Below, piece by piece: positions 1-64,000 of a DNA stretch of 64,000 nt. The notes under the pieces were generated by a model. That model worked only from the letters and a program-made list of their open reading frames with translations. It ran no database searches and was not told the DNA's origin. The stretch comes from Paucihalobacter ruber (GTDB lineage Bacteria; Bacteroidota; Bacteroidia; Flavobacteriales; Flavobacteriaceae). Location of the stretch: assembly GCF_006494535.1 (NCBI RefSeq), contig NZ_VHIQ01000005.1:248001-312000 (forward strand), in the 5' to 3' direction. Both the position numbers and the translations under genes were made by a program. The stretch's first letter is position 1, and every line of letters begins with the position of its first letter.

Positions 1-286
1 TTCCTGATATGTTATTTTCAGCTAAAGCATTATTGAGGTTATTGGTGTATCCTTGGTGGTGTTTGGAATGATGAATTTCCATGGTTTGAGCATCAATCAC
101 ATCAGTAAAGGCATCATAACCATAGGCTAGTTTTGGTAATTCAAATGAAGCAGCGACGGCACTTTTTGCACTAATCGGTGTTTGGTTGTTGCCTTCTTTA
201 TCCCTGCAGCTCAATAATATGGATGGGGCAATAGCCAACCCCGTTGTTGTAATTCCTGTAAGTTTTAAAAAATCGCGCTTTCTCAT
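1..286 (-). CDS. Fe/Mn superoxide dismutase, exported (3' end outside window)
   Basis: The first 95 residues of a superoxide dismutase that would convert superoxide to H2O2 and O2. After an export signal, the mature region starts with [13 protein letters not shown], the usual N-terminus of the Fe/Mn family, followed by [20 protein letters not shown], which holds the first metal-ligand His. The N-terminus [11 protein letters not shown] resembles a Tat signal (KR rather than RR), and an LLSC box near residue 27 suggests a lipoprotein. Most of this family in bacteria is cytoplasmic, so the signal implies a cell-envelope enzyme. The gene runs off the left edge, so the other ligands (His, Asp, His) and the Fe/Mn choice cannot be read. 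A weak -7-like TAACTTTA lies at 348-355 on the minus strand. Family call firm; location inferred. Confidence 0.88.
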
Positions 287-428
287 TTCTCCTGTTTTTT
301 TTAATTAAAAAATATGAACTCGAAATTACGTTATTTTTTTTACAATCTAAAGTTATAAAGGGTTGTTTTGGTGATTCTAGATTGAATAATTGCATTTTAT
401 CGAATAAGTCGCCGCTTGTAAATTGAAC

Positions 429-471
429 TGATTTATATCATTTAGCGCGAGGAATCTTTCAGATACTTTTG
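429..471 (+). promoter_or_regulatory. hemN promoter with CRP/FNR-type box
   Basis: A palindrome TGAT-TTAT-ATCA at 429-440 (centre 434.5) matches the CRP/FNR-family site TGAT-N4-ATCA. A perfect Bacteroidota -7 element TACTTTTG (TAnnTTTG) lies at 464-471. If transcription starts about 12 nt after the first base of the -7 element (near 476), the box sits near -41.5, the class II activator position. The same 29.5-nt spacing recurs at three other promoters in this window. Confidence 0.75.
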
Positions 472-488
472 TATTAATTAAAAGAATC

Positions 489-1853
489 ATGAACAAATCT
501 CTTGTTAATAAATATAATGTTGCAGGCCCAAGATACACCAGTTACCCAACGGTGCCGTTTTGGGACGAAGACATATTTAACATTGATGATTACCAAGAAT
601 CACTTGTTGATTCTTTTATTAAAAGTAATCAAAAAGAAGGAATTAGTTTATACATTCATTTACCATTTTGCGAGCAGTTATGCACGTTTTGCGGTTGCAA
701 CAAACGCATTACAAAACGTCATGAGGTTGAAGTGCCTTACATTGAAACCCTTTTAAAAGAGTGGCAACTATACTTAAATATCCTGCCCCAAAGACCTGTT
801 ATTAAGGAAATACATCTGGGTGGTGGCACTCCTACGTTTTTTGCTCCGAATCAACTTTCTAGATTGATTAATAGCATAGTGAGCAGTGCTTCGCTCGCAG
901 ATGGTTATGAGTTTAGTTTTGAAGGTCACCCTAATAATACCACTAAGGAGCATTTGCAAACTTTGTTCGATTTAGGATTTAAACGCGTTAGTTTTGGGGT
1001 TCAGGATTATAATTTGCTGGTACAAAAAGCCATTCACAGAATTCAACCTTTTGAAAATGTTAAAAAGGTAACAGAATTGGCCAGAAGTATTGGCTATACT
1101 TCGGTTGGACACGACTTAATTTTTGGATTGCCGTTTCAAACTGAGGCCGATGTGATTCAAACCATCAAACACACCCAAGAATTAAAACCAGACCGAATTG
1201 CTTTCTACAGTTATGCCCATGTGCCATGGATTAAAGGCAATGGTCAGCGTGGCTTTAAAGATTCAGATTTACCATCTGCCGAAAGTAAACGCATGCAATA
1301 CCAAAATGGTAAGCAACTACTCGAAGATATTGGTTATGTTGAAATTGGTATGGATCATTTCGCCTTAAAAACTGATAGTTTATTTCTGGCTGATGAAAAC
1401 AAGCAATTGCATAGAAATTTCATGGGTTACACTGCCTCTAAAACAACTGTGATGATTGGCTTAGGTGTTTCTTCGATAAGCGATTGCTGGACAGGCTTTG
1501 CACAGAACGAAAAAAATCTTGAAGATTATCAGGAACGCGTTCAAAATGATGAATTACCTATTTTCAGAGGTCATTTATTGAATTCTGAAGATGTTATTAT
1601 AAGACAGCACATCTTAAATTTAATGTGCAAATTTGAAACGTATTGGGAGCATCCATCGTTGAATTTTAAAGAAGTGGCAGATGTTTTGATTGCATTAAAA
1701 ACTTTTGAGGAAGATGGTTTAATCACCACACAAAAAAATGGCGTGGTGGTACACCCCAAAGGAAGACCGTTCATTAGGAATATTTGTATGGCTTTTGATC
1801 TGAGATTACAGCGTAAAAAGCCCGATACGCAATTATTTTCAATGACTATTTAA
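489..1853 (+). CDS. hemN: Oxygen-independent coproporphyrinogen III oxidase
   Basis: A radical SAM enzyme of heme synthesis that decarboxylates coproporphyrinogen III to protoporphyrinogen IX without oxygen, in the cytoplasm. The 454-residue length matches the family (about 457 in E. coli). The cluster motif CEQLCTFCGC gives C61, C65, C68 for the SAM-bound 4Fe-4S cluster plus C70, the CX3CX2CXC form of true HemN rather than HemW. The N-terminal GPRYTSYPTVPFW, the GGGTPTF motif and a C-terminal HemN domain are present. ATG start 18 nt after the -7 element. A CRP/FNR-type promoter upstream fits oxygen-limited expression, supplying heme to the cbb3 oxidase and cytochromes encoded nearby. The downstream UspA gene, 55 nt on, has no promoter I can see and is probably cotranscribed. 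Confidence 0.96.
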   Translation: MNKSLVNKYNVAGPRYTSYPTVPFWDEDIFNIDDYQESLVDSFIKSNQKEGISLYIHLPFCEQLCTFCGCNKRITKRHEVEVPYIETLLKEWQLYLNILPQRPVIKEIHLGGGTPTFFAPNQLSRLINSIVSSASLADGYEFSFEGHPNNTTKEHLQTLFDLGFKRVSFGVQDYNLLVQKAIHRIQPFENVKKVTELARSIGYTSVGHDLIFGLPFQTEADVIQTIKHTQELKPDRIAFYSYAHVPWIKGNGQRGFKDSDLPSAESKRMQYQNGKQLLEDIGYVEIGMDHFALKTDSLFLADENKQLHRNFMGYTASKTTVMIGLGVSSISDCWTGFAQNEKNLEDYQERVQNDELPIFRGHLLNSEDVIIRQHILNLMCKFETYWEHPSLNFKEVADVLIALKTFEEDGLITTQKNGVVVHPKGRPFIRNICMAFDLRLQRKKPDTQLFSMTI

Positions 1854-1908
1854 CTAAATTATTCTAACGAGATTGCCTATATTAGAGGCAACAAAAAACT
1901 TATCAATC

Positions 1909-2742
1909 ATGAAAAAAATAATTGTCCCTGTAGACTTTTCAGAACATTCTGTTTACGCCATGGAAGCCGCGGCAATTCTGGCCAAACGAAATAATGCGCA
2001 AATATTGGCGCTTCATATGTTGGAATTATCAGAATCATCATTTTCAGAACAGGCCACCAATCAACCCTTAAATAGCATATTTTTTTACAAAAGAGCCGAA
2101 CAGGAATTTGAAACGTTTTTAAAACAAGATTTTTTAAAAGACATAAAAGTAATTCCTGCCATCAAAAAATACAAAGTATTTAAAGAAGTAAACGACGTAG
2201 CTAAACATGAAAATGCCGACTTAATTATCATGGGTTCTCATGGCGCAAGTGGTCTTAATGAGATTTTTGTTGGTTCTAATACAGAGCGTGTTGTAAGACA
2301 TTCTGAAACGCCTGTTTTAGTTGTAAAAAGTAAGCCTGAAAACATGAAATTTGATCATGTGGTTTACGGTTGCGATTTTACAGACGAATCAATTTCTTCT
2401 TACATCAAAGTCACTAAGTTTTTTGCAAAGATGGATAGTCAGGTACATTTATTATACGTAAATCTACCCGATTTCGCATTTAAAAGCACCAATGAAATGG
2501 AAGCAAGAGTGGCCGAATTTTTAAAGAAAACTGAAGGCAACTTGAAAAAAATGAAAGATGTGGTCTTTTACTCAGATTATAGTATTGAAAAAGGTGTACT
2601 CAACTATTCAGCTAAAATTGGAGCCGATTTAATTGCAGTGTCAACACACGGCCGAAAAGGTATTGCGCATTTCTTTGAAGGCAGTATTTCTGAAGATATT
2701 GCAAATCACTCTGTATTACCGGTGATGACGTTTAGAATTTAA
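1909..2742 (+). CDS. Tandem universal stress protein (two UspA domains)
   Basis: A 277-residue protein of two UspA domains in tandem. The first starts MKKIIVPVDFSEHS and ends with the nucleotide-binding signature MGSHGASG followed by GSNTERVV; the second runs from about residue 145 with the degenerate signature STHGRKG and GSISEDIA. The ATG at 1909 is preferred over an in-frame TTG at 1873, because the family begins directly at MKKIIVPVDFS and the 12 extra residues look non-coding. These proteins bind ATP or other ligands and act in stress or respiratory adaptation; the exact role here is unknown. It follows hemN by 55 nt, so it is probably under the same CRP/FNR-type promoter, fitting the common link of UspA proteins with low oxygen in other bacteria. 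Confidence 0.9.
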   Translation: MKKIIVPVDFSEHSVYAMEAAAILAKRNNAQILALHMLELSESSFSEQATNQPLNSIFFYKRAEQEFETFLKQDFLKDIKVIPAIKKYKVFKEVNDVAKHENADLIIMGSHGASGLNEIFVGSNTERVVRHSETPVLVVKSKPENMKFDHVVYGCDFTDESISSYIKVTKFFAKMDSQVHLLYVNLPDFAFKSTNEMEARVAEFLKKTEGNLKKMKDVVFYSDYSIEKGVLNYSAKIGADLIAVSTHGRKGIAHFFEGSISEDIANHSVLPVMTFRI

Positions 2743-2765
2743 TGTAGTGATTAATTAAATTAAAG

Positions 2766-2793
2766 AAAAGCATCTCTAAAGGATGCTTTTTTT
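2766..2793. terminator. Bidirectional intrinsic terminator between usp and rrf2
   Basis: Stem AAAGCATC/GATGCTTT around a 7-nt loop, followed on the plus strand by a run of T (2787-2793) and preceded by AAAA, so it can act for both convergent genes. The rrf2 stop codon (2792-2794) overlaps the T-run. Confidence 0.85.
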
Positions 2794-3223
2794 ATAGAGG
2801 TAAACTGCTAATTCCGTTACTAATATCTTGTACAAGGTCACTAATATTTTTCTTTTTTAAATTTAGAAGTAGTTCATCTCTCATAGGGCTGGCAATATGG
2901 TGTAGTGGGCAAGGGTTAGCGTGATTGCAATGATCTAAACCCATCAAACAGTTATTGAGCTTGTCTTTACCATCTATGGCATAAATAAATTTTATAATAG
3001 GTTCTTTTTTATTTTTTTCACTTAAATAAAAACCACCGTGAGGTCCTTTTTCTGAATGTACAAGATTTTTCCTTGCTAAATCTTGTAATAGTTTAGCAAT
3101 GTAGGCTGGCGGTACATTAATCAAGCCTGCCAAATCTCTCGTCATTATTTTATTTTCCATTGAGGAATGCATGGCTAGATATAAAACGCCTTTTAAAGCA
3201 TATTTAGAAGAATTTGAAAGCAT
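2792..3223 (-). CDS. Rrf2-family regulator with three-Cys cluster motif
   Basis: A 143-residue Rrf2-family winged-helix DNA-binding protein: MLSNSSKYALKGVLYLA at the N-terminus, a recognition-helix region INVPPAYIAKLLQDLA and wing KGPHGGFYL. C92-X6-C99-X5-C105 is the Fe-S ligand pattern of NsrR/IscR-type members, so it probably senses NO, oxygen or Fe-S status; that is inferred from family. It is transcribed divergently from the nos operon and is the obvious candidate for its local regulator. Its own -7 element TATATTTG lies at 3246-3253 on the minus strand. It shares the same Cys spacing with the second Rrf2 protein at 12912-13346, but the two promoter regions carry different palindromes, so their targets probably differ. 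No gene symbol is justified. Confidence 0.9.
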   Translation of the reverse strand: MLSNSSKYALKGVLYLAMHSSMENKIMTRDLAGLINVPPAYIAKLLQDLARKNLVHSEKGPHGGFYLSEKNKKEPIIKFIYAIDGKDKLNNCLMGLDHCNHANPCPLHHIASPMRDELLLNLKKKNISDLVQDISNGISSLPL

Positions 3224-3245
3224 AAAATTAGAATCAATATTTCTT

Positions 3246-3253
3246 CAAATATA
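3246..3253 (-). promoter_or_regulatory. -7 element of rrf2 (TATATTTG)
   Basis: On the minus strand 3253-3246 reads TATATTTG, a perfect TAnnTTTG. Transcription would start near 3241, 18 nt before the ATG. Confidence 0.6.
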
Positions 3254-3288
3254 GATAAAATATAAAAAGATAAAAAAGTCTTTTTATA

Positions 3289-3331
3289 TGATAATAATCA
3301 TATTCTAAGAATGTAACACATGTTACTTTTG
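3289..3331 (+). promoter_or_regulatory. nos operon promoter: CRP/FNR-type box plus overlapping second palindrome
   Basis: TGAT-AATA-ATCA at 3289-3300 (centre 3294.5) lies within the longer palindrome ATATGAT-N4-ATCATAT (3286-3303 core). The -7 element TACTTTTG is at 3324-3331, exactly 29.5 nt from the box centre. A second perfect inverted repeat, GTAACA-CA-TGTTAC, occupies 3313-3326, between the box and the -7 and overlapping its first bases, a position suited to a repressor. Confidence 0.78.
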
Positions 3332-3362
3332 TTTTAATAAAATAATACTAACAAAATAAATC

Positions 3363-3848
3363 ATGAGAACACTAACAATTTTAATCACCTTTTTAGTCGT
3401 CACCTTGGTAGGATGTTCTGAAAAAGAGGACAAAACCAGATCCAGAACGGCATACGCAAAAAAAACAACTGAGGCCCCGGCTAAAAAGGCTGAGCCGGCA
3501 TCTAAAAGAATAGATTTAACCAATAAGGGAATTGGTCCAATTACAGACATTACTTTAGAAGATGCCATCAATCAGGATTTAGCCGCACATGGCGCCGATG
3601 TTTATCAAAAAATGTGTACTGCATGCCATAAGGTTGAGAAAAAACATATCGGGCCTTCACCAAAAGGTATTTTAGAAAGAAGAACACCGGAGTGGGTAAT
3701 GAATATGATTTTAAACCCTGAACAAATGGTAAAAGAAGATCAGTTAGCTAAAGATCTTTTAATTGAGTTTAATGGCTCTCCTATGGCTAACCAAAATCTT
3801 ACCGAAGAAGATGCACGCGCTGTACTTGAGTATTTTAGAACATTATAA
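3363..3848 (+). CDS. Monoheme c-type cytochrome lipoprotein, first gene of nos operon
   Basis: A 161-residue exported lipoprotein (lipobox LVGC at C18) with a low-complexity Lys/Ala/Pro linker and a C-terminal class I cytochrome c domain. The heme is bound at C85-T-A-C88-H89; M141 in GSPMANQ is the likely sixth ligand. As the first gene of the operon, 84 nt before the fasciclin gene, it probably passes electrons from the quinol-oxidising chain to NosZ. Clade II nos clusters commonly carry such cytochromes, in place of the NosR route. Expression would be from the CRP/FNR-type promoter immediately upstream. The electron-donor role is inferred from context; the cytochrome call is direct. Confidence 0.9.
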   Translation: MRTLTILITFLVVTLVGCSEKEDKTRSRTAYAKKTTEAPAKKAEPASKRIDLTNKGIGPITDITLEDAINQDLAAHGADVYQKMCTACHKVEKKHIGPSPKGILERRTPEWVMNMILNPEQMVKEDQLAKDLLIEFNGSPMANQNLTEEDARAVLEYFRTL

Positions 3849-3931
3849 CATAATAAATAACCTGCCTAGTTTACAATAAACTTTTATAATATTCAACTTA
3901 TCTAACTATATCAAACCAATATAACACACAT

Positions 3932-4507
3932 ATGAAAACACTCTTTAAATTTTTAACGATGGCTGTTTTGGTATTATTTTATTCAAATTGTAAGAATGAA
4001 ACTAAGGCTGAGCAATCAACTCAAAATGTTGAGGTAACCTCCGATACCAAAAAAACCGGACAAGCATTTATTGAAGATAAAAGTGATACACCCAACGCGC
4101 TGAGGTTGGCCATAGATTCACCAGACCACACCACACTGGTGGCAGCTGTACAAGCCGCCGAAGTAGAAAATGCACTTGTAAATGTTGGTCCGCTTACCGT
4201 TTTTGCACCAACAAATGGCGCTTTTGGTAAAATAGACGCTAATACCTTAAGTGATTTATTGAAACCTGAAAATAAATCCCAATTAGCCTTTATTCTCAAG
4301 CATCACGTAGCACCTAGTAACTATCCTATTGAAACGCTCAAGAAAAATGCCGAAAAAAATCGAAAACTCTATATGGCTTCCGGACAATACCTTGAAGTAA
4401 CAGTACAAAACGGTGATATTTATGTTGGAGGTACTAAAATAGTAGCAACAGTAAATGTTAGCAATGGTTGGGTACATGTTGTTGAAGACGTCATCTTACC
4501 GCAATAA
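3932..4507 (+). CDS. Fasciclin-domain lipoprotein in nos operon
   Basis: A 191-residue lipoprotein (lipobox ending at C20, YSNC) carrying one fasciclin (FAS1) domain from about residue 55: the TTLVAAVQAAE start, the PLTVFAPTNGAF motif and the final GWVHVVEDVILP strand are all recognisable. FAS1 domains mediate adhesion or protein contact and have no known catalytic part in N2O reduction. It lies between the cytochrome and nosZ, 26 nt before nosZ, so it is surely cotranscribed. Possible roles are docking the cytochrome or NosZ at the membrane, or assembly; none is demonstrated by the sequence. Confidence 0.88.
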   Translation: MKTLFKFLTMAVLVLFYSNCKNETKAEQSTQNVEVTSDTKKTGQAFIEDKSDTPNALRLAIDSPDHTTLVAAVQAAEVENALVNVGPLTVFAPTNGAFGKIDANTLSDLLKPENKSQLAFILKHHVAPSNYPIETLKKNAEKNRKLYMASGQYLEVTVQNGDIYVGGTKIVATVNVSNGWVHVVEDVILPQ

Positions 4508-4533
4508 CCAATAATAACTTAAAATCAATTTAA

Positions 4534-6486
4534 ATGAAAACAATAAAAAATATCTTTTTACTTACAGCTGTAGCCGGTTTAATACTAAGCTGCGGCAATA
4601 ATAATGGCGGTAAATCAGGGGCGATGGCTTCTAGTAACGCCGAAAAAGTTTACGTAGCTCCGGGTGAGCACGACGAGTACTATGCTTTTATGTCTGGTGG
4701 TTATAGCGGTAATGTTACTGTTTATGGTTTGCCCAGCGGAAGAATGTTCAAAGAAATTCCGGTGTTCTCACAGTTTCCAACTTCAGGATATGGTTATTCT
4801 GAAGAAACAAAGCCTATGTTTAATACCTCTTTCGGGTTCGTGCCTTGGGGTGATGCACACCATCCGGATATTTCTCAAACTAATGGTGAATTAGATGGTA
4901 GATGGCTATTTATAAACGAAAACAATACACCGCGTATTGCTCGAATTAGTCTAGCTACTTTTGAAACAGAAGAAATTATAGAAATACCACATAGCGCCGG
5001 AAACCACGCTTCATCTTTTGTAACCGAAAATACAGAATATATAGTTGCCGGTACCAGATTTGCAGTGCCTAATCCGCAAAGAGATATGCCAATTAGTGAA
5101 ATGAAAGGTGAGTTTAAAGGTCCACTAACTTTTATTGCCATAGACGATAGCGGGCATATGAAAATTGATTTTCAATTAAATATGCCTGGTTTTAACTATG
5201 ATTTAGCGCATCCTGGAAGAAATAAATCGCATGGTTGGTTCTTTTTTACAAGTTATAATACAGAAGAAGCTAATACACTTCTTGAAGTTAATGCTTCTCA
5301 AAATGATAAAGATTATATTGTTGCCGTAAACTGGCAAAAATTAGCAGAGTTTGTAGCTAATGGCGGTGGCAAAAAAGTTCCGGCTACCTATGCGCATAAC
5401 GTATACGATGAAAAAACTCATACAGCTACATCAACTATGATGGAAGGTGTAACTTCAATAGATCCTAGAGAAGTTGAAGGTGCTGTTTACTATATTCCAA
5501 TTCCAAAAAGTCCGCACGGTTGTGATGTGGATCCATCGGGAGAATATATTATTGGTAGTGGGAAACTTTCTACTGACTTAAGTATTTATTCATTCACCAA
5601 AATTCAAGAAGCAATAGCGAATAAGGATTACGAAGGTGATGCTTATGGAATTCCGGTTTTGAATTATGAGAATACTTTAGCCGGTGTTGTTACACAAGCA
5701 GGTTTAGGTCCTTTACATACAGAATTTGATGGCAGAGGCAATGCTTATACAACTTTCTTTATTTCATCTGAGGTTGTAAAATGGAAATTAGAAACTTGGG
5801 AAGTAGTTGATAGACAACCAACTTATTATTCTGTTGGTCACTTGATGATTCCTGGCGGAAACTCTAGAACACCTGATGCTAAGTACTTGGTAGCCATGAA
5901 CAAGATAACAAAAGACCGTTATTTGCCAACTGGTCCGGAACTAGAACACTCTGCACAATTGTACGACATTACAGGCGATAAAATGGAATTACTTTACGAT
6001 TTCCCTACGCACGGTGAGCCCCATTATGCTGCAGGTATCGCTGCCAGCAAAATAAAAGATAATGTTAAGAAATATTATGATTTAGAGGAAAACAATCACC
6101 CTTATGTTGCTAAAAGTGAAAGCGAAACAAAAGTGGTTAGAAACGGAAACGAAGTTCATGTATATATGACCATGATTAGAAGTCACTTCTCTCCGGATAA
6201 TATTGAAGGTATTAAAGTAGGCGATAAAGTGTATTTCCACATTACCAACCTTGAACAAGATTTTGATGTACCCCACGGTTTCTCAATGATTGGTGCCAAT
6301 ACATCAGAACTACTTATTATGCCGGGTCAAACCAAAACCAGTATCTGGGAACCAAAGCGCGAAGGTGTCTGGCCATTTTACTGTACCGATTTCTGCTCAG
6401 CTTTACACCAAGAAATGCAAGGTTATGTGAGAGTATCGGCAAAAAATTCTGATACCGAATTAAAATGGTCTTTAGACGATGAATAG
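4534..6486 (+). CDS. nosZ: Nitrous-oxide reductase, clade II (Sec-type)
   Basis: A 650-residue copper enzyme reducing N2O to N2 on the outer face of the cytoplasmic membrane. The N-terminal seven-bladed propeller carries the CuZ ligands, seen as DAHHPD, AGNHAS, SPHGCDV, GPLHTEF, VGHLMIP and HGEPH. The C-terminal cupredoxin domain holds CuA: H581 in DVPHGF, then C617-T-D-F-C621-S-A-L-H625-Q-E-M628. The leader is a Sec signal without a twin-arginine motif, which places it in clade II, and it ends in a lipobox (ILSC, C20), so the enzyme is predicted to be lipid-anchored rather than soluble. No nir or nor genes occur in the window, so the organism may consume N2O without complete denitrification. 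A hairpin follows the stop codon. Confidence 0.97.
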   Translation: MKTIKNIFLLTAVAGLILSCGNNNGGKSGAMASSNAEKVYVAPGEHDEYYAFMSGGYSGNVTVYGLPSGRMFKEIPVFSQFPTSGYGYSEETKPMFNTSFGFVPWGDAHHPDISQTNGELDGRWLFINENNTPRIARISLATFETEEIIEIPHSAGNHASSFVTENTEYIVAGTRFAVPNPQRDMPISEMKGEFKGPLTFIAIDDSGHMKIDFQLNMPGFNYDLAHPGRNKSHGWFFFTSYNTEEANTLLEVNASQNDKDYIVAVNWQKLAEFVANGGGKKVPATYAHNVYDEKTHTATSTMMEGVTSIDPREVEGAVYYIPIPKSPHGCDVDPSGEYIIGSGKLSTDLSIYSFTKIQEAIANKDYEGDAYGIPVLNYENTLAGVVTQAGLGPLHTEFDGRGNAYTTFFISSEVVKWKLETWEVVDRQPTYYSVGHLMIPGGNSRTPDAKYLVAMNKITKDRYLPTGPELEHSAQLYDITGDKMELLYDFPTHGEPHYAAGIAASKIKDNVKKYYDLEENNHPYVAKSESETKVVRNGNEVHVYMTMIRSHFSPDNIEGIKVGDKVYFHITNLEQDFDVPHGFSMIGANTSELLIMPGQTKTSIWEPKREGVWPFYCTDFCSALHQEMQGYVRVSAKNSDTELKWSLDDE

Positions 6487-6534
6487 TTAGAGAGTTATAA
6501 AATTAGTTATTAGTGTTATTGATATTATAGCTCA

Positions 6535-6564
6535 GGGCGAGCGAGATAGTTCGTTCGCCCTTTT
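6535..6564 (+). terminator. Hairpin with T-tract inside the nos operon, after nosZ
   Basis: GGGCGAGCGA (6535-6544) pairs with TCGTTCGCCC (6551-6560) around a 6-nt loop with one G.U pair, followed by TTTT and, after CTTGTCA, another T-run. It is the strongest hairpin in the nos region. Because nosLDFY are needed for NosZ assembly it is probably a partial terminator or a 3' stabiliser for nosZ mRNA. Confidence 0.75.
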
Positions 6565-6645
6565 CTTGTCATTTTTTAAGCATTTTTTACACTAACCAAT
6601 AGACCATAATACTGCTTTAAAAAAATAAAACTTAAATTGAAACTA

Positions 6646-7251
6646 ATGAAATCAGCTAGTATTTTAATGATTGTCGGTTCAGCGTTATTACTGGGATTAT
6701 TTATATTTCCGCTTTGGAATATAGTTCTGGAAGCCCCACAATATCCCGACGGCATTGGTATGAATATTCATATTGATGGATTGCAAGGAAGAGACAAACA
6801 CGATTTGCAAAACATTGATGGCTTAAACCATTATATTGGCATGAGAAAGCTGCCAAAGGCAAATGAAATGTGGGAGTTTTCTACCTTTCCGTTGGTAATT
6901 GGCGGAATGGCTGCCTTAGGAATTTTAATAGGCATCCTTGGATTTTTCAAAGTTTTGAATTACAAATGGTTTTTAGCATGGCTAATTTTAATGACCGTTT
7001 TAGGAATATTAGGAATGTACGACTTTAACGCTTGGATGGTAGATTACGGTACCAATCTAGATCCTAAGGCCATTATGAAAATGACCGATGCTGATGGCAA
7101 TCCGTTAAGTTACAAACCACCATTATTTGGAACTAAAGATATATTGAATTTTAGAGCACATTCTTATCCAAGCTTAGGTGCTTATTTAATGGGATTGGGA
7201 ATGTTTTTAACTTTCGTTGCCTTTTGGTTAGGTAAAAAGAAAACCACTTAA
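6646..7251 (+). CDS. NosB-like membrane protein of clade II nos cluster
   Basis: A 201-residue membrane protein with four hydrophobic segments (about residues 5-25, 80-103, 106-125 and 175-195) and two exported loops; the first is rich in His, Asp and Gly. An in-frame TTG at 6637 precedes the ATG at 6646; I chose the ATG. A membrane protein between nosZ and the nosL/D genes is a hallmark of clade II nos clusters (NosB in Wolinella), and position and topology fit. Sequence identity to NosB was not tested. Function unknown; a role in electron transfer or assembly is usually suggested. It follows the hairpin after nosZ and starts 15 nt before nosL. Confidence 0.7.
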   Translation: MKSASILMIVGSALLLGLFIFPLWNIVLEAPQYPDGIGMNIHIDGLQGRDKHDLQNIDGLNHYIGMRKLPKANEMWEFSTFPLVIGGMAALGILIGILGFFKVLNYKWFLAWLILMTVLGILGMYDFNAWMVDYGTNLDPKAIMKMTDADGNPLSYKPPLFGTKDILNFRAHSYPSLGAYLMGLGMFLTFVAFWLGKKKTT

Positions 7252-7266
7252 TTTAAAAAACTAGAA

Positions 7267-7716
7267 ATGCGAATAGTTGCTATATTACTTTTTTTGACGA
7301 TTGGGTGCAGTCATGCGCCACAAAAAATTGAATACGGTGTTGAGGTATGTAATTTTTGTCAAATGACAATAGTTTCAAAAACTCATGCTGCACAATTAGT
7401 TACCAAAAAAGGAAAACAATTAAAGTTTGATGCCATTGAATGTATGTTGCATTATTTTAGGGATTCAAATAACGAGGCCAATAGCGCCATAATGCTGGTT
7501 GCCAATTACAATCAACCGGGTGAAATGATCAACGCACTTAATGCCATCTATCTGATTAGTCCGAATATTCAAAGTCCTATGGGCGCAAATCTATCGGCGT
7601 TTAATTCTGAAGAAGAAGCTGCTGCAGTGCGCAATCAACATAAGGGTGATATTTATAATTGGGAGAATCTAAAAGCCAAAATGAACGTAGAATCGCATCC
7701 TAATCACACCCACTAA
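7267..7716 (+). CDS. nosL: NosL copper chaperone lipoprotein
   Basis: A 149-residue lipoprotein (TIGC, C14) that delivers Cu(I) for assembly of NosZ copper centres. The conserved metal motif C28-N-F-C31-Q-M33 is present, followed by the family hallmark FDAIECMLHYF and later SPNIQSPMGANLSAF. The C-terminal His cluster (ESHPNHTH) may give extra metal binding. It lies between the NosB-like gene and nosD, 11 nt before nosD, as in other nos clusters. Confidence 0.95.
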   Translation: MRIVAILLFLTIGCSHAPQKIEYGVEVCNFCQMTIVSKTHAAQLVTKKGKQLKFDAIECMLHYFRDSNNEANSAIMLVANYNQPGEMINALNAIYLISPNIQSPMGANLSAFNSEEEAAAVRNQHKGDIYNWENLKAKMNVESHPNHTH

Positions 7717-7727
7717 TTTAACGGTTT

Positions 7728-8975
7728 ATGTCAATCTGCAGGTATCTATCTTTTTCTATATTCTGTTTCGTCATTCAATTTGCGATGGCCGAAACTATAA
7801 ATATTTGCGCAACCGGCTGCGATTTTCAATCCATTCAGGTGGCTATAGATTCTGCTAAAAGTGGAGATACACTGTTCATTAAAAAAGGTGTTTATAAAGA
7901 ATTTGATATTACCATTTACAAAAAATCACTTTATATTTCAGGAGAAACCGGAACTGTAATCGATGTTGAAAATAAGGGTTACGGTTTTAGAGTTGAAGCT
8001 ACGGATATTTCTTTAAAAAACATTACCATTAAAAATATTTTAATGAGTTATACTAAGGAGTATGCAGCGGTTTTTTTATTTAAATCTTACGATTTTCTTC
8101 TTGAAAATATCACCATTGAAGGTGCTTTTTTTGGTATTTTGGTTCAAAAATCTAAAAACGGGAAGATTTCTAACAATGTAATTTCAGGTGAAGGCACCTC
8201 AGAAGCCAATTCAGGTAATGCCATTCATTTGTGGCATTCAGAACATATAAAAATTGAAAACAATAAGGTTTTTATGATGCGTGATGGTATTTATTTAGAG
8301 TTTGGTAATTTTTGCGAAATCAACAATAATTTGTCTGAGAATAATATGAGATACGGACTTCATTTTATGTTTAGCAATAACAATTCGTACACGGCTAATG
8401 TATTTAATAAGAATGGCGCAGGTGTGGCTGTAATGTTTTCTAAACAAATCCAAATGACCCGAAATACCTTCAAAAACAATTGGGGTCCCACATCTTACGG
8501 TCTGCTGCTAAAGGAGATTAACGATGCCGACATCAAACACAATATTTTTGAGAATAATACCATTGGTGTTAACGCCGACGGAACTAACCGAATAAACTTT
8601 ACCGAAAATAATTTTTTTAATAATGGTTATGCCGTAAAGGTTCTTGGAGCTTGTTATACCAATACTTACACAAAAAATAATTTTCTTTATAACACCTTTA
8701 ATTTATCGTATTCAGGAAGTTTAAATAGCAACACTTTTTCTGAGAATTACTGGAGTAATTACTCCGGTTATGATTTAAATAAAGATGGTATTGGTGATGT
8801 GCCTTACCGCCCGGTAAAATTGTATTCTTACCTGGTTAATAAAACACCTGAAGCAATTGTATTGCTAAGAAGTTTATTTATAGATATCGTTGATTTTTCA
8901 GAAAAAGTATCACCGGTATTTACACCAGAAAATTTGATAGACGATAAGCCTTTAATGAAAAAAGTAATATGGTAA
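7728..8975 (+). CDS. nosD: NosD periplasmic copper-insertion protein
   Basis: A 415-residue exported protein (signal peptide about residues 1-21, cleaved after AMA) with right-handed beta-helix (PbH1) repeats through the middle, seen as repeated N-x-I/F-x-x-N rungs such as KIENNKV, EINNNLS and TFKNNWG. The C-terminal region with WSNYSGYDLNKDGIGDVPYRP is characteristic of NosD. It works with the NosFY ABC transporter in maturing the CuZ site of NosZ. It overlaps nosF by 7 nt, indicating translational coupling. Confidence 0.95.
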   Translation: MSICRYLSFSIFCFVIQFAMAETINICATGCDFQSIQVAIDSAKSGDTLFIKKGVYKEFDITIYKKSLYISGETGTVIDVENKGYGFRVEATDISLKNITIKNILMSYTKEYAAVFLFKSYDFLLENITIEGAFFGILVQKSKNGKISNNVISGEGTSEANSGNAIHLWHSEHIKIENNKVFMMRDGIYLEFGNFCEINNNLSENNMRYGLHFMFSNNNSYTANVFNKNGAGVAVMFSKQIQMTRNTFKNNWGPTSYGLLLKEINDADIKHNIFENNTIGVNADGTNRINFTENNFFNNGYAVKVLGACYTNTYTKNNFLYNTFNLSYSGSLNSNTFSENYWSNYSGYDLNKDGIGDVPYRPVKLYSYLVNKTPEAIVLLRSLFIDIVDFSEKVSPVFTPENLIDDKPLMKKVIW

Positions 8976-9676
8976 CCGTAAATAATTTACATAAAAAATT
9001 CAATCAAAATCAAGTGCTCAAAGGCGTTAAATTGAGTATCGAGGAAGGTAAAACAACCGCTATTTTAGGACCCAATGGTTCAGGTAAAACAACCTTGGTT
9101 AAAATTATCTTGGGCATGGTTTTACCTAATCAAGGTGATGTGATTTTTAACAATGAGAACATTAAAAATAGTTGGAGCTACCGAAAAGAAATTGACTACT
9201 TACCGCAAATAGCCAATTTTCCTGCAAATATTAAAGTGCAGGAATTAATTAATATGATTAAAGATTTACGCAATAAACCTGCACGAGACAAAGAGCTTAT
9301 CGAGTATTTTAATTTGGGTAATTATTTAAATGAATCGCTTGGTAATCTTTCCGGTGGCTATAAACAAAAAGTGAATTTGTTATTAACCTTTATGTTCGAT
9401 AGTCCGTTTATCATTTTAGATGAACCAACTTCGGGGTTGGACCCCATTTCATTAATTAGATTGAAAGAGTTTATCAAACAAGAACAAGCGAAGGGAAAAA
9501 CCATCATAGTTACTTCGCACGTAATGAATTTTGTAGAAGAGGTAGCCAGCCATGTTATCTTCATCTTAGATGGTAAGGTGTATTTTGATGGTAGTTTAAA
9601 CAGCTTGAAAGAACAAAATAAAAATGTTGATTTAGAACATGCCATTGCTAACATTTTAAAAGAAAACAATGTTTAA
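8969..9676 (+). CDS. nosF: NosF ABC transporter ATPase
   Basis: A 235-residue ABC ATPase: Walker A GPNGSGKTT (residues 34-42), Q-loop around LPQIANF, signature LSGGYKQK, Walker B FIILDEPTSGLDP and switch His in TSHVMNF. It energises NosY in the NosDFY system needed for CuZ assembly. It overlaps both nosD and nosY by a few bases, so the three are tightly coupled. Confidence 0.95.
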   Translation: MVTVNNLHKKFNQNQVLKGVKLSIEEGKTTAILGPNGSGKTTLVKIILGMVLPNQGDVIFNNENIKNSWSYRKEIDYLPQIANFPANIKVQELINMIKDLRNKPARDKELIEYFNLGNYLNESLGNLSGGYKQKVNLLLTFMFDSPFIILDEPTSGLDPISLIRLKEFIKQEQAKGKTIIVTSHVMNFVEEVASHVIFILDGKVYFDGSLNSLKEQNKNVDLEHAIANILKENNV

Positions 9677-10451
9677 AATTTTAAAATACAGTTTTTACGA
9701 TTTAGCCAGAAGTCGCTGGAGCTATGTGTACTTCTTGTTTTACTTGCTACTAAGTTCGGTATTACTATTTCTTAATAACGATTTGTCTAAAGCAATCATT
9801 ACCCTTATGAATGTGGTTCTTATTTTAGTGCCGTTGATTGGTACCATATTCGGGGTGATGTATTATTATAATTCTCAAGAATTTACAACTTTGTTGCTGG
9901 CACAACCCATCAAACGGTCTAATGTTTTTTTAGGACAGTATTTAGGCGTTGCCTGCTCGCTATCTATTAGTTTAATACTAGGTTTAGGAATTCCGTTCAT
10001 GCTCTATGGTTTACTGCAATCTACTGCTATTTTCAATTTCTTAATCTTGTTAGTGGTTGCTACATTTCTCACTTTTATTTTTAGTGCCTTGGCATATAAC
10101 ATCGCTCTTTCTAATCAAAATAAAATTAAGGGATTTGGTTATGCCATATTGCTATGGTTGTTTATGGCCGTTATTTACGATGGTATTGTTCTCATTTCTT
10201 TGGTTTTATTACAAGAATATCCTTTAGAAGGTTTATCGCTCACGGCTATGCTCGTTAATCCTATAGATTTGGCCAGAACACTTATTATTTTAAAATTGGA
10301 TATTTCGGCATTATTAGGATATACCGGTGCGGTTTTTAAATCGTTTTTTGGAACCTCTCAAGGTTTTTTTATGTCATTTTTATTGTTATTTGTTTGGGTA
10401 ATCTTACCCATCATTAGAATATTTGTTGTTTCCCGAAAAAAAGATTTTTAA
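9669..10451 (+). CDS. nosY: NosY ABC-2 permease
   Basis: A 260-residue membrane protein with six hydrophobic segments, of the ABC-2 permease type, starting MFKILKYSFYDLARSRWSY and containing the family-typical TLLLAQPIKRSNVFLGQY coupling-helix region near residue 75-95. It is the membrane partner of NosF and NosD. It overlaps nosF by 8 nt and shares one base with the next gene (ATG at 10451). Confidence 0.93.
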   Translation: MFKILKYSFYDLARSRWSYVYFLFYLLLSSVLLFLNNDLSKAIITLMNVVLILVPLIGTIFGVMYYYNSQEFTTLLLAQPIKRSNVFLGQYLGVACSLSISLILGLGIPFMLYGLLQSTAIFNFLILLVVATFLTFIFSALAYNIALSNQNKIKGFGYAILLWLFMAVIYDGIVLISLVLLQEYPLEGLSLTAMLVNPIDLARTLIILKLDISALLGYTGAVFKSFFGTSQGFFMSFLLLFVWVILPIIRIFVVSRKKDF

Positions 10452-10897
10452 TGAAAGATAAAGCACTCATAATATTTATCCTATTAAGTATCTTTTGTTT
10501 TAACAACTGTAAGAATCAAGATCATTTTCCTATAAACAAGGATAGGCTTATTATAATAGATACCATTCCTTTGAAAAAGGTAAACAATACCAAATGGAAC
10601 GCTAATAAAGCCACCCAAATTGGGATGCATAAGATTGATTCAACTGTTGAAAAATTCCAATCTCTTAAAAGACAAGATTTTAAAAATTTGGGAGCATTGT
10701 TGTCTAAAGAAACGAGTGCCATTGTTAAAAATTGCGATATGACAGGCGAAGCGCACGACCAGTTGCATTTAGTTTTAGTGCCAATTTTAGAACAGATCTT
10801 GGTACTGAAAGAAGACCATGACATCACCGATAAAAATACTGCTGTTAAAAATATTGAAAATTTAGTTGAAGCTTATTTTCAGTACTTTAATTATTGA
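10451..10897 (+). CDS. Small lipoprotein ending the nos operon, possible Cu binder
   Basis: A 148-residue lipoprotein (FNNC, C20) that I do not recognise. Its start is joined to the nosY stop by one base, so it belongs to the nos operon. The mature part is largely helical and contains C95-D-M97-T-G-E-A-H102-D-Q-L-H106, a compact set of Cys, Met and two His that could bind copper or heme; this is inference. It ends 20 nt before the convergent gene at 10917, and no terminator hairpin is visible between them. Confidence 0.75.
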   Translation: MKDKALIIFILLSIFCFNNCKNQDHFPINKDRLIIIDTIPLKKVNNTKWNANKATQIGMHKIDSTVEKFQSLKRQDFKNLGALLSKETSAIVKNCDMTGEAHDQLHLVLVPILEQILVLKEDHDITDKNTAVKNIENLVEAYFQYFNY

Positions 10898-10916
10898 TTT
10901 ACGCCAGTAAATATTA

Positions 10917-12101
10917 TTAATGAATTCTATTTTTAAAAAGCAAATTCAATGTAAATAAAATAATACCCGCTACCAACAGAATTGAAGCATAAAAAAGTAA
11001 CCAATAATAGAATTGAAAGGTGGTACTACCCTTAAATATAATAACTCCTTGAAAAAGCATTAACAATTCTGAAGTTACAATACCCGTTAAAAAAAGAAAA
11101 ATGCCAAATAAGGTCAATTGATTTGATTTTGGCCTATAAAATTTTAATATCATGTAAAACAATAAGCTCGAAATAGCACCTAACATCAATAAATGGATAA
11201 AACCAATAATGAGATTTCTGTTTTCAAATGCAGCAAATACTAAACTCTCTGAAAGTGTAGTTAATTGAAAAGCAGATTTTAGAAGTAAACTTCCCATGCC
11301 AAAATAAATCAGTATTTTACTGTTGAAGCCGTGTTTTTTAAAGTCGATTTTCTGGATAATTAACCAACAAAAACTAACTAAAACTAAAAACTGAAGGAGG
11401 CTACCAATTGCATTTAACCAGAAAAAGACTGGCAGCATCGTATGCCAGTAGGCGGGTAGGGCAGCCGTTAAAATTACTGAAATCACTAAAATACAAATTA
11501 CTTCGTGTATTCTTTTTATTGTTTGGCTTATACCCGTAGAAACTAGCCCCAATACTGCAAACACAAACCATCCATTAAATTGAAAGTGTAAAAACCACTG
11601 TATGGCTAGGTCATAAAAAATTGAATCCGAGCCATAAGCCTTCATTGCGTAGCCTAAAAACCATACCCCAATTGTAGAGATAATCATAAATATTAAGGCC
11701 GCTTTTACAAGCAAGTTAGAAACAATAGACAAATTCTTTAAGTGTTTCCAAATATGATAAACAAAAAAGTAACTACAAAATATGTGTAAGGTTGAAAATG
11801 TAATTGAGACTAAGGCATAACCCTGTACGGGGAAACATATCATCATCCCAATAACCGAAAATTGCGTTAGCCAAAATAATCTATAAAATAATTGAGCATG
11901 TGTTTTTACCACCAATTGCACCAATAAAACGTAAATACACAGGTACAACCATCCCAGCATCGCTACATGAGAATGACCGTGGATTAAAAATTGATAATTA
12001 AGTGGTATACCGCCAAGCACGGCGTAACGCAATAACAAACCCATTGTTCCTGCAATCATAAAATTAATCAGGCAAACAACAATGGGTGTTTTAGTTAACA
12101 T
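10917..12101 (-). CDS. Heme-copper oxidase subunit I-like 12-TM protein, ligand-depleted
   Basis: A 394-residue protein with about 12 hydrophobic segments. The second carries H41-G-H43-S-H45-V-A-M-L-G-W, like the low-spin heme helix of oxidase/NO-reductase subunit I. The stretch around H172 (QWFLHFQFNGWFVF) lines up by eye with the helix of CcoN encoded in this window (WWYGHNAVAFF) that carries the first CuB His. The next helix has LTAALPAYW where CcoN has HHLLYTALPEW, so the His-His pair is missing. GFIHLLMLG (H303) lines up with the CcoN His-x-His helix but keeps only the second His. It may therefore bind a low-spin heme without a complete active site. NnrS-like roles in NO resistance are the nearest idea. 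It starts 26 nt after ric and is probably in the same operon. Confidence 0.6.
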   Translation of the reverse strand: MLTKTPIVVCLINFMIAGTMGLLLRYAVLGGIPLNYQFLIHGHSHVAMLGWLYLCIYVLLVQLVVKTHAQLFYRLFWLTQFSVIGMMICFPVQGYALVSITFSTLHIFCSYFFVYHIWKHLKNLSIVSNLLVKAALIFMIISTIGVWFLGYAMKAYGSDSIFYDLAIQWFLHFQFNGWFVFAVLGLVSTGISQTIKRIHEVICILVISVILTAALPAYWHTMLPVFFWLNAIGSLLQFLVLVSFCWLIIQKIDFKKHGFNSKILIYFGMGSLLLKSAFQLTTLSESLVFAAFENRNLIIGFIHLLMLGAISSLLFYMILKFYRPKSNQLTLFGIFLFLTGIVTSELLMLFQGVIIFKGSTTFQFYYWLLFYASILLVAGIILFTLNLLFKNRIH

Positions 12102-12127
12102 GGCAGGAAGTGCAATGATGGTCTAAT

Positions 12128-12865
12128 TTAATAAGAAAACACTTTGGCTTCTAAACTCAACGCTTTCGGGAATAAAATGTTGTTTTCTAAATGAATATGT
12201 TTGTGTAAGTCCTTCTCGAAATCATTTAGCATATTGTAAGCTACTTTATAAGTGTTACAGGCGTGTGCAGGTGGTTGATAGTTATTTGACAGTTCGGCTA
12301 TTAATCTAAATCTTTCACCTTCAATATCGTGTTCTTCTTTCATCATACTAATTGGGTTTTGAGCTGTACCAAAATGAGGTAAATCTATGGGTGTATTGAA
12401 ATCGTGAGCTTTCACCAGTTTTTTTATGAAAGGGAATAATACTAGCTCTTCCTTTTTCATATGCAATGCTAGTTCACCTGAAGCTTTTTTAAACTCATCA
12501 AATATTTTATAAAGTTCAGGATTAGCATGACCATGAACTTTACAGAGTTTTTCCAAATATTGTATTAAAACCGGACTTTTTGACTCAACATATCTGTGAT
12601 GTTTTTTTTCAATATAATCAATAAGCAGATCAAGAGGCCACGATTTAAAATCGATATGTTCTTCACCTTTCTGGGTCATAACAATATCTAAATCGTGTAA
12701 AATAGCATCTATCTTTATAGCTTTTTTATTGCATACATCTTCGAGCGTTCTGTCCCCTTTACAGCAAAAATCTACGCCGTATTTTGAAAATACTGAGGCT
12801 GTTCTATAATCCTCAGCAACATACTGTCCTATTTCTTTTTGAGTATCTTTTTGTATAGTTTTCAT
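12128..12865 (-). CDS. ric: Iron-sulfur cluster repair di-iron protein (Ric/ScdA/YtfE)
   Basis: A 245-residue di-iron protein that restores Fe-S clusters damaged by NO or oxidants. The N-terminal ScdA domain has the invariant YGVDFCCKGDRTL (C34, C35). The hemerythrin-like domain supplies iron ligands in KKHHRYV, HMKKEE, MMKEEHDIEG and HLENNILFP. The length fits the full ScdA form. It lies between a three-Cys Rrf2 regulator (upstream) and the heme-copper oxidase-like gene (downstream). The upstream gap of 46 nt carries an inverted repeat GGATA-N4-TATCC also found at the rrf2 promoter, so ric is probably directly repressed by that regulator. Confidence 0.95.
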   Translation of the reverse strand: MKTIQKDTQKEIGQYVAEDYRTASVFSKYGVDFCCKGDRTLEDVCNKKAIKIDAILHDLDIVMTQKGEEHIDFKSWPLDLLIDYIEKKHHRYVESKSPVLIQYLEKLCKVHGHANPELYKIFDEFKKASGELALHMKKEELVLFPFIKKLVKAHDFNTPIDLPHFGTAQNPISMMKEEHDIEGERFRLIAELSNNYQPPAHACNTYKVAYNMLNDFEKDLHKHIHLENNILFPKALSLEAKVFSY

Positions 12866-12879
12866 AAGTAATTAATTTC

Positions 12880-12893
12880 GGATAATTATATCC
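12880..12893. promoter_or_regulatory. Putative Rrf2 operator upstream of ric
   Basis: GGATA-ATTA-TATCC, a 5-4-5 inverted repeat with the same core and spacing as the operator at 13384-13409. It lies 15 nt before the ric ATG on the minus strand. Confidence 0.65.
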
Positions 12894-12911
12894 TGTTTAT
12901 ATGTAATTTTT

Positions 12912-13346
12912 TTAAGTTTTTAGAAATGCTTCTCCAGATTTGATGCCTAATGCTAGTTCTTCCAGACTTGTATTTTCTAGCATAAACTTTAAATCTTCTC
13001 TTACCTTTTTAAATTTTTCATGGACGGGACACGGATGATTTTCATTACAAATTTCTAATCCCAGACCACAACCGCTAAACACCTGATCACCATCAATCGA
13101 AGCCACAATGTGAGCAAGTTTTATCTTAGCTAGCTTCGATTTGTCTATCTCAAATCCACCATAAGCGCCTTTATAGGATCTAACAATATCGCTTTTAACT
13201 AATGCTTGCAAAATTTTTGCTGTAAAGGCTTGTGGCGAAGCAATTTCCTTTGAAATATCTCTTGGGGAAATCCGCTTACCATCATAAGAATTGATCGCTA
13301 TAAAAATGCACGCTTTAATACCGTACTCACAAGCTTTTGAAAACAT
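12912..13346 (-). CDS. Rrf2-family regulator, Fe-S type
   Basis: A 144-residue Rrf2 protein: MFSKACEYGIKACIFIA at the N-terminus, ASPQAFTAKILQALVKSD in the recognition-helix region, wing KGAYGGFEI, and the cluster motif C93-X6-C100-X5-C106. It is the first gene of the rrf2-ric-oxidase-like operon on the minus strand. Its promoter has a 26-bp perfect palindrome over the -33 region, so autorepression is likely, and the same core lies before ric. By context it would sense NO or Fe-S damage and release ric; the ligand is inferred. It shares Cys spacing with the Rrf2 protein at 2792-3223 but not its promoter palindrome. Confidence 0.9.
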   Translation of the reverse strand: MFSKACEYGIKACIFIAINSYDGKRISPRDISKEIASPQAFTAKILQALVKSDIVRSYKGAYGGFEIDKSKLAKIKLAHIVASIDGDQVFSGCGLGLEICNENHPCPVHEKFKKVREDLKFMLENTSLEELALGIKSGEAFLKT

Positions 13347-13367
13347 AAATTATTATTAAGTAATAAG

Positions 13368-13409
13368 CAAATATACGATTTTTTAATTAGGATAAAAATA
13401 TCCTAATTA
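13368..13409 (-). promoter_or_regulatory. rrf2-ric promoter with 26-bp palindromic operator
   Basis: On the minus strand the -7 element TATATTTG lies at 13375-13368. The palindrome TAATTAGGATA-AAAA-TATCCTAATTA (13384-13409) is centred about 33 nt before the expected start site near 13363, so it covers the -33 element. This is a repressor position. Confidence 0.78.
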
Positions 13410-13500
13410 GTTTTCCTTGTTTTTTTAACTCAAAAACAAGTATTTACAAAATATTTATATTATTAATAATATAAAGTATAGCAATTGTAATTTATTTTTG

Positions 13501-13537
13501 TAAATTTGTTAACCAAATGGTTAAACTAATTAGTTAA
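13501..13537 (+). promoter_or_regulatory. tetR efflux operon promoter and operator
   Basis: The -7 element TAAATTTG is at 13501-13508, immediately followed by TTAACCA-AA-TGGTTAA (13509-13524), then the overlapping perfect palindrome AACTAATTAGTT (13524-13535). GTTAA half-sites recur at 13508, 13520 and 13533. The operator covers the start site, as expected for repression by the TetR protein encoded 13 nt downstream. Confidence 0.75.
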
Positions 13538-13549
13538 ATTTATTTTTAT

Positions 13550-14161
13550 ATGACTAAACATAAAGACAATCAAACTGAAGATCAAATCCTGAAGGCGGCT
13601 CAAATTATATTTCAAACAAAAGGTATGGATGGTGCAAGAATGCAAGAAATAGCAGATAAAGCTAGTATTAACAAAGCCATGTTACATTATTATTACAGAA
13701 GTAAACAATTGCTTTTTGAAGCTGTATTTAATAAGGCCTTTTCATTATTGGCACCTGAGCTCAATAGAATACTAAATGACAGCTCGTCTATAGAAGAAAA
13801 AATAAAGAACTTCACAGACAATTATATTAGCTTTATGATAAAGCATCCTTATTTGCCGGGTTTTATAATACAAGAGTTAAATAGAAATCCAAAATTCATT
13901 GAAAAGCTTGAATCAAACGTCTCTTTTCCCGACATCACCAAGTTTAAAAATCAGGTGAAAAACGAGATAGAAAACGGAACTATCATCCCAATTAGTGCTG
14001 AACAACTATTTATCAACATCCTGTCTTTAAATGTTTTTCCTTTTGTTGCTTCTCCTTTGATTAAAGCCTTAGTGAACGTAGATGATACAACCTACCAAAC
14101 TATATTGGAAGCTCGAAAAGAGGATGTGTCCAATTTTTTAATTAATGCCATAAAAAAATAA
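13550..14161 (+). CDS. TetR/AcrR-family repressor
   Basis: A 203-residue TetR-type regulator. The N-terminal helix-turn-helix is clear: DQILKAAQIIFQTKGMDGAR then MQEIADKASINKAMLHYYYR and the SKQLLFEAVF helix. The C-terminal ligand domain is unspecific. It is the first gene of the efflux operon (4 nt before the TolC gene) and its promoter carries nested palindromes over the start site, so it very probably represses itself and the pump. The arrangement recalls E. coli CecR (YbiH) with YbhGFSR. Confidence 0.92.
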   Translation: MTKHKDNQTEDQILKAAQIIFQTKGMDGARMQEIADKASINKAMLHYYYRSKQLLFEAVFNKAFSLLAPELNRILNDSSSIEEKIKNFTDNYISFMIKHPYLPGFIIQELNRNPKFIEKLESNVSFPDITKFKNQVKNEIENGTIIPISAEQLFINILSLNVFPFVASPLIKALVNVDDTTYQTILEARKEDVSNFLINAIKK

Positions 14162-14165
14162 ATCG

Positions 14166-15425
14166 ATGAAACATCTACTTATAATTGGTGTCTTAGTTCT
14201 AACAACCTATATCAGCTATTCCCAAAACACTATTAATCTTGAGACCTGTTATGAGGGTTTAAACGCAAATTATCCGCTTGTTAAACAGCATATTATTTTA
14301 AACCATCAAAATGAAACCGAACTTTCAGCCATTAAAACACAGGCACTGCCTCAACTTAAGCTAAATGCGCAGGCTACTTATCAAAGTGATGTTACAGAAG
14401 TACCTATTCCAAATACTGGAATTGAACCTCTTAATAACGACCAGTACCGTGCCACCCTTACAGCCAACCAATTAATTTACGCCGGTGGAAAAATTAAAGC
14501 ATCACAAGATTTACAAAACACCATAAATGAAAGAAAAAAACAAGAAGTTACGGTTAGTTTATATCAATTAAAACAACGTGTTAATCAGTTGTATTTCTCA
14601 ATTCTTTTAATGGATGATTATGCCAAATTATTAGGTCTGAGAAAAGCACAGTTAACCAGTAAATTAAATGAAGTTAAATCCGGAATCGAAAACGGTCTGC
14701 TTTTACCCACTTCTGATAAGGTGATTGAAGCTGAATTATTAAAAATTTTACAACAAATTCAAGAGGCAAACAACAATAAATCTAAGTTGATTAATTCCTT
14801 AGCTGATTTCACAGGAATTTCGATTCAGATGGAGACCCAATTTGAAAAACCTTTTCTCTCGATCGACGATAACTCAAATTTGCTAAGACCTGAGATTGGA
14901 TTATTCGACTTACAAAAAGAAGAAATAGAACAACAACAAAATATAGTTTCCAAATCTTTATGGCCAGAACTTAAAGGTTTTGCAACCGGTGGTTACGGAA
15001 ATCCCGGACTGAATATGCTGGAAAATAATTTTAGATCCTTTTACATTATTGGACTTAATATCAACTGGAATGTATTCGACTGGAATACCAATAAAAAACA
15101 AAGACAGGTCTTAGATTACAATAAAGAATTGATAAAGAATCAAGAAGAAGTTTTTAGGCTAACTAACAACATTGCTTTAAATGAACAATATAAAGAAATA
15201 GAAACTCTTAAAAGTAGCATTGCCATTGATCAACAGCTCATTTCTTTACAAAAAGAGGTGGTAAATACTTACGAATCTCAATTGACATATGGTGTCATCA
15301 CAACTTCTGAGTACATCACTGAGCTCACTAAATTATACGAAACAGAAAATCTTTACAATCAGCATAATACGCAATTACAATTGGCCAAAGCAAATTACAA
15401 AACAATCAAAGGAGATATTAAATAG
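14166..15425 (+). CDS. TolC-type outer membrane efflux protein
   Basis: A 419-residue outer membrane factor with a signal peptide (about 1-19, cleaved after ISYS) and two OEP repeats: the first starts INLETCYEGLNANYPLVKQ and ANQLIYAGGKIKAS marks the first barrel strands; the second has GLNINWNVFDWNTNKKQRQV. Long heptad-rich helices lie around residues 100-190 and 305-400. It forms the exit duct for the ABC pump encoded downstream. It is slightly shorter than TolC (about 470). Confidence 0.93.
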   Translation: MKHLLIIGVLVLTTYISYSQNTINLETCYEGLNANYPLVKQHIILNHQNETELSAIKTQALPQLKLNAQATYQSDVTEVPIPNTGIEPLNNDQYRATLTANQLIYAGGKIKASQDLQNTINERKKQEVTVSLYQLKQRVNQLYFSILLMDDYAKLLGLRKAQLTSKLNEVKSGIENGLLLPTSDKVIEAELLKILQQIQEANNNKSKLINSLADFTGISIQMETQFEKPFLSIDDNSNLLRPEIGLFDLQKEEIEQQQNIVSKSLWPELKGFATGGYGNPGLNMLENNFRSFYIIGLNINWNVFDWNTNKKQRQVLDYNKELIKNQEEVFRLTNNIALNEQYKEIETLKSSIAIDQQLISLQKEVVNTYESQLTYGVITTSEYITELTKLYETENLYNQHNTQLQLAKANYKTIKGDIK

Positions 15426-15432
15426 ACTTATA

Positions 15433-16329
15433 ATGAAAAACACACAAATAATAGGGACTGTAGTCATTGCTGTAACGCTTTTAACGGCATGCAATTCTAA
15501 TGGTGATAAAGCAGATGGTTACGGTAACTTCGAAGCCACCGAAATAACCGTATCCTCAGAAAATACTGGTAAATTAATAGAATTTAATTTAGAAGAAGGA
15601 TATGTGATTGAAAAAAACAAATTCATCGGTTATATAGACACCATTCCTTTGCATTTAAAAAAGCAACAACTTTTAGTTCAAAAAGACCTCATTAATGCCA
15701 AATCTAAAGGTGTTTTATCCCAAATTAACGTACTACAAGCTAAATTGAAAACTGCAAAAACAAACAAAACAAGAATTGATAATCTTATTAAAGACAATGC
15801 CGGTACTCAAAAGCAATTAGACGACATTGAGGGAGAAATAGCCGTTCTGAACAACAGTATTCGCAGTATTGAAATTCAAAACGCACCGGTAGTTAATGAA
15901 CTAAAAAGTATTGATGCGCAACTCGATCAACTCAACGATCAAATTACAAAAAGCCAAATAATTAATCCCATCCACGGTACAGTACTTTCAAAATATGCCG
16001 AGCCCAACGAAATTGTAAATTATGGAAAACCATTATATAAAATTGCCGATTTATCCACTATGGAATTACGTGTATACATTAGCGAAACCCAATTGCCAAA
16101 TATAAAGATAGGTGAAACAGTAACCGTCAAAATTGACGATCAAGATGGTATGAAATCCTTTACTGGAACCGTTGGTTGGATTGCTTCTGAGGCAGAGTTT
16201 ACGCCTAAAATTATTCAAACAAAAGAAGAACGTGTGGCCTTGGTGTATGCTGTAAAGATACAGGTAAAAAATGATGGTAGCTTAAAAATAGGGATGCCTG
16301 CCGAAATGTGGTTAAATATCAATAATTAA
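15433..16329 (+). CDS. Periplasmic membrane fusion (HlyD-type) lipoprotein
   Basis: A 298-residue adaptor linking an inner membrane ABC transporter to the outer membrane duct. The start is ATG 15433 (MKNTQIIGTVV), 7 nt after the TolC stop; it opens a normal lipoprotein signal with lipobox LTAC (C20), whereas any longer upstream reading only overlaps the TolC gene. Domains: N-terminal lipoyl half (about 35-75), a coiled coil (about 75-170, including LDDIEGEIAVLNNSI), second lipoyl half with INPIHGTVLSKYAEPNEIV, then a beta-barrel. It resembles YbhG/YhiI. It is separated from the next gene by 92 nt without a clear promoter. Confidence 0.92.
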   Translation: MKNTQIIGTVVIAVTLLTACNSNGDKADGYGNFEATEITVSSENTGKLIEFNLEEGYVIEKNKFIGYIDTIPLHLKKQQLLVQKDLINAKSKGVLSQINVLQAKLKTAKTNKTRIDNLIKDNAGTQKQLDDIEGEIAVLNNSIRSIEIQNAPVVNELKSIDAQLDQLNDQITKSQIINPIHGTVLSKYAEPNEIVNYGKPLYKIADLSTMELRVYISETQLPNIKIGETVTVKIDDQDGMKSFTGTVGWIASEAEFTPKIIQTKEERVALVYAVKIQVKNDGSLKIGMPAEMWLNINN

Positions 16330-16421
16330 TTATTCAAAGTCGTGACACGCCCAATAATAAACGGTATAATAACTAATGTAATGAAAAGAGCATTCTATCT
16401 GTCTTTTAAAGAAATATACAA

Positions 16422-16799
16422 ATGAAATATCTAATACTACTAGCATTCATCGTTTTTGCAGGTTGCAAAAATGCGAATATTCAAACAAATCAATCTCAAT
16501 ATAATTATTTAAAAATGAATTTAAAAGATTTACATACCCAAGATAAAGCTGTACAAACCAACTTACTACTTCAAGCAGAACAAGGTAAGGTCGTTTCATT
16601 ACAAATAGCAGCAAAAGAACAATTAAAAGAGCATGTTAGTGAAGTACCAGCAATTCTAATTTGTGTTTTAGGTAAAGCTGTTTACAAACAAGAATCACTT
16701 GAGGTAACTTTATTAGCCGGAGATTATGTCTTGATACCCAAAAACATAAAACATGAGGTAAAAGCCATCACCGACAGTAATTTTATATTAATAAAATAA
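16422..16799 (+). CDS. Cupin-domain lipoprotein within the efflux operon
   Basis: A 125-residue lipoprotein (FAGC, C15) whose C-terminal part is a small cupin barrel: AKEQLKEHVSEVPAILICVL (first cupin motif, with H and E) and AGDYVLIPKNIKHEVKA (second motif, with the typical G-D-x-x-x-I-P and H). Its stop overlaps the start of the first ATPase by one base, so it is translated with the transporter. Envelope cupins of this size are of unknown function. It could bind the exported compound or a metal. Such a gene between fusion protein and ATPase is not part of the usual YbhGFSR set. Confidence 0.82.
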   Translation: MKYLILLAFIVFAGCKNANIQTNQSQYNYLKMNLKDLHTQDKAVQTNLLLQAEQGKVVSLQIAAKEQLKEHVSEVPAILICVLGKAVYKQESLEVTLLAGDYVLIPKNIKHEVKAITDSNFILIK

Positions 16800-17701
16800 T
16801 GGGAATAACCTTAGATAAGATATCGAAATCGTATGGTAAAATAAAGGCTTTATCGAATATTTCTTTTAATGTTAAACCGGGAGAACTTTTTGGACTCATA
16901 GGTCCCGATGGCGCAGGAAAAACCACGTTGTTTAGAATTTTAACAACCTTATTGATTCCGGATGAAGGTGTGGCAACTGTTGCGGGTTACGATTTGGTGA
17001 AAGATTACAAAAATATTCGAAACAATGTGGGTTACATGCCTGGAAAATTTTCTTTGTACCAAGATTTAACTATTGAAGAAAATCTTCATTTTTTCGCCAC
17101 CATTTTTGGAACCACTGTTGAAGAAAACTACCAGATAATCAAAGATATTTATGTGCAAATTGAACCTTTTAAACATCGAAGAGCTGGAAAATTATCGGGT
17201 GGAATGAAACAAAAATTGGCATTAAGCTGCGCTTTAATCCACAAACCGAAAGTGCTTTTTTTAGACGAACCTACAACCGGTGTAGACCCTGTTTCTAGAA
17301 AGGAATTCTGGGAAATGCTCAAACGATTGCAACAAACGGGCATTACCATTTTGGTTTCTACACCTTACATGGACGAGGCTGCCCTATGCGATAGAATTGC
17401 TTTGATTCAACACGGGAAAATCCTAGAAATCGACTCACCTAAAATGATAGTAAAGCACTATCCAAAACCTCTTTATAATGTAAAGGCTCATAATATGTAT
17501 TTGCTTATAAACAGTTTAAACCATTATGAACACAAACATAGTGTGTATCCATTTGGCGAATTTATACATTATACCGACAGCCGGAAAGATTTTAATCCTG
17601 ACGATTTGAAAAATTACTTAGAACATGAAAATCTTTTTCATGTCGAAATTGAAACAACAACACCAACAATAGAAGATACCTTTATGGAATTAGCAAAATA
17701 A
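16799..17701 (+). CDS. ABC transporter ATPase (canonical half)
   Basis: A 300-residue ABC ATPase with Walker A GPDGAGKTT (residues 35-43), canonical signature KLSGGMKQKLALSC, Walker B VLFLDEPTTGVDP and an STPYMDEAALCDR switch region. The GPDGAGKT variant is typical of the first half of YbhF-like fused ATPases. A C-terminal extension of about 70 residues follows. It is linked by one base to the next ATPase gene, with which it would form a heterodimer driving the two permeases. Confidence 0.93.
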   Translation: MGITLDKISKSYGKIKALSNISFNVKPGELFGLIGPDGAGKTTLFRILTTLLIPDEGVATVAGYDLVKDYKNIRNNVGYMPGKFSLYQDLTIEENLHFFATIFGTTVEENYQIIKDIYVQIEPFKHRRAGKLSGGMKQKLALSCALIHKPKVLFLDEPTTGVDPVSRKEFWEMLKRLQQTGITILVSTPYMDEAALCDRIALIQHGKILEIDSPKMIVKHYPKPLYNVKAHNMYLLINSLNHYEHKHSVYPFGEFIHYTDSRKDFNPDDLKNYLEHENLFHVEIETTTPTIEDTFMELAK

Positions 17702-18429
17702 TGAAAACACAAAACGTCATACAAGTAGAAGGATTAACCAAAATGTTTGGTGATTTTACAGCAGTAAATGCCATTACCTTTGAGGTTAAAAAAGGTGAAA
17801 TATTTGGCTTTTTAGGTGCAAATGGTGCAGGTAAAACTACGGCTATGAAAATGCTTATTGGTATTTCCTCACCAACCTCTGGTTTGGCAAAAGTTGCCGG
17901 TTTTGATGTTTACAAAGAGACCGAATCTATTAAGAAAAATATTGGTTATATGAGTCAGAAATTTGCTTTATACGATGATTTAACCGTGAAAGAAAATATC
18001 ACCTTTTTTGGTGGTATTTATGGCCTCTCTAAAAAACAAATCAACCAAAAACGCAGCGAACTGGTCGAAGAGTTAGGATTGGTAGATGTAACTAACAGTT
18101 TGGTTTCATCATTGCCATTGGGTTGGAAACAAAAGCTGGCATTTTCGGTATCGTTAATTCACAATCCTAAAATTGTTTTTTTAGATGAACCCACAGGTGG
18201 TGTAGACCCAATAACCAGAAGACAATTTTGGGAAATGATTTATAACGCTGCTCATAAGGGCACTACCATTTTTGTAACTACACATTACATGGACGAGGCC
18301 GAATATTGCGACCGCGTTTCTATAATGGTAAATGGTAAAATTGAAGCACTAGATACTCCCAAAAAACTAAAAGAACAGTATAAAACAGATAGCATGAACG
18401 ACGTATTTTTAAAATTGGCAAGAGGATGA
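17701..18429 (+). CDS. ABC transporter ATPase (degenerate-signature half)
   Basis: A 242-residue ABC ATPase. Walker A GANGAGKTT (39-47), Walker B IVFLDEPTGGVDP and switch TTHYMDEAEYCDR are intact, but the signature is LPLGWKQKLAF instead of LSGGxxQ, as in the second half of YbhF-type fused ATPases. Together with the upstream canonical ATPase this would give one regular and one atypical nucleotide site. It overlaps the permease gene by 4 nt (ATGA). Confidence 0.93.
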   Translation: MKTQNVIQVEGLTKMFGDFTAVNAITFEVKKGEIFGFLGANGAGKTTAMKMLIGISSPTSGLAKVAGFDVYKETESIKKNIGYMSQKFALYDDLTVKENITFFGGIYGLSKKQINQKRSELVEELGLVDVTNSLVSSLPLGWKQKLAFSVSLIHNPKIVFLDEPTGGVDPITRRQFWEMIYNAAHKGTTIFVTTHYMDEAEYCDRVSIMVNGKIEALDTPKKLKEQYKTDSMNDVFLKLARG

Positions 18430-19532
18430 AACGTTTTGTTGGTTTTATAAAAAAAGAGTTTTATCACATATTTCGGGATCGGCGTTCTCTATTCATTTTG
18501 TTCGGAATGCCAGTTGCCCAAATATTATTGTTTGGTTTTGCCATTACCAACGAAATCAATAATGTAGATATTGCCGTCTTAGATCAGGCTAAGGATGCTA
18601 CTTCCAAAGAAATTATCAATAAAATAGCTGCGTCTAAACATTTTAGTATTATTGATATCATTGAACAAGAATCATCTATAGAAGCCATCTTCAAAAAAGG
18701 TAAAGTAAAAGCGGTGCTACAGTTTGACAATAACTTTGGAAGCAACCTCATAAAGTACCAACAGACAACGGTACAAATTCTTATTGATGCCACAGATCCC
18801 AATATGGCTAATACCATCAATAATTATATTACAGCCATACTTAAAAATTACCAAAGTGATATCAATGATAATGTCACCTTAAATTACCAAATCATTCCAA
18901 AAAGCAGAATGGTATACAACGCCGAACTAAAAAGCGTGTATATGTTCGTGCCTGGCGTTATGACTGTTATTTTAATGTTGGTTTCGGCCATGATGACTTC
19001 TATTTCCATTACGCGCGAGAAGGAACAAGGTACTATGGAGATTTTGTTGGTTTCTCCTTTAAAACCCTTTCAGGTAATTATAGGTAAAGTGTTTCCTTAT
19101 ATTTTTCTATCAGTGATTAACGCACTGGTTATTGTGCTGTTAAGTATCTTTATTTTTAATGTACCGGTAAATGGTAGTTTTATTTTACTAGGGTTTGAAA
19201 GTGTACTGTTTATCATCACTTCTTTGGCTTTAGGTATTTTAATTTCAACTATATCAGCCACACAACAAACAGCCATGATGATTTCCCTTATGGGTCTAAT
19301 GTTGCCTACCATCTTACTATCAGGTTTTATTTTTCCTATTAGTAGTATGCCTTTACCACTGCAAGTGATTAGTAACATTATACCCGCCAAATGGTTTATT
19401 ATTATTGTAAAAGGCATCATGTTAAAAGGAGTTGGTATAGGTTTTATTTTAAAGGAAACATTGATTTTGGTCGTGATGACTATGGTTTTTATTGGCATAA
19501 GCGTTAAAAAATATAAAATAAGACTAGAGTAA
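18426..19532 (+). CDS. ABC-2 permease (YbhS/YbhR-like), first
   Basis: A 368-residue ABC-2 permease: one N-terminal membrane helix (about 25-45), a large extracytoplasmic domain (about 45-170) and five C-terminal helices, with TREKEQGTMEILLVSPLKPF at the coupling region and a FIFPISSMPLPLQ loop. This is the drug-efflux type of ABC-2 permease (YbhS/YbhR/YhhJ). It pairs with the homologous permease downstream. Substrate unknown. Confidence 0.92.
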   Translation: MKRFVGFIKKEFYHIFRDRRSLFILFGMPVAQILLFGFAITNEINNVDIAVLDQAKDATSKEIINKIAASKHFSIIDIIEQESSIEAIFKKGKVKAVLQFDNNFGSNLIKYQQTTVQILIDATDPNMANTINNYITAILKNYQSDINDNVTLNYQIIPKSRMVYNAELKSVYMFVPGVMTVILMLVSAMMTSISITREKEQGTMEILLVSPLKPFQVIIGKVFPYIFLSVINALVIVLLSIFIFNVPVNGSFILLGFESVLFIITSLALGILISTISATQQTAMMISLMGLMLPTILLSGFIFPISSMPLPLQVISNIIPAKWFIIIVKGIMLKGVGIGFILKETLILVVMTMVFIGISVKKYKIRLE

Positions 19533-19620
19533 GATGAAACACTTCTGCTAAAAATTTTTAATTCACAGAAGTTTGATTATACGTGTTTTACCGGACTAAG
19601 AAAAAACAAATAAAAAAAAG

Positions 19621-20742
19621 ATGAAAATAATTCTGTACATCATAAAAAAGGAGTTTAAGCAAATCTTTAGAAATAAAGGTATGTTACCCATCATTTTTAT
19701 TTTACCAATTCTGCAATTAGTTATCTTGTCTAATGCCGCTACCTATGAAATAAAAAATATAACATTTGGTTATGTAGATTTAGACAATACTAAAACATCA
19801 AGAGGTTTGATAGAAAAGTTTGAGGCCTCTAATTATTTTAATATTTCCAACAGATTTTCTTCTGAAAAAGAAGCTTCTAACAATTTGCTAAAGGGTGCAA
19901 TAGATGCTTACATTTATATACCGAACTATTTTGAACGCGATTTACAGAAACATAAAATCAATTCGGTTGGTGTATATGTAGATGCTATAGATGGTGCTGC
20001 AGCAGGTGTCATTAATGTATATATCACGCAGATTATTCAGAACTACAGCAGAACTATTACAGCAGATTTTATTCAGGTTTCCGATGCCGTTCAAAAACCC
20101 AATATCGTAGATAGTATACCTTTATTTTGGTACAATCAAACGTTAAATTACAAAACATTCATGGTACCTGGTATTTTAGTTTTATTGGTTACAATGATTA
20201 CGCTGTTTTTGTCAGGCATGAACATCGTTAGAGAAAAAGAAATTGGAACATTGGAGCAAATTAATGTAACACCTATAAAAAAACACCAATTTATAATAGG
20301 TAAGCTATTTCCTTTTTGGGTGATAGGAATGGGGCTCTTAACTATTGGTTTGATATTGGCAAAAATAATATTTAATGTTCCTTTTGTAGGGAACCTAGTA
20401 CTGCTCTATGGCTACACCTCAGTCTATATTTTAGTCGTTTTAGGCATGGGCTTATTCATCTCAAATTTTACCGATACCCAACAACAAGCAATGTTTATTG
20501 CTTGGTTTTTTATCGTTATTTTTATATTGATGAGTGGATTGTTTACGCCCATTGAAAGTATGCCACAATGGGCCCAATGGCTAACAGAATTTAATCCTAT
20601 TAGATATTTTGTCGAAATTATTAGGATGTTGATGCTTAAGGGTTCAGGTTTTATGGATATTTTACCATTAGCCTTAAAAACGCTGGCTTATGCTGTTGTA
20701 ATGAATGCACTGGCCGTTTGGAGTTATAAGAAAACTATCTAG
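19621..20742 (+). CDS. ABC-2 permease (YbhS/YbhR-like), second
   Basis: A 373-residue paralogue of the preceding permease with the same plan: N-terminal helix, large external domain, then five helices, with VREKEIGTLEQINVTPIKKH and GLFTPIESMPQWAQ. It follows after 88 nt that hold a short A-rich stretch but no clear promoter or terminator, so it is probably still in the operon. It completes a pump of TolC, fusion protein, two ATPases and two permeases under TetR control. Confidence 0.92.
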   Translation: MKIILYIIKKEFKQIFRNKGMLPIIFILPILQLVILSNAATYEIKNITFGYVDLDNTKTSRGLIEKFEASNYFNISNRFSSEKEASNNLLKGAIDAYIYIPNYFERDLQKHKINSVGVYVDAIDGAAAGVINVYITQIIQNYSRTITADFIQVSDAVQKPNIVDSIPLFWYNQTLNYKTFMVPGILVLLVTMITLFLSGMNIVREKEIGTLEQINVTPIKKHQFIIGKLFPFWVIGMGLLTIGLILAKIIFNVPFVGNLVLLYGYTSVYILVVLGMGLFISNFTDTQQQAMFIAWFFIVIFILMSGLFTPIESMPQWAQWLTEFNPIRYFVEIIRMLMLKGSGFMDILPLALKTLAYAVVMNALAVWSYKKTI

Positions 20743-20869
20743 GAGATTTTAAATATTTTTCAATGTCTAGTGCCTGTAGCTCTTAACTATTGCTTCATAT
20801 GTTGCCAGGGAAGGGGTTAAAATCTCATAATATTGTGTTGATTACTTGATTTAAATGGGTTTTCTAAAA

Positions 20870-21571
20870 TTAATGACACTGAATGTCTCCCGAAACCAAT
20901 TCAACAACGGGAGTTGGTGAGATATACGGAATTCCAAGCCCCAAACCTCTTAAAATAAACAAGGCACCGATTATTACCACAAAAACAGGAATGGCCTTTT
21001 GAATGCGTTGCTTGATGGTACTGTTTAAAAACTTACCTAAATATATGGCAGCTGTCATTAGCGGAATGGTTCCTAATCCAAATAAAATCATATACAAACT
21101 ACCTTCGGCATAACTACCCATGGCAATGGCCCCAAAAACTGCCATATACACCAATCCGCAAGGTAAAAATCCGTTTAAAAAGCCTATGGTTAAAAACGTA
21201 TCGGCTGTTTTTTTGTGAAGTGCTTGTCCGAGACTTTTCTTGATGTAGCCTACTGCTTTATAAATAGGTTGTGAAAGATTGAACTTGCTAAGCCATTTAT
21301 AGGGTAATAACACCAATACAATCATTACAATACCGATGATAATGGATAACTGCTGTTGCATTCCAAATATATAAAGGCTTTTACCAATTAATCCAAAAAC
21401 CAATCCAATCATAGCATAGGCCAAAAGCCTCCCAATATGGTACATGCTTATTTGGGTGATTTTTTTAAAGGAATTGCTTCGGTCTACCGGCAACATAAAT
21501 GCGATGGGTCCACACATACCAACGCAGTGCAAACTTCCAAGTAATCCTAATATAAAAGCCGAATACAGCAT
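20870..21571 (-). CDS. SafE/TauE-like membrane protein at the end of the cco operon
   Basis: A 233-residue protein with six or more membrane helices. It starts MLYSAFILGLLGSLHCVGMC, with the H15-C16-x3-C20-G-P motif of the sulfite-exporter/UreH-like membrane family; the second half has FLNGFLPCGLVYMAV, the repeated Cys motif. This family commonly closes cbb3 oxidase clusters in Bacteroidota and Proteobacteria and is thought to move copper for oxidase assembly; substrate not established. It ends 127 nt from the convergent ABC permease; no clear terminator hairpin was seen between them. Confidence 0.85.
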   Translation of the reverse strand: MLYSAFILGLLGSLHCVGMCGPIAFMLPVDRSNSFKKITQISMYHIGRLLAYAMIGLVFGLIGKSLYIFGMQQQLSIIIGIVMIVLVLLPYKWLSKFNLSQPIYKAVGYIKKSLGQALHKKTADTFLTIGFLNGFLPCGLVYMAVFGAIAMGSYAEGSLYMILFGLGTIPLMTAAIYLGKFLNSTIKQRIQKAIPVFVVIIGALFILRGLGLGIPYISPTPVVELVSGDIQCH

Positions 21572-21653
21572 TAATTGTTTAAAAATTTAAATCTATTTAG
21601 TTCTTCACGATGGTTGTTCTAACCTCGCACTTCTAATATTTAATATCTAAAAT

Positions 21654-22100
21654 CTAATATGTGATGTCTTCTTTAAATAAATACTCAACATCGTCATATT
21701 CCCATTCCACAGAAAGGTTCCAACGACCATCCAATAAACGATTGTCAGGTATGAGCAATGTGTGGTTAGACAGTGTAATAGGCATTTCAAAGTCTAAATG
21801 TTTATTAGATGGTCTATATAGGAACACTTTACCTTTAATATCTTTAATTTTTAATGACTGAGGAAATGTGATAAGCATACCTTCGGGAGTCTTTTTCCAG
21901 GTTACTTGCTCATCTAATTTTTTGGCATTGATTTCTTTGTCTATCGATTGCTGAAAAATTAATTCCTTTTGATAATAGTTTTCTGTTACCAAATCATGAT
22001 CGTATTTTTTATTGGTCATCATGCTGATAACAAAGTACATAATAAACGCTATAAACGCTATAAATGCAAGTACAATGGCAGTTCCCCAATTAATTTTCAT
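21654..22100 (-). CDS. ccoH: FixH/CcoH-family cbb3 assembly protein
   Basis: A 148-residue protein with one N-terminal membrane helix (about 7-27, MKINWGTAIVLAFIAFIAFI) and an external immunoglobulin-like domain; the NKKYDHDLVTENYYQKEL segment is characteristic of FixH. It acts in assembly or stability of the cbb3 oxidase. It follows ccoG by 11 nt. The 82-nt gap to the next gene contains AT-rich, repeat-like text (TTTAATATCTAAAATCTAAT) with no promoter I could recognise. Confidence 0.88.
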   Translation of the reverse strand: MKINWGTAIVLAFIAFIAFIMYFVISMMTNKKYDHDLVTENYYQKELIFQQSIDKEINAKKLDEQVTWKKTPEGMLITFPQSLKIKDIKGKVFLYRPSNKHLDFEMPITLSNHTLLIPDNRLLDGRWNLSVEWEYDDVEYLFKEDITY

Positions 22101-22111
22101 CTTCTTAATTT

Positions 22112-23536
22112 TTAATAACTTCTTGGTCCGAGGAAGTTCACCTCGGTCGTTTCAATTAGCTTGTCGTTAGAATATACATCGATGGTGAGCTTGTTTTTAT
22201 CACCTTTTAATAATTTTTTATCTAATTCTATAAATAAAGTGCCTTCAGCAGCATTTTCAGCAGGTATAAAAAGCTGATCGTTGTCGTGGGCCACCAATTT
22301 AATGGTACCTTCAACGCCTCTAATTTTCATACTCACGTTTTCTAAATCGTTGATAGTTTTATTCAACAAACTATAGGTAAATACATTGCTAACAATATTG
22401 TTCTCTTTGTATTCGTAACGTTGGCCCGGAAGTCTTAATATTTTGGCTTCCACATCGTTTCTAAGTGCTAACATACCCAACAACACGCCAATTAAAATGG
22501 TAAGTACAGCCAGGTAACCTTTCATTCTCGCAGTTAACCTGAACTTTTCTTTCTTCTCGATTTCTTCTTCACTGGCATATCTAATGAGTCCTTTTGGTAA
22601 GCCAACTTTATCCATAATATTATCACACTCGTCTATGCATGCGGTACAATTCACACATTCTAACTGAGTGCCATTTCTTATATCGATTCCGGTAGGGCAA
22701 ACGTGCACACATTGAAAACAATCAATACAATCGCCATGACCCAGTGCCGTTCTATCTTCGTTGTTACGCCATTTCTTGCGACCGTTTTCTGCTTCACCAC
22801 GCTTGTGATCGTAGGCTACAACTATAGATTTATTGTCAAGTAGAACGCCTTGTAGTCTGCCATACGGACAAGCAATAATGCATACCTGTTCTCTAAACCA
22901 GGCGAATATAAAGTAGAATACACCTGTGAAAATAACCAACGGAATTAGGGTTGATACATGCTCGAAAGGTCCTTCAATGATATAGCGAATCAGCTTGTCG
23001 CTTCCTATTAAGTAGGCCAGAAAAATATTTGAAATTAAAAATGAAATGAACAAAAAGATGAGCCATTTTGTAACGCGTTTTTTTATTTTTTCGGCATCCC
23101 ATTTTTGTCGGTCCAGCTTCATTTGTTTGTTGCGGTCGCCATCAATCCAGTATTCAATTCGTCTGAATACCATTTCCATAAAAATGGTTTGCGGACAAAT
23201 CCATCCGCAAAAAATTCTGCCAAATCCAACGGTAAATAGTGTGATGAATATCACACCTATGATCATTGAAATTACAAAGAGGTGAAAATCTTGAGGCCAG
23301 AACGGCATTCCAAAAATGTTAAAACGTCTTTCGAGTACGTTAAACATTAAAAATTGATTGCCATTGACTTTGATAAACGGACTGAGAAATAAGAAAGCCA
23401 GCAAGAAATAGCTCACCAGCTTTCTTTTTTCCCATAGTGGCCCCGAAGGTTTTTTAGGATAAACCCATCGACGTTTGCCTTCCGCTGTTACGGTAGCAAT
23501 TGAATCTCTAAAAACTTCGTTATCGGGGGTTTCCAT
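22112..23536 (-). CDS. ccoG: CcoG (FixG/RdxA-type) ferredoxin-like accessory protein
   Basis: A 474-residue membrane protein with Fe-S sites, implicated in copper reduction for cbb3 oxidase assembly. Features: four or five membrane helices in the N-terminal half, CGWICPQTIFMEMVFR (first Cys pair), CIIACPYGRLQG, then two ferredoxin motifs CIDCFQCVHVCPTGIDI and CVNCTACIDECD. The C-terminal domain after the last helix is an external immunoglobulin-like fold. Full length for the family (about 470-480). It sits between ccoP and ccoH. Confidence 0.96.
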   Translation of the reverse strand: METPDNEVFRDSIATVTAEGKRRWVYPKKPSGPLWEKRKLVSYFLLAFLFLSPFIKVNGNQFLMFNVLERRFNIFGMPFWPQDFHLFVISMIIGVIFITLFTVGFGRIFCGWICPQTIFMEMVFRRIEYWIDGDRNKQMKLDRQKWDAEKIKKRVTKWLIFLFISFLISNIFLAYLIGSDKLIRYIIEGPFEHVSTLIPLVIFTGVFYFIFAWFREQVCIIACPYGRLQGVLLDNKSIVVAYDHKRGEAENGRKKWRNNEDRTALGHGDCIDCFQCVHVCPTGIDIRNGTQLECVNCTACIDECDNIMDKVGLPKGLIRYASEEEIEKKEKFRLTARMKGYLAVLTILIGVLLGMLALRNDVEAKILRLPGQRYEYKENNIVSNVFTYSLLNKTINDLENVSMKIRGVEGTIKLVAHDNDQLFIPAENAAEGTLFIELDKKLLKGDKNKLTIDVYSNDKLIETTEVNFLGPRSY

Positions 23537-23573
23537 AATATTGTAAGGTAATTACCTAATTTATCTAATCTTA

Positions 23574-24542
23574 CTATTCTTCACTTGATACCAAGTCAGT
23601 AGTTTCTTCTTCGACATTGGTTTCAGTTTCTGCTTCATTACTACCATTGGGTTGTTCTTGTAATTCTTCTGTAGCCTCTAGTTCTCCTTCCGGTGCTTTT
23701 GGATTGGCAGGTGTTGTACCTACAAATTGTAACACATAACTGGCAACCTGAGCCATTTCAATTGGCTTTAATTCGGTTTTCCACGGCACCATTCCTTTCC
23801 CTGATCGTCCGCCTTCAGAAATGGTATTGAAAGTATTTTTGATACCACCACCCAAAATAAAGTAATTGTCTGTTAAATTCGGACCAATACCACCGCCACC
23901 ATCGGCCATGTGGCAAACAGCACAGTTGGTTTCAAATATTTTTTTACCGGCATTTAAGTCTGATGCCTCGGTTAAAAGTTCAACTGTGTTAACATCAACT
24001 AAATCTTTATTTGCCTTTTTGTATTCTTCAATCGCGGCATTGGCCATAGCATATTCTTTTTCTAGCTCTACAAATTGATCGTCTGCATTGAAAATGTGAT
24101 ATCGCGCCATATAAACCACGGCAAATACAATGGTAATGTAGAAACCGTAAACCCACCACGGTGGTAACGAGTTATCTAATTCTTTAATACCATCGTAATT
24201 GTGGTCCAGAATAATTTCGCCTTCGGCTTCAATGGGTTTATTTCCGGTTAATTTTTTGTATAAATTTTTAATCCAAGTGAATTTTACTTCGCTTTTTTGA
24301 GATGCCAAGTATCGTTCTTTAGAGGCCTCATCTAAGCTTTGAAATAATATATTTTCGATTGAAGAAACAATGCCTTCAATGGCGATGAGTACAAAAAGTA
24401 CAAACAATAGGAATAACAATACTACAGGCTGTTCCATAAAGGCCGGTTGATTTCCTGTTGATGGTACAAAATACTCTACGAGTCCGGCAATGATGAAAAA
24501 TAGTACCGGTATTCTGATGTATGATGGAAGCAGTTTTCTCAT
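23574..24542 (-). CDS. ccoP: cbb3 oxidase subunit III, monoheme CcoP
   Basis: A 322-residue subunit carrying electrons to CcoNO. Two N-terminal hydrophobic segments, then a third (about 125-145, after LDNSLPPWWVYGFYI, the conserved CcoP motif), then one cytochrome c domain with C207-A-V-C210-H211 and the GPNLTDNYF and GKGMVPWK motifs. Proteobacterial CcoP has two heme c sites; only one is present here, as is common in Bacteroidota. The last 50 residues are a Glu/Thr-rich acidic tail. It overlaps ccoQ by 4 nt. Confidence 0.94.
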   Translation of the reverse strand: MRKLLPSYIRIPVLFFIIAGLVEYFVPSTGNQPAFMEQPVVLLFLLFVLFVLIAIEGIVSSIENILFQSLDEASKERYLASQKSEVKFTWIKNLYKKLTGNKPIEAEGEIILDHNYDGIKELDNSLPPWWVYGFYITIVFAVVYMARYHIFNADDQFVELEKEYAMANAAIEEYKKANKDLVDVNTVELLTEASDLNAGKKIFETNCAVCHMADGGGGIGPNLTDNYFILGGGIKNTFNTISEGGRSGKGMVPWKTELKPIEMAQVASYVLQFVGTTPANPKAPEGELEATEELQEQPNGSNEAETETNVEEETTDLVSSEE

Positions 24543-24739
24543 AATAAGTCGTTATTTTGGTTGTCTAGGTTGTCGTTGTCTAACGGAATATTGCTCACGT
24601 TGTTGATGTAGTCCTTTTTTGCGGTGATCACCCAATAAAAGAGTATTACAAAAAAGGTAAAGAAAATTAGCATCGATATAATCGGGTAGATTTCAATACC
24701 GCTGATGCTGTCCATATGGTTTTTTACAAATTTTAACAT
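24539..24739 (-). CDS. ccoQ: CcoQ-like small membrane subunit
   Basis: A 66-residue protein with one membrane helix (about 18-40, IISMLIFFTFFVILFYWV) followed by a Lys-containing cytoplasmic segment and an Asn/Asp-rich tail. Size, topology and position between ccoNO and ccoP identify it as the CcoQ/FixQ-like stabilising subunit; sequence similarity in this family is low. Its stop overlaps the ccoP start (ATGA). Confidence 0.8.
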   Translation of the reverse strand: MLKFVKNHMDSISGIEIYPIISMLIFFTFFVILFYWVITAKKDYINNVSNIPLDNDNLDNQNNDLL

Positions 24740-24745
24740 GGCTAA

Positions 24746-26935
24746 TTAGTTTTGAGCGGTTTTACTTTCAGTATCCGGTGTTTTTATATCGGTTCCTAAT
24801 CGTTGTAAATAAGCAATTAGTGCCACGATTTCTCTGTTTTTCATTTCAACAAAGTCTTCACCTCCTGCGGCTTTATCAGCTTCGTAATTGGCTGCAAAAT
24901 CAGGATCTGTGTAAAGGTTTTGTTCAATTTGAGTACCTTGCTCAAGCATATGTGCTTGTGCATTGGCAATTTCTTCTTCGGTATATGGTACACCTAATTT
25001 CACCATCACCTCCATTTTTTTCTCTGTTTGAGATTTATCCAATTCATCGGTTATAAGCCATTGATAGGCTGGCATAATAGACTCGTTATTCATGGCTTGC
25101 GGATCGTACATGTGGTTAAAGTGCCAGCTGTCGTTGTACTTACCGCCAATTCGGTGTAAGTCTGGTCCGGTACGCTTACTTCCCCAAAGGAATGGGTGAT
25201 CATAAACAAATTCGCCTGCTTTAGAGTATTCACCATAACGCTCAACCTCGCTTCTAAATGGTCTAATCATTTGAGAGTGGCAACCCACGCAGCCTTCACG
25301 TATGTATAGGTCTCTACCTTCAAGTTCAAGAGGTGTGTATGGTTTTACACTGCTAATGGTTGGAATATTAGATTCTACCACTAATGTTGGAATAATTTGA
25401 ACAATACCACCAATTAAAATGGCTATGGTAGCATAGATGGTTAAGAGTATAGGTTTACGCTCTAACCATGTGTGCCAGCCTTCGCCGGCAACTCTACTTT
25501 TGGAAACACGCTGTAGGGCAGGAGCTTCGGCTAATTCGTCGGTAACGGCACTACCATTTTTAATGGTAAGAATGATATTGTAAACCAACACTAACATACC
25601 GGTTACATACAAGGTGCCACCAATGGCGCGCATCCAGTACATTGGCATAATTTCGGTAACGGTGTATAAAAAGTTACCGTATACTAAAGTACCATCAGGA
25701 TTGAAGTCTTTCCATAAACTGGCTTGTGTAAAACCTGCAACGTACAGCGGTAAGGCATACAGAATAATCCCTAGAGTACCAATCCAGAAATGGAAATTGG
25801 CCAATCCGATAGAATGCAATTTGGTTTTAAATAATCTGGGGATTAACCAGTAAATCATACCAAAGGCCAGAAAGCCGTTCCACGCTAAGGCACCAACGTG
25901 TACGTGTGCAATAATCCAGTCCGTAAAGTGCGCAATGGCATTGACGTTTTTAAGAGATAGCATCGGACCTTCAAAAGTGGCCATACCATAACCGGTAATG
26001 GCTACTACCATAAATTTTAAAACGGGATCCACACGAACTTTATCCCAGGCACCGCGTAGGGTTAATAAACCGTTAATCATACCACCCCAAGATGGTGCAA
26101 TTAACATTACCGAGAACGCCACACCTAAGTGTTGTGCCCATTCGGGTAAAGCGGTGTAAAGTAAATGGTGAGGACCAGCCCAGATGTATATAAATATCAG
26201 CGACCAGAAATGCACAATAGACAAACGATAGGAGTATACCGGTCTGTTAGCCGCTTTAGGCACAAAGTAATACATTAAACCCAAAAATGGTGTAGTTAGG
26301 AAAAATGCCACGGCATTATGTCCGTACCACCATTGCACTAAGGCGTCTTGTACACCGGCATAAACCGAGTAGCTCTTTAAGCCACTTACCGGTAATGCTA
26401 AACTATTAAAAATGTGTAATACAGCTACGGTTACAAAAGTGGCGATGTAAAACCAGATGGCCACATATAAGTGACGTTGACGACGTTTTAATATGGTGCC
26501 TATCATGTTAACCCCAAAAGCAACCCAAATAAGAGCGATGGCAATATCAAAAGGCCACTCAAGTTCAGCGTATTCTTTAGAAGATGTGAAACCGAGCGGT
26601 AGTGTCAATGCAGCACCTACGATAATGAGCTGCCAACCCCAAAAGTTTATGCTACTCAACAAATCGCTGTACATACGCGCTTTGAGTAATCTTTGCAATG
26701 AGTAGTAAACCCCTGCAAAAATGGCATTACCAACAAAGGCAAAAATTACCGCATTGGTGTGTAATGGTCTCAATCGGCCAAAGCTAAGCCAAGAAACGCC
26801 ATCGGTTAGATTGGGAAACAAAAACAGGAATGCCAGTAAAAGTCCTACCAGCATACCTACAACTCCCCAAAGAATGGTGGCGTATAAAAAATTCTTTACG
26901 ATTTTGTTATCGTAGTAAAATTGCTGCATTTCCAT
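24746..26935 (-). CDS. ccoN: cbb3 cytochrome oxidase fused subunits I and II (CcoN-CcoO)
   Basis: A 729-residue fusion of the catalytic subunit CcoN (about 1-470) and the monoheme subunit CcoO (about 490-729), as usual in Bacteroidota. Heme and CuB ligands are readable in CcoN: RLRPLHTNAVIF (low-spin heme), WWYGHNAV and AGPHHLLY (CuB), and IAHVHVG (His pair for the two hemes). CcoO has a linking helix (about 497-520), then C549-V-G-C552-H553 and GPDLHRIGGKY. This oxidase reduces O2 at low concentration and pumps protons. It follows ccoS by 11 nt and is expressed from the CRP/FNR-type promoter ahead of ccoS. Confidence 0.97.
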   Translation of the reverse strand: MEMQQFYYDNKIVKNFLYATILWGVVGMLVGLLLAFLFLFPNLTDGVSWLSFGRLRPLHTNAVIFAFVGNAIFAGVYYSLQRLLKARMYSDLLSSINFWGWQLIIVGAALTLPLGFTSSKEYAELEWPFDIAIALIWVAFGVNMIGTILKRRQRHLYVAIWFYIATFVTVAVLHIFNSLALPVSGLKSYSVYAGVQDALVQWWYGHNAVAFFLTTPFLGLMYYFVPKAANRPVYSYRLSIVHFWSLIFIYIWAGPHHLLYTALPEWAQHLGVAFSVMLIAPSWGGMINGLLTLRGAWDKVRVDPVLKFMVVAITGYGMATFEGPMLSLKNVNAIAHFTDWIIAHVHVGALAWNGFLAFGMIYWLIPRLFKTKLHSIGLANFHFWIGTLGIILYALPLYVAGFTQASLWKDFNPDGTLVYGNFLYTVTEIMPMYWMRAIGGTLYVTGMLVLVYNIILTIKNGSAVTDELAEAPALQRVSKSRVAGEGWHTWLERKPILLTIYATIAILIGGIVQIIPTLVVESNIPTISSVKPYTPLELEGRDLYIREGCVGCHSQMIRPFRSEVERYGEYSKAGEFVYDHPFLWGSKRTGPDLHRIGGKYNDSWHFNHMYDPQAMNNESIMPAYQWLITDELDKSQTEKKMEVMVKLGVPYTEEEIANAQAHMLEQGTQIEQNLYTDPDFAANYEADKAAGGEDFVEMKNREIVALIAYLQRLGTDIKTPDTESKTAQN

Positions 26936-26946
26936 ATTTTATATAA

Positions 26947-27138
26947 TTAGTCTGTTTTGGTTATTATTTTTGATGATTCTTTTGTTTTCTTTTTGACCAC
27001 TTCATCTTCAAACAGCATTCTTACCGATGGCGTATAACTATCGTCGTACTGACCCTTTCTCACTGCTATAACAAAAGCCGCAAAAAAGAAAATGGCCACA
27101 ACAACACTTACTGCCAATAAAATATAAATAACACTCAT
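26947..27138 (-). CDS. ccoS: CcoS cbb3 oxidase assembly protein
   Basis: A 63-residue protein with one membrane helix. The start MSVIYILLAVSVVVAIFFF (ATG at 27138) is the conserved family start; an upstream in-frame TTG (27159) lies in the promoter and is rejected. The tail GQYDDSYTPSVRMLFEDE is typical. It is required for maturation of cbb3 oxidases. It leads the ccoS-ccoNO-ccoQ-ccoP operon. Confidence 0.92.
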   Translation of the reverse strand: MSVIYILLAVSVVVAIFFFAAFVIAVRKGQYDDSYTPSVRMLFEDEVVKKKTKESSKIITKTD

Positions 27139-27156
27139 ACCTCTATAATGTTGAGC

Positions 27157-27199
27157 CAAAAATAGTTTTGATGTAAGCTTCGCAAAATGATAATGGTCA
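27157..27199 (-). promoter_or_regulatory. ccoS-ccoNO promoter with CRP/FNR-type box
   Basis: On the minus strand TGAC-CATT-ATCA (27199-27188, centre 27193.5) is followed by the perfect -7 element TATTTTTG (27164-27157). The distance from centre to first -7 base is 29.5 nt, identical to hemN and nos. The element lies in the 73-nt gap between the ccoI stop and ccoS, so the oxidase genes can be made independently of ccoI. Confidence 0.75.
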
Positions 27200-27211
27200 T
27201 GTTTGATAAAT

Positions 27212-29605
27212 TTATATCGTTTTTATGGCGTCTGTTTTTAATTTCTTTCCAACAATATTCGTGCAAACCGTTGTAAATGCAACGATAGTAATAGAACTCA
27301 ATGGCATTAAAATAGCGGCAATTACCGGTGATAATTGTCCGGTTACTGCAAAATACAATCCCACGGCATTGTACATAAACGAGAGTACAAAAGCCCATTT
27401 AATAATTTTAATGGCTTGTTGACTCATGTTGAAATAGCCGTGTAATTGGTTAAATTTACTCGCATCTAAAATGGCATCGCAAGCCGGAGAAAACACATTG
27501 ACATTTTCTGAAATGGCAATACCAACATCGCTTTGTGCCAGTGCGCCGGCATCGTTTAAGCCATCGCCAATCATAGCAATGGTTTGTCCTTCGCTTTGAT
27601 GATAGGCAATGTATTGTAACTTGTCGTCTGGTTTTTGATTGAATAGGAGCTTGGTTTTTGGCGGTAACAATTTTTGAAGGTTCTCGATTTCGCCTTCATT
27701 GTCACCCGATAAGATGGTTAAATCAAACTTTGATTTAAGTTGATTGAACAGCTTTGAAAGTCCTTTGCGGTATTGGTTGTAAAAGGTGAATTTTCCTTTG
27801 TAGGCATTATTACTGCTCACATGAACTGTGGTGTTAAGCACCGAAGTGTCTTCGCTACCTACATACGAAGCCGAACCGATTTTAATCTCGTTATTAGCGT
27901 GTTTGGCCGAAATACCTTTGCCAATATCTTCTCGATAGTCGTCTAAGGTGATGATGTTTTCAGATTGAAGCAGGTTGTATAAGCTTCTGCTTAAAGGGTG
28001 ATTTGAATTGCGAAGTGAACTTCTTAATAAGTTAGATTCATCTTCGTTTAAAGGCATGCCTTCATAAGTGGCTTCAGCAGATGCATTGGAGGTGATGGTG
28101 CCCGTTTTATCGAAAATAATGCTGTCGATTTTTGCCATGCGTTCTATAACCGAAGCATTTTTTAAATAGAATTTATCCTTTCCAAAAATGCGCAACACAT
28201 TGCCTAAGGTGAATGGTGCCGCCAGAGCGATGGCACACGGACAAGCAATGATCAATACTGCGGTAAACACGTTCATGGCTTTACCTGGGTCTGCAAATAG
28301 CCAATAAGTGGTGGCAATTACGGCGATGCTTAATACATATATGGTAAACTGTTTACTAATGCTGTTGGTAAGTGTTGTAAACCCGCTTTCTTTGTTTTTG
28401 GCGAATACATCATTGCTCCATAATTGGGTAAGGTAGCTTTGCTCAACGGCTTTTAGGGCTTCCATTTCGATGCTGCCCTGAGTTTGTTTACCGCCTGCAA
28501 AGAGTTTATCGCCCGACTGTTTTCTCACCACGCGCGATTCGCCGGTTACAAAGCTGTAGTCTAAATGCGCTTTACCACTAATTAAAATGCCGTCAACCGG
28601 AATTAACTCCTGATTTCTTATCAGCAAACGGTCACCTTCTTTAATGTCGTAAACCTGAATGGGTATTTCGGTTCGATCTTTACTAATTTTGGTAACGGCA
28701 ATAGGGAAGTAACTCTTGTAATTGCGTTCGAATGATAAAAAGGAATAAGTTTTCTGCTGAAAGAATTTACCAAGCAATAAAAAGAAGATCAATCCTGTAA
28801 AACTGTCAAAAAAGCCGGAACCTAAATCGAAAGCAATTTCGATGGTACTTCTAAAAAACAAGACGAAGGCACCGAGCGCAATAGGCACATCGATATTTAA
28901 AATTTTAGCGCGTAATCCTTTATAAGCCGAAATAAAATAATCTTGTGCTGCATATAGTAACACAGGCACAGAATAAGCAAACATCAACCATCTAAACAAA
29001 TGTTTGTATTGGTCTAGCCAGTATTCATCGACTTCAAAGTACTCCGGAAACGATAAAAACATCACATTCCCGAAGGCAAATCCAGCCACGCCTAATTTAT
29101 AGATGAGCGACCTGTTAACTTGTTGTGCGCTTTTACCAAAATCGTCTAAGCTAATGTAAGGTTCGTAACCAATATTACTGAGTAATATAACCACTTGCTT
29201 TAAATTGGTGGCTTGCGGATTGTAGCTAACCCTGACGGTTTTTTTATTAAAATTCACCTGAGATTCGGTGATACCCGGTTGTAGTTTATTGAGGTTTTCC
29301 AGCACCCAAATACAGGCACTACAATGTATATGTGGAATGTATAAAGTGGCAATTTCAAGCGTTTCGTCTCTAAATTCTAAGAGTTTATTTAAGATGTTGT
29401 CTTGCGCCAAAAAATCGAACTTACCTTCAATATCCTGAGGTGTTGCGCCGGGCGCTTGCTGCATATCGTAATAGCAACTTAAGTCGTTTTCAGAGAAAAT
29501 TTCGTAAACTGTTTTGCAGCCATTGCAGCAAAATGACTTGTCGTCATACTGAATGCTGTCTTCTTTACACGCATCGCCACAGTGATAACACGTTGATGTA
29601 CTCAT
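27212..29605 (-). CDS. ccoI: CcoI-type copper-translocating P-type ATPase
   Basis: A 797-residue copper P1B-type ATPase that supplies copper for cbb3 oxidase assembly. The N-terminus has a Cys-rich metal finger (CYHCGDAC, then FCCNGC), then a heavy-metal domain with C95-S-A-C98. Catalytic motifs: TGES in the actuator domain, C455-P-C457 in the membrane, phosphorylated D499 in DKTGT and GDGLNDAGALAQSDVGIA. The N-terminal finger plus heavy-metal domain is characteristic of FixI/CcoI rather than CopA. It has its own CRP/FNR-type promoter and is followed by a second one before ccoS. Confidence 0.95.
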   Translation of the reverse strand: MSTSTCYHCGDACKEDSIQYDDKSFCCNGCKTVYEIFSENDLSCYYDMQQAPGATPQDIEGKFDFLAQDNILNKLLEFRDETLEIATLYIPHIHCSACIWVLENLNKLQPGITESQVNFNKKTVRVSYNPQATNLKQVVILLSNIGYEPYISLDDFGKSAQQVNRSLIYKLGVAGFAFGNVMFLSFPEYFEVDEYWLDQYKHLFRWLMFAYSVPVLLYAAQDYFISAYKGLRAKILNIDVPIALGAFVLFFRSTIEIAFDLGSGFFDSFTGLIFFLLLGKFFQQKTYSFLSFERNYKSYFPIAVTKISKDRTEIPIQVYDIKEGDRLLIRNQELIPVDGILISGKAHLDYSFVTGESRVVRKQSGDKLFAGGKQTQGSIEMEALKAVEQSYLTQLWSNDVFAKNKESGFTTLTNSISKQFTIYVLSIAVIATTYWLFADPGKAMNVFTAVLIIACPCAIALAAPFTLGNVLRIFGKDKFYLKNASVIERMAKIDSIIFDKTGTITSNASAEATYEGMPLNEDESNLLRSSLRNSNHPLSRSLYNLLQSENIITLDDYREDIGKGISAKHANNEIKIGSASYVGSEDTSVLNTTVHVSSNNAYKGKFTFYNQYRKGLSKLFNQLKSKFDLTILSGDNEGEIENLQKLLPPKTKLLFNQKPDDKLQYIAYHQSEGQTIAMIGDGLNDAGALAQSDVGIAISENVNVFSPACDAILDASKFNQLHGYFNMSQQAIKIIKWAFVLSFMYNAVGLYFAVTGQLSPVIAAILMPLSSITIVAFTTVCTNIVGKKLKTDAIKTI

Positions 29606-29632
29606 ACCTATAATTGCTCAAATACCTGAAGG

Positions 29633-29675
29633 CAAAGATGGGTAGCTCATATTTTTTAAACTATGATTTTGGTCA
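29633..29675 (-). promoter_or_regulatory. ccoI promoter with CRP/FNR-type box
   Basis: On the minus strand TGAC-CAAA-ATCA (29675-29664, centre 29669.5) is followed by CATCTTTG (29640-29633), one mismatch from TAnnTTTG. The spacing is again 29.5 nt. The expected start site near 29628 is about 23 nt before the ccoI ATG. Confidence 0.68.
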
Positions 29676-29689
29676 GTTTGGGTTTTTTA

Positions 29690-29985
29690 GCTCACTGATA
29701 GCACGGATTTACACAGATTTTAACTGATAAAAAAATCTTTACCATTAAGCATTTATAAGCTCTGCGAGACTCTGTGTATCCTCTGCGAAGCTTTGTGATA
29801 TAGCTGTACCGCAAAGTTTCGCGAAGAAGCCGCAAAGCTCGCGAAGACATTCGTATCTAAAAATAATCAGTGCACATCTGAGTAATCTGTGAGAAAAAAA
29901 ATATAGCAGATATCTCAAAACGTAGCAGAACAAATTAGTGATAATTCGTGCAACTTGTACCCAAGGCACTTGGTGGATTAGTGTC
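29690..29985. repeat. Mosaic of short direct and inverted repeats, non-coding
   Basis: No convincing gene occupies the 433-nt gap between ccoI and the S9 peptidase. CTCTGCGAGACTCTGTG (29760-29776) and CTCTGCGAAGCTTTGTG (29781-29797) are 21-nt-spaced direct repeats. CCGCAAAGTTTCGCGAAGA (29809-29827) and CCGCAAAGCTCGCGAAGA (29830-29847) are another pair, and are inverted relative to the first. CACAGATT (29712-29719) and AATCTGTG (29884-29891) flank them as an outer inverted pair. Similar short texts are scattered through Bacteroidota genomes; whether this is a mobile or RNA element is unknown. Confidence 0.7.
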
Positions 29986-29986
29986 T

Positions 29987-30013
29987 AAAAAAAGACACCC
30001 CGAAAGGTGCCTT
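29987..30013 (-). terminator. Terminator of the propeller-protein/S9 peptidase operon
   Basis: On the minus strand AAGGCACC pairs with GGTGTCTT (one G.U) around TTTCGG and is followed by a T-run. It lies 26 nt after the peptidase stop codon. Confidence 0.85.
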
Positions 30014-30038
30014 ATGACATCATTATATAGATTAAAAT

Positions 30039-31982
30039 TTATTCCGCCTTAATCTCTCCAGACTTCATGTCACCATCGGGTGTGGGTTGGTCTGCCTTTA
30101 GATATTTGTCTAAAAACTGAACAATTCGGCTATAGGCTTCTATCTGATTTTCTTTTTTTACAAAACCGTGACCTTCGTCTTCAAATAATACATATTCAAC
30201 CGGTACCCCGTTGGCTCTCACACCTGCCACAATCTCATCAGATTCTACCTGCAATACCCTTGGGTCTGTAGCACCTTGAAGTACCATCAACGGTTTGGTG
30301 ACTTTTTCGGTGTGGAATAGGGGTGAAATGCGCTTTAGCCTTACCGAATCTGCCGAGTAAGGATCGCCCAACTCCAGATACAAGGCCTTGCGCTGTGCTT
30401 CCCAGTAAGGCGGAATACTTTTTAAGGTTCTAATCCAGTTGGTAACACCGTAAATGTTAACGCCTACAGCAAACTCTTCCGGCGTATAAGTCAATCCGGC
30501 CATGGTCATGTAACCACCGTACGAACCACCCATAATACCAATCTTATCGGGATCTATTTCAGGTTGTGTTTTTAGCCAGTTTTTACCTTCCACGCAGTCT
30601 TGTAAATCTTTTTCACCGTGGTTGAGATCGTCCATTTGGTAAAAAGTTTTTCCGTAACCGCTACTGCCACGGTTATTTACTGCTAAAACAGCATAGCCTT
30701 GATTGAGCATATACTGCATCAAAGGATTGTAATTCTGACGTGTTTGTCCACCCGGACCACCGTGCACCCAAATCATTGCCGGTACTTTATTGTCGGCAGA
30801 GGCTTGGTGCGGTAAATAGTAAATAGCCGGAACTTCAACACCGTCAAACGATTTAAATCTCACAACGGTGGCCGTTACCATATCTTCTGGATTGATGGCT
30901 TCGTTTAAAACGTGGGTCAATCTGTATTGTGTTTCGGTTGGGATGTGGTAGGTGTACAAATCTGATGGTGTATTTGAGCCACCCACAAACATTCTCATAT
31001 AGCTTTCGTCTTTTGAAAACCCAATATTGCTAATGCTACTACTGCCAAAGTCGGGCAGTGGTAACTCGTCTCCGGTAAGGTTGTTAATGATTTCAATATC
31101 AGTCTTACCGTCGTTATTAACAAAAATACTCATATAAGTACCTTCTTCCGAAATACTGCAGCCCAAAATATCCCAGTTGCGTTCTATCATTTTCTCACTG
31201 CTACCGGTTTCCAGTTCGTAGGCCATTAAATATCTAAATTCAGCATCGGCATCTGTGGTATAATACAAATAACTGCTGTCTTTGGAAAAGACTTGCGCGT
31301 TATTACCGCTTTCAGAGCTGTTCACTTTTACGGTTTGATTAGTTTTTAAGTTGTGAACAAATAAGTCGCTGTTACTGGTGGTAATGGCTTTGGTGAAGGC
31401 CAAATATTGCTCGTCGTCAGACATGGCGTTGAACTGCCAGCCTTCATCATTTTGAAAGATGAGTTTGGTGCTAAAATCGTTAATATTTAATTGGTAGATG
31501 TCAAAGTATCTTGGATCGCGTTTATTGGATCCAAAAAAGAAACTTTGTTCGTCTTTTGCCCAACCGTAGAAAGACGATTTGGCGCCCGTTTCAGGCGTTA
31601 AATCTGTAATGGTACCGTCGGTATCTATCATGTAAATATGGTTGATTTCATCGCCATTGCCATCGGCACTAAACAAGATTCTGTCGTCTTTTGGAAAGAA
31701 TGAAATCGCGTAAATAGAGGTGCTGTCTGAAGCCGTTACGGGCGTGAATTCGCCACCTTCAACCGGAATTGTGTACAGATTAAAAATACCGGTTCGGTTG
31801 CTTGAAATCAATAATTTAGAATTGTCGTGCGAAAAGCTTCCGCCGTTCACCGCTTCGTTGTCCATAAGTTGCTCAATGGTGTAACTTTCTACAGTCGTAA
31901 CTTCGTTTTCCGATTGTTTGGGTTCGTTCTTACAGGAAGCCATTAAGGTAATTCCTAATAAGAGATAAATGACTTTGTTCAT
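30039..31982 (-). CDS. S9-family (prolyl oligopeptidase-type) peptidase lipoprotein
   Basis: A 647-residue exported serine peptidase. Lipobox MASC at C17; an N-terminal beta-propeller (about 35-370) with DPP-IV/WD-like repeats, then an alpha/beta hydrolase domain. The catalytic triad is readable as S487 (GGSYGG), D573 (ATDPRV) and H605 (DEGHGF); HGGPGGQTRQNY forms the oxyanion region. It would cleave short peptides in the envelope, with acylaminoacyl- or dipeptidyl-peptidase specificity undetermined. Its start overlaps the stop of the upstream propeller-protein gene by 4 nt, so the two are translationally coupled. Confidence 0.93.
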   Translation of the reverse strand: MNKVIYLLLGITLMASCKNEPKQSENEVTTVESYTIEQLMDNEAVNGGSFSHDNSKLLISSNRTGIFNLYTIPVEGGEFTPVTASDSTSIYAISFFPKDDRILFSADGNGDEINHIYMIDTDGTITDLTPETGAKSSFYGWAKDEQSFFFGSNKRDPRYFDIYQLNINDFSTKLIFQNDEGWQFNAMSDDEQYLAFTKAITTSNSDLFVHNLKTNQTVKVNSSESGNNAQVFSKDSSYLYYTTDADAEFRYLMAYELETGSSEKMIERNWDILGCSISEEGTYMSIFVNNDGKTDIEIINNLTGDELPLPDFGSSSISNIGFSKDESYMRMFVGGSNTPSDLYTYHIPTETQYRLTHVLNEAINPEDMVTATVVRFKSFDGVEVPAIYYLPHQASADNKVPAMIWVHGGPGGQTRQNYNPLMQYMLNQGYAVLAVNNRGSSGYGKTFYQMDDLNHGEKDLQDCVEGKNWLKTQPEIDPDKIGIMGGSYGGYMTMAGLTYTPEEFAVGVNIYGVTNWIRTLKSIPPYWEAQRKALYLELGDPYSADSVRLKRISPLFHTEKVTKPLMVLQGATDPRVLQVESDEIVAGVRANGVPVEYVLFEDEGHGFVKKENQIEAYSRIVQFLDKYLKADQPTPDGDMKSGEIKAE

Positions 31983-34900
31983 AATTTAAATGTTTTAGTT
32001 GGTTTAAAAGCAGTCACCGATAAGGCTTCCATAGCTTTTTGATATTCAGGCCAATTGCTGTTGTAAAATGCGTTGACCTTTTCAGTGGCATTATTTAAGG
32101 CCTCTTTGGCCTGGTCCATCAATCGGGTTTCGGTGTTGGTGATGCCGTTTTGTCTTGAGCGCACGTAACCCGATGCTGTGTAAAGGCGTTGCATGACCGT
32201 AACTTCCGGACTACGGGTAATGCCTTGTCTGTCGTCTTGTTTACCTAAAAATACATCAATTAGGGCATCTATTTCTTTAATTGCCTCTGTAGATTTGTCA
32301 ATGGCGTCTTTGTAGGTGTCTTTATCTAAACTGCTCAGGTCTTTTTTGTATTTCTCTGCGATGGATTTGCTTTCTACCAACTGTTTTACGGCATCGGCAG
32401 ACAATTGTAGCATGGCTTCCATGTTTTTGGATGCTTCGTAAACTTGGTTGATGGCGTTTTGATTGACATCCAGTCTGGGATCTGTCGCTACGGTTACGGT
32501 AGTTTCCGAAGAAACCTCACCATCACTCAACACAGCCTTATATTTACCGGGTTTTACACTCACACCGCCGGGTTCGTTGTTTCTGTTTCGGTTACTTCTT
32601 GAAGGTCTGTCTACTCCGGCTTCGTCCATATACCAGGTCCATTTGTAAATACCGGCATCTTTAGGCGCCTTTTGTTTTAAGGTTCTAATGAGTCGGTCGC
32701 CATCATAAATTTTCAGAAACAAACTATCGGAAGCTTTTTTAGTATCAGTTGAATCTTTTTTAGCATCAGATTTTTCGGCCTTTGCCTTCGGTTTAAAATA
32801 ATAGGACAATATAGCACCACCACCGCGGTTATCGCCGGCATACATGGCATCGGCACCAAAACGACTTCCGGTGGGTTGTTGGTAGGCTGCCTGATAAGCT
32901 GTAGGCGGGTCAAACAACTGTAAATTGGCATCTAATATTTTTTTGTTTTTAGCTAATTCTCGCAACGGTCTAATATCATCAATCACCCATGCGGCGCGAC
33001 CAAAGGTACCTATTACCAAATCGTGCTCACGTGGATGTATCACCAAATCAATTACCGGTACGGTCGGGAAACCTTCGGTCCATTTGGTCCAGTTCTCGCC
33101 TGCATTGACAGAGTAGTACAAGCCATCATCAGTTCCTAAAAATATAAGGTTGGGTTCTTCTAAATCTTCAACTATGGCGAGGGTAAAACTAATCACGTCA
33201 CTTTCGTCTACAATGCGTTTCCATGTTTTACCGTAATCTTTGGTGCGGTATGCGTAAGGTGTGTAATTATCTCTTCGGTAGTCGTTTGCTATTAGTAAAG
33301 CTTCACCTTTATTTTTGTTAGAAGATTTTATTTGAGCTACCCAACTGCCTTCGGGAAGTCCTTTGATGTTTTTGGTAACATCTACCCAGTTGGTTCCGCC
33401 GTTTGTGGTGTAGTGCACTTTGCCATCATCAGTACCTATCCAGATCATGTCTTTTTCAACGGGTGATGGTTCTATCACCAAAATGGTACAGTGGTTTTCG
33501 GCACCTGTGGCATCCATGGTTAAGCCACCGCTGTCTCCTTGTTTTTGTTTTTCAGGATCGTTGGTGGTTAAATCGGGTGAAATAATACTCCAGGTGTCAC
33601 CTTTATTGGTGGATTTGTGTACGAACTGACTTCCGAAGTAAATGGTACTGTTGTCAAACGGATCTATGTTAATGGCCGAATTCCAATTAAATCTCAGTTC
33701 CACATTAGCATCAGGATGCGTGGGTTTAACGCCATAATTATTTCCGGTTTCCCAGTCGTATCGCGACACGTTGCCACCTTGGCTCATACTCCAGCCGAAA
33801 CGCGCATCGTCTCTGTCGGGCACCACGTCAAAACCATCGCCAAAACTAATCTCTTGCCAGTACGAATTTCTAATCCCTTGTGCACGCCATACATAGGCGG
33901 GACCGCGCCAGGAGCCGTTGTCTTGCATACCGCCGTAAACGTTATAAGGAATTTCGTTATCTACGTTGATATGATAAAACTGCGCCACAGGAATATTACC
34001 GGCAAATCGCCAGCTTTTGCCACCGTCACGCGTTATGTTAAGACCACCATCGTTACCGTCTATCATATAATTGCCATTTTCGGGGTGAATCCACCAGGCG
34101 TGGTGATCGGGGTGCACACCGTTATCAACGCCATAAGCCGGCATGAGCATCTCAAAACTTTTGCCACCGTCTTCACTTACATTCACATAGGTAAAAATAG
34201 AATAAACACGGTTTTCGTTTTGCGGATCGACATAAATTTCAGAGTAATAAAACGGTCTGTTGCCAAATTGACCCGAATTGCTGTTGACCAGCTTCCAGGT
34301 GAAACCACCATCTTCACTGCGGTAGAAACCATTCTTTTTAGCCTCCACAATGGCATAAACAATATTTGGTTTATTGCGTGCTATGGCTATGCCAATTCTA
34401 CCCAATTCACCTTTAGGCAAACCGTCGTCGGCGGTAATTTGTTTCCAGTTGGAACCGCCATCATGGGTGATGTAGAGCCCTGAACCTTTTCCACCGGAAT
34501 TAAAAAACCAAGGGTCGCGTTTGTGTTCCCACATAGCGGCAATGAGCTTATTGGGATTTTTAGGATCCATCACTAAATCGGCCACACCGGTTTTGTTATT
34601 GACAAACAATATTTGTTGCCAGGTTTTACCGCCATCGGTAGTTTTGTAAACACCACGCTCGGTATGTTCGCCCCAAGGTGAACCAATGGCGCCCACATAC
34701 ACCACATCGGGGTTGGTTGGGTCGATTACAATACGGTGAATGTGTCTTGTTTTTTCAAGTCCCATAGGTATCCAGGATTTTCCGGCATCTAAAGACTTGT
34801 AAATGCCATAGCCGCCATTAAGACTGTTTCGTGGATTCCCTTCACCGGTACCAACCCAAATCACACTTGGGTTAGATTGTTGTATGGCAACTGCACCGAT

Positions 34901-35158
34901 AGAAGCGGTGACTTCTTTATCGAAAATTGGTGTCCATGCAATGCCGCCCGATTGCGATTTCCACAGTCCGCCGGATGCGGTTCCGGCATAAATGATATCA
35001 GGATTTGAATGTACCGCATCTATTGCGGTGACCCGACCCGACATACCACCCGGACCAATATTTCGGGGTGTCATGTTTTTAAGTAGTTCTTGCGGAATGG
35101 TTTGCGCTGATAGTGTTATGGTGATAAAAAACACCAGGAGGAGTTGAATGCGTTTCAT
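31979..35158 (-). CDS. Secreted Asp-box (BNR/VPS10-like) beta-propeller protein
   Basis: A 1059-residue exported protein with signal peptide about 1-18 (cleaved after LSAQ). At least ten Asp-box motifs of the S-x-D-x-G-x-T-W type recur through about residues 60-700 (TTDGGKTW, THDGGSNW, SEDGGFTW, SEDGGKSF, TRDGGKSW, TNKGDTW, TNGGTNW, TKDYGKTW, SVNAGENW), forming sortilin/VPS10-like propellers. A C-terminal part (about 800-1059) holds a beta domain and then a helical segment. Despite frequent database names, no sialidase or glycosidase active site is evident. Coupling to the S9 peptidase suggests a shared role in envelope peptide handling. A long open frame on the opposite strand (33617-34483) is a shadow. 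Confidence 0.88.
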   Translation of the reverse strand: MKRIQLLLVFFITITLSAQTIPQELLKNMTPRNIGPGGMSGRVTAIDAVHSNPDIIYAGTASGGLWKSQSGGIAWTPIFDKEVTASIGAVAIQQSNPSVIWVGTGEGNPRNSLNGGYGIYKSLDAGKSWIPMGLEKTRHIHRIVIDPTNPDVVYVGAIGSPWGEHTERGVYKTTDGGKTWQQILFVNNKTGVADLVMDPKNPNKLIAAMWEHKRDPWFFNSGGKGSGLYITHDGGSNWKQITADDGLPKGELGRIGIAIARNKPNIVYAIVEAKKNGFYRSEDGGFTWKLVNSNSGQFGNRPFYYSEIYVDPQNENRVYSIFTYVNVSEDGGKSFEMLMPAYGVDNGVHPDHHAWWIHPENGNYMIDGNDGGLNITRDGGKSWRFAGNIPVAQFYHINVDNEIPYNVYGGMQDNGSWRGPAYVWRAQGIRNSYWQEISFGDGFDVVPDRDDARFGWSMSQGGNVSRYDWETGNNYGVKPTHPDANVELRFNWNSAINIDPFDNSTIYFGSQFVHKSTNKGDTWSIISPDLTTNDPEKQKQGDSGGLTMDATGAENHCTILVIEPSPVEKDMIWIGTDDGKVHYTTNGGTNWVDVTKNIKGLPEGSWVAQIKSSNKNKGEALLIANDYRRDNYTPYAYRTKDYGKTWKRIVDESDVISFTLAIVEDLEEPNLIFLGTDDGLYYSVNAGENWTKWTEGFPTVPVIDLVIHPREHDLVIGTFGRAAWVIDDIRPLRELAKNKKILDANLQLFDPPTAYQAAYQQPTGSRFGADAMYAGDNRGGGAILSYYFKPKAKAEKSDAKKDSTDTKKASDSLFLKIYDGDRLIRTLKQKAPKDAGIYKWTWYMDEAGVDRPSRSNRNRNNEPGGVSVKPGKYKAVLSDGEVSSETTVTVATDPRLDVNQNAINQVYEASKNMEAMLQLSADAVKQLVESKSIAEKYKKDLSSLDKDTYKDAIDKSTEAIKEIDALIDVFLGKQDDRQGITRSPEVTVMQRLYTASGYVRSRQNGITNTETRLMDQAKEALNNATEKVNAFYNSNWPEYQKAMEALSVTAFKPTKTFKL

Positions 35159-35273
35159 TTTAAAAAGTTAGTTAATTAGTCCGTGAATTTATGAAATTAA
35201 TGTCATTTTAATTCTTAATCTCATGTTAATACATCTTGATTTCGCTCTTAAAAAATAGTACTTTTACATTGCT

Positions 35274-36395
35274 ATGAATTACAACCAAAAAACTTCGGGT
35301 TTTGTTTTTAAACCTTATGAGGCGCCCAACTTATCGCCTTTTGATAAGTTGTTCGAAATCTTTACGGAACTCATCACTTACACTTCGGGAGATTTTGATG
35401 AGGCTATTGACTGGCTTAAGCAGTTAGACAAGGAGTACAAACTCACCACTCCCGATTATACCATCGAAGATTTTATTGAAGATTTAAAAAATAAAGGCTA
35501 CATCCGCGAAGAAATCAAACCCGATGGCAAAGGTGAATTGGGTATTACGGCTAAAACCGAGCAAGCCATTAGAAAACAAGCGCTCAACCATATCTTCGGA
35601 AAAATAAAACGGAGCGGCTCGGGCAATCACCGCAGTAAGCAATCGGGCGTAGGCGATGAGCACACAGGCGAGTTTAGAAACTACCAGTTTGGCGATGCTA
35701 TTGAAAAGGTAAACATTACCGAAAGCCTGCGCAACGCACAAATTAATAACGGCATTGGCGACTTCACCATAAGCGAAGACGATTTGGTGGTGGAAGATAC
35801 GCTGCATAAATCGCAAATGAGCACGGTGTTAATGATCGACATTAGCCATAGTATGATTCTCTACGGCGAAGACCGCATCACACCCGCTAAGAAGGTAGCC
35901 ATGGCACTGGCCGAACTTATTACCACGCGTTACCCCAAAGATACACTCGATATTTTGGTATTTGGTAATGATGCCTGGCGTATTGATATCAAGGATTTAC
36001 CGTACCTCAATGTGGGTCCGTATCATACCAACACGGTTGCCGGATTGGAATTGGCCTTAGATTTACTGAGACGTAAACGCAACACCAACAAGCAAATTTT
36101 TATGATCACCGACGGCAAGCCCAGTTGCCTGCGTATGCCCGACGGACAGTACTATAAAAACAGCAACGGATTAGACAGCTACATCACCAATAAATGCTAT
36201 GCCATGGCGCAACAAGCCAGAAGATTGCATGTGCCTATCACCACTTTTATGATTGCACAAGACCCTTACTTAATGCAGTTTGTACGCGCTTTCACAGAAG
36301 CTAATAAAGGCAAGGCCTTTTACACGGGTTTAAAAGGTTTGGGCGAAATGATTTTTGAAGATTATGAGACGAATAGGAGAAAGAGGATTAGGTAG
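35274..36395 (+). CDS. vWA-domain protein partner of AAA ATPase
   Basis: A 373-residue cytoplasmic protein. The C-terminal half is a von Willebrand A domain with the metal-ion site D189-I-S191-H-S193, the distal Thr in YHTNT and ITDGKPS. The N-terminal half is helical and charged, with a Gly/Ser-rich basic linker (KRSGSGNHRSKQSGVGD). The next gene, 102 nt on, is a MoxR/Mg-chelatase-like AAA ATPase. Such pairs act as chaperone-like remodelling machines, in which the vWA protein binds the target in a metal-dependent way. Target unknown. It is divergent from the propeller-protein gene. A possible -7 TACTTTTA lies at 35259-35266. Confidence 0.88.
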   Translation: MNYNQKTSGFVFKPYEAPNLSPFDKLFEIFTELITYTSGDFDEAIDWLKQLDKEYKLTTPDYTIEDFIEDLKNKGYIREEIKPDGKGELGITAKTEQAIRKQALNHIFGKIKRSGSGNHRSKQSGVGDEHTGEFRNYQFGDAIEKVNITESLRNAQINNGIGDFTISEDDLVVEDTLHKSQMSTVLMIDISHSMILYGEDRITPAKKVAMALAELITTRYPKDTLDILVFGNDAWRIDIKDLPYLNVGPYHTNTVAGLELALDLLRRKRNTNKQIFMITDGKPSCLRMPDGQYYKNSNGLDSYITNKCYAMAQQARRLHVPITTFMIAQDPYLMQFVRAFTEANKGKAFYTGLKGLGEMIFEDYETNRRKRIR

Positions 36396-36433
36396 TTTTT
36401 AGTTTTGAGTTCAGAGTTCGGAGTTTTTGGTTG

Positions 36434-36485
36434 TGAGAATGGAGAATAGAAAATAGAAAATAGAGAAGAGAAAAGAGAAAATAGA
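36434..36485 (+). repeat. Purine-only low-complexity tract between vWA and AAA genes
   Basis: An almost pure A/G tract with few T, made of repeated GAGAA, AGAAAAT and AGAGAAA words, immediately before the AAA ATPase start (36497). It looks like slipped-strand expansion. It may serve as an untranslated leader. Confidence 0.7.
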
Positions 36486-36496
36486 CTATAGAAAAA

Positions 36497-37963
36497 ATGA
36501 CAATAAAAAATATTTCAACATTAGGTCAGTTAAAAGCTGCAGGCTATCAAAGCAAATCTATTAAAGATGAATTGCGCGATAATTTAATTGAAAAAATTAA
36601 AAGTAAATCCACCGTTTTTGAAGGCGTACACGGTTACGAAAACACAGTCATACCAGAGTTGGAACGCGCCATTTTATCTAGACATAATATCAACTTATTA
36701 GGTTTGAGAGGTCAGGCTAAGACCCGATTGGCAAGGTTGATGGTGCAATTGTTGGACGAATACATTCCCGTAGTTGAAGGGTCTGAGATTAATGACGACC
36801 CCATGCAACCCATTTCCAGATATGCTAAAACATTGATTGTAGAAAAAGGCGACGATACACCTATTTACTGGTTACATCGCAATGAGCGCTTTGCCGAAAA
36901 ACTGGCCACTCCTGACGTCACCGTAGCCGATTTAATTGGTGATGTTGACCCGATAAAAGCGGCGAATTTAAAACTGAGTTATGCCGATGATCGGGTGATT
37001 CACTACGGAATGATTCCACGGGCGAACCGCTGCATATTTGTCATTAACGAGTTACCCGATTTACAAGCGAGAATTCAGGTGGCCTTGTTTAATATTTTAC
37101 AGGAAGGCGATGTGCAAATCAGAGGTTTTAAATTGCGATTACCTTTAGATATTCAGTTTGTGTTTACTGCTAACCCCGAAGATTATACCAATCGCGGCAG
37201 TATTGTAACGCCGCTAAAAGACAGAATTGGGTCGCAAATATTAACCCATTATCCCGAAAATATCGAAGTGGCCAAGCGCATCACCCAGCAAGAGGCTAAA
37301 ATTAATGAGGCACAAAGCAGTTTGGTAACAATTCCTGAATTGGCAAAAGAACTATTAGAACAAATAGGTTTTGAAGCCCGAAAGAGCGAATACATCGATT
37401 TAAAAAGTGGCGTGAGTGCGCGTATGAGCATTACCGCATACGAAAATTTGATTAGTAGTGCCGAGCGTCGCGCTTTAAAGTCGGGAGATGAGCATACCAC
37501 AGTACGGTTAAGCGATTTTATGGGTGTGATACCTGCCATTACCGGTAAAGTGGAATTGGTTTACGAAGGTGAACAAGAAGGTGCCGATTTTGTAGCGAAG
37601 GAATTAATTGAAGCTGCCGTTAAAACTTTATTTAAAAAATATTATCCAAAAGTTGAAAAGCTTAAAAAACAAGAAGAAGAAACGCCTTATGATGAGGTGA
37701 TCCATTGGTTTTTTAATGGAAGCGGTTTTGAATTGTTAGACGATGTGAACAATGCTACCTACAACGAACAGTTAGAAAGCATCAAGCCACTCGACAAACT
37801 CATACAACAACACCAACCCGAAACGGCAGCAAAGGATGTCAATTTCACGAAAGAATTTATTTTGTGGGGCTTGGTAGCCTTTAAGCAATTGAGCAAGTAT
37901 CGATTTACAGAAGGTGTGCAGTTTCAAGATCCTTATGGAAGTTACATTAATAATTTGAAGTAA
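36497..37963 (+). CDS. MoxR/Mg-chelatase-like AAA ATPase
   Basis: A 488-residue AAA protein. Walker A is G69-L-R-G-Q-A-K-T76, Walker B is CIFVINELPDL, followed by ILQEGDVQIRGF and VFTANPEDYTNRGSI (sensor/arginine region), as in the ChlI/BchI and MoxR groups. The C-terminal part (about 330-488) is a helical domain without a recognised motif. It works with the upstream vWA protein, by analogy with RavA-ViaA or ChlI-ChlD. No chlorophyll or cobalamin genes are nearby, so a true chelatase is unlikely. Confidence 0.88.
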   Translation: MTIKNISTLGQLKAAGYQSKSIKDELRDNLIEKIKSKSTVFEGVHGYENTVIPELERAILSRHNINLLGLRGQAKTRLARLMVQLLDEYIPVVEGSEINDDPMQPISRYAKTLIVEKGDDTPIYWLHRNERFAEKLATPDVTVADLIGDVDPIKAANLKLSYADDRVIHYGMIPRANRCIFVINELPDLQARIQVALFNILQEGDVQIRGFKLRLPLDIQFVFTANPEDYTNRGSIVTPLKDRIGSQILTHYPENIEVAKRITQQEAKINEAQSSLVTIPELAKELLEQIGFEARKSEYIDLKSGVSARMSITAYENLISSAERRALKSGDEHTTVRLSDFMGVIPAITGKVELVYEGEQEGADFVAKELIEAAVKTLFKKYYPKVEKLKKQEEETPYDEVIHWFFNGSGFELLDDVNNATYNEQLESIKPLDKLIQQHQPETAAKDVNFTKEFILWGLVAFKQLSKYRFTEGVQFQDPYGSYINNLK

Positions 37964-37976
37964 GGCTTCTCGATAC

Positions 37977-38040
37977 AATTTTTACTTCGTTGCGCTCCGT
38001 AAAAATTAACCTCTTTCAGTAAAAATTAACCTCTTTCGGT
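37977..38040. repeat. Hairpin and tandem 20-bp repeat downstream of the AAA gene
   Basis: AATTTTTAC (37977-37985) and GTAAAAATT (37999-38007) form a perfect 9-bp inverted repeat that may terminate the vWA-AAA operon. It runs into two tandem copies of AAAAATTAACCTCTTTCAGT at 38001-38020 and 38021-38040, differing at one base (A/G). The rest of the gap to 38234 holds no gene. Confidence 0.75.
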
Positions 38041-38234
38041 GGTCACGCTCGAAGTGGCGATAAATAGATGGTTTTACACGTGTTAGTTTATTCATCGCAC
38101 AGACTGGCGTAAATCTAATAATTTAACCGTCTTAAGCATGTAGTATGAACTTTCCTTAATATAGTTGGCCGTTTTAAACATTAATTTCGTTGTTAAAAAT
38201 AGCAAGAGATTTAGGGGGAAAAGTACTTTTCAAA

Positions 38235-39776
38235 TTATTTCATCCGTTTTGACTTCTCCCTAATAATTTCCAGAATAGGTTTATTTTCTAACTTGCTTTC
38301 AATCCATGAGAGCATATCGAGATAATAAAATGAACGCTTTTCAAAGGGATGATTTTTCAGTTCCAGTAGTTTGCTGTGTAATTTTTCCAATTCCGGTTTT
38401 AACTGGCTGGGGTAAGAGTTGCTAATGGTTTTAATAAAGCTGAGCATCTCTTTTTGAACTTGTTGCAGGTTATCCATTTTTAATAAGTACGAATAGGTAC
38501 TTTTGATTTGGTATTCCAGTTTCTCGTCAAATGAGGCTTCGTAATGTGTGATAAGATTTAATATTTTAGCAAAACACATCAATTCTTCCTTAACACGCTC
38601 TTGCTTATTGTCAATAATATTTTCAAGATATTGGATGGTATTGACATAGTCTTCCAAACCAAAATACAAACAGGCTATTTTGTAGTAAAATACCATCACA
38701 TGATGGTTGTCTATTCTTTCTGAATTGGCTTCGATAAAATTGAGGATGTCTTCTTTTAAAACAATACCGTTTTCAAAGTCGCAATTCATTAAATGATAAT
38801 TTAACTTATTGGTATAGATACACAATGAAATCAGTATACTGTTGTTATCGTTTTTGAGAATAAGATCCTCTTCGGTCGTTTTTTCAAAGTCCCGCAGCGC
38901 TTTTTTGAACTGTGTTTTGTGGTTGAGCAAAAACGATGCCTCCAGCAAATAGTTAACTCCTTTGATGTACCAAACCGGATTGAACTTAATCATGTGGGGT
39001 CTTTCGTAAAACAAATTCACCCACTTAAGTGCGTATTTATAGCAACTCACAAGGTCTTGCGACAAGAAATAATACCATAGATAGGTTTTATATATCCATA
39101 ATTTTTCTCTAAAACCTAAATCCTTTTGCTTGTACACTGGTAGCGACGCCTGAAAAAACTGCTGTAGCTCCTTTAGTTCATTATGCGTTTTTACGTAACC
39201 TTTAACCAGCATGATTTGGTAGAGCTTCAAGGACAAATTTGATAGTTTACTTACAATATCATTTTGAAGACTCACGCGTTTTGATTCTTCAATGAGCTGG
39301 TCGGCGCGATCCAAAGAGCTGCGCGTAATGTACTGCGATTCTATTACTTTTTCCAGTTCAATGATTTCGTAGGCAATATTTTTTTCTTCATTGACCAGCG
39401 CATATAATTTTACCTTATCGAGTAATTTTAAACTTTGTTTAAAGAGTCCTTTGTGATAGAGAATCGTAGCAAAATCCAACTGTTCTCTAATTTGAACTCT
39501 AATGTTCTGATTGGTGGGATGCATTCTTAAACTCACCAAAATCTGCCCGTAAAGGTGATTTTTCAAGTTGGGGAGTTGTACTTTTTTTACAATTTTCGAT
39601 TTTAAAATGTCTTCTTCCTTGTAGTCCTTCATTTTGTCCAGCAAGTCAAACAGCTGTAAAAATTTAGCCTCTTTATTAACTTCCAATCTATTGGCAAACA
39701 ATTTAAATTGTCTTTTTTCAGATTTTGAAAGCGATTTAATTAAAGCAAATAAATTGTCTTGATGACTGTTAGACAT
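38235..39776 (-). CDS. Unrecognised helical protein, possibly TPR-like
   Basis: A 513-residue cytoplasmic protein, without a signal peptide or membrane segment. It is Leu/Lys-rich and almost entirely helical, with repeated pairs of helices such as YHKGLFKQSLKLLDKVKLYA and YFGLEDYVNTIQYLENII that look like degenerate TPR units. The start MSNSHQDNLFALIKSLSKSE recalls a Bacteroidota-specific family of hypothetical proteins of about 500 residues. No catalytic motif was seen. It is divergent from leuA (152 nt apart) and ends next to a repeat-bearing gap. Function unknown. Confidence 0.8.
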   Translation of the reverse strand: MSNSHQDNLFALIKSLSKSEKRQFKLFANRLEVNKEAKFLQLFDLLDKMKDYKEEDILKSKIVKKVQLPNLKNHLYGQILVSLRMHPTNQNIRVQIREQLDFATILYHKGLFKQSLKLLDKVKLYALVNEEKNIAYEIIELEKVIESQYITRSSLDRADQLIEESKRVSLQNDIVSKLSNLSLKLYQIMLVKGYVKTHNELKELQQFFQASLPVYKQKDLGFREKLWIYKTYLWYYFLSQDLVSCYKYALKWVNLFYERPHMIKFNPVWYIKGVNYLLEASFLLNHKTQFKKALRDFEKTTEEDLILKNDNNSILISLCIYTNKLNYHLMNCDFENGIVLKEDILNFIEANSERIDNHHVMVFYYKIACLYFGLEDYVNTIQYLENIIDNKQERVKEELMCFAKILNLITHYEASFDEKLEYQIKSTYSYLLKMDNLQQVQKEMLSFIKTISNSYPSQLKPELEKLHSKLLELKNHPFEKRSFYYLDMLSWIESKLENKPILEIIREKSKRMK

Positions 39777-39888
39777 TGTAATTTATAAAGGGTTAATACA
39801 TTGTAAATAATTACGTTAACTACAATAAGGGTTCATTAGAAATCGTATAATCAGCACACTCGTGGTTTTATCTGAATTAGTGCTAACC

Positions 39889-39896
39889 TACCTTCG
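39889..39896 (+). promoter_or_regulatory. Probable -7 element of the leu-ilv operon (TACCTTCG)
   Basis: TACCTTCG differs from TAnnTTTG at one position, with a TTTT run about 20 nt upstream (39866-39869) as a possible -33. The expected start near 39901 leaves a leader of under 30 nt, too short for an attenuator, and no Leu/Ile/Val-rich leader peptide was found. Confidence 0.5.
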
Positions 39897-39928
39897 CGTG
39901 TTTAGCAAAGATATTAATTGAATCCATT

Positions 39929-41098
39929 ATGAATAATAATCAAATTCAAATTTTTGATACCACTTTAAGAGATGGCGAGCAAGTTCCTGGTTGTAAGCTT
40001 AATAAATCACAAAAGCTCAACATTGCGCAGGCGCTCGACAACCTTGGGGTTGATGTCATCGAGGCAGGATTCCCCATTTCCAGTCCGGGCGATTTTGAAG
40101 CAGTAGCTGCCATTGCTAAAGTTGTAAACAACGCTACTGTATGCGGATTAACCCGCGCCAACAAAAAGGATATAGAGGTGGCCGCCAAAGCCCTTGAAAA
40201 GGCCAAAAAGCCGAGAATACACACAGGTATCGGTACTTCTGATTCTCATATCAAACACAAGTTTAACGCATCGCGCGAAGAGATCATTGAACGCGCTGTC
40301 GAGGCAGTTGCCTATGCCAAATCTTTTGTTGACGACGTGGAGTTTTATGCCGAAGACGCGGGCCGAACTGATAACAACTTTCTGGCCCAAGTTTGCACTG
40401 AGGTGATTAAAGCCGGTGCCACCGTGCTCAACATTCCCGATACCACCGGTTACTGCCTGCCCGAAGAATATGGTGCTAAAATTAAATACCTAACGCAGCA
40501 TGTAGTAGATATTGATAAGGCGATCTTGTCTTGTCATTGTCACAACGATTTAGGACTGGCAACCGCCAATGCCATTGCAGGCGTTAGAAACGGCGCCAGA
40601 CAAATAGAATGTACCATTAATGGTATAGGTGAACGCGCAGGGAACACGGCATTGGAAGAAGTGGTGATGATCATGAAACAACATCCGTATCTCAATTTAA
40701 ATACCAATATTAACACCAAAATGCTCAACAACATCAGCCGTTTGGTGTCTGAAAATATGGGTATGCCGGTGCAACCCAACAAGGCTATTGTAGGCAGTAA
40801 TGCCTTTGCGCATAGCTCAGGAATTCACCAAGATGGTGTTATTAAAAACAGAGAAACTTACGAAATCATCGATCCTGCCGATGTAGGTGTTGCCACATCA
40901 TCTATTATTCTAACTGCCAGAAGCGGTAGAGCTGCCTTGGCTTACCGCGCCAAAAACATCGGATTTTGCTTAACCAAATTGCAGTTGGATGTGGTGTATC
41001 AGGAGTTTCTTTATCTGGCAGACCAACTTAAGGAGGTTAAGGATGACGACCTAAGCCATTTACTTGAAAACAGTAAAATTAATCACTTAGTTTTTTAA
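39929..41098 (+). CDS. leuA: 2-isopropylmalate synthase, short form
   Basis: A 389-residue enzyme condensing acetyl-CoA with 2-ketoisovalerate, the first step of leucine synthesis. [14 protein letters not shown] at the N-terminus gives the metal-binding D and catalytic [13 protein letters not shown] and [15 protein letters not shown] are the further metal and substrate motifs. [10 protein letters not shown] starts the accessory segment. E. coli LeuA is 523 residues; the C-terminal leucine-binding regulatory domain is absent here. First gene of an eleven-gene operon, 1 nt before leuC. Homocitrate synthase is excluded by the leuCDB neighbours. Confidence 0.94.
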
Positions 41099-41099
41099 C

Positions 41100-42482
41100 A
41101 TGGGCAAGACACTTTTTGATAAAGTATGGGATAGTCACGTGGTGGAATCCATACCAAACGGACCCGATATTTTATACATAGACAAGCATTTAATTCACGA
41201 AGTTACAAGTCCGCAAGCCTTTGCAGAGCTCGAAACCAGAAACATTCCGCTGTTAAGACCCGAACAAATTTTGGCTACAGCCGATCACAACGTGCCAACG
41301 GTCAATCAGCATTTACCTATAAAGGATCTGCTTTCGAGACAGCAATTACAGCAGCTCACCGAAAATTGTAAAAAGCATAACATCACATTATACGATTTGG
41401 GTCACAAGTACCAGGGCATCGTGCATGTAATGGCTCCTGAGTTAGGCGTTACGCAACCGGGCATGACCATGGTTTGTGGCGATAGTCATACGTCTACGCA
41501 CGGTGCTTTTGGTACTATTGCTTTTGGGATTGGTACCAGTCAGGTAGCGCAGGTATTTGCAAGTCAGTGTTTAATTTTAAACAAGCCCAAAAGTCTGCGC
41601 GTTAACGTTAACGGAAAACTGGCTAAAGGTGTTACACCCAAAGATGTTATTTTGTATATCATATCGCATCTGGGTACCAACTCGGGCACCGGTTATTTCT
41701 GCGAATACGCCGGTAATGTCTTTAGAGAGATGTCTATGGAAGGCCGTATGACCGTTTGTAATATGAGTATTGAAATGGGTGCGCGTGGTGGTATGATTGC
41801 GCCCGATGAGACGACATTTAGTTACATTAAGGACCGTGAGTTTGCTCCTAAAGGTGAAGCCTTCGAGAAGAAAATAGCCTACTGGAAAACTTTGCCATCC
41901 GACGCAGATGCAGTTTTTGATCAGGAATACCATTTCAATGCTGAAGATATTGCGCCAATGATTACCTACGGTACCAATCCCGGTATGGGTATGAAAATAA
42001 ACGGTACTGTTCCACTAAACAAAGGGGAATCCGATAAAAAAGCACTGGCTTACATGGGATTTGAAGAAGGTCAGTCGCTTATTGGTCAGCCCATCAACTA
42101 CGTATTCATTGGCAGCTGTACCAACTCTAGAATAGAAGATTTTAGAATGGCGGCCTCTTACATTAAAGGAAAGCAAAAGGCTCCAAACGTCAATGCCTTA
42201 ATTGTCCCCGGTTCGCAACAGGTGGTGAAGCAAATAGAACAGGAAGGTTTAAGGGAGGTGTTTGAAATGGCCGGTTTTGAGATTCGTCAGCCGGGCTGCT
42301 CTGCTTGTTTGGCCATGAACGATGATAAGATTCCTTCCGGCGAATATTGTGTATCTACCTCCAACCGAAATTTTGAAGGCAGACAAGGTCAAGGCTCAAA
42401 AACCTTATTGTCCAGTCCGCTCGTAGCAGCTGCCATTGCTGTTGAAGGTAAAATTATAGACATTACTAAATTTCTGAATTAA
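41100..42482 (+). CDS. leuC: 3-isopropylmalate dehydratase large subunit
   Basis: A 460-residue aconitase-family subunit that isomerises 2- to 3-isopropylmalate. 4Fe-4S ligands are readable in the [14 protein letters not shown] motif and in [24 protein letters not shown] and [12 protein letters not shown] are family hallmarks. It lies 1 nt after leuA and 1 nt before leuD. Confidence 0.97.
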
Positions 42483-42483
42483 G

Positions 42484-43086
42484 ATGGAAAAATTTGTGAA
42501 ACTTACATCAACGGCCGTGCCTTTAAAGGTTGAAAACGTCGATACCGATCAAATTATTCCGGCACGTTTTTTAAAAGTCACCAACAAAATTGGCTTTGGC
42601 GAAAACTTGTTCAGAGACTGGAGATACAATCCAAATAATGAGCCTGTGGCGTCTTTTGTGCTGAATGATGACACCTACAGCGGACAAATATTAGTGGTTG
42701 GTGATAACTTCGGATGTGGTAGCAGTAGAGAACACGCTGCCTGGGCTTTAACCGATTACGGATTTAAAGTAGTAGTGTCCAGCTATTTTGCTGACATTTT
42801 TAAAGGCAATGCCTTGAACAATGGTTTATTGCCATTACAAGTGTCGCCCGAGTTTTTGCAAAAGTTATTTAACGCGATAGATGAAAATCCAAATACAACT
42901 TTTACAGTTGATCTAGAATCGCAAACTATTAGTATTGATGGTTCCGGACAACAGTCGGAATTTGATATAGACCCATTTAAAAAAGTTTGTATGCTGAATG
43001 GCTACGATGATATTGATTTTTTAATCAGTAAAAAAGATGCCATCGAAACCTTTGAAAAACAAAGACAAACCGAAATAAATTTTTAA
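42484..43086 (+). CDS. leuD: 3-isopropylmalate dehydratase small subunit
   Basis: A 200-residue small (swivel-domain) subunit partner of Leu[14 protein letters not shown] near the N-terminus and [17 protein letters not shown] are diagnostic; NGLLPLQV follows. Typical length. Confidence 0.97.
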
Positions 43087-43097
43087 AAACGCATTCA

Positions 43098-44177
43098 ATG
43101 AATTTAAATATAGCAGTTTTATCAGGTGATGGCATTGGTCCTGAAGTAACCGCCGAGGCACAAAAAGTACTCGATGCCGTTGCCGACAGATTTGGTCATA
43201 CATTTAATTACAGTCAAGCGCTTGTTGGTGCAGTAGCCATAGATGAATGCAACAATCCTTTACCCGATGAGACCTTGGAACTTTGCAAAGCTTCACAAGC
43301 CATATTGTTTGGCGCTATAGGGCATCCCAAATACGACAACAATCCCGACGCCAAAATAAGACCCGAACAGGGCTTACTTAAATTGAGAAAAGAATTAGGA
43401 TTGTTTACCAATATCAGACCGGTTCAGGCCTTTGATGCCTTGATATCTAAGTCGCCTTTAAAGAAAGACATCATTCAGGGTACCGATTTGGTTATTTATC
43501 GCGAGTTAACAGGTGGTATTTATTTTGGAGAAAAGACCCTAAGCGAGGATGGTACCGTAGCATCAGATCTATGCGAATATTCCAAACCCGAAATAGAGCG
43601 CGTAGCTCATTTGGCATTTAAAGCGGCGCAACATCGCCGTAAAAAATTGACTCTGGTAGATAAAGCCAATGTATTAGAAACTTCCAGACTCTGGAGAAAA
43701 GTGGTCACTGCAATTTCCAAGCAATATCCCGATGTTGAATTAGATTTTCTCTTTGTTGATAACGCCGCCATGCAGGTGATTTTAGCACCTTCGCAATTTG
43801 ACGTCATCCTCACCGAAAATATGTTTGGTGACATCATTTCAGATGAATGCAGCGTGATTGGTGGTTCTATTGGTTTGTTGGCCTCGGCTTCGGTAGGATC
43901 GGGGACGGCCTTATTTGAACCCATTCACGGTTCGTATCCGCAAGCCACAGGAAAAAATATCGCCAATCCGTTGGCCTCTATTTTAAGTGCGGCCATGTTG
44001 TTGGAGCATTTCAATCTCATAACCGAAGCTAAAACCGTTCGCGATGCCGTAAACCGCGCCATTTCAGAAGGTGTAGTAACGGTGGATTTAAATAAGGAAA
44101 CAAACTTCAGCACTTCACAAGTAGGCGATGTCGTGGCAAGTTTTATTCAGAAAAACAAAGAAGTTTTAAATTATTAA
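43098..44177 (+). CDS. leuB: 3-isopropylmalate dehydrogenase
   Basis: A 359-residue NAD-dependent oxidative decarboxylase giving 2-ketoisocaproate. [37 protein letters not shown], the metal-binding region [12 protein letters not shown] and [18 protein letters not shown] are all present. It starts 11 nt after leuD. Confidence 0.97.
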
Positions 44178-44193
44178 TTTTAAAAAGCATTCA

Positions 44194-45876
44194 ATGCCTC
44201 TAAATAAATACAGTAAAAACGTAACTCAAGATCCAACACAACCCGCGGCTCAGGCCATGCTTTATGGTATTGGTATGACGGACGAAGATATGCAAAAACC
44301 TTTAATAGGCATTGCCTCTATGGGTTACGATGGTAATACCTGTAATATGCACCTTAACAAGTTGGCGGCGCTGATTAAAAAGGAAACCAACAATAAAGAC
44401 ATGGTAGGCCTTATTTTTAATACCATTGGCATTAGCGATGGCATCACCAACGGAACCGACGGTATGCGTTATTCTTTGGTAAGCAGGGAAATTATAGCCG
44501 ATAGTATCGAGAGTGTGGTAGACGGTCATTATTACGATGCGGTGATTGCTATTCCCGGTTGCGATAAAAATATGCCCGGTTCTATTATTGCTATGGGACG
44601 TTTAAATCGTCCGTCTATCATGGTGTATGGCGGTACCATAGCTCCCGGAAAATATAGAGGTCGCGACTTAAACATCGTTTCAGCTTTTGAAGCTTTGGGT
44701 GAAAAAATTGCCGGTAAAATTGACGACACCGAATACAGAAACATCATCAAAAATTCTTGTCCGGGTGCGGGTGCTTGTGGTGGCATGTACACTGCCAACA
44801 CCATGGCCATTGCTATTGAAGCTTTGGGGATGAGTCTACCATATTCTAGTTCTAATCCCGCCATCAGTGAAGAAAAAATCAGGGAATGTGAAGCGGTTTC
44901 AGATTATATAAAGATTTTATTAGAAAAGGATATCTGTCCTAAAGACATCATGACCTTCGAAGCTTTTGAAAATGCCATTACTGCACTCACTATGTTTGGC
45001 GGTAGTACCAATGCTGTTTTGCATATGATTGCCATGGCCAAAAGTGTAGGTGTTAAAATCACCTTGGAGGATTTTCAGAGAATCAGTAACAAAACCCCGC
45101 TGCTGGCCGATTTCAAGCCCGGAGGCAATTATCTTATGCAAAATCTACATGAAAAAGGCGGTGTACCACGTGTGTTAAAATATTTACTACAAAACGGTAT
45201 GTTGCACGGCGATTGTTTAACCGTTACCGGAAAGACTATGCGCGAGAATTTAGAAGCGGTACCAGACCTCGATTTTGATACTCAAAGTATTATCAAACCT
45301 TTACAAACACCGTTAAAATCCACCGGCCATTTGCAAATCTTGTATGGCAATCTGGCTGAAAAGGGATCGGTGGCAAAAATCACAGGAAAGGAAGGTGAAA
45401 CATTTACGGGGCCTGCCCGTGTTTTTAATGGCGAGAAAGAACTGATTAAAGGTATTGAGGACAAAAAAATTAAAGCCGGCGATGTGGTGGTCATCAGGTA
45501 TGTTGGTCCGAAGGGCGGACCCGGAATGCCCGAGATGCTTAAGCCCACTTCGGCTATTATTGGCGCCGGACTTGGAAAAAGCGTTGCACTGATTACCGAT
45601 GGCCGATTTAGCGGCGGTACCCACGGTTTTGTGGTTGGGCATATCACTCCCGAAGCCTATGACGGTGGTACCATTGCCTTGGTTGAAAATGACGATATTA
45701 TTGAATTGGATGCTGTTAATAACACCATCAATTTAAAAGTATCTAATGAAGAACTCGCCAAAAGAAGAGAACAATTTAAAACCCCGGCGCCTAACGTTAC
45801 ATCGGGGGTGCTTTACAAATACATCAAATTGGTTAAAGATGCATCAGAAGGTTGCGTTACCGATGAAGATTTTTAG
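44194..45876 (+). CDS. ilvD: Dihydroxy-acid dehydratase
   Basis: A 560-residue Fe-S dehydratase common to valine, leucine and isoleucine synthesis. Cluster ligand motifs: [18 protein letters not shown] and [16 protein letters not shown]; the C-terminal [16 protein letters not shown] is typical. 16 nt after leuB. Confidence 0.97.
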
Positions 45877-45896
45877 AGATTTAATAATATCATGCT

Positions 45897-47642
45897 ATGA
45901 ATTCAGCTCAAACAATAGTTCCAAAAAAAGTATCTGCCAACATACAAACCAATGGCAGCGTTGCTGTGATTGACGCACTGATGTCAGAAAATGTTACCAC
46001 GGTTTTTGGCTATCCAGGTGGTGCCATTATGCCAATTTACGATGCGCTTTACGATTACATAGACAAAATCAATCACATATTGGTACGTCACGAACAGGGT
46101 GCTATTCACGCCGCTCAGGGATTTGCCAGAAGCAGTGGAGAAGTCGGCGTTGTTTTTGCCACCAGCGGTCCTGGGGCCACCAATCTGGTGACAGGCCTTG
46201 CCGATGCCCAGATAGATTCCACACCTGTGGTTTGCATCACCGGACAGGTATTTGCGCATTTACTGGGTACCGATGCCTTTCAGGAAACCGATGTGATTAA
46301 CATCACCTCTCCTGTTACCAAGTGGAACTATCAGGTCACCGACGCCAATGAAATTTCCGATGTGCTGGCAAAGGCCTTTTACATTGCAAAATCGGGCAGA
46401 CCGGGCCCGGTTTTAATCGATATTACAAAAAATGCCCAACTTCAAATGTTCGACTATAAAGGCTACAGCCCTTGTATTCACGTAAGAAGTTACAGGCCCA
46501 AACCTATTGTTAGAGAAACCTATATTTACGAAGCAGCCCAACTGATTAATAGCGCAAAGAAGCCCTTCGTAATTTTTGGTCAAGGTGTTATTTTGGGCAA
46601 AGCCGAGCAGGAGTTTCTGGATTTTCTAGAAAAGTCAGGAATTCCTGCTGCCTGGACCATTATGGGTATGAGTGCCGTTCCTACCGATCATCCTTTGTGC
46701 GTTGGCATGCTGGGCATGCACGGAAATTTGGCACCAAATTATATGACCAACCAATGCGACGTATTAATCGCAATAGGTATGCGATTTGACGACCGCGTTA
46801 CCGGCCGATTGGATAAATACGCCAAACAGGCCAAGGTGATTCACCTAGATATCGATCCGGCCGAAATAGATAAAAACGTCAAAACTACCGTAGCGGTTTG
46901 GGGAGATTGCAAGGAAACGCTACCCTTACTCACCAAACACATCGAGAAAAGAACCCATAAGGCTTGGCTAGAAGAGTTCAGAAAACTCAATCAAAAAGAG
47001 CAGGACAAGATTATTACCACCGAGTTAAATCCTGCGACTGATGAGTTAACCATGGGCGAAGTCATAAAGCTACTCAACGAACTCACTAATGGCGAAGCCA
47101 TTACCGTCACCGATGTGGGTCAGCATCAAATGGTAGCCTGCCGTTACAGCCATCAAAAAAACACCAGAAGTAATATCACCAGCGGCGGTTTAGGCACTAT
47201 GGGCTTTGCTATTCCGGCAGCTATAGGCGCCAAGTTTGGAGCACCACACAGAGAAGTCATTGCCATTATGGGCGACGGCGGCGCGCAAATGAACATCCAG
47301 GAATTGGGTACCATTATGCAGTTTAAGCCCAATGTAAAAATTGTGATACTTAACAATCAATTCCTTGGTATGGTGCGCCAGTGGCAGGAACTGTTCCATG
47401 AGAAAAGATATTCGTTTACCGATATTACAAGTCCCGATTTTGTAATGCTGGCGCAGGCCTATGGTATTAACGGCAAAAAGGTGACCCAGCGTTCTAATTT
47501 GAAAGATACTCTGAACGAAATGCTACAAAGCAACGAGAGTTACCTGGTTGAAGTGATGGTAGGTAAGCAGGACAATGTATTCCCTATGGTACCGCAGGGA
47601 AAGGGTGTGGCCGAAATTGTACTAGGCGTTGATGAATTATAA
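45897..47642 (+). CDS. ilvB: Acetolactate synthase large subunit
   Basis: A 581-residue thiamine-diphosphate enzyme making acetolactate and acetohydroxybutyrate. FGYPGGAIMPIYDAL with RHEQGA (catalytic Glu region), the FAD/middle domain, and GDGGAQMNIQELGTI...ILNN (thiamine site). The ATG at 45897 gives a short N-terminal extension of about 18 residues before the SVAVIDAL start of the domain. 20 nt after ilvD. Confidence 0.97.
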   Translation: MNSAQTIVPKKVSANIQTNGSVAVIDALMSENVTTVFGYPGGAIMPIYDALYDYIDKINHILVRHEQGAIHAAQGFARSSGEVGVVFATSGPGATNLVTGLADAQIDSTPVVCITGQVFAHLLGTDAFQETDVINITSPVTKWNYQVTDANEISDVLAKAFYIAKSGRPGPVLIDITKNAQLQMFDYKGYSPCIHVRSYRPKPIVRETYIYEAAQLINSAKKPFVIFGQGVILGKAEQEFLDFLEKSGIPAAWTIMGMSAVPTDHPLCVGMLGMHGNLAPNYMTNQCDVLIAIGMRFDDRVTGRLDKYAKQAKVIHLDIDPAEIDKNVKTTVAVWGDCKETLPLLTKHIEKRTHKAWLEEFRKLNQKEQDKIITTELNPATDELTMGEVIKLLNELTNGEAITVTDVGQHQMVACRYSHQKNTRSNITSGGLGTMGFAIPAAIGAKFGAPHREVIAIMGDGGAQMNIQELGTIMQFKPNVKIVILNNQFLGMVRQWQELFHEKRYSFTDITSPDFVMLAQAYGINGKKVTQRSNLKDTLNEMLQSNESYLVEVMVGKQDNVFPMVPQGKGVAEIVLGVDEL

Positions 47643-47670
47643 CATCCCGATTGTTTTAAAAAATTAAGTT

Positions 47671-48261
47671 ATGAGCAAACAAGAATTTACATTAAGTATT
47701 TATACCGAAAATCATGTGGGACTGATCAACAAAATCGCCACCATGTTTACAAGGCGTAAAATATCAATACACAGTTTAAATACCTCGCCCAGCGAAATAG
47801 ACAACATCTATCGCTTTACCCTGGTGGTCATTGAAAGTGCTGAGGTAGTACAGAATTTAGTCAAGCAAATCGAAAAACTAGTGGATGTATTTAAAGTGTT
47901 CTGCAATACCAACGACGAAATTATCTGGCAGCAAATGGCCTTATATAAGGTGCCTACCCAAACCATTATGAAAGATATCAAGGTAGAGCGTGTGTTAAGA
48001 GAGTTTGGCGCAAAGGCTGTGGTGATTAGAGAAGACTATACCATTTTTGAAGTGACGGGACAAGACGACGAGATCAATAAATTTCTAAACTTTCTCCACA
48101 ATTACAATTTAAAGGAATTTGTTAAATCGGCGCGTATTGCAATTATCCGCGCTAACGAAGGGGTTCATAAAAAAGTAATAGAAATGGATGCCAATGACCC
48201 TACCAAAGACCCCATCAACAATGAGTTTTTAAGCAAAAAAACCATGGTATTTAACTATTGA
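47671..48261 (+). CDS. ilvN: Acetolactate synthase small (regulatory) subunit
   Basis: A 196-residue subunit with an N-terminal ACT domain (FTLSIYTENHVGLINKIATM, RRKISIHSLN) that binds valine and activates and regulates IlvB, and a C-terminal ferredoxin-like domain. Slightly longer than the classic 160-175. 28 nt after ilvB. The 49-nt gap to gltB has no hairpin and two TAAGTTCR words. Confidence 0.94.
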   Translation: MSKQEFTLSIYTENHVGLINKIATMFTRRKISIHSLNTSPSEIDNIYRFTLVVIESAEVVQNLVKQIEKLVDVFKVFCNTNDEIIWQQMALYKVPTQTIMKDIKVERVLREFGAKAVVIREDYTIFEVTGQDDEINKFLNFLHNYNLKEFVKSARIAIIRANEGVHKKVIEMDANDPTKDPINNEFLSKKTMVFNY

Positions 48262-48310
48262 GAACTTGCGATTAAGTTCGTTTAAGTTCATTTTAATAAG
48301 ATGATGACGT

Positions 48311-51300
48311 ATGAATGACAACATAGGATTATACTCACCAAAATTTGAATTCGATTCCTGCGGGGTTGGATTTGTAGCACACATTAACGGCGTTAAAAGT
48401 CACAGCATTGTTGAAGACGCTTTAACCATGCTGGAGAACATGGAGCACCGCGGTGCCACAGGTTATGAAGAAAATGTAGGCGATGGTGCCGGTATTCAAA
48501 TTCAGATTCCGCATGAATTACTCAAAGATGAAGCCTTAAAAATAGGGTTCAACATACCACAACTGGGCGATTACGGGGTAGGCATGATATTTTTCCCGAA
48601 AAATGAATTTCTGTACGCTGAATGTAAAAACCTCATCAAGCGCGCCGCCGAAAAACTCAACTTCAATATTCTTGGGTTTAGACCCGTACCGGTAGATAAT
48701 ACCGATGTGGGACAAATGGCCCGCGATGTCGAACCAATTATGGAAATGGTGTTTGTTGAAAGACCTTTCGACCTTAAAGATCAGACCACTTTTGAAAGAA
48801 AGTTATTCGTTCTTCGAAATTATATAACCCGGCAAGCCGCCAATATCACCATTAACGATCCCATCGGTTTTTACATTGCGTCCTTGTCGTGCAAAAAACT
48901 CATTTATAAAGGACAACTAAGAAGTATTCAGGTGAGAAACTATTTCAAAGACCTCACCAATCCAAATTTAACATCGGCTTTTGGGATGATTCATTCCCGT
49001 TTTGCCACCAATACCAGCCCTATGTGGAAGCTAGCGCAACCCTTCCGCTACATTGCGCATAATGGCGAAATTAACACGATTGAGGGCAACCTGAACTGGC
49101 TAAAATCTAACGAAAAAAACTTTGTAAGCGATCATTTTACCCAACAGGAGTTCGACATGATTTTGCCGTTGGTCTCCAACATTCAATCAGATTCAGCTTG
49201 TTTGGATAACATGATTGAATTGCTGGTGCATGCCGGCCGTTCCTTACCGCATGTGATGATGATGCTCATTCCCGAAGCCTGGGATGGCCATGAAAACATG
49301 GAAGACTACAAAAAGTATTTCTACGAGTACCACGCCAATTTAATGGAACCCTGGGATGGTCCGGCATCGGTATCCTTTACCGATGGCGATATCATTGGCG
49401 CTACTTTAGACAGAAACGGTCTAAGACCTTCGCGATATACGCTTACCTCCGACGGTAGGGTTATCATGTCTTCTGAGTCGGGCGCCTTGCCATTAGACCC
49501 CAAAATCATCACTAAAAAAGGCCGTCTGCAACCCGGAAAGATGTTTTTGGTTGATATGACCAAAGGAAAGATTATTAGCGACGACGAGCTCAAAAGAGAC
49601 ATTTGCACCTCAAAACCATACGAGCAATGGGTAAAGGCTCACAAGATTACGGTAGACGAATTGCCGTCGCCAAGACTTCGGTTTACCAAATTGAAAATAG
49701 AAGATATTTTAAAATATCAAAAAGCCTTTGGTTATTCGCGAGAAGACATCAATACCATTATCAAACCCATGGCCGAAACCTCCAAAGAACCTATTGGTTC
49801 TATGGGCTACGATTCGCCCATTGCGGTGCTAAGTCATAAACCCCAGCATTTAAGCAACTATTTTAAACAGTTGTTTGCACAGGTTACCAATCCGCCCATC
49901 GATCCCATCAGAGAAAAACTTGTGATGTCTTTAACAACCATTTTGGGTAATAGTGGTAATTTACTGATTGAAAGTGAAAGTTCGGCCAATTCCATCACCT
50001 TTAAGCATCCTATTTTAGACAGTATGCAATTGGAAAAGCTGCGTAGTATCGACCGCGGATCGGTGCAAAGTAAAACCATTCACGCCTATTTTAAGGCCGA
50101 TGAAGAATCGGGCAGCTTAAAAAAAGCACTAACCCGACTTTGCCGCTATGCTTCCGATGCTGTTGAAGACGGCTTTGAGGTCATCATTTTATCAGATCGA
50201 TCCATAGACTCCAAACACGCGCCCATTCCGTCTTTATTGGCTTGTTCGGCTGTCCACCACCATTTAATCAGAAAGGGCATGCGTGGTAAAGTAGGTATTG
50301 TTGTTGAGGCGGCTGACGTATGGGAAGTACATCACTTTGCCACCTTACTGGCTTTTGGCGCCACTGCCATCAACCCGTATTTGGCCCTGTCTTCCATTAG
50401 AAAATTGGTAGACGAAGGTCAATCTGAAAATACCAATTTCAAAGAGCTAAAGGCCAATTACATTGAAGCTGTTAAAAGCGGTTTGCTAAAAATATTTTCT
50501 AAAATGGGTATTTCTACTGTTCAATCCTATCAGGGTGCCCAGATTTTCGAAATTATCGGTATCGATAAATCGGTTGTCGATAATTATTTTAGTGGAGCCG
50601 TGTCTAGAATTGGCGGTTTAGATTTAGACGATATTGCCCGTGAAGCCGTTGAAAAGCATAAACGCGGCTTTAAGGAGCTGGTTCCTAATAATGTTTTAGA
50701 CGACGGTGGCTTGTATCAGTGGAAAAAGAACGGCGAGTACCACAATTACAATCCGCAAACCGTGCATTTATTGCAACTATCAACCCAAAAGGGCGACTTT
50801 GAATTGTTTAAAAAGTACAGTGCGGCAGCCAATAATTTAACCGAAAAATCGGCGGCTATCAGAAGTTTACTGGAGTTTAAAAACGACCGCGCACCCATTT
50901 CGATTGATGAGGTAGAACCGGTTGAAAACATTCTAAAACGATTTGCCACCGGTGCCATGTCTTTTGGATCCATCTCCTGGGAAGCACACACCACGCTGGC
51001 CATGGCTATGAACCGTATTGGCGCAAAAAGCAATACCGGCGAAGGCGGCGAAGACGAAGCACGTTACGAGCCACTACCCAATGGCGACAGTATGCGTTCG
51101 TCCATTAAACAAATTGCATCTGGGAGATTTGGTGTCACGGCCCGATACCTCACCGAGGCTGATGAACTTCAAATTAAAATGGCGCAGGGTGCTAAACCGG
51201 GCGAAGGCGGACAATTACCGGGCTACAAGGTAGACGACTGGATTGGTAGAACCCGACACTCAACACCAGGAGTTGGTTTAATTTCACCACCACCACACCA

Positions 51301-52810
51301 CGATATTTATTCTATTGAAGATTTGGCCCAGCTCATCTTCGACTTAAAAAATGCCAATCGCCACGCCCGTATCAGCGTTAAGTTGGTATCAAAAGCAGGC
51401 GTGGGCACTATTGCCAGCGGCGTTGCCAAGGCCAAAGCCGATCATATCCTGATTTCGGGTTATGATGGCGGTACAGGTGCCTCACCCTTGAGCTCTATTA
51501 AACATGCCGGATTACCATGGGAAATGGGTATTGTTGAAACTCACCAAACCCTTATAAAAAATCAGTTAAGGCAGCGCGTGGTGTTGCAAACCGACGGACA
51601 AATTAAAACAGGAAGAGATGTGGTCATCGCAGCGCTTTTGGGCGCGGAGGAATACGGCGTGGCTACCTCCGCTTTGATTGTTGAAGGCTGTATTTTAATG
51701 CGCAAATGCCATTTAAATACCTGTCCGGTAGGTGTGGCCACCCAGAATCCAGAGTTGCGTAAAAAGTTCACGGGTAAGGTAGAGCATGTGGTTAATTACT
51801 TCACATTTCTTGCTATGGAAGTACGCGAGATCATGGCTAGTCTGGGTTTTAGAACCGTTAATGAAATGATTGGTCAGTACCAATGTTTAACCAAAAGAAA
51901 CGACCTGACCTTCTGGAAACACCAACGTGTAGATTTAAGCGCCTTTCTGCAACGACTGTACTCATCGCATACCATGTACCAGTCTGAGCCACAGGACCAC
52001 GGTTTAAGCAATTCGCTGTCGTGGCAAATGCTGGAGGCTGCTGAGGCATCTTTAGAAACCAAAGTAAAAACGGTAACCGACTTCCCCATTTATAACACCG
52101 ATAGGGCAGTGGGTACCATTGTGTCGCATGAAATTACCAAGAAATATAAGTCTGAAGGCCTACCCGAAGACACCATGACCTTTAATTTTAGAGGCACTGC
52201 CGGACAGAGTTTTGGAGCCTTTTGTACTAAAGGAATGACGCTGAAATTAGAGGGCGATGCCAACGATTATTTCGGTAAAGGGCTCTCTGGTGCTCATCTC
52301 ATTGTCTATACCGACAGAGATTCGCAACTGGAAGCGAGCGAAAACAGCATTGTTGGCAATGTGGCCCTTTACGGTGCCACGGCCGGTAAGGTGTTTATCA
52401 ACGGTATGGCGGGAGAGCGCTTTGCCGTTAGAAACTCCGGCGCTGTAGCCGTGGTAGAAGGCGTAGGCGATCATGGTTGTGAATACATGACCGGTGGTAT
52501 TGTATTAATTCTTGGCAGTGTGGGCCGAAATTTTGGTGCCGGTATGAGTGGCGGTATTGCTTATGTATGGGATGTGAACGAGAGTTTAAAACTCAATTTT
52601 AATCCCGATATGGCCAATCTCGAAGATTTGGAGCCACAGGACTTTGAGGTGGTCAAAACCATGCTTCAGGAGCACCTGCAGGACACTAACAGCAAAGCCT
52701 CCCAATATATCCTAAACAACTTCAACGACTGCAAATCGCATTTTGTGAAGGTGTTTCCAAGAGATTATAAAGCGGTACTGGAACAACAAAAACTAATCAA
52801 TAAAGAATAG
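48311..52810 (+). CDS. gltB: Glutamate synthase large subunit
   Basis: A 1499-residue glutamate synthase (GOGAT) alpha subunit making two glutamates from glutamine and 2-oxoglutarate. An N-terminal glutaminase domain is preceded by a 16-residue propeptide (C17 in DSCGVGFVAH would become the nucleophile). The central domain and the FMN domain follow (VGTIASGVAKAKADHI, GYDGGTGASPLSS), with the 3Fe-4S ligands in CILMRKCHLNTC, then a C-terminal beta-helix with GAGMSGGIAYVWD. It lies between ilvN and ilvC, an unusual position for GOGAT; it supplies glutamate for the final transaminations of the branched-chain pathway. gltD follows 3 nt after its stop. Confidence 0.97.
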   Translation: MNDNIGLYSPKFEFDSCGVGFVAHINGVKSHSIVEDALTMLENMEHRGATGYEENVGDGAGIQIQIPHELLKDEALKIGFNIPQLGDYGVGMIFFPKNEFLYAECKNLIKRAAEKLNFNILGFRPVPVDNTDVGQMARDVEPIMEMVFVERPFDLKDQTTFERKLFVLRNYITRQAANITINDPIGFYIASLSCKKLIYKGQLRSIQVRNYFKDLTNPNLTSAFGMIHSRFATNTSPMWKLAQPFRYIAHNGEINTIEGNLNWLKSNEKNFVSDHFTQQEFDMILPLVSNIQSDSACLDNMIELLVHAGRSLPHVMMMLIPEAWDGHENMEDYKKYFYEYHANLMEPWDGPASVSFTDGDIIGATLDRNGLRPSRYTLTSDGRVIMSSESGALPLDPKIITKKGRLQPGKMFLVDMTKGKIISDDELKRDICTSKPYEQWVKAHKITVDELPSPRLRFTKLKIEDILKYQKAFGYSREDINTIIKPMAETSKEPIGSMGYDSPIAVLSHKPQHLSNYFKQLFAQVTNPPIDPIREKLVMSLTTILGNSGNLLIESESSANSITFKHPILDSMQLEKLRSIDRGSVQSKTIHAYFKADEESGSLKKALTRLCRYASDAVEDGFEVIILSDRSIDSKHAPIPSLLACSAVHHHLIRKGMRGKVGIVVEAADVWEVHHFATLLAFGATAINPYLALSSIRKLVDEGQSENTNFKELKANYIEAVKSGLLKIFSKMGISTVQSYQGAQIFEIIGIDKSVVDNYFSGAVSRIGGLDLDDIAREAVEKHKRGFKELVPNNVLDDGGLYQWKKNGEYHNYNPQTVHLLQLSTQKGDFELFKKYSAAANNLTEKSAAIRSLLEFKNDRAPISIDEVEPVENILKRFATGAMSFGSISWEAHTTLAMAMNRIGAKSNTGEGGEDEARYEPLPNGDSMRSSIKQIASGRFGVTARYLTEADELQIKMAQGAKPGEGGQLPGYKVDDWIGRTRHSTPGVGLISPPPHHDIYSIEDLAQLIFDLKNANRHARISVKLVSKAGVGTIASGVAKAKADHILISGYDGGTGASPLSSIKHAGLPWEMGIVETHQTLIKNQLRQRVVLQTDGQIKTGRDVVIAALLGAEEYGVATSALIVEGCILMRKCHLNTCPVGVATQNPELRKKFTGKVEHVVNYFTFLAMEVREIMASLGFRTVNEMIGQYQCLTKRNDLTFWKHQRVDLSAFLQRLYSSHTMYQSEPQDHGLSNSLSWQMLEAAEASLETKVKTVTDFPIYNTDRAVGTIVSHEITKKYKSEGLPEDTMTFNFRGTAGQSFGAFCTKGMTLKLEGDANDYFGKGLSGAHLIVYTDRDSQLEASENSIVGNVALYGATAGKVFINGMAGERFAVRNSGAVAVVEGVGDHGCEYMTGGIVLILGSVGRNFGAGMSGGIAYVWDVNESLKLNFNPDMANLEDLEPQDFEVVKTMLQEHLQDTNSKASQYILNNFNDCKSHFVKVFPRDYKAVLEQQKLINKE

Positions 52811-52813
52811 ACC

Positions 52814-54241
52814 ATGGGAAAGATAGATGGGTTTTTAACCATAGAAAGAGAAACGCCGGGACGTCAGCCGGTTCCTGAAAGAACAAAGCATTATAAAGAG
52901 TTTCAGTCTTTACCTTCAACCGACGTTCTAAATAAGCAGTCGGCTAGGTGTATGGACTGCGGTATTCCGTTTTGCATGAGTGGTTGTCCGTTAGGCAACA
53001 TCATTCCCGAATTTAATGATGCGGTGTATAACAAACAATGGGAAACCGCCTATCATATTTTAAAAAGCACCAATAATTTCCCCGAATTTACCGGAAGAAT
53101 TTGTCCGGCACCCTGCGAAGGTGCCTGCGTATTGGGTATTAATGAAGATCCGGTAACCATTGAGGAAATTGAGAAGAACATCATAGAAATTGCCTATCAA
53201 AACAACTGGGTGAGGCCCAATTATCCGGTAGTGCAACAAGACAAACACATTGCTGTAGTAGGCTCAGGACCTGCGGGTTTGGCGGCCGCCGATCAGCTCA
53301 ATCAAGTGGGATATAAGGTCACGGTGTTTGAAAGGCAGGCCAAAATAGGTGGTTTGTTAAGGTATGGCATCCCCGATTTTAAGTTGGAAAAAAATGTCGT
53401 AGACCGTCGACTGGAACTCATGAAAAATGAAGGTGTGGTATTTAAAACCAATATTGAGGTGGGCGTTGATTATTCGGCTGAAGATTTAAAGCGAAACTTC
53501 GATGCTATCGTTCTTGCCACCGGAAGCACGGTTCCAAGAGACCTTCCAATTAAAAACAGAGAAGCCCAAGGCGTGCATTTTGCTATGGATTATTTAAAAC
53601 AATCTAACGAATTTGTGGATGGTATCAGGTCTCTTGAGATTGACGCCAAAGATAAAAACGTCATCGTGATTGGTGGTGGCGATACCGGCTCAGATTGTAT
53701 AGGTACAGCCAACCGTCAAGGCGCCAAAAGCATCACCCAGCTGGAGATCATGCCCAAACCGCCTAAACACCGAGATGCTACCATGCCTTGGCCACAATAC
53801 CCCATGACCTTGAAGGTCACCTCATCGCATGAAGAAGGCTGCGAACGGAAATGGTCGGTGAACGCCAAGGAATTTGTAATGAATGAGCACCGGCAACTAA
53901 CCGGCATCAAATTGGTTAACATCGAATGGAAAAAAGATCCATTAACCAATAAATACTTGTCGTTTGAAGAAGTAGCAGGTTCCGAAAGGGTACTGCCATG
54001 CGATTTTGTATTCCTAGCTATGGGATTTTTGCATGTAGAACAGGGTAAATTGGTAGATAGTCTTGGTATTAACTTGGACCCTAGGGGTAATTTAATTGGC
54101 AATGATAAAGAGTACAAGACCAATCAACCTAAAATATTTTCTTGTGGCGATGCCCGACGCGGACAATCACTGGTGGTGTGGGCCATTCAGGAAGGCCGTG
54201 CGTGTGCCGAAAAAGTACACGAATATTTAACAACAGAATAA
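52814..54241 (+). CDS. gltD: Glutamate synthase small subunit
   Basis: A 475-residue FAD- and Fe-S-containing beta subunit that passes electrons from NAD(P)H to GltB. Cluster motifs CMDCGIPFCMSGCPLGNIIP and CPAPCEGACVLG; FAD site VVGSGPAGLAAADQL; NAD(P)H site VIGGGDTGSDCIG. 3 nt after gltB, 48 nt before ilvC. Confidence 0.97.
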   Translation: MGKIDGFLTIERETPGRQPVPERTKHYKEFQSLPSTDVLNKQSARCMDCGIPFCMSGCPLGNIIPEFNDAVYNKQWETAYHILKSTNNFPEFTGRICPAPCEGACVLGINEDPVTIEEIEKNIIEIAYQNNWVRPNYPVVQQDKHIAVVGSGPAGLAAADQLNQVGYKVTVFERQAKIGGLLRYGIPDFKLEKNVVDRRLELMKNEGVVFKTNIEVGVDYSAEDLKRNFDAIVLATGSTVPRDLPIKNREAQGVHFAMDYLKQSNEFVDGIRSLEIDAKDKNVIVIGGGDTGSDCIGTANRQGAKSITQLEIMPKPPKHRDATMPWPQYPMTLKVTSSHEEGCERKWSVNAKEFVMNEHRQLTGIKLVNIEWKKDPLTNKYLSFEEVAGSERVLPCDFVFLAMGFLHVEQGKLVDSLGINLDPRGNLIGNDKEYKTNQPKIFSCGDARRGQSLVVWAIQEGRACAEKVHEYLTTE

Positions 54242-54289
54242 GTTTAAAAAATTTAATATAACAACTTTAATAACTAAGTACATCAAATT

Positions 54290-55333
54290 ATGGCAACAAT
54301 TAATTTTGGAGGAGTAGAAGAACAAGTAATCACGCGTGAAGAGTTTCCGCTGTCAAAGGCCTTAGAAACCCTTAAGAACGATACAATCGCCATTATTGGC
54401 TACGGCGTGCAGGGTCCGGGACAATCCTTAAATCTGAAGGATAACGGCTTTAACGTCATCGTCGGGCAGCGCAAAGGCGGCAAAAGCTGGGACAAGGCGG
54501 TTGCCGATGGTTGGGTGCCGGGAGAAACGCTTTTTGAGATAGAAGAAGCTTGCGAAAAAGCCACCATTATCCAGTATTTATTGTCCGATGCCGGACAAAT
54601 CGCATCCTGGCCAACCGTAAAAAAGCATTTAACACCCGGAAAAACATTGTATTTCTCACACGGTTTTGGTGTGACCTATCACGAGCAAACCGGTATTGTA
54701 CCGCCAAAAGACATTGATGTTATTTTGGTAGCCCCAAAAGGTTCAGGAACCTCATTACGCAGATTATTTTTAGCAGGTGAAGGTTTAAATTCCAGTTATG
54801 CCATCTATCAGGATGCTACCGGTAAGGCTAAAGAAAAAGTAGTATCGCTTGGTATTGGAGTAGGTTCTGGTTATCTATTTGAAACCAATTTTGAAAAAGA
54901 GGTTTTTTCAGATTTAACAGGCGAGCGCGGTATTTTAATGGGCGCTCTTGCAGGTTTATTTGAAGCGCAGTACAATGTGCTTCGTAAAAATGGGCATTCA
55001 CCTTCAGAAGCCTTTAACGAAACTGTTGAAGAGCTTACCCAAAGTTTAATGCCTCTGGTAGCCGAAAACGGCATGGATTGGATGTATGCCAATACCTCTG
55101 TTACTGCGCAAAGAGGCGCTTTAGACTGGAAAGGAAAATTTAGAGATGCCACCACACCGGTATTTGAAAAACTGTATGATGAGGTATCTTCAGGTAGAGA
55201 AGCCGCCAGAGTAATCAAAGAAGGCAGCAAACCTGATTACAGGGAAAAACTGGAAGAGGAACTTAAAGAAATAAGAGAATCTGAACTTTGGCTCACCGGT
55301 GCTGAAGTACGAAAGTTAAGACCAAAAGCCTAA
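54290..55333 (+). CDS. ilvC: Ketol-acid reductoisomerase
   Basis: A 347-residue NAD(P)H-dependent isomeroreductase converting acetolactate to dihydroxy-isovalerate. Cofactor motif IGYGVQGPGQSLNL, with GQRKGGKSW in the specificity loop; LVAPKGSGTSLRR; metal-binding DLTGERGILMGALAGLFEA and the E-x3-E motif region in the C-terminal domain. The length matches the Bacteroidota form (class I plus a small extension). Shares one base with ilvA (55333). Confidence 0.96.
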   Translation: MATINFGGVEEQVITREEFPLSKALETLKNDTIAIIGYGVQGPGQSLNLKDNGFNVIVGQRKGGKSWDKAVADGWVPGETLFEIEEACEKATIIQYLLSDAGQIASWPTVKKHLTPGKTLYFSHGFGVTYHEQTGIVPPKDIDVILVAPKGSGTSLRRLFLAGEGLNSSYAIYQDATGKAKEKVVSLGIGVGSGYLFETNFEKEVFSDLTGERGILMGALAGLFEAQYNVLRKNGHSPSEAFNETVEELTQSLMPLVAENGMDWMYANTSVTAQRGALDWKGKFRDATTPVFEKLYDEVSSGREAARVIKEGSKPDYREKLEEELKEIRESELWLTGAEVRKLRPKA

Positions 55334-56577
55334 TGAATTTATATCAGGAAGTTTTAGATGCACAACAAGTACTTAAAGGGGTTGTCAACGCAACCCCTTT
55401 GCAATATAACTATAACTTATCTCAAGAATACAACGCTCATGTTTACCTAAAACGCGAAGATTTACAAGTAGTTCGTTCGTATAAAATAAGGGGTGCATAC
55501 AATAAAATTTCACATTTAGACGCACAGCAAAAACAATTGGGTATTGTTTGTGCCAGTGCGGGCAATCACGCCCAGGGTTTTGCCTTGTCTTGCCGATTAC
55601 TTAAAATTTACGGCAAGGTGTACATGCCAAAAACTACCCCCAATCAAAAAATAAAACAAGTCAAACTCTTTGGTAAAGACTTTATAGAAATCCTTTTAAT
55701 TGGTGATACCTTCGACGATGCCTATGCGGCCGCCATGAGTGACGCTCAGGAAAATCAAAAGGCCTTTATTCATCCCTTTAACGACGAATTGATTATAGCC
55801 GGTCAGGGTACTGTTGGACTTGAAATTTTAAACGATATTAAAGAACCAATCGATTATGTGATAGTGCCGGTTGGTGGAGGAGGCTTAACTGCCGGATTGG
55901 TGACGGTGTTTGAAAAATTGAGTCCTAAAACCAAAATTATTGGCGTAGAACCCGATGGAGCACCATCGATGGTTGAGGCTTTAAAACACAACGAACCGGT
56001 TGTTTTAAGCAGTATTGACCGTTTTGTGGACGGTGCAGCCGTCAAACGAGTAGGCGATAAAACATTCGATGTGATCAAGGGTCACTTACACAAAATGCAA
56101 TTGGTACCAGAGGGAAAAATTTGCACTACCATTCTTAAGCTTTATAACGAAGAAGCCATTGTCGTAGAGCCCGCAGGCGCCATGAGTATTGCGGCCTTGG
56201 ATTTTTTAAAGAACGAGATTTCCGGCAAAAGCGTGGTGTGTTTGGTCACCGGTGGTAATAATGATATTGAACGCACCGAAGAAATCAAAGAGCGCTCCCT
56301 CATCTACGAAGGTTTAAAACATTACTTTATGGTGAATTTCCCGCAGCGCCCCGGCGCCCTTAAAGAATTTGTAAGCGACATTTTATCGGAAAATGACGAT
56401 ATTACCTACTTTCAGTTTGCAAAAAAAAACAACCGCGAAAATGCCCCGGCCATTGTTGGCTTGGAACTTAAAAATCCAACAGATCTGGAAAGTATCAAAA
56501 CCAAAATGCATAACAAAGGCTATGGATTTGATTATTTAAACGAAAACGAAGTACTGTTTGCGCATTTTATTGGGTAA
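55333..56577 (+). CDS. ilvA: Threonine dehydratase, biosynthetic
   Basis: A 414-residue pyridoxal-phosphate enzyme that deaminates threonine to 2-oxobutanoate for isoleucine synthesis. The PLP Lys sits in RSYKIRGAY; SAGNHAQGFA and the glycine loop VPVGGGGLTAG bind cofactor. The C-terminal 80 residues (FMVNFPQRPGALKEFVSDI) are a single ACT-like domain, against two in E. coli IlvA (514 residues). Last gene of the operon; its ATG overlaps the ilvC stop by one base. A terminator follows. Confidence 0.95.
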   Translation: MNLYQEVLDAQQVLKGVVNATPLQYNYNLSQEYNAHVYLKREDLQVVRSYKIRGAYNKISHLDAQQKQLGIVCASAGNHAQGFALSCRLLKIYGKVYMPKTTPNQKIKQVKLFGKDFIEILLIGDTFDDAYAAAMSDAQENQKAFIHPFNDELIIAGQGTVGLEILNDIKEPIDYVIVPVGGGGLTAGLVTVFEKLSPKTKIIGVEPDGAPSMVEALKHNEPVVLSSIDRFVDGAAVKRVGDKTFDVIKGHLHKMQLVPEGKICTTILKLYNEEAIVVEPAGAMSIAALDFLKNEISGKSVVCLVTGGNNDIERTEEIKERSLIYEGLKHYFMVNFPQRPGALKEFVSDILSENDDITYFQFAKKNNRENAPAIVGLELKNPTDLESIKTKMHNKGYGFDYLNENEVLFAHFIG

Positions 56578-56599
56578 GTTTATTTACAACTTTCACTCA

Positions 56600-56631
56600 A
56601 AACCATCTTTCTAAGGATGGTTTCTTGTTTT
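56600..56631 (+). terminator. Terminator of the leu-ilv-glt operon
   Basis: AAACCATC (56600-56607) pairs with GATGGTTT (56616-56623) around an 8-nt loop, followed by CTTGTTTT. It is 23 nt after the ilvA stop. Confidence 0.85.
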
Positions 56632-56948
56632 AAAAACCCACTAATAAATCTTTTTTGAAAGATTTGTCCTTTTCCTGCCCTATAATAATTAAAAAATGAA
56701 CGTCCAAAACAAGGGAAAAGTCAATTTTGCTAATTCAAATCTTGTGAATTTAATAATAAATGGTTTTGGTATTGTATAGCCCATAAATTTAAGGGGCTTA
56801 AATTACAATTGTGATAAAAATACGCCTAACACACTAAAAAAATAGGGGTATTAGTAGAAAAAACTAAATCAAAAATTAATTTTACCCCCGATAAATAACT
56901 AATGAGTTGTTTGCCTTATTAACCAATTATTAACTTAAATTCTGAATT
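56632..56948. other. AT-rich gap after the amino-acid operon
   Basis: About 320 nt without a convincing gene. It contains a perfect 8-bp hairpin AAATCTTT/AAAGATTT (56646-56665) lacking a T-tract, and a GGGGTA/TACCCC pair (56845-56850 and 56883-56888) about 32 nt apart. The promoter of the next gene must lie here; no clear TAnnTTTG was found near the ATG. Confidence 0.5.
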
Positions 56949-57653
56949 ATGAAAAAAGTTACACTACTTATTGCAATTGTTTTTTGTTCGTGGTTTTCTG
57001 TTGCTCAAGAAGAGGAAGAAAAAACGTCATTATCTGTTACACTGGTGTCAGATACTTTTTTTGGTTTTGCTCCGCTTGTAACCGGTAGCTACACCTTAAA
57101 CGAAAAAACCAGTTTTACCTTTTACGGTATTTACTGGTCTGGTGGGACCGGAATTGGCTGGGGCAACTGGGCCGAATTTGGTGCAGGTGTTAATTTTTCG
57201 GTAAGTGAAAGCATCGATATCAATCCGCAATTAGGTTTTACTCATGGTAATTTATTGTCGAGCTTCACCGCTGGTCCGAGTGTATTTGGAGATGGGATTG
57301 TGCCAAACTTGACGGTAAATTTAAATAACGAAAGTCTTGAAGGACAATTATACTTTGGTTATTATTTGCCTTTCAGATCGGAAGGGCCAACAACAGCCAA
57401 TTATATTCATTATTGGGCTAATATTGGCTATAAGTTTAGTGGTTTTATTTCGGCCGGTTTACATTTTGAACATCTTTATGGCGGACCCGATGGAGGCGAA
57501 GACGACGTGTATCAGTGGTTTGGTCCATATGTTCAATTTTCGGATCTTGGCGGCAAAGGGTATTTAAGACTTTCGGGAGGTCTTGGTTTTATTGATGATG
57601 TCCCTGCTTATAATAATTCGTTTTATAAACTAGCTTTCGGTATTAACTTGTAA
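56949..57653 (+). CDS. Exported beta-barrel-like protein, unknown function
   Basis: A 234-residue exported protein: signal peptide about 1-19 (cleaved after FSVAQ), a short EEEEK stretch, then alternating aromatic/Gly strands (GWGNWAEFGAGVNF, ANIGYKFSGFISAGLHFEHL) that resemble a small outer membrane barrel, ending in KLAFGINL with a hydrophobic last residue. No family was recognised. Monocistronic: a terminator follows and tgt has its own promoter. Confidence 0.75.
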   Translation: MKKVTLLIAIVFCSWFSVAQEEEEKTSLSVTLVSDTFFGFAPLVTGSYTLNEKTSFTFYGIYWSGGTGIGWGNWAEFGAGVNFSVSESIDINPQLGFTHGNLLSSFTAGPSVFGDGIVPNLTVNLNNESLEGQLYFGYYLPFRSEGPTTANYIHYWANIGYKFSGFISAGLHFEHLYGGPDGGEDDVYQWFGPYVQFSDLGGKGYLRLSGGLGFIDDVPAYNNSFYKLAFGINL

Positions 57654-57707
57654 TTTCTGTTATAAAAATTCCCAAAAATTTAACAAATAGTTTTAAATTG
57701 ATGTTTT

Positions 57708-57754
57708 GCAAAGGGTTGCCTCCGTTTCCGGAAGCAGCCTTTTGCTTTTTTTTT
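57708..57754 (+). terminator. Terminator after the barrel-like protein gene
   Basis: GCAAAGGGTTGC (57708-57719) pairs with GCAGCCTTTTGC (57734-57745), a 12-bp stem with two G.U pairs, followed by nine T. Confidence 0.9.
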
Positions 57755-57813
57755 GCTTCCTCTAAAGGGGATTATTTACGCAGCCATAAACTCACTACAA
57801 GCGCTTAATTTGA

Positions 57814-57821
57814 TATCTTTG
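57814..57821 (+). promoter_or_regulatory. -7 element of tgt (TATCTTTG)
   Basis: A perfect TAnnTTTG, 35 nt before the tgt ATG and downstream of the preceding terminator. Confidence 0.6.
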
Positions 57822-57856
57822 TGGCTTTTTAAACCCTATCATACATTTTAAGCTGA

Positions 57857-58987
57857 ATGAAATTTAATCTCACAGCAAAAGACAGCAACTCTAAAGCAAG
57901 GGCAGGATCTATCACTACAGATCACGGCGTGATTGAAACCCCCATATTTATGCCGGTTGGCACCGTAGCCTCGGTAAAGGGCGTGCATCAAAGAGAACTT
58001 AAAGAAGATATCAATCCAGATATCATTCTCGGTAATACTTATCATTTGTATCTAAGACCCCAAACTGATATTTTGGAACAGGCCGGCGGACTTCATAAAT
58101 TTATGAATTGGGATAGAAATATCTTAACCGATTCGGGCGGTTACCAAGTATATTCGTTGTCAGCTAACCGAAAAATTAAAGAAGAAGGTGTTAAATTTAA
58201 AAGTCATATAGACGGTAGCTATCACGTATTTACACCCGAAAATGTCATGGAAATACAGCGTGCTATTGGAGCAGATATTATCATGGCTTTTGACGAATGT
58301 ACACCTTACCCGTGCGATTATCAATACGCCAAACGATCCATGCACATGACGCACAGATGGCTGGAACGATGTATAACACATTTGGCCAAAACACCTTTTA
58401 AATACGATTACCAACAAACATTTTTTCCAATAGTTCAGGGAAGTACCTATAAAGATCTAAGGCAACAGTCGGCCGAGTATATTGCAGGTGTCAATGCTGA
58501 AGGAAACGCCATAGGAGGATTATCGGTAGGCGAACCGGCCGAAGAGATGTACGCCATGACCGATGTTGTTTGCAGTATTTTACCCGAAGACAAACCAAGA
58601 TATTTAATGGGTGTTGGAACCCCAATTAATATTCTTGAAAATATCGCCCTTGGTGTTGATATGTTTGATTGTGTGATGCCAACCCGAAACGCCAGAAACG
58701 GTATGCTGTTTACTGCTCACGGTACTATTAATATTAATAACAAAAAATGGGCAGATGATTTTTCACCCATAGACGAAATGGGAATAACTTTCGTTGATAT
58801 AGAATACAGTAAAGCCTATTTAAGACACTTGTTTACCGTAAACGAATTGTTAGGAAAGCAAATTGCTACCATTCATAACCTCGGATTTTATTTGTGGTTG
58901 GTAAGAGAAGCCAGAAAACATATCTTAGCAGGCGATTTTAGAGTATGGAAAGATAAAATGGTTAAACAAATGGATAAAAGACTTTAA
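57857..58987 (+). CDS. tgt: tRNA-guanine transglycosylase, lacking zinc Cys ligands
   Basis: A 376-residue enzyme exchanging guanine 34 for a queuosine precursor in tRNAs for Asp, Asn, His and Tyr. Catalytic motifs are intact: TPIFMPVGT, LTDSGGYQVYSLS (first Asp), GGLSVGEP and MFDCVMPTRNARNG (nucleophile Asp). The bacterial zinc site C-x-C-x2-C just before YSRAYLRHL is missing: here the text is FSPIDEMGITFVDIEYSKAY, with no Cys, although the later H in TIHNLG remains. This appears usual for Bacteroidota Tgt from memory. Full length. An lptG-like gene follows after 85 nt. Confidence 0.95.
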   Translation: MKFNLTAKDSNSKARAGSITTDHGVIETPIFMPVGTVASVKGVHQRELKEDINPDIILGNTYHLYLRPQTDILEQAGGLHKFMNWDRNILTDSGGYQVYSLSANRKIKEEGVKFKSHIDGSYHVFTPENVMEIQRAIGADIIMAFDECTPYPCDYQYAKRSMHMTHRWLERCITHLAKTPFKYDYQQTFFPIVQGSTYKDLRQQSAEYIAGVNAEGNAIGGLSVGEPAEEMYAMTDVVCSILPEDKPRYLMGVGTPINILENIALGVDMFDCVMPTRNARNGMLFTAHGTININNKKWADDFSPIDEMGITFVDIEYSKAYLRHLFTVNELLGKQIATIHNLGFYLWLVREARKHILAGDFRVWKDKMVKQMDKRL

Positions 58988-59072
58988 TTTGAAAAATTAA
59001 ACAATTACCAAATTTCAAACAACAAACAACTTAATAATCTAATAACTCAGAAACTCAACAACTCAACCACCC
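58988..59072 (+). repeat. G-poor low-complexity leader before the LptF/LptG-type gene
   Basis: Mostly A, C and T, with repeated AACAA, AATAA and CTCAACAACTCAA words. It contains no ribosome-binding-like purine run and leads directly to a TTG start. Confidence 0.6.
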
Positions 59073-60149
59073 TTGAAGATACTTGACTGGTACATATTAA
59101 AACGCTATTTGTTCACCTTCGTCATGATGCTGTTATTGTTTATTCCAATTGGTATCACGGTAGATTTGGCCGAAAAAATTGGTAAAATTTTAGAAAATGA
59201 GGCACCTGCAGGCGCCGTATTAAAATATTATTTAGATTTTACAATTTACTTTGCCAACTTGTTGTTTCCGCTGTTTTTATTTTTATCTGTTATCTGGTTT
59301 ACATCGAAACTTGCCAACAATACCGAAATTACCGCATTTTTAAGTAGCGGTGTTTCTTTTTCAAGATTTTTAAGGCCTTATTTTATAGGCGCCACTATTG
59401 TTGCGTTATTTGCGTTGCTACTCGGGTTGGTGCTGGCTCCAAAAGCCAGTAAAGGCTTTAACGAGTTTAAATATGAATACTTAACAAAAAATAGAAAAGT
59501 TCAGGAGACCGAGAACATTTTTAGGCAAATCAACGATAATGATATTATTTATGTAAGCAGGTTCGACACTCAAAGTAAAGTTGGTTATAACTTTACCTTA
59601 GAACATTTTAACGGTAATGTACTAGAGTATAAAATATTTGCAGATAATATAAGATATATCGAAGAAGACAGCACTTATAGATTGATAAGTTACATTAAAA
59701 GAAAAGTTGGTGAGAGCAACGATATTATTGAAATTACCAGACGAAAAGACACTATTTTTGATTTTGATTTAGACGATTTATCCCCGGTAACCTACATGGC
59801 AGAAACCTTGGACTATGTAGAATTAAATAAATTTATAGAAAAGGAAAAATTGAGAGGTTCTTCAAATATAGGACGTTACGAAGTTGTGAAATATAAAAAA
59901 TGGAGTTTGCCGGTTTCGGTATTCATCTTAACAATTATTGCTGTTTCAGTGTCGTCAATTAAAAGGCGCGGTGGTATGGGTGTAAACCTGGCTTTTGGCA
60001 TTACCATAGCCATGGTATTTGTTTTTTTTGATAAGATTTTCGGGGTGATGGCAGAGCAATCTAACTTTCCGCCGCTTATTGCTGTTTGGTTTCCTAATTT
60101 GTTATTCGGGCTTTTAGCAGCCTACCTGCTTCGCAATGCAAAACGATAG
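59073..60149 (+). CDS. LptF/LptG-family lipopolysaccharide export permease
   Basis: A 358-residue permease with three N-terminal and three C-terminal membrane helices and a jellyroll-like periplasmic domain between (about 135-270), the YjgP/YjgQ plan, part of the LptBFG transporter that moves LPS to the outer membrane. The start is TTG: translated from 59073 it gives the conserved family start KILDWYILKRYL, whereas the first ATG lies inside the first membrane helix. F versus G cannot be decided, though the KILD start favours LptG. Its 3' end overlaps the next gene by 14 nt. Confidence 0.9.
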   Translation: MKILDWYILKRYLFTFVMMLLLFIPIGITVDLAEKIGKILENEAPAGAVLKYYLDFTIYFANLLFPLFLFLSVIWFTSKLANNTEITAFLSSGVSFSRFLRPYFIGATIVALFALLLGLVLAPKASKGFNEFKYEYLTKNRKVQETENIFRQINDNDIIYVSRFDTQSKVGYNFTLEHFNGNVLEYKIFADNIRYIEEDSTYRLISYIKRKVGESNDIIEITRRKDTIFDFDLDDLSPVTYMAETLDYVELNKFIEKEKLRGSSNIGRYEVVKYKKWSLPVSVFILTIIAVSVSSIKRRGGMGVNLAFGITIAMVFVFFDKIFGVMAEQSNFPPLIAVWFPNLLFGLLAAYLLRNAKR

Positions 60150-61029
60150 TTTTAAACATTACCTTCATCTTCATTTTTTAGTCTTTATTGCAGGTTTTAC
60201 TGCTATTTTGGGTGATTTAATTTCCATTGGTTCAATTCCTTTGGTATGGTTTAGAATGCTCATTGCGGTTATTTTAATGTTTTTATTTGTGGTTTTTACA
60301 AAAACCAACATCAAGCTTTCTAAAAAAGTGATTTTAAAATTTGCCCTGGCAGGCGTTGTTATTGCCCTACATTGGATTACTTTTTTTGAAGCCATTAATC
60401 AATCTAATATTTCTATTACACTGGCAACCTTCTCATCGGGAGCTTTTTTTGCCTCTTTTATCGAGCCGCTGTTGTTCAAGAGGAAAATAAAAGTTTATGA
60501 AATTGTATTTGGTGTTTTGGTTATATTGGGGCTTATATTAATCACCAGAAGCGAGTTTAAGTATATCAATGGCATTTTGCTGGGCATCACTTCGGCTTTC
60601 TTATCATCGCTTTTCGCAGTCATTAACGGAAAATTTATCAAGCATTACAACGCTACCGCTATTTCCATTTACGAATTTATAAGCGGGATACTGTTTATCA
60701 CTTTATTCATACTTATTTTTAAAGGCGGATTTTCTTCTGAGTTTTTCTCACTTCAGGCATCTGATTGGATGTATTTGTTTATACTGGGCTCTGTTTGTAC
60801 AGCTTATGCCTTTATTGCTTCGGTTCATATCATGCGTTATATTAGTCCGTACACCGTAGTTTTGAGCTACAATATGGAACCTGTTTATGGCATTATACTG
60901 GCAGTACTGCTGTTTCCCGAAAAAGAGATTATGAGCGTTCAATTTTACTTCGGAGTGCTATTGATTTTGGGTATTCTATTTACAGACGCAATTTTTAAAA
61001 ATAGAGAAAAAAGAAAAAAAGCTGTGTAA
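60136..61029 (+). CDS. DMT-superfamily (EamA) transporter
   Basis: A 297-residue inner membrane protein with ten hydrophobic segments arranged as two EamA repeats; VWFRMLIAVILM and ALHWITFFEAIN mark the first, AYAFIASVHIMRYISPYTVV the second, ending in a basic cytoplasmic tail. Probable metabolite exporter; substrate unknown. It overlaps the upstream permease gene by 14 nt. Confidence 0.9.
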   Translation: MQNDSFKHYLHLHFLVFIAGFTAILGDLISIGSIPLVWFRMLIAVILMFLFVVFTKTNIKLSKKVILKFALAGVVIALHWITFFEAINQSNISITLATFSSGAFFASFIEPLLFKRKIKVYEIVFGVLVILGLILITRSEFKYINGILLGITSAFLSSLFAVINGKFIKHYNATAISIYEFISGILFITLFILIFKGGFSSEFFSLQASDWMYLFILGSVCTAYAFIASVHIMRYISPYTVVLSYNMEPVYGIILAVLLFPEKEIMSVQFYFGVLLILGILFTDAIFKNREKRKKAV

Positions 61030-61048
61030 ACTTCACCGCAAAAAATTG

Positions 61049-61056
61049 TAGTTTTG
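61049..61056 (+). promoter_or_regulatory. -7 element of accA (TAGTTTTG)
   Basis: A perfect TAnnTTTG, 31 nt before the accA ATG. Confidence 0.6.
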
Positions 61057-61086
61057 TCAACTAACTAAAACTAAATTTCGCAACCT

Positions 61087-62040
61087 ATGGAATATTTAGA
61101 TTTCGAACTTCCTATAAAAGATTTACAAGAACAACTAGAAAAATGTGAAATAATAGGCAAAGAAAGTGATGTTGACGTCACCCAAACTTGTAAGCAAATC
61201 GAGAAAAAACTCATTGATACCAAAAAAGAAATCTATAAAAACCTTACCCCTTGGCAACGTGTACAGTTATCACGCCACCCAAACAGGCCTTATACAATGG
61301 ATTATATTAAGGCATTGTTAGGGAATACATTTTTAGAATTGCATGGCGATAGAGGCGTTAAAGATGATAAAGCCATGGTTGGCGGATTGGGTAAAATAGG
61401 CGGCCAGTCTTTTATGGTGATTGGTCAACAAAAAGGTTATAACACCAAAACAAGACAGTACAGAAACTTTGGTATGTCTAATCCCGAAGGTTATAGAAAG
61501 GCTTTACGACTTATGAAATCTGCCGAGAAATTTGGTATTCCGGTTTTAACTTTAATCGATACTCCGGGAGCTTATCCGGGTTTAGAGGCTGAAGAACGAG
61601 GTCAAGGCGAAGCAATTGCCCGTAACATTTTAGAAATGACAAGACTAAAAGTGCCTATTATTGCGGTTATCATAGGTGAAGGTGCCTCAGGTGGTGCCTT
61701 GGGAATTGGTGTAGGTGACCGCGTTTTAATGCTCGAAAACACCTGGTATTCGGTTATTTCTCCAGAGTCTTGCTCTTCTATTTTATGGAGAAGCTGGGAA
61801 TACAAAGAACAAGCAGCCGAAGCACTTAAACTTACGGCACCCGACATGAAAAAATTAAAACTGGTTGACGAAATTGTTAAAGAACCACTTGGTGGTGCGC
61901 ACTCCGACAGAGCTACCACTTTTATCACGGTTGAAAAGGCAATTTTAAATGCCTTTGAGGATTTAAATAAATTATCACCAAAAGAATTAGTGCAACAACG
62001 TATGAATAAATACGAGAATATGGGCGTCTTTAAAGGTTAA
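61087..62040 (+). CDS. accA: Acetyl-CoA carboxylase carboxyltransferase alpha subunit
   Basis: A 317-residue subunit that, with AccD, transfers CO2 from biotin to acetyl-CoA, the first step of fatty acid synthesis. Helical N-terminus ([18 protein letters not shown]), then the carboxyltransferase core: [48 protein letters not shown] and [10 protein letters not shown]. Length as in E. coli (319). Own promoter and terminator. Confidence 0.97.
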
Positions 62041-62064
62041 CCATTCTATAATTAAATACATATA

Positions 62065-62096
62065 AAAAACCGGAATTTTTAATGCCGGTTTTTTTT
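62065..62096 (+). terminator. Terminator after accA
   Basis: AAAAACCGG (62065-62073) pairs with CCGGTTTTT (62085-62093), with an 8-nt T-run (62089-62096). It is 24 nt after the accA stop. Confidence 0.9.
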
Positions 62097-62195
62097 GTGT
62101 TATCAACAAGTTTTTAAAGTTGTCAACATTATTTTTGTTGATGAACTGTTAAGATTCTAAATATTATTTCTTACCTTTTATCGATTGCTTTTAAT

Positions 62196-62203
62196 TACTT
62201 TCG
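62196..62203 (+). promoter_or_regulatory. Probable -7 element of dnaB (TACTTTCG)
   Basis: TAnnTTCG variant, one base from consensus, 5 nt before the ATG at 62209. If correct the mRNA leader is nearly absent. Confidence 0.4.
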
Positions 62204-62208
62204 CCCTT

Positions 62209-63738
62209 ATGAAACAACCCAGTCCAACATCAGCATACAAAGTAGACAAGAGTACCATTATAAGTCTTGAGAAAGGTAAAATACCACCGCAAGCAACTGA
62301 TTTAGAAGAAGTTGTTTTAGGCGCGATGATGATTGATAAAAAAGGTGTTGATGAAGTTATCGATATTTTAAGCCCGGAAGCCTTCTACAAAGAAGCCCAT
62401 CAGCACATTTTTGAGGCTATTTTAAAATTGTTCAGAGGAAGTGAACCGGTTGATTTATTAACCGTTTCTTCTCAATTAAAAAAAGATGAAAAGTTAGATG
62501 TAGTTGGAGGTGATTTTTACCTTATTTCGTTAACGCAAAGAGTATCATCATCTGCGCATATTGAGTTTCATGCCCGAATCATTCTTCAAAAATATATTCA
62601 ACGCAGTTTGATTAAAATTTCAAACGAAATCATAGAACAAGCCTACGATGAAACCATTGATGTATTTGATCTTTTAGACGATTCTGAAGCAAAGCTCTAT
62701 GAAGTAACTCAGGGCAACGTCAAAAAATCAACCGAAACTGCACAAAGTTTAGTGATTCAGGCCAAGAAAAAAATTCAGGATATTGCCAATAAAGAAGGTT
62801 TAAGCGGGATTCCATCAGGTTTTGATAAGCTAGACAAACTAACTTCGGGCTGGCAACCCAGCGACTTAATCATTGTGGCAGCAAGGCCTGGTATGGGTAA
62901 AACAGCGCTCACATTATCAATGGCCAGAAATATTGCCGTTAATGCCAATATTCCTGTGGCGTTTTTCTCATTAGAAATGTCTTCTGTACAGCTTATTACA
63001 AGACTTATTTCGAGTGAAACGGGATTGAGCTCAGAAAAATTAAGAACAGGAAATCTTCAGAAACACGAGTGGGAACAACTTAACGTCAAGGTAAAAGCAC
63101 TTGAAGAAGCACCGCTTTATATAGACGATACACCTTCGCTCTCTATTTTCGACTTAAGAGCCAAGGCCAGAAGATTAGCATCGCAATACGGTATCAGGTT
63201 AATAGTAGTTGATTACTTGCAGCTAATGACAGCCGGTGGTGGTCAGAAGGGTGGTAACAGAGAGCAGGAAATTTCAACCATTTCACGAAATTTAAAAGCA
63301 TTGGCCAAAGAACTTGATGTGCCTGTTATAGCTCTGTCTCAATTGTCTCGTGCCGTTGAAACCCGTGGTGGAAGCAAAAGACCTTTGCTTTCAGATTTAA
63401 GAGAATCTGGTGCCATCGAGCAAGATGCCGACATCGTATCGTTTATTTACAGACCGGAGTATTATAAAATTGATGAATGGGATGACGACGACCGTTCACC
63501 AACCGAAGGTCAGGCCGAATTCATTGTAGCCAAACATAGAAATGGCGGATTAGAAAATATAAGACTCAAATTTATTGGTCATCTCGGTAAATTCGATAAC
63601 CTAGACGATTTTGAAACACCCTTTGGGGAATTTCACTCAAAAATGAACGCGGCTGCCAACGACGATACATTTAAACCAAGTAATTTTCCATCACCCGACG
63701 AAGCATTTGGTTCTGATGGTGATGATGTACCATTCTAA
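62209..63738 (+). CDS. dnaB: Replicative DNA helicase DnaB
   Basis: A 509-residue hexameric helicase of the replication fork. N-terminal domain PPQATDLEEVVLGAMMIDK, linker, then RecA-like domain with Walker A ARPGMGKT (about residues 225-232), Walker B LIVVDYLQLM, SQLSRAVETR and the arginine-finger region KHRNGGLENI. ATG 62209 (MKQPSPTSAY) is chosen over an in-frame TTG at 62185, which would add 8 hydrophobic residues and cover the promoter. No intein seen. Confidence 0.97.
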   Translation: MKQPSPTSAYKVDKSTIISLEKGKIPPQATDLEEVVLGAMMIDKKGVDEVIDILSPEAFYKEAHQHIFEAILKLFRGSEPVDLLTVSSQLKKDEKLDVVGGDFYLISLTQRVSSSAHIEFHARIILQKYIQRSLIKISNEIIEQAYDETIDVFDLLDDSEAKLYEVTQGNVKKSTETAQSLVIQAKKKIQDIANKEGLSGIPSGFDKLDKLTSGWQPSDLIIVAARPGMGKTALTLSMARNIAVNANIPVAFFSLEMSSVQLITRLISSETGLSSEKLRTGNLQKHEWEQLNVKVKALEEAPLYIDDTPSLSIFDLRAKARRLASQYGIRLIVVDYLQLMTAGGGQKGGNREQEISTISRNLKALAKELDVPVIALSQLSRAVETRGGSKRPLLSDLRESGAIEQDADIVSFIYRPEYYKIDEWDDDDRSPTEGQAEFIVAKHRNGGLENIRLKFIGHLGKFDNLDDFETPFGEFHSKMNAAANDDTFKPSNFPSPDEAFGSDGDDVPF

Positions 63739-63798
63739 ACTTTGCAATTAGCGGTAAAATCTTAACTAATAAGTAGTTTAAAAGTTTAATCTTTGGTT

Positions 63799-63806
63799 TA
63801 TTTTTG
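63799..63806 (+). promoter_or_regulatory. -7 element before the AI-2E-type gene (TATTTTTG)
   Basis: A perfect TAnnTTTG, 14 nt before the ATG at 63821. Confidence 0.55.
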
Positions 63807-63820
63807 TAAAAAATAGTCCA

Positions 63821-64000
63821 ATGCTCCAAGATAGAAAAACAACCAATATTTTATTGCTAATCATTGCCATACCGGTAATGTTTTTGATATTAAAACAATT
63901 GGCCTTTATTTTTGTGCCTTTGGTGTCTTCTATGTTTATAGCCGGATTATTTTTACCCATTATGCGATGGCTAAATAAGAGAAATATACCTAAGTATGTG
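63821..64000 (+). CDS. AI-2E-family (PerM-like) membrane protein, 5' end only
   Basis: The first 60 residues, starting MLQDRKTTNILLLIIAIPVM. Two hydrophobic segments enclose the FVPLVSSMFIAGLFLPIMRW signature that begins AI-2E/YdiK/PerM transporters. The gene continues beyond the window. The family covers exporters of autoinducer-2 and ions; function here not determinable. Confidence 0.75.
   Translation, partial: MLQDRKTTNILLLIIAIPVMFLILKQLAFIFVPLVSSMFIAGLFLPIMRWLNKRNIPKYV

What the first reader, a model, noticed from the sequence alone, without database searches (positions are those of the whole stretch)
429..471. Shared fixed-geometry CRP/FNR-type promoter, first seen at hemN
TGATTTATATCA (centre 434.5) lies exactly 29.5 nt before the first base of the -7 element TACTTTTG. 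The same distance recurs to the half-base at three other promoters in the window (first nos gene, ccoI, ccoS-ccoNO), all genes of low-oxygen or N-oxide respiration. Four identical spacings with palindromes of one family argue for one CRP/FNR-type activator acting at about -41.5 in the Bacteroidota promoter context. The regulator itself is not in the window.
Basis: partly seen in the sequence, partly recalled or inferred. Interest (0 to 1): 0.8.

Follow-up and report, generated by a model that had tools for sequence, protein, structure and literature searches.

The report
Low-oxygen promoter code in Bacteroidota
Four low-oxygen respiration genes in this bacterium share one exact promoter layout that recurs across its genome and its relatives, probably switched on by a fused regulator paired with a kinase that resembles a haem oxygen sensor.

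Summary
Palindromes TGAY-N4-RTCA lie exactly 29.5 nt before the -7 element at hemN, the nos cytochrome gene, ccoS-ccoNO and ccoI (the ccoI -7 is off-consensus, CATCTTTG). Genome-wide the strict motif occurs 16 times at this spacing and 13 times over 30 other spacings; all 16 are intergenic. In 296 Bacteroidia genomes there are 1042 hits, against about 101 per other spacing. In Flavobacterium the -7 box spans -12 to -5 (PMC9723704), so the centre is at -41.5, the class II CRP/FNR position. The best regulator candidate lies outside the window: a receiver-CRP fusion behind a FixL-like PAS kinase, whose FixL-type haem-ligand histidine is kept in 76 of 78 sequences. Eighty loci around this fusion in relatives hold 139 sites at this spacing and 21 at the other 30. 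Many genomes without it have stand-alone FNR-type proteins; where neither was found the motif thins to 0.25 per Mb. I read this as FixJ and FixK in one protein, feeding a promoter code used across the class. Binding, haem and activation are not shown.

The parts
429..440 (+). activator palindrome TGATTTATATCA of the hemN promoter, centre 434.5
464..471 (+). -7 element TACTTTTG of the hemN promoter, first base 29.5 nt from palindrome centre
489..1853 (+). hemN, oxygen-independent coproporphyrinogen III oxidase (TIGR00538, 454 bits, cut-off 325)
3289..3300 (+). activator palindrome TGATAATAATCA of the nos promoter
3324..3331 (+). -7 element TACTTTTG of the nos promoter
3363..3848 (+). cytochrome c gene at the head of the nos genes (NosZ at 4534-6486, Sec-dependent type TIGR04246)
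27188..27199 (-). activator palindrome TGACCATTATCA of the ccoS-ccoNO promoter
27157..27164 (-). -7 element TATTTTTG of the ccoS-ccoNO promoter
26947..27138 (-). ccoS-like small ORF (63 aa), named by position and look; no family search of it
24746..26935 (-). ccoNO, fused cbb3 oxidase subunits I/II (NF011053, 1344 bits, cut-off 1080)
29664..29675 (-). activator palindrome TGACCAAAATCA of the ccoI promoter
29633..29640 (-). off-consensus -7 element CATCTTTG of the ccoI promoter, same spacing
27212..29605 (-). ccoI, heavy-metal P-type ATPase (Pfam E1-E2_ATPase, HMA; the name ccoI rests on its place beside ccoS-ccoNO)

Best explanation
The four window promoters are class II-type activator promoters of the Bacteroidota housekeeping sigma factor. 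A CRP/FNR-family dimer binds TGAY-N4-RTCA centred at -41.5, over the place of the -33 element, and recruits polymerase to TAnnTTT(G/A). In this genome the dimer is most likely the receiver-cNMP-HTH_Crp fusion in the open frame G000:C14:426107-427204 (minus). It would be phosphorylated by the PAS histidine kinase encoded just upstream (C14:427200-428450), whose PAS domain resembles the haem-PAS of FixL. Low oxygen would activate the kinase, the fusion would bind, and cbb3 oxidase, its metal ATPase, anaerobic haem synthesis, N2O reduction, fermentation and stress genes would rise. In effect FixJ's receiver and FixK's DNA-binding output sit in one protein. Shown: geometry, its enrichment, gene content, co-occurrence with the regulators, conservation of key residues. 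Inferred: binding, phosphotransfer, haem and oxygen sensing, activation.
For: Geometry: 16 strict N23 matches against 13 over 30 other spacings in the genome, 16 of 16 intergenic. 296 genomes, own included: 1042 at N23, 3039 over the other 30 spacings, about 101 each. -7 box at -12 to -5 in F. psychrophilum. Regulator: only 2 HTH_Crp_2 proteins in the genome; only the fusion has both the Glu and the Arg of an FNR-like recognition helix, and both are invariant in 21 aligned fusions (the meaning of these residues is recalled). A strict site lies 3' of the fusion gene, before a Usp gene. Twelve fusion neighbourhoods not chosen for their sites: 10 N23 matches, 1 at the other 30 spacings (5 of the 10 from one genome). 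80 loci of relatives: 139 and 21, with 77 of 80 loci holding an N23 site. Density per Mb: fusion plus clear FNR type 1.99 (39 genomes), fusion without clear FNR type 0.94 (104), FNR type only 1.04 (83), neither 0.25 (70); other-spacing background 0.096. Footprints, one -7 mismatch allowed: ccoS 21 of 22, ccoI 21 of 25, hemN 5 of 12 homologue starts; nosZ, no mismatch, 9 of 30 loci, own included. Usp homologue starts 139 of 223. Kinase: PAS matches FixL 1d06 at 7e-15; kinase ORF upstream in 77 of 80 loci; ligand-position His in 76 of 78 and in 18 of 18 PAS-bearing kinases of a wider set.
Against: The motif is not exclusive to genomes with the fusion: 0.71 hits per Mb in the 153 without it. FNR-type proteins account for most of that, but 50 hits remain in 70 genomes scored as having neither. 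Hits are counted in related genomes, so the P values overstate independence. The site precedes nosZ in only 9 of 30 loci and hemN in 5 of 12; with no -7 mismatch allowed beyond TAnnTTT(G/A), ccoI has 1 of 24 and hemN 4 of 12. In the one-mismatch footprint of ccoS another spacing, N36, also recurs (13 counts). Seven of the 12 fusion neighbourhoods have no strict site within about 10 kb. No site lies within 450 bases of the fusion's own start in 100 of 100 loci. The FixL match is by sequence only; at the position of FixL's distal Arg (recalled) the wider set has Arg in 4 and Met in 8 of 18 kinases (by eye). P0002 was not tested for co-occurrence. No binding, expression or haem data exist here.
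Confidence: 0.78

Rival explanations
1. Same class II promoters, but the activator in this genome is the other CRP-like protein (P0002, C14:151230-151862, 210 aa), or one of three more cNMP-domain proteins, with the fusion acting elsewhere.
For: Three strict sites flank P0002, including a palindrome serving two divergent promoters. All three are of TGAC..GTCA type, which could mark a second regulator.
Against: Its recognition helix has Val where FNR-type proteins have Glu (residue meaning recalled). The three further cNMP proteins gave no HTH_Crp_2 match and, by eye, none has the Glu. Sites cluster at the fusion in 80 loci of relatives. P0002 was not tested for co-occurrence.
Confidence: 0.12
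2. The palindrome is a repressor site, with the regulator blocking the -33 region until oxygen falls.
For: The site overlaps the -33 region; CRP/FNR proteins can repress (recalled).
Against: A repressor does not need one exact spacing: in the 80 loci the -7 at up to one mismatch gives 335 at N23 and 2-22 at each other spacing. The -7 elements are often off-consensus: TTTG 139, TTTA 127, TTTC 5, TTTT 1, and ccoI lacks the first T in 21 of 21 N23 cases, as expected of activator-dependent promoters.
Confidence: 0.06
3. The geometry is a by-product of base composition or of a repeated DNA element.
For: AT-rich genome; some -7 matches occur by chance at all spacings.
Against: All spacing controls share the composition; N23 stands out about tenfold over 296 genomes. 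The bases between palindrome and -7 are mostly not conserved, apart from a T-rich stretch at -33 to -30, and all 139 sites in the 80 loci differ in sequence, which is against a copied element.
Confidence: 0.02

Closest known systems
FixLJ-FixK2 cascade of Bradyrhizobium diazoefficiens
   Same: Haem-PAS kinase, receiver domain, CRP/FNR-type activator; hemN and nos genes are in the FixK2-box set (PMC6710368, passages). FixK2 also drives cbb3 oxidase genes (recalled).
   Different: There FixJ switches on transcription of a separate fixK2 gene. Here the receiver and the CRP output are one protein. NCBIfam FixK model 66.9 bits, cut-off 300. Promoter is TAnnTTTG, not a proteobacterial -10.
Fe-S FNR and Anr type regulators
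   Same: Similar half-site TGAT, same Glu/Arg recognition-helix pattern, class II position, anaerobic regulon (half-site and position of FNR recalled).
   Different: The fusion has no N-terminal cysteine cluster and is below the NCBIfam FNR cut-off, 86.6 against 228. Stand-alone cysteine-bearing proteins of this type do occur in other Bacteroidia.
HcpR of Bacteroides and Porphyromonas
   Same: CRP-family activator in Bacteroidota acting at a promoter with a -7 element (PMC13370916, passages).
   Different: Haem-binding nitrosative-stress regulator of hcp; no receiver domain is mentioned in the passages seen; I did not compare its site or spacing.
Class II CRP-dependent promoters of Escherichia coli
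   Same: Activator centred at -41.5, 29.5 nt before the first base of the -10 hexamer (recalled).
   Different: Different core promoter; here -5 may be G or A, and the promoter-side flank T at -35 is nearly fixed, 0.98 of 139 sites.

Membership tests
class II CRP/FNR-dependent promoter | activator site centred at -41.5 | tested here: met
   29.5 nt to the first -7 base in 4 of 4 window promoters; -7 box spans -12 to -5 in F. psychrophilum. Start sites of this genome not mapped.
class II CRP/FNR-dependent promoter | transcription depends on the bound activator | not testable with these tools
   needs mutants or in vitro transcription
CRP/FNR regulator superfamily (fusion protein) | cNMP-like domain followed by HTH_Crp_2 | tested here: met
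   PF00027 68.5 bits (cut-off 27.5) and PF13545 56.3 bits (cut-off 27)
two-component response regulator (fusion protein) | receiver domain with conserved phospho-acceptor region | tested here: met
   PF00072 103 bits over 111 of 111 positions; Asp of CDxMMP and the Lys of TKP invariant in 21 aligned proteins
FNR (oxygen-sensing Fe-S) | N-terminal cysteine cluster | tested here: not met
   the only invariant Cys column in 21 fusions is in the receiver; one other column has Cys in 4; NCBIfam FNR 86.6 of 228 bits
FixK | member of the curated FixK model, free-standing protein | tested here: not met
   66.9 of 300 bits; receiver fused at the N terminus
FixL (upstream kinase) | PAS domain of FixL type with proximal His ligand | tested here: met
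   phmmer to 1d06 at 7e-15 with His on His; that FixL His has Ile at +15 and +16, as His194 with Ile209 and Ile210 in PMC10765370; His in 76 of 78 kinases
FixL (upstream kinase) | binds haem and is inhibited by oxygen | not testable with these tools
   needs spectra and kinase assays
CRP (cAMP receptor) | binds cAMP | not tested
   no cAMP-pocket comparison was made

The most novel reading that the evidence does not exclude
Bacteroidia use one fixed promoter geometry as a common socket for low-oxygen control, into which two different sensors plug: a stand-alone cysteine-bearing FNR type, and a FixL-like haem kinase paired with a single protein that fuses FixJ's receiver to FixK's output. Genomes keep either or both, and where both are lost the socket fades towards background.
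Probability: 0.6. Interest if true: 0.77.

Novelty: new variant of a known kind. Interest (0 to 1): 0.64.

Why it matters
Low-oxygen control in Bacteroidota seems thinly described in what I could search: a 2021 metagenome study predicted that Flavobacteriales CRP/FNR homologues sense carbon (PMC8510549, passages), and the F. psychrophilum transcriptome paper reports cbb3 and haem genes rising under oxygen limitation while the words Crp and Fnr do not occur in its main text (PMC9723704). A half-base-exact promoter rule with a kinase-regulator pair would let anyone list candidate hypoxic genes of such a genome from sequence, including N2O reductase, which matters for greenhouse gas budgets. It would also be a natural case of a two-step cascade shortened to one protein.

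Tried and rejected
Stand-alone FNR as the activator in this genome: rejected. The FNR-type query's best hit here is 7e-32 (its place is not listed), the genome has only two HTH_Crp_2 proteins, and neither shows the N-terminal CxxC. The fusion as the sole user of the motif: rejected, since genomes scored as lacking it hold 338 of the 1042 hits. The reversed-pattern control (29 hits) was judged too lenient, because it changes base order, and was replaced by the free-spacing control. Palindrome count alone as evidence: only marginal. Autoregulation of the kinase-regulator genes: weak; a one-mismatch site precedes the run of minus-strand genes that ends with kinase and fusion (C14:429846-429888), but only 10 of 108 kinase-homologue starts and 0 of 100 fusion starts have a site within 450 bases.

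Literature: nine searches were answered; no title or abstract start listed was about a receiver-CRP fusion or this geometry in Bacteroidota. The library holds open-licence papers only, so absence from print is not claimed. Six papers were seen as passages only; all others as search listings.

Limits of counts. Protein searches scored at most 6 and 9 candidates in nearly all genomes. The fusion was called present at E of 1e-60 or better; G054 and G142 lie between the two groups and were counted as lacking it, though G054 holds a piece very like the fusion (L092). The FNR-type class inside fusion-bearing genomes rests on a rough cut at 1e-53, because fusions reach 1e-51 in that search; cysteines were looked at in 12 genomes only. 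Of the 20 neighbourhoods, eight were chosen because sites had been seen near them and are counted apart (12 at N23, 3 at other spacings); of the other twelve, the sites of one (G227) were already listed, and hit totals of all were known. In one search hits were dropped if they began after query residue 40, fell below identity or coverage limits, or lay within 450 bases of a locus edge. The 30 nosZ loci are the best 30 of 106 genomes with a match. Of the 32 one-mismatch sites, genes after 15 were family-searched or known. Some of the 80 loci come from one genome twice.

Full report
Observation. I re-read all four promoters. The palindrome centre lies 29.5 nt before the first -7 base at hemN (429-440/464), the nos cytochrome c gene (3289-3300/3324), ccoS-ccoNO (27188-27199/27164, minus) and ccoI (29664-29675/29640, minus). 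The first three have TAnnTTTG; ccoI has CATCTTTG. HemN, NosZ and CcoNO are over their NCBIfam cut-offs; ccoI is a heavy-metal P-type ATPase by Pfam.

Genome test. The window is C15:248001-312000 of a 3.54 Mb genome. The strict pattern at this spacing has 16 matches, the pattern read backwards none. With the gap free from 8 to 38 there are 29 matches: 16 at N23, at most 2 at any other spacing. All 16 are intergenic, and 14 of 16 have a same-strand ORF starting within 81 nt of the first -7 base. With one mismatch there are 48 matches against 9 for the reversed pattern, many of the new ones ending TTTA. First genes after the 16 sites: formate-THF ligase, three pyridine-nucleotide oxidoreductases (one of them 295 nt on, behind a 55-aa ORF), a thioredoxin, ribosome hibernation S30AE, an unknown 126-aa protein, peroxiredoxin, pyruvate formate-lyase, pyruvate kinase, Usp, hemN, nos cytochrome c, ccoS, a CBS/cNMP nucleotidyltransferase with carboxylase genes behind it, and an AMP-binding ligase. 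The 32 one-mismatch sites include ccoI; family searches after 14 others gave a second Usp, two CBS-domain proteins, PPDK, PEPCK and a YceI protein, but also WbqC, a TonB receptor, DUF proteins and four unknowns.

Class test. In 296 Bacteroidia genomes, own included, the N23 pattern has 1042 hits in 238 genomes. The free-gap search has 4081, leaving 3039 for 30 other spacings, about 101 each, so N23 is tenfold enriched. In F. psychrophilum the -7 box spans -12 to -5 (PMC9723704, passages), which puts the centre at -41.5.

Regulator. The genome has two HTH_Crp_2 proteins. One is a receiver-cNMP-HTH_Crp fusion (365-aa open frame, receiver 103 bits) that follows a PAS histidine kinase; the open frames adjoin, and a strict site lies between the fusion gene and a Usp gene. 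A full-length fusion is found in 143 of 296 genomes, with a gap in the E-values between 1e-45 and 1e-67. N23 hits are 1.21 per Mb with it and 0.71 without. I then looked at the 12 genomes with 7 or more hits that were scored as lacking the fusion. The top CRP-type protein carries a CxxC near the N terminus in 10 of 12; of the other two, G054 holds a piece like the fusion and G254's has no such cysteines. In 4 of the 30 CRP loci fetched a site lies 22-64 nt after the regulator's stop. With that FNR type scored too, the densities are 1.99 (39 genomes: both), 0.94 (104: fusion, no clear FNR type), 1.04 (83: FNR type only, E 1e-40 or better) and 0.25 (70: neither) per Mb, against 0.096 per other spacing. 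These genomes are related, so this is correlation, not proof.

Neighbourhoods. Twelve 20-kb fusion neighbourhoods not chosen for their sites hold 10 N23 matches and 1 at all other spacings; 7 of the 12 hold none and 5 of the 10 matches are in one genome. Eighty loci of titled records, mostly Flavobacteriaceae, 1.30 Mb in all, hold 139 N23 matches and 21 at the other 30 spacings; 77 of 80 loci have one, and 66 of 80 have one just 3' of the fusion gene. Allowing one -7 mismatch gives 335 at N23 and 2-22 at each other spacing. Homologue starts with an N23 site within 350 bases, one mismatch to TAnnTTT(G/A) allowed: ccoS 21 of 22, ccoI 21 of 25, hemN 5 of 12; at ccoS one other spacing (N36) also recurs, 13 counts. 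For nosZ 9 of 30 loci, own included, have a site upstream, and 1 match lies at another spacing.

Sensor. The kinase PAS matches FixL (1d06, 7e-15) and DosP in solved structures, with its His64 aligned to a FixL His. FixL's proximal ligand is His194 in S. meliloti, with Ile209 and Ile210 over the haem (PMC10765370, passage). The FixL His in the alignment has Ile at +15 and +16, which fits His194. A kinase ORF lies directly upstream in 77 of 80 loci (two of the three misses are at contig starts). His is kept in 76 of 78 aligned kinases, and the Arg 20 residues on, FixL's distal Arg by recall, in 69 of 78. In the 20 class loci the kinase is in place in 19, one of which lacks this PAS; His is kept in 18 of 18, but at the Arg position 4 have Arg and 8 have Met (by eye).

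Mechanism. The fusion has the Glu and Arg of an FNR-type recognition helix, invariant in 21 aligned fusions, and no Fe-S cysteine cluster. I infer: falling oxygen frees the kinase haem, the kinase phosphorylates the receiver, the fused CRP part binds at -41.5 and activates. In Bradyrhizobium the same tasks need FixL, FixJ and a separately transcribed FixK2, with hemN and nos genes in the FixK2-box set (PMC6710368, passages). The variable -7 elements (TTTG 139, TTTA 127) and the near-fixed promoter-side T at -35 (0.98, against A 0.60 at -48) fit activator-dependent promoters in which the inner half-site abuts the -33 region. In a more mixed set of 68 sites the same bias is weaker, 0.75 against 0.49.

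An unexpected detail. At ccoI the first -7 base is not T in any of the 21 N23 cases among 25 homologues: G 10, A 6, C 5. Two more have T but at N22; one has no palindrome and one does not fit. Usp has T in 74 of 74 and ccoS in 19 of 20 N23 cases. The window's CATCTTTG fits this pattern, so ccoI looks held weak by selection, though these loci are related.

Verdict. Nothing here shows binding, haem, phosphorylation or activation.

Noticed in passing
window 29633-29640 and ccoI homologues among L073-L091 and L152-L231: The -7 element of ccoI lacks the first T in 21 of 21 N23 cases (G 10, A 6, C 5), while Usp and ccoS keep it; it looks like a conserved weakening of this promoter.
   Followed up: partly
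L036 8277-8350 (C14:150276-150349); L054 3624-3697 (C1:319123-319196): One palindrome serves two divergent promoters, with a -7 element at N23 on both sides (in the second pair both end TTTA). In 80 loci of relatives 7 of 418 palindromes are double.
   Followed up: partly
L040 6726-6768 and ORF 4837-6720 (C16:244719-244767): The start codon of the CBS/cNMP nucleotidyltransferase gene lies 6 nt after the -7 element, so the predicted mRNA is almost leaderless.
   Followed up: no
L039 9108-10205 minus (C14:426107-427204): The fusion gene has no ATG at its natural start; alignment suggests a TTG start. ATG-only gene calling cuts off about half the receiver.
   Followed up: partly
L036 9231-10963 (C14:151230-152962): A second CRP-like gene is followed by a cytochrome c-like protein with a Tll0287-like domain, and three strict sites lie around them.
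   Followed up: no
L092 (G054 C1:1599614-1599832): A CRP piece very like the fusion, with a site 22 nt after its stop, but in a 232-aa frame: perhaps a broken or frameshifted fusion gene.
   Followed up: no
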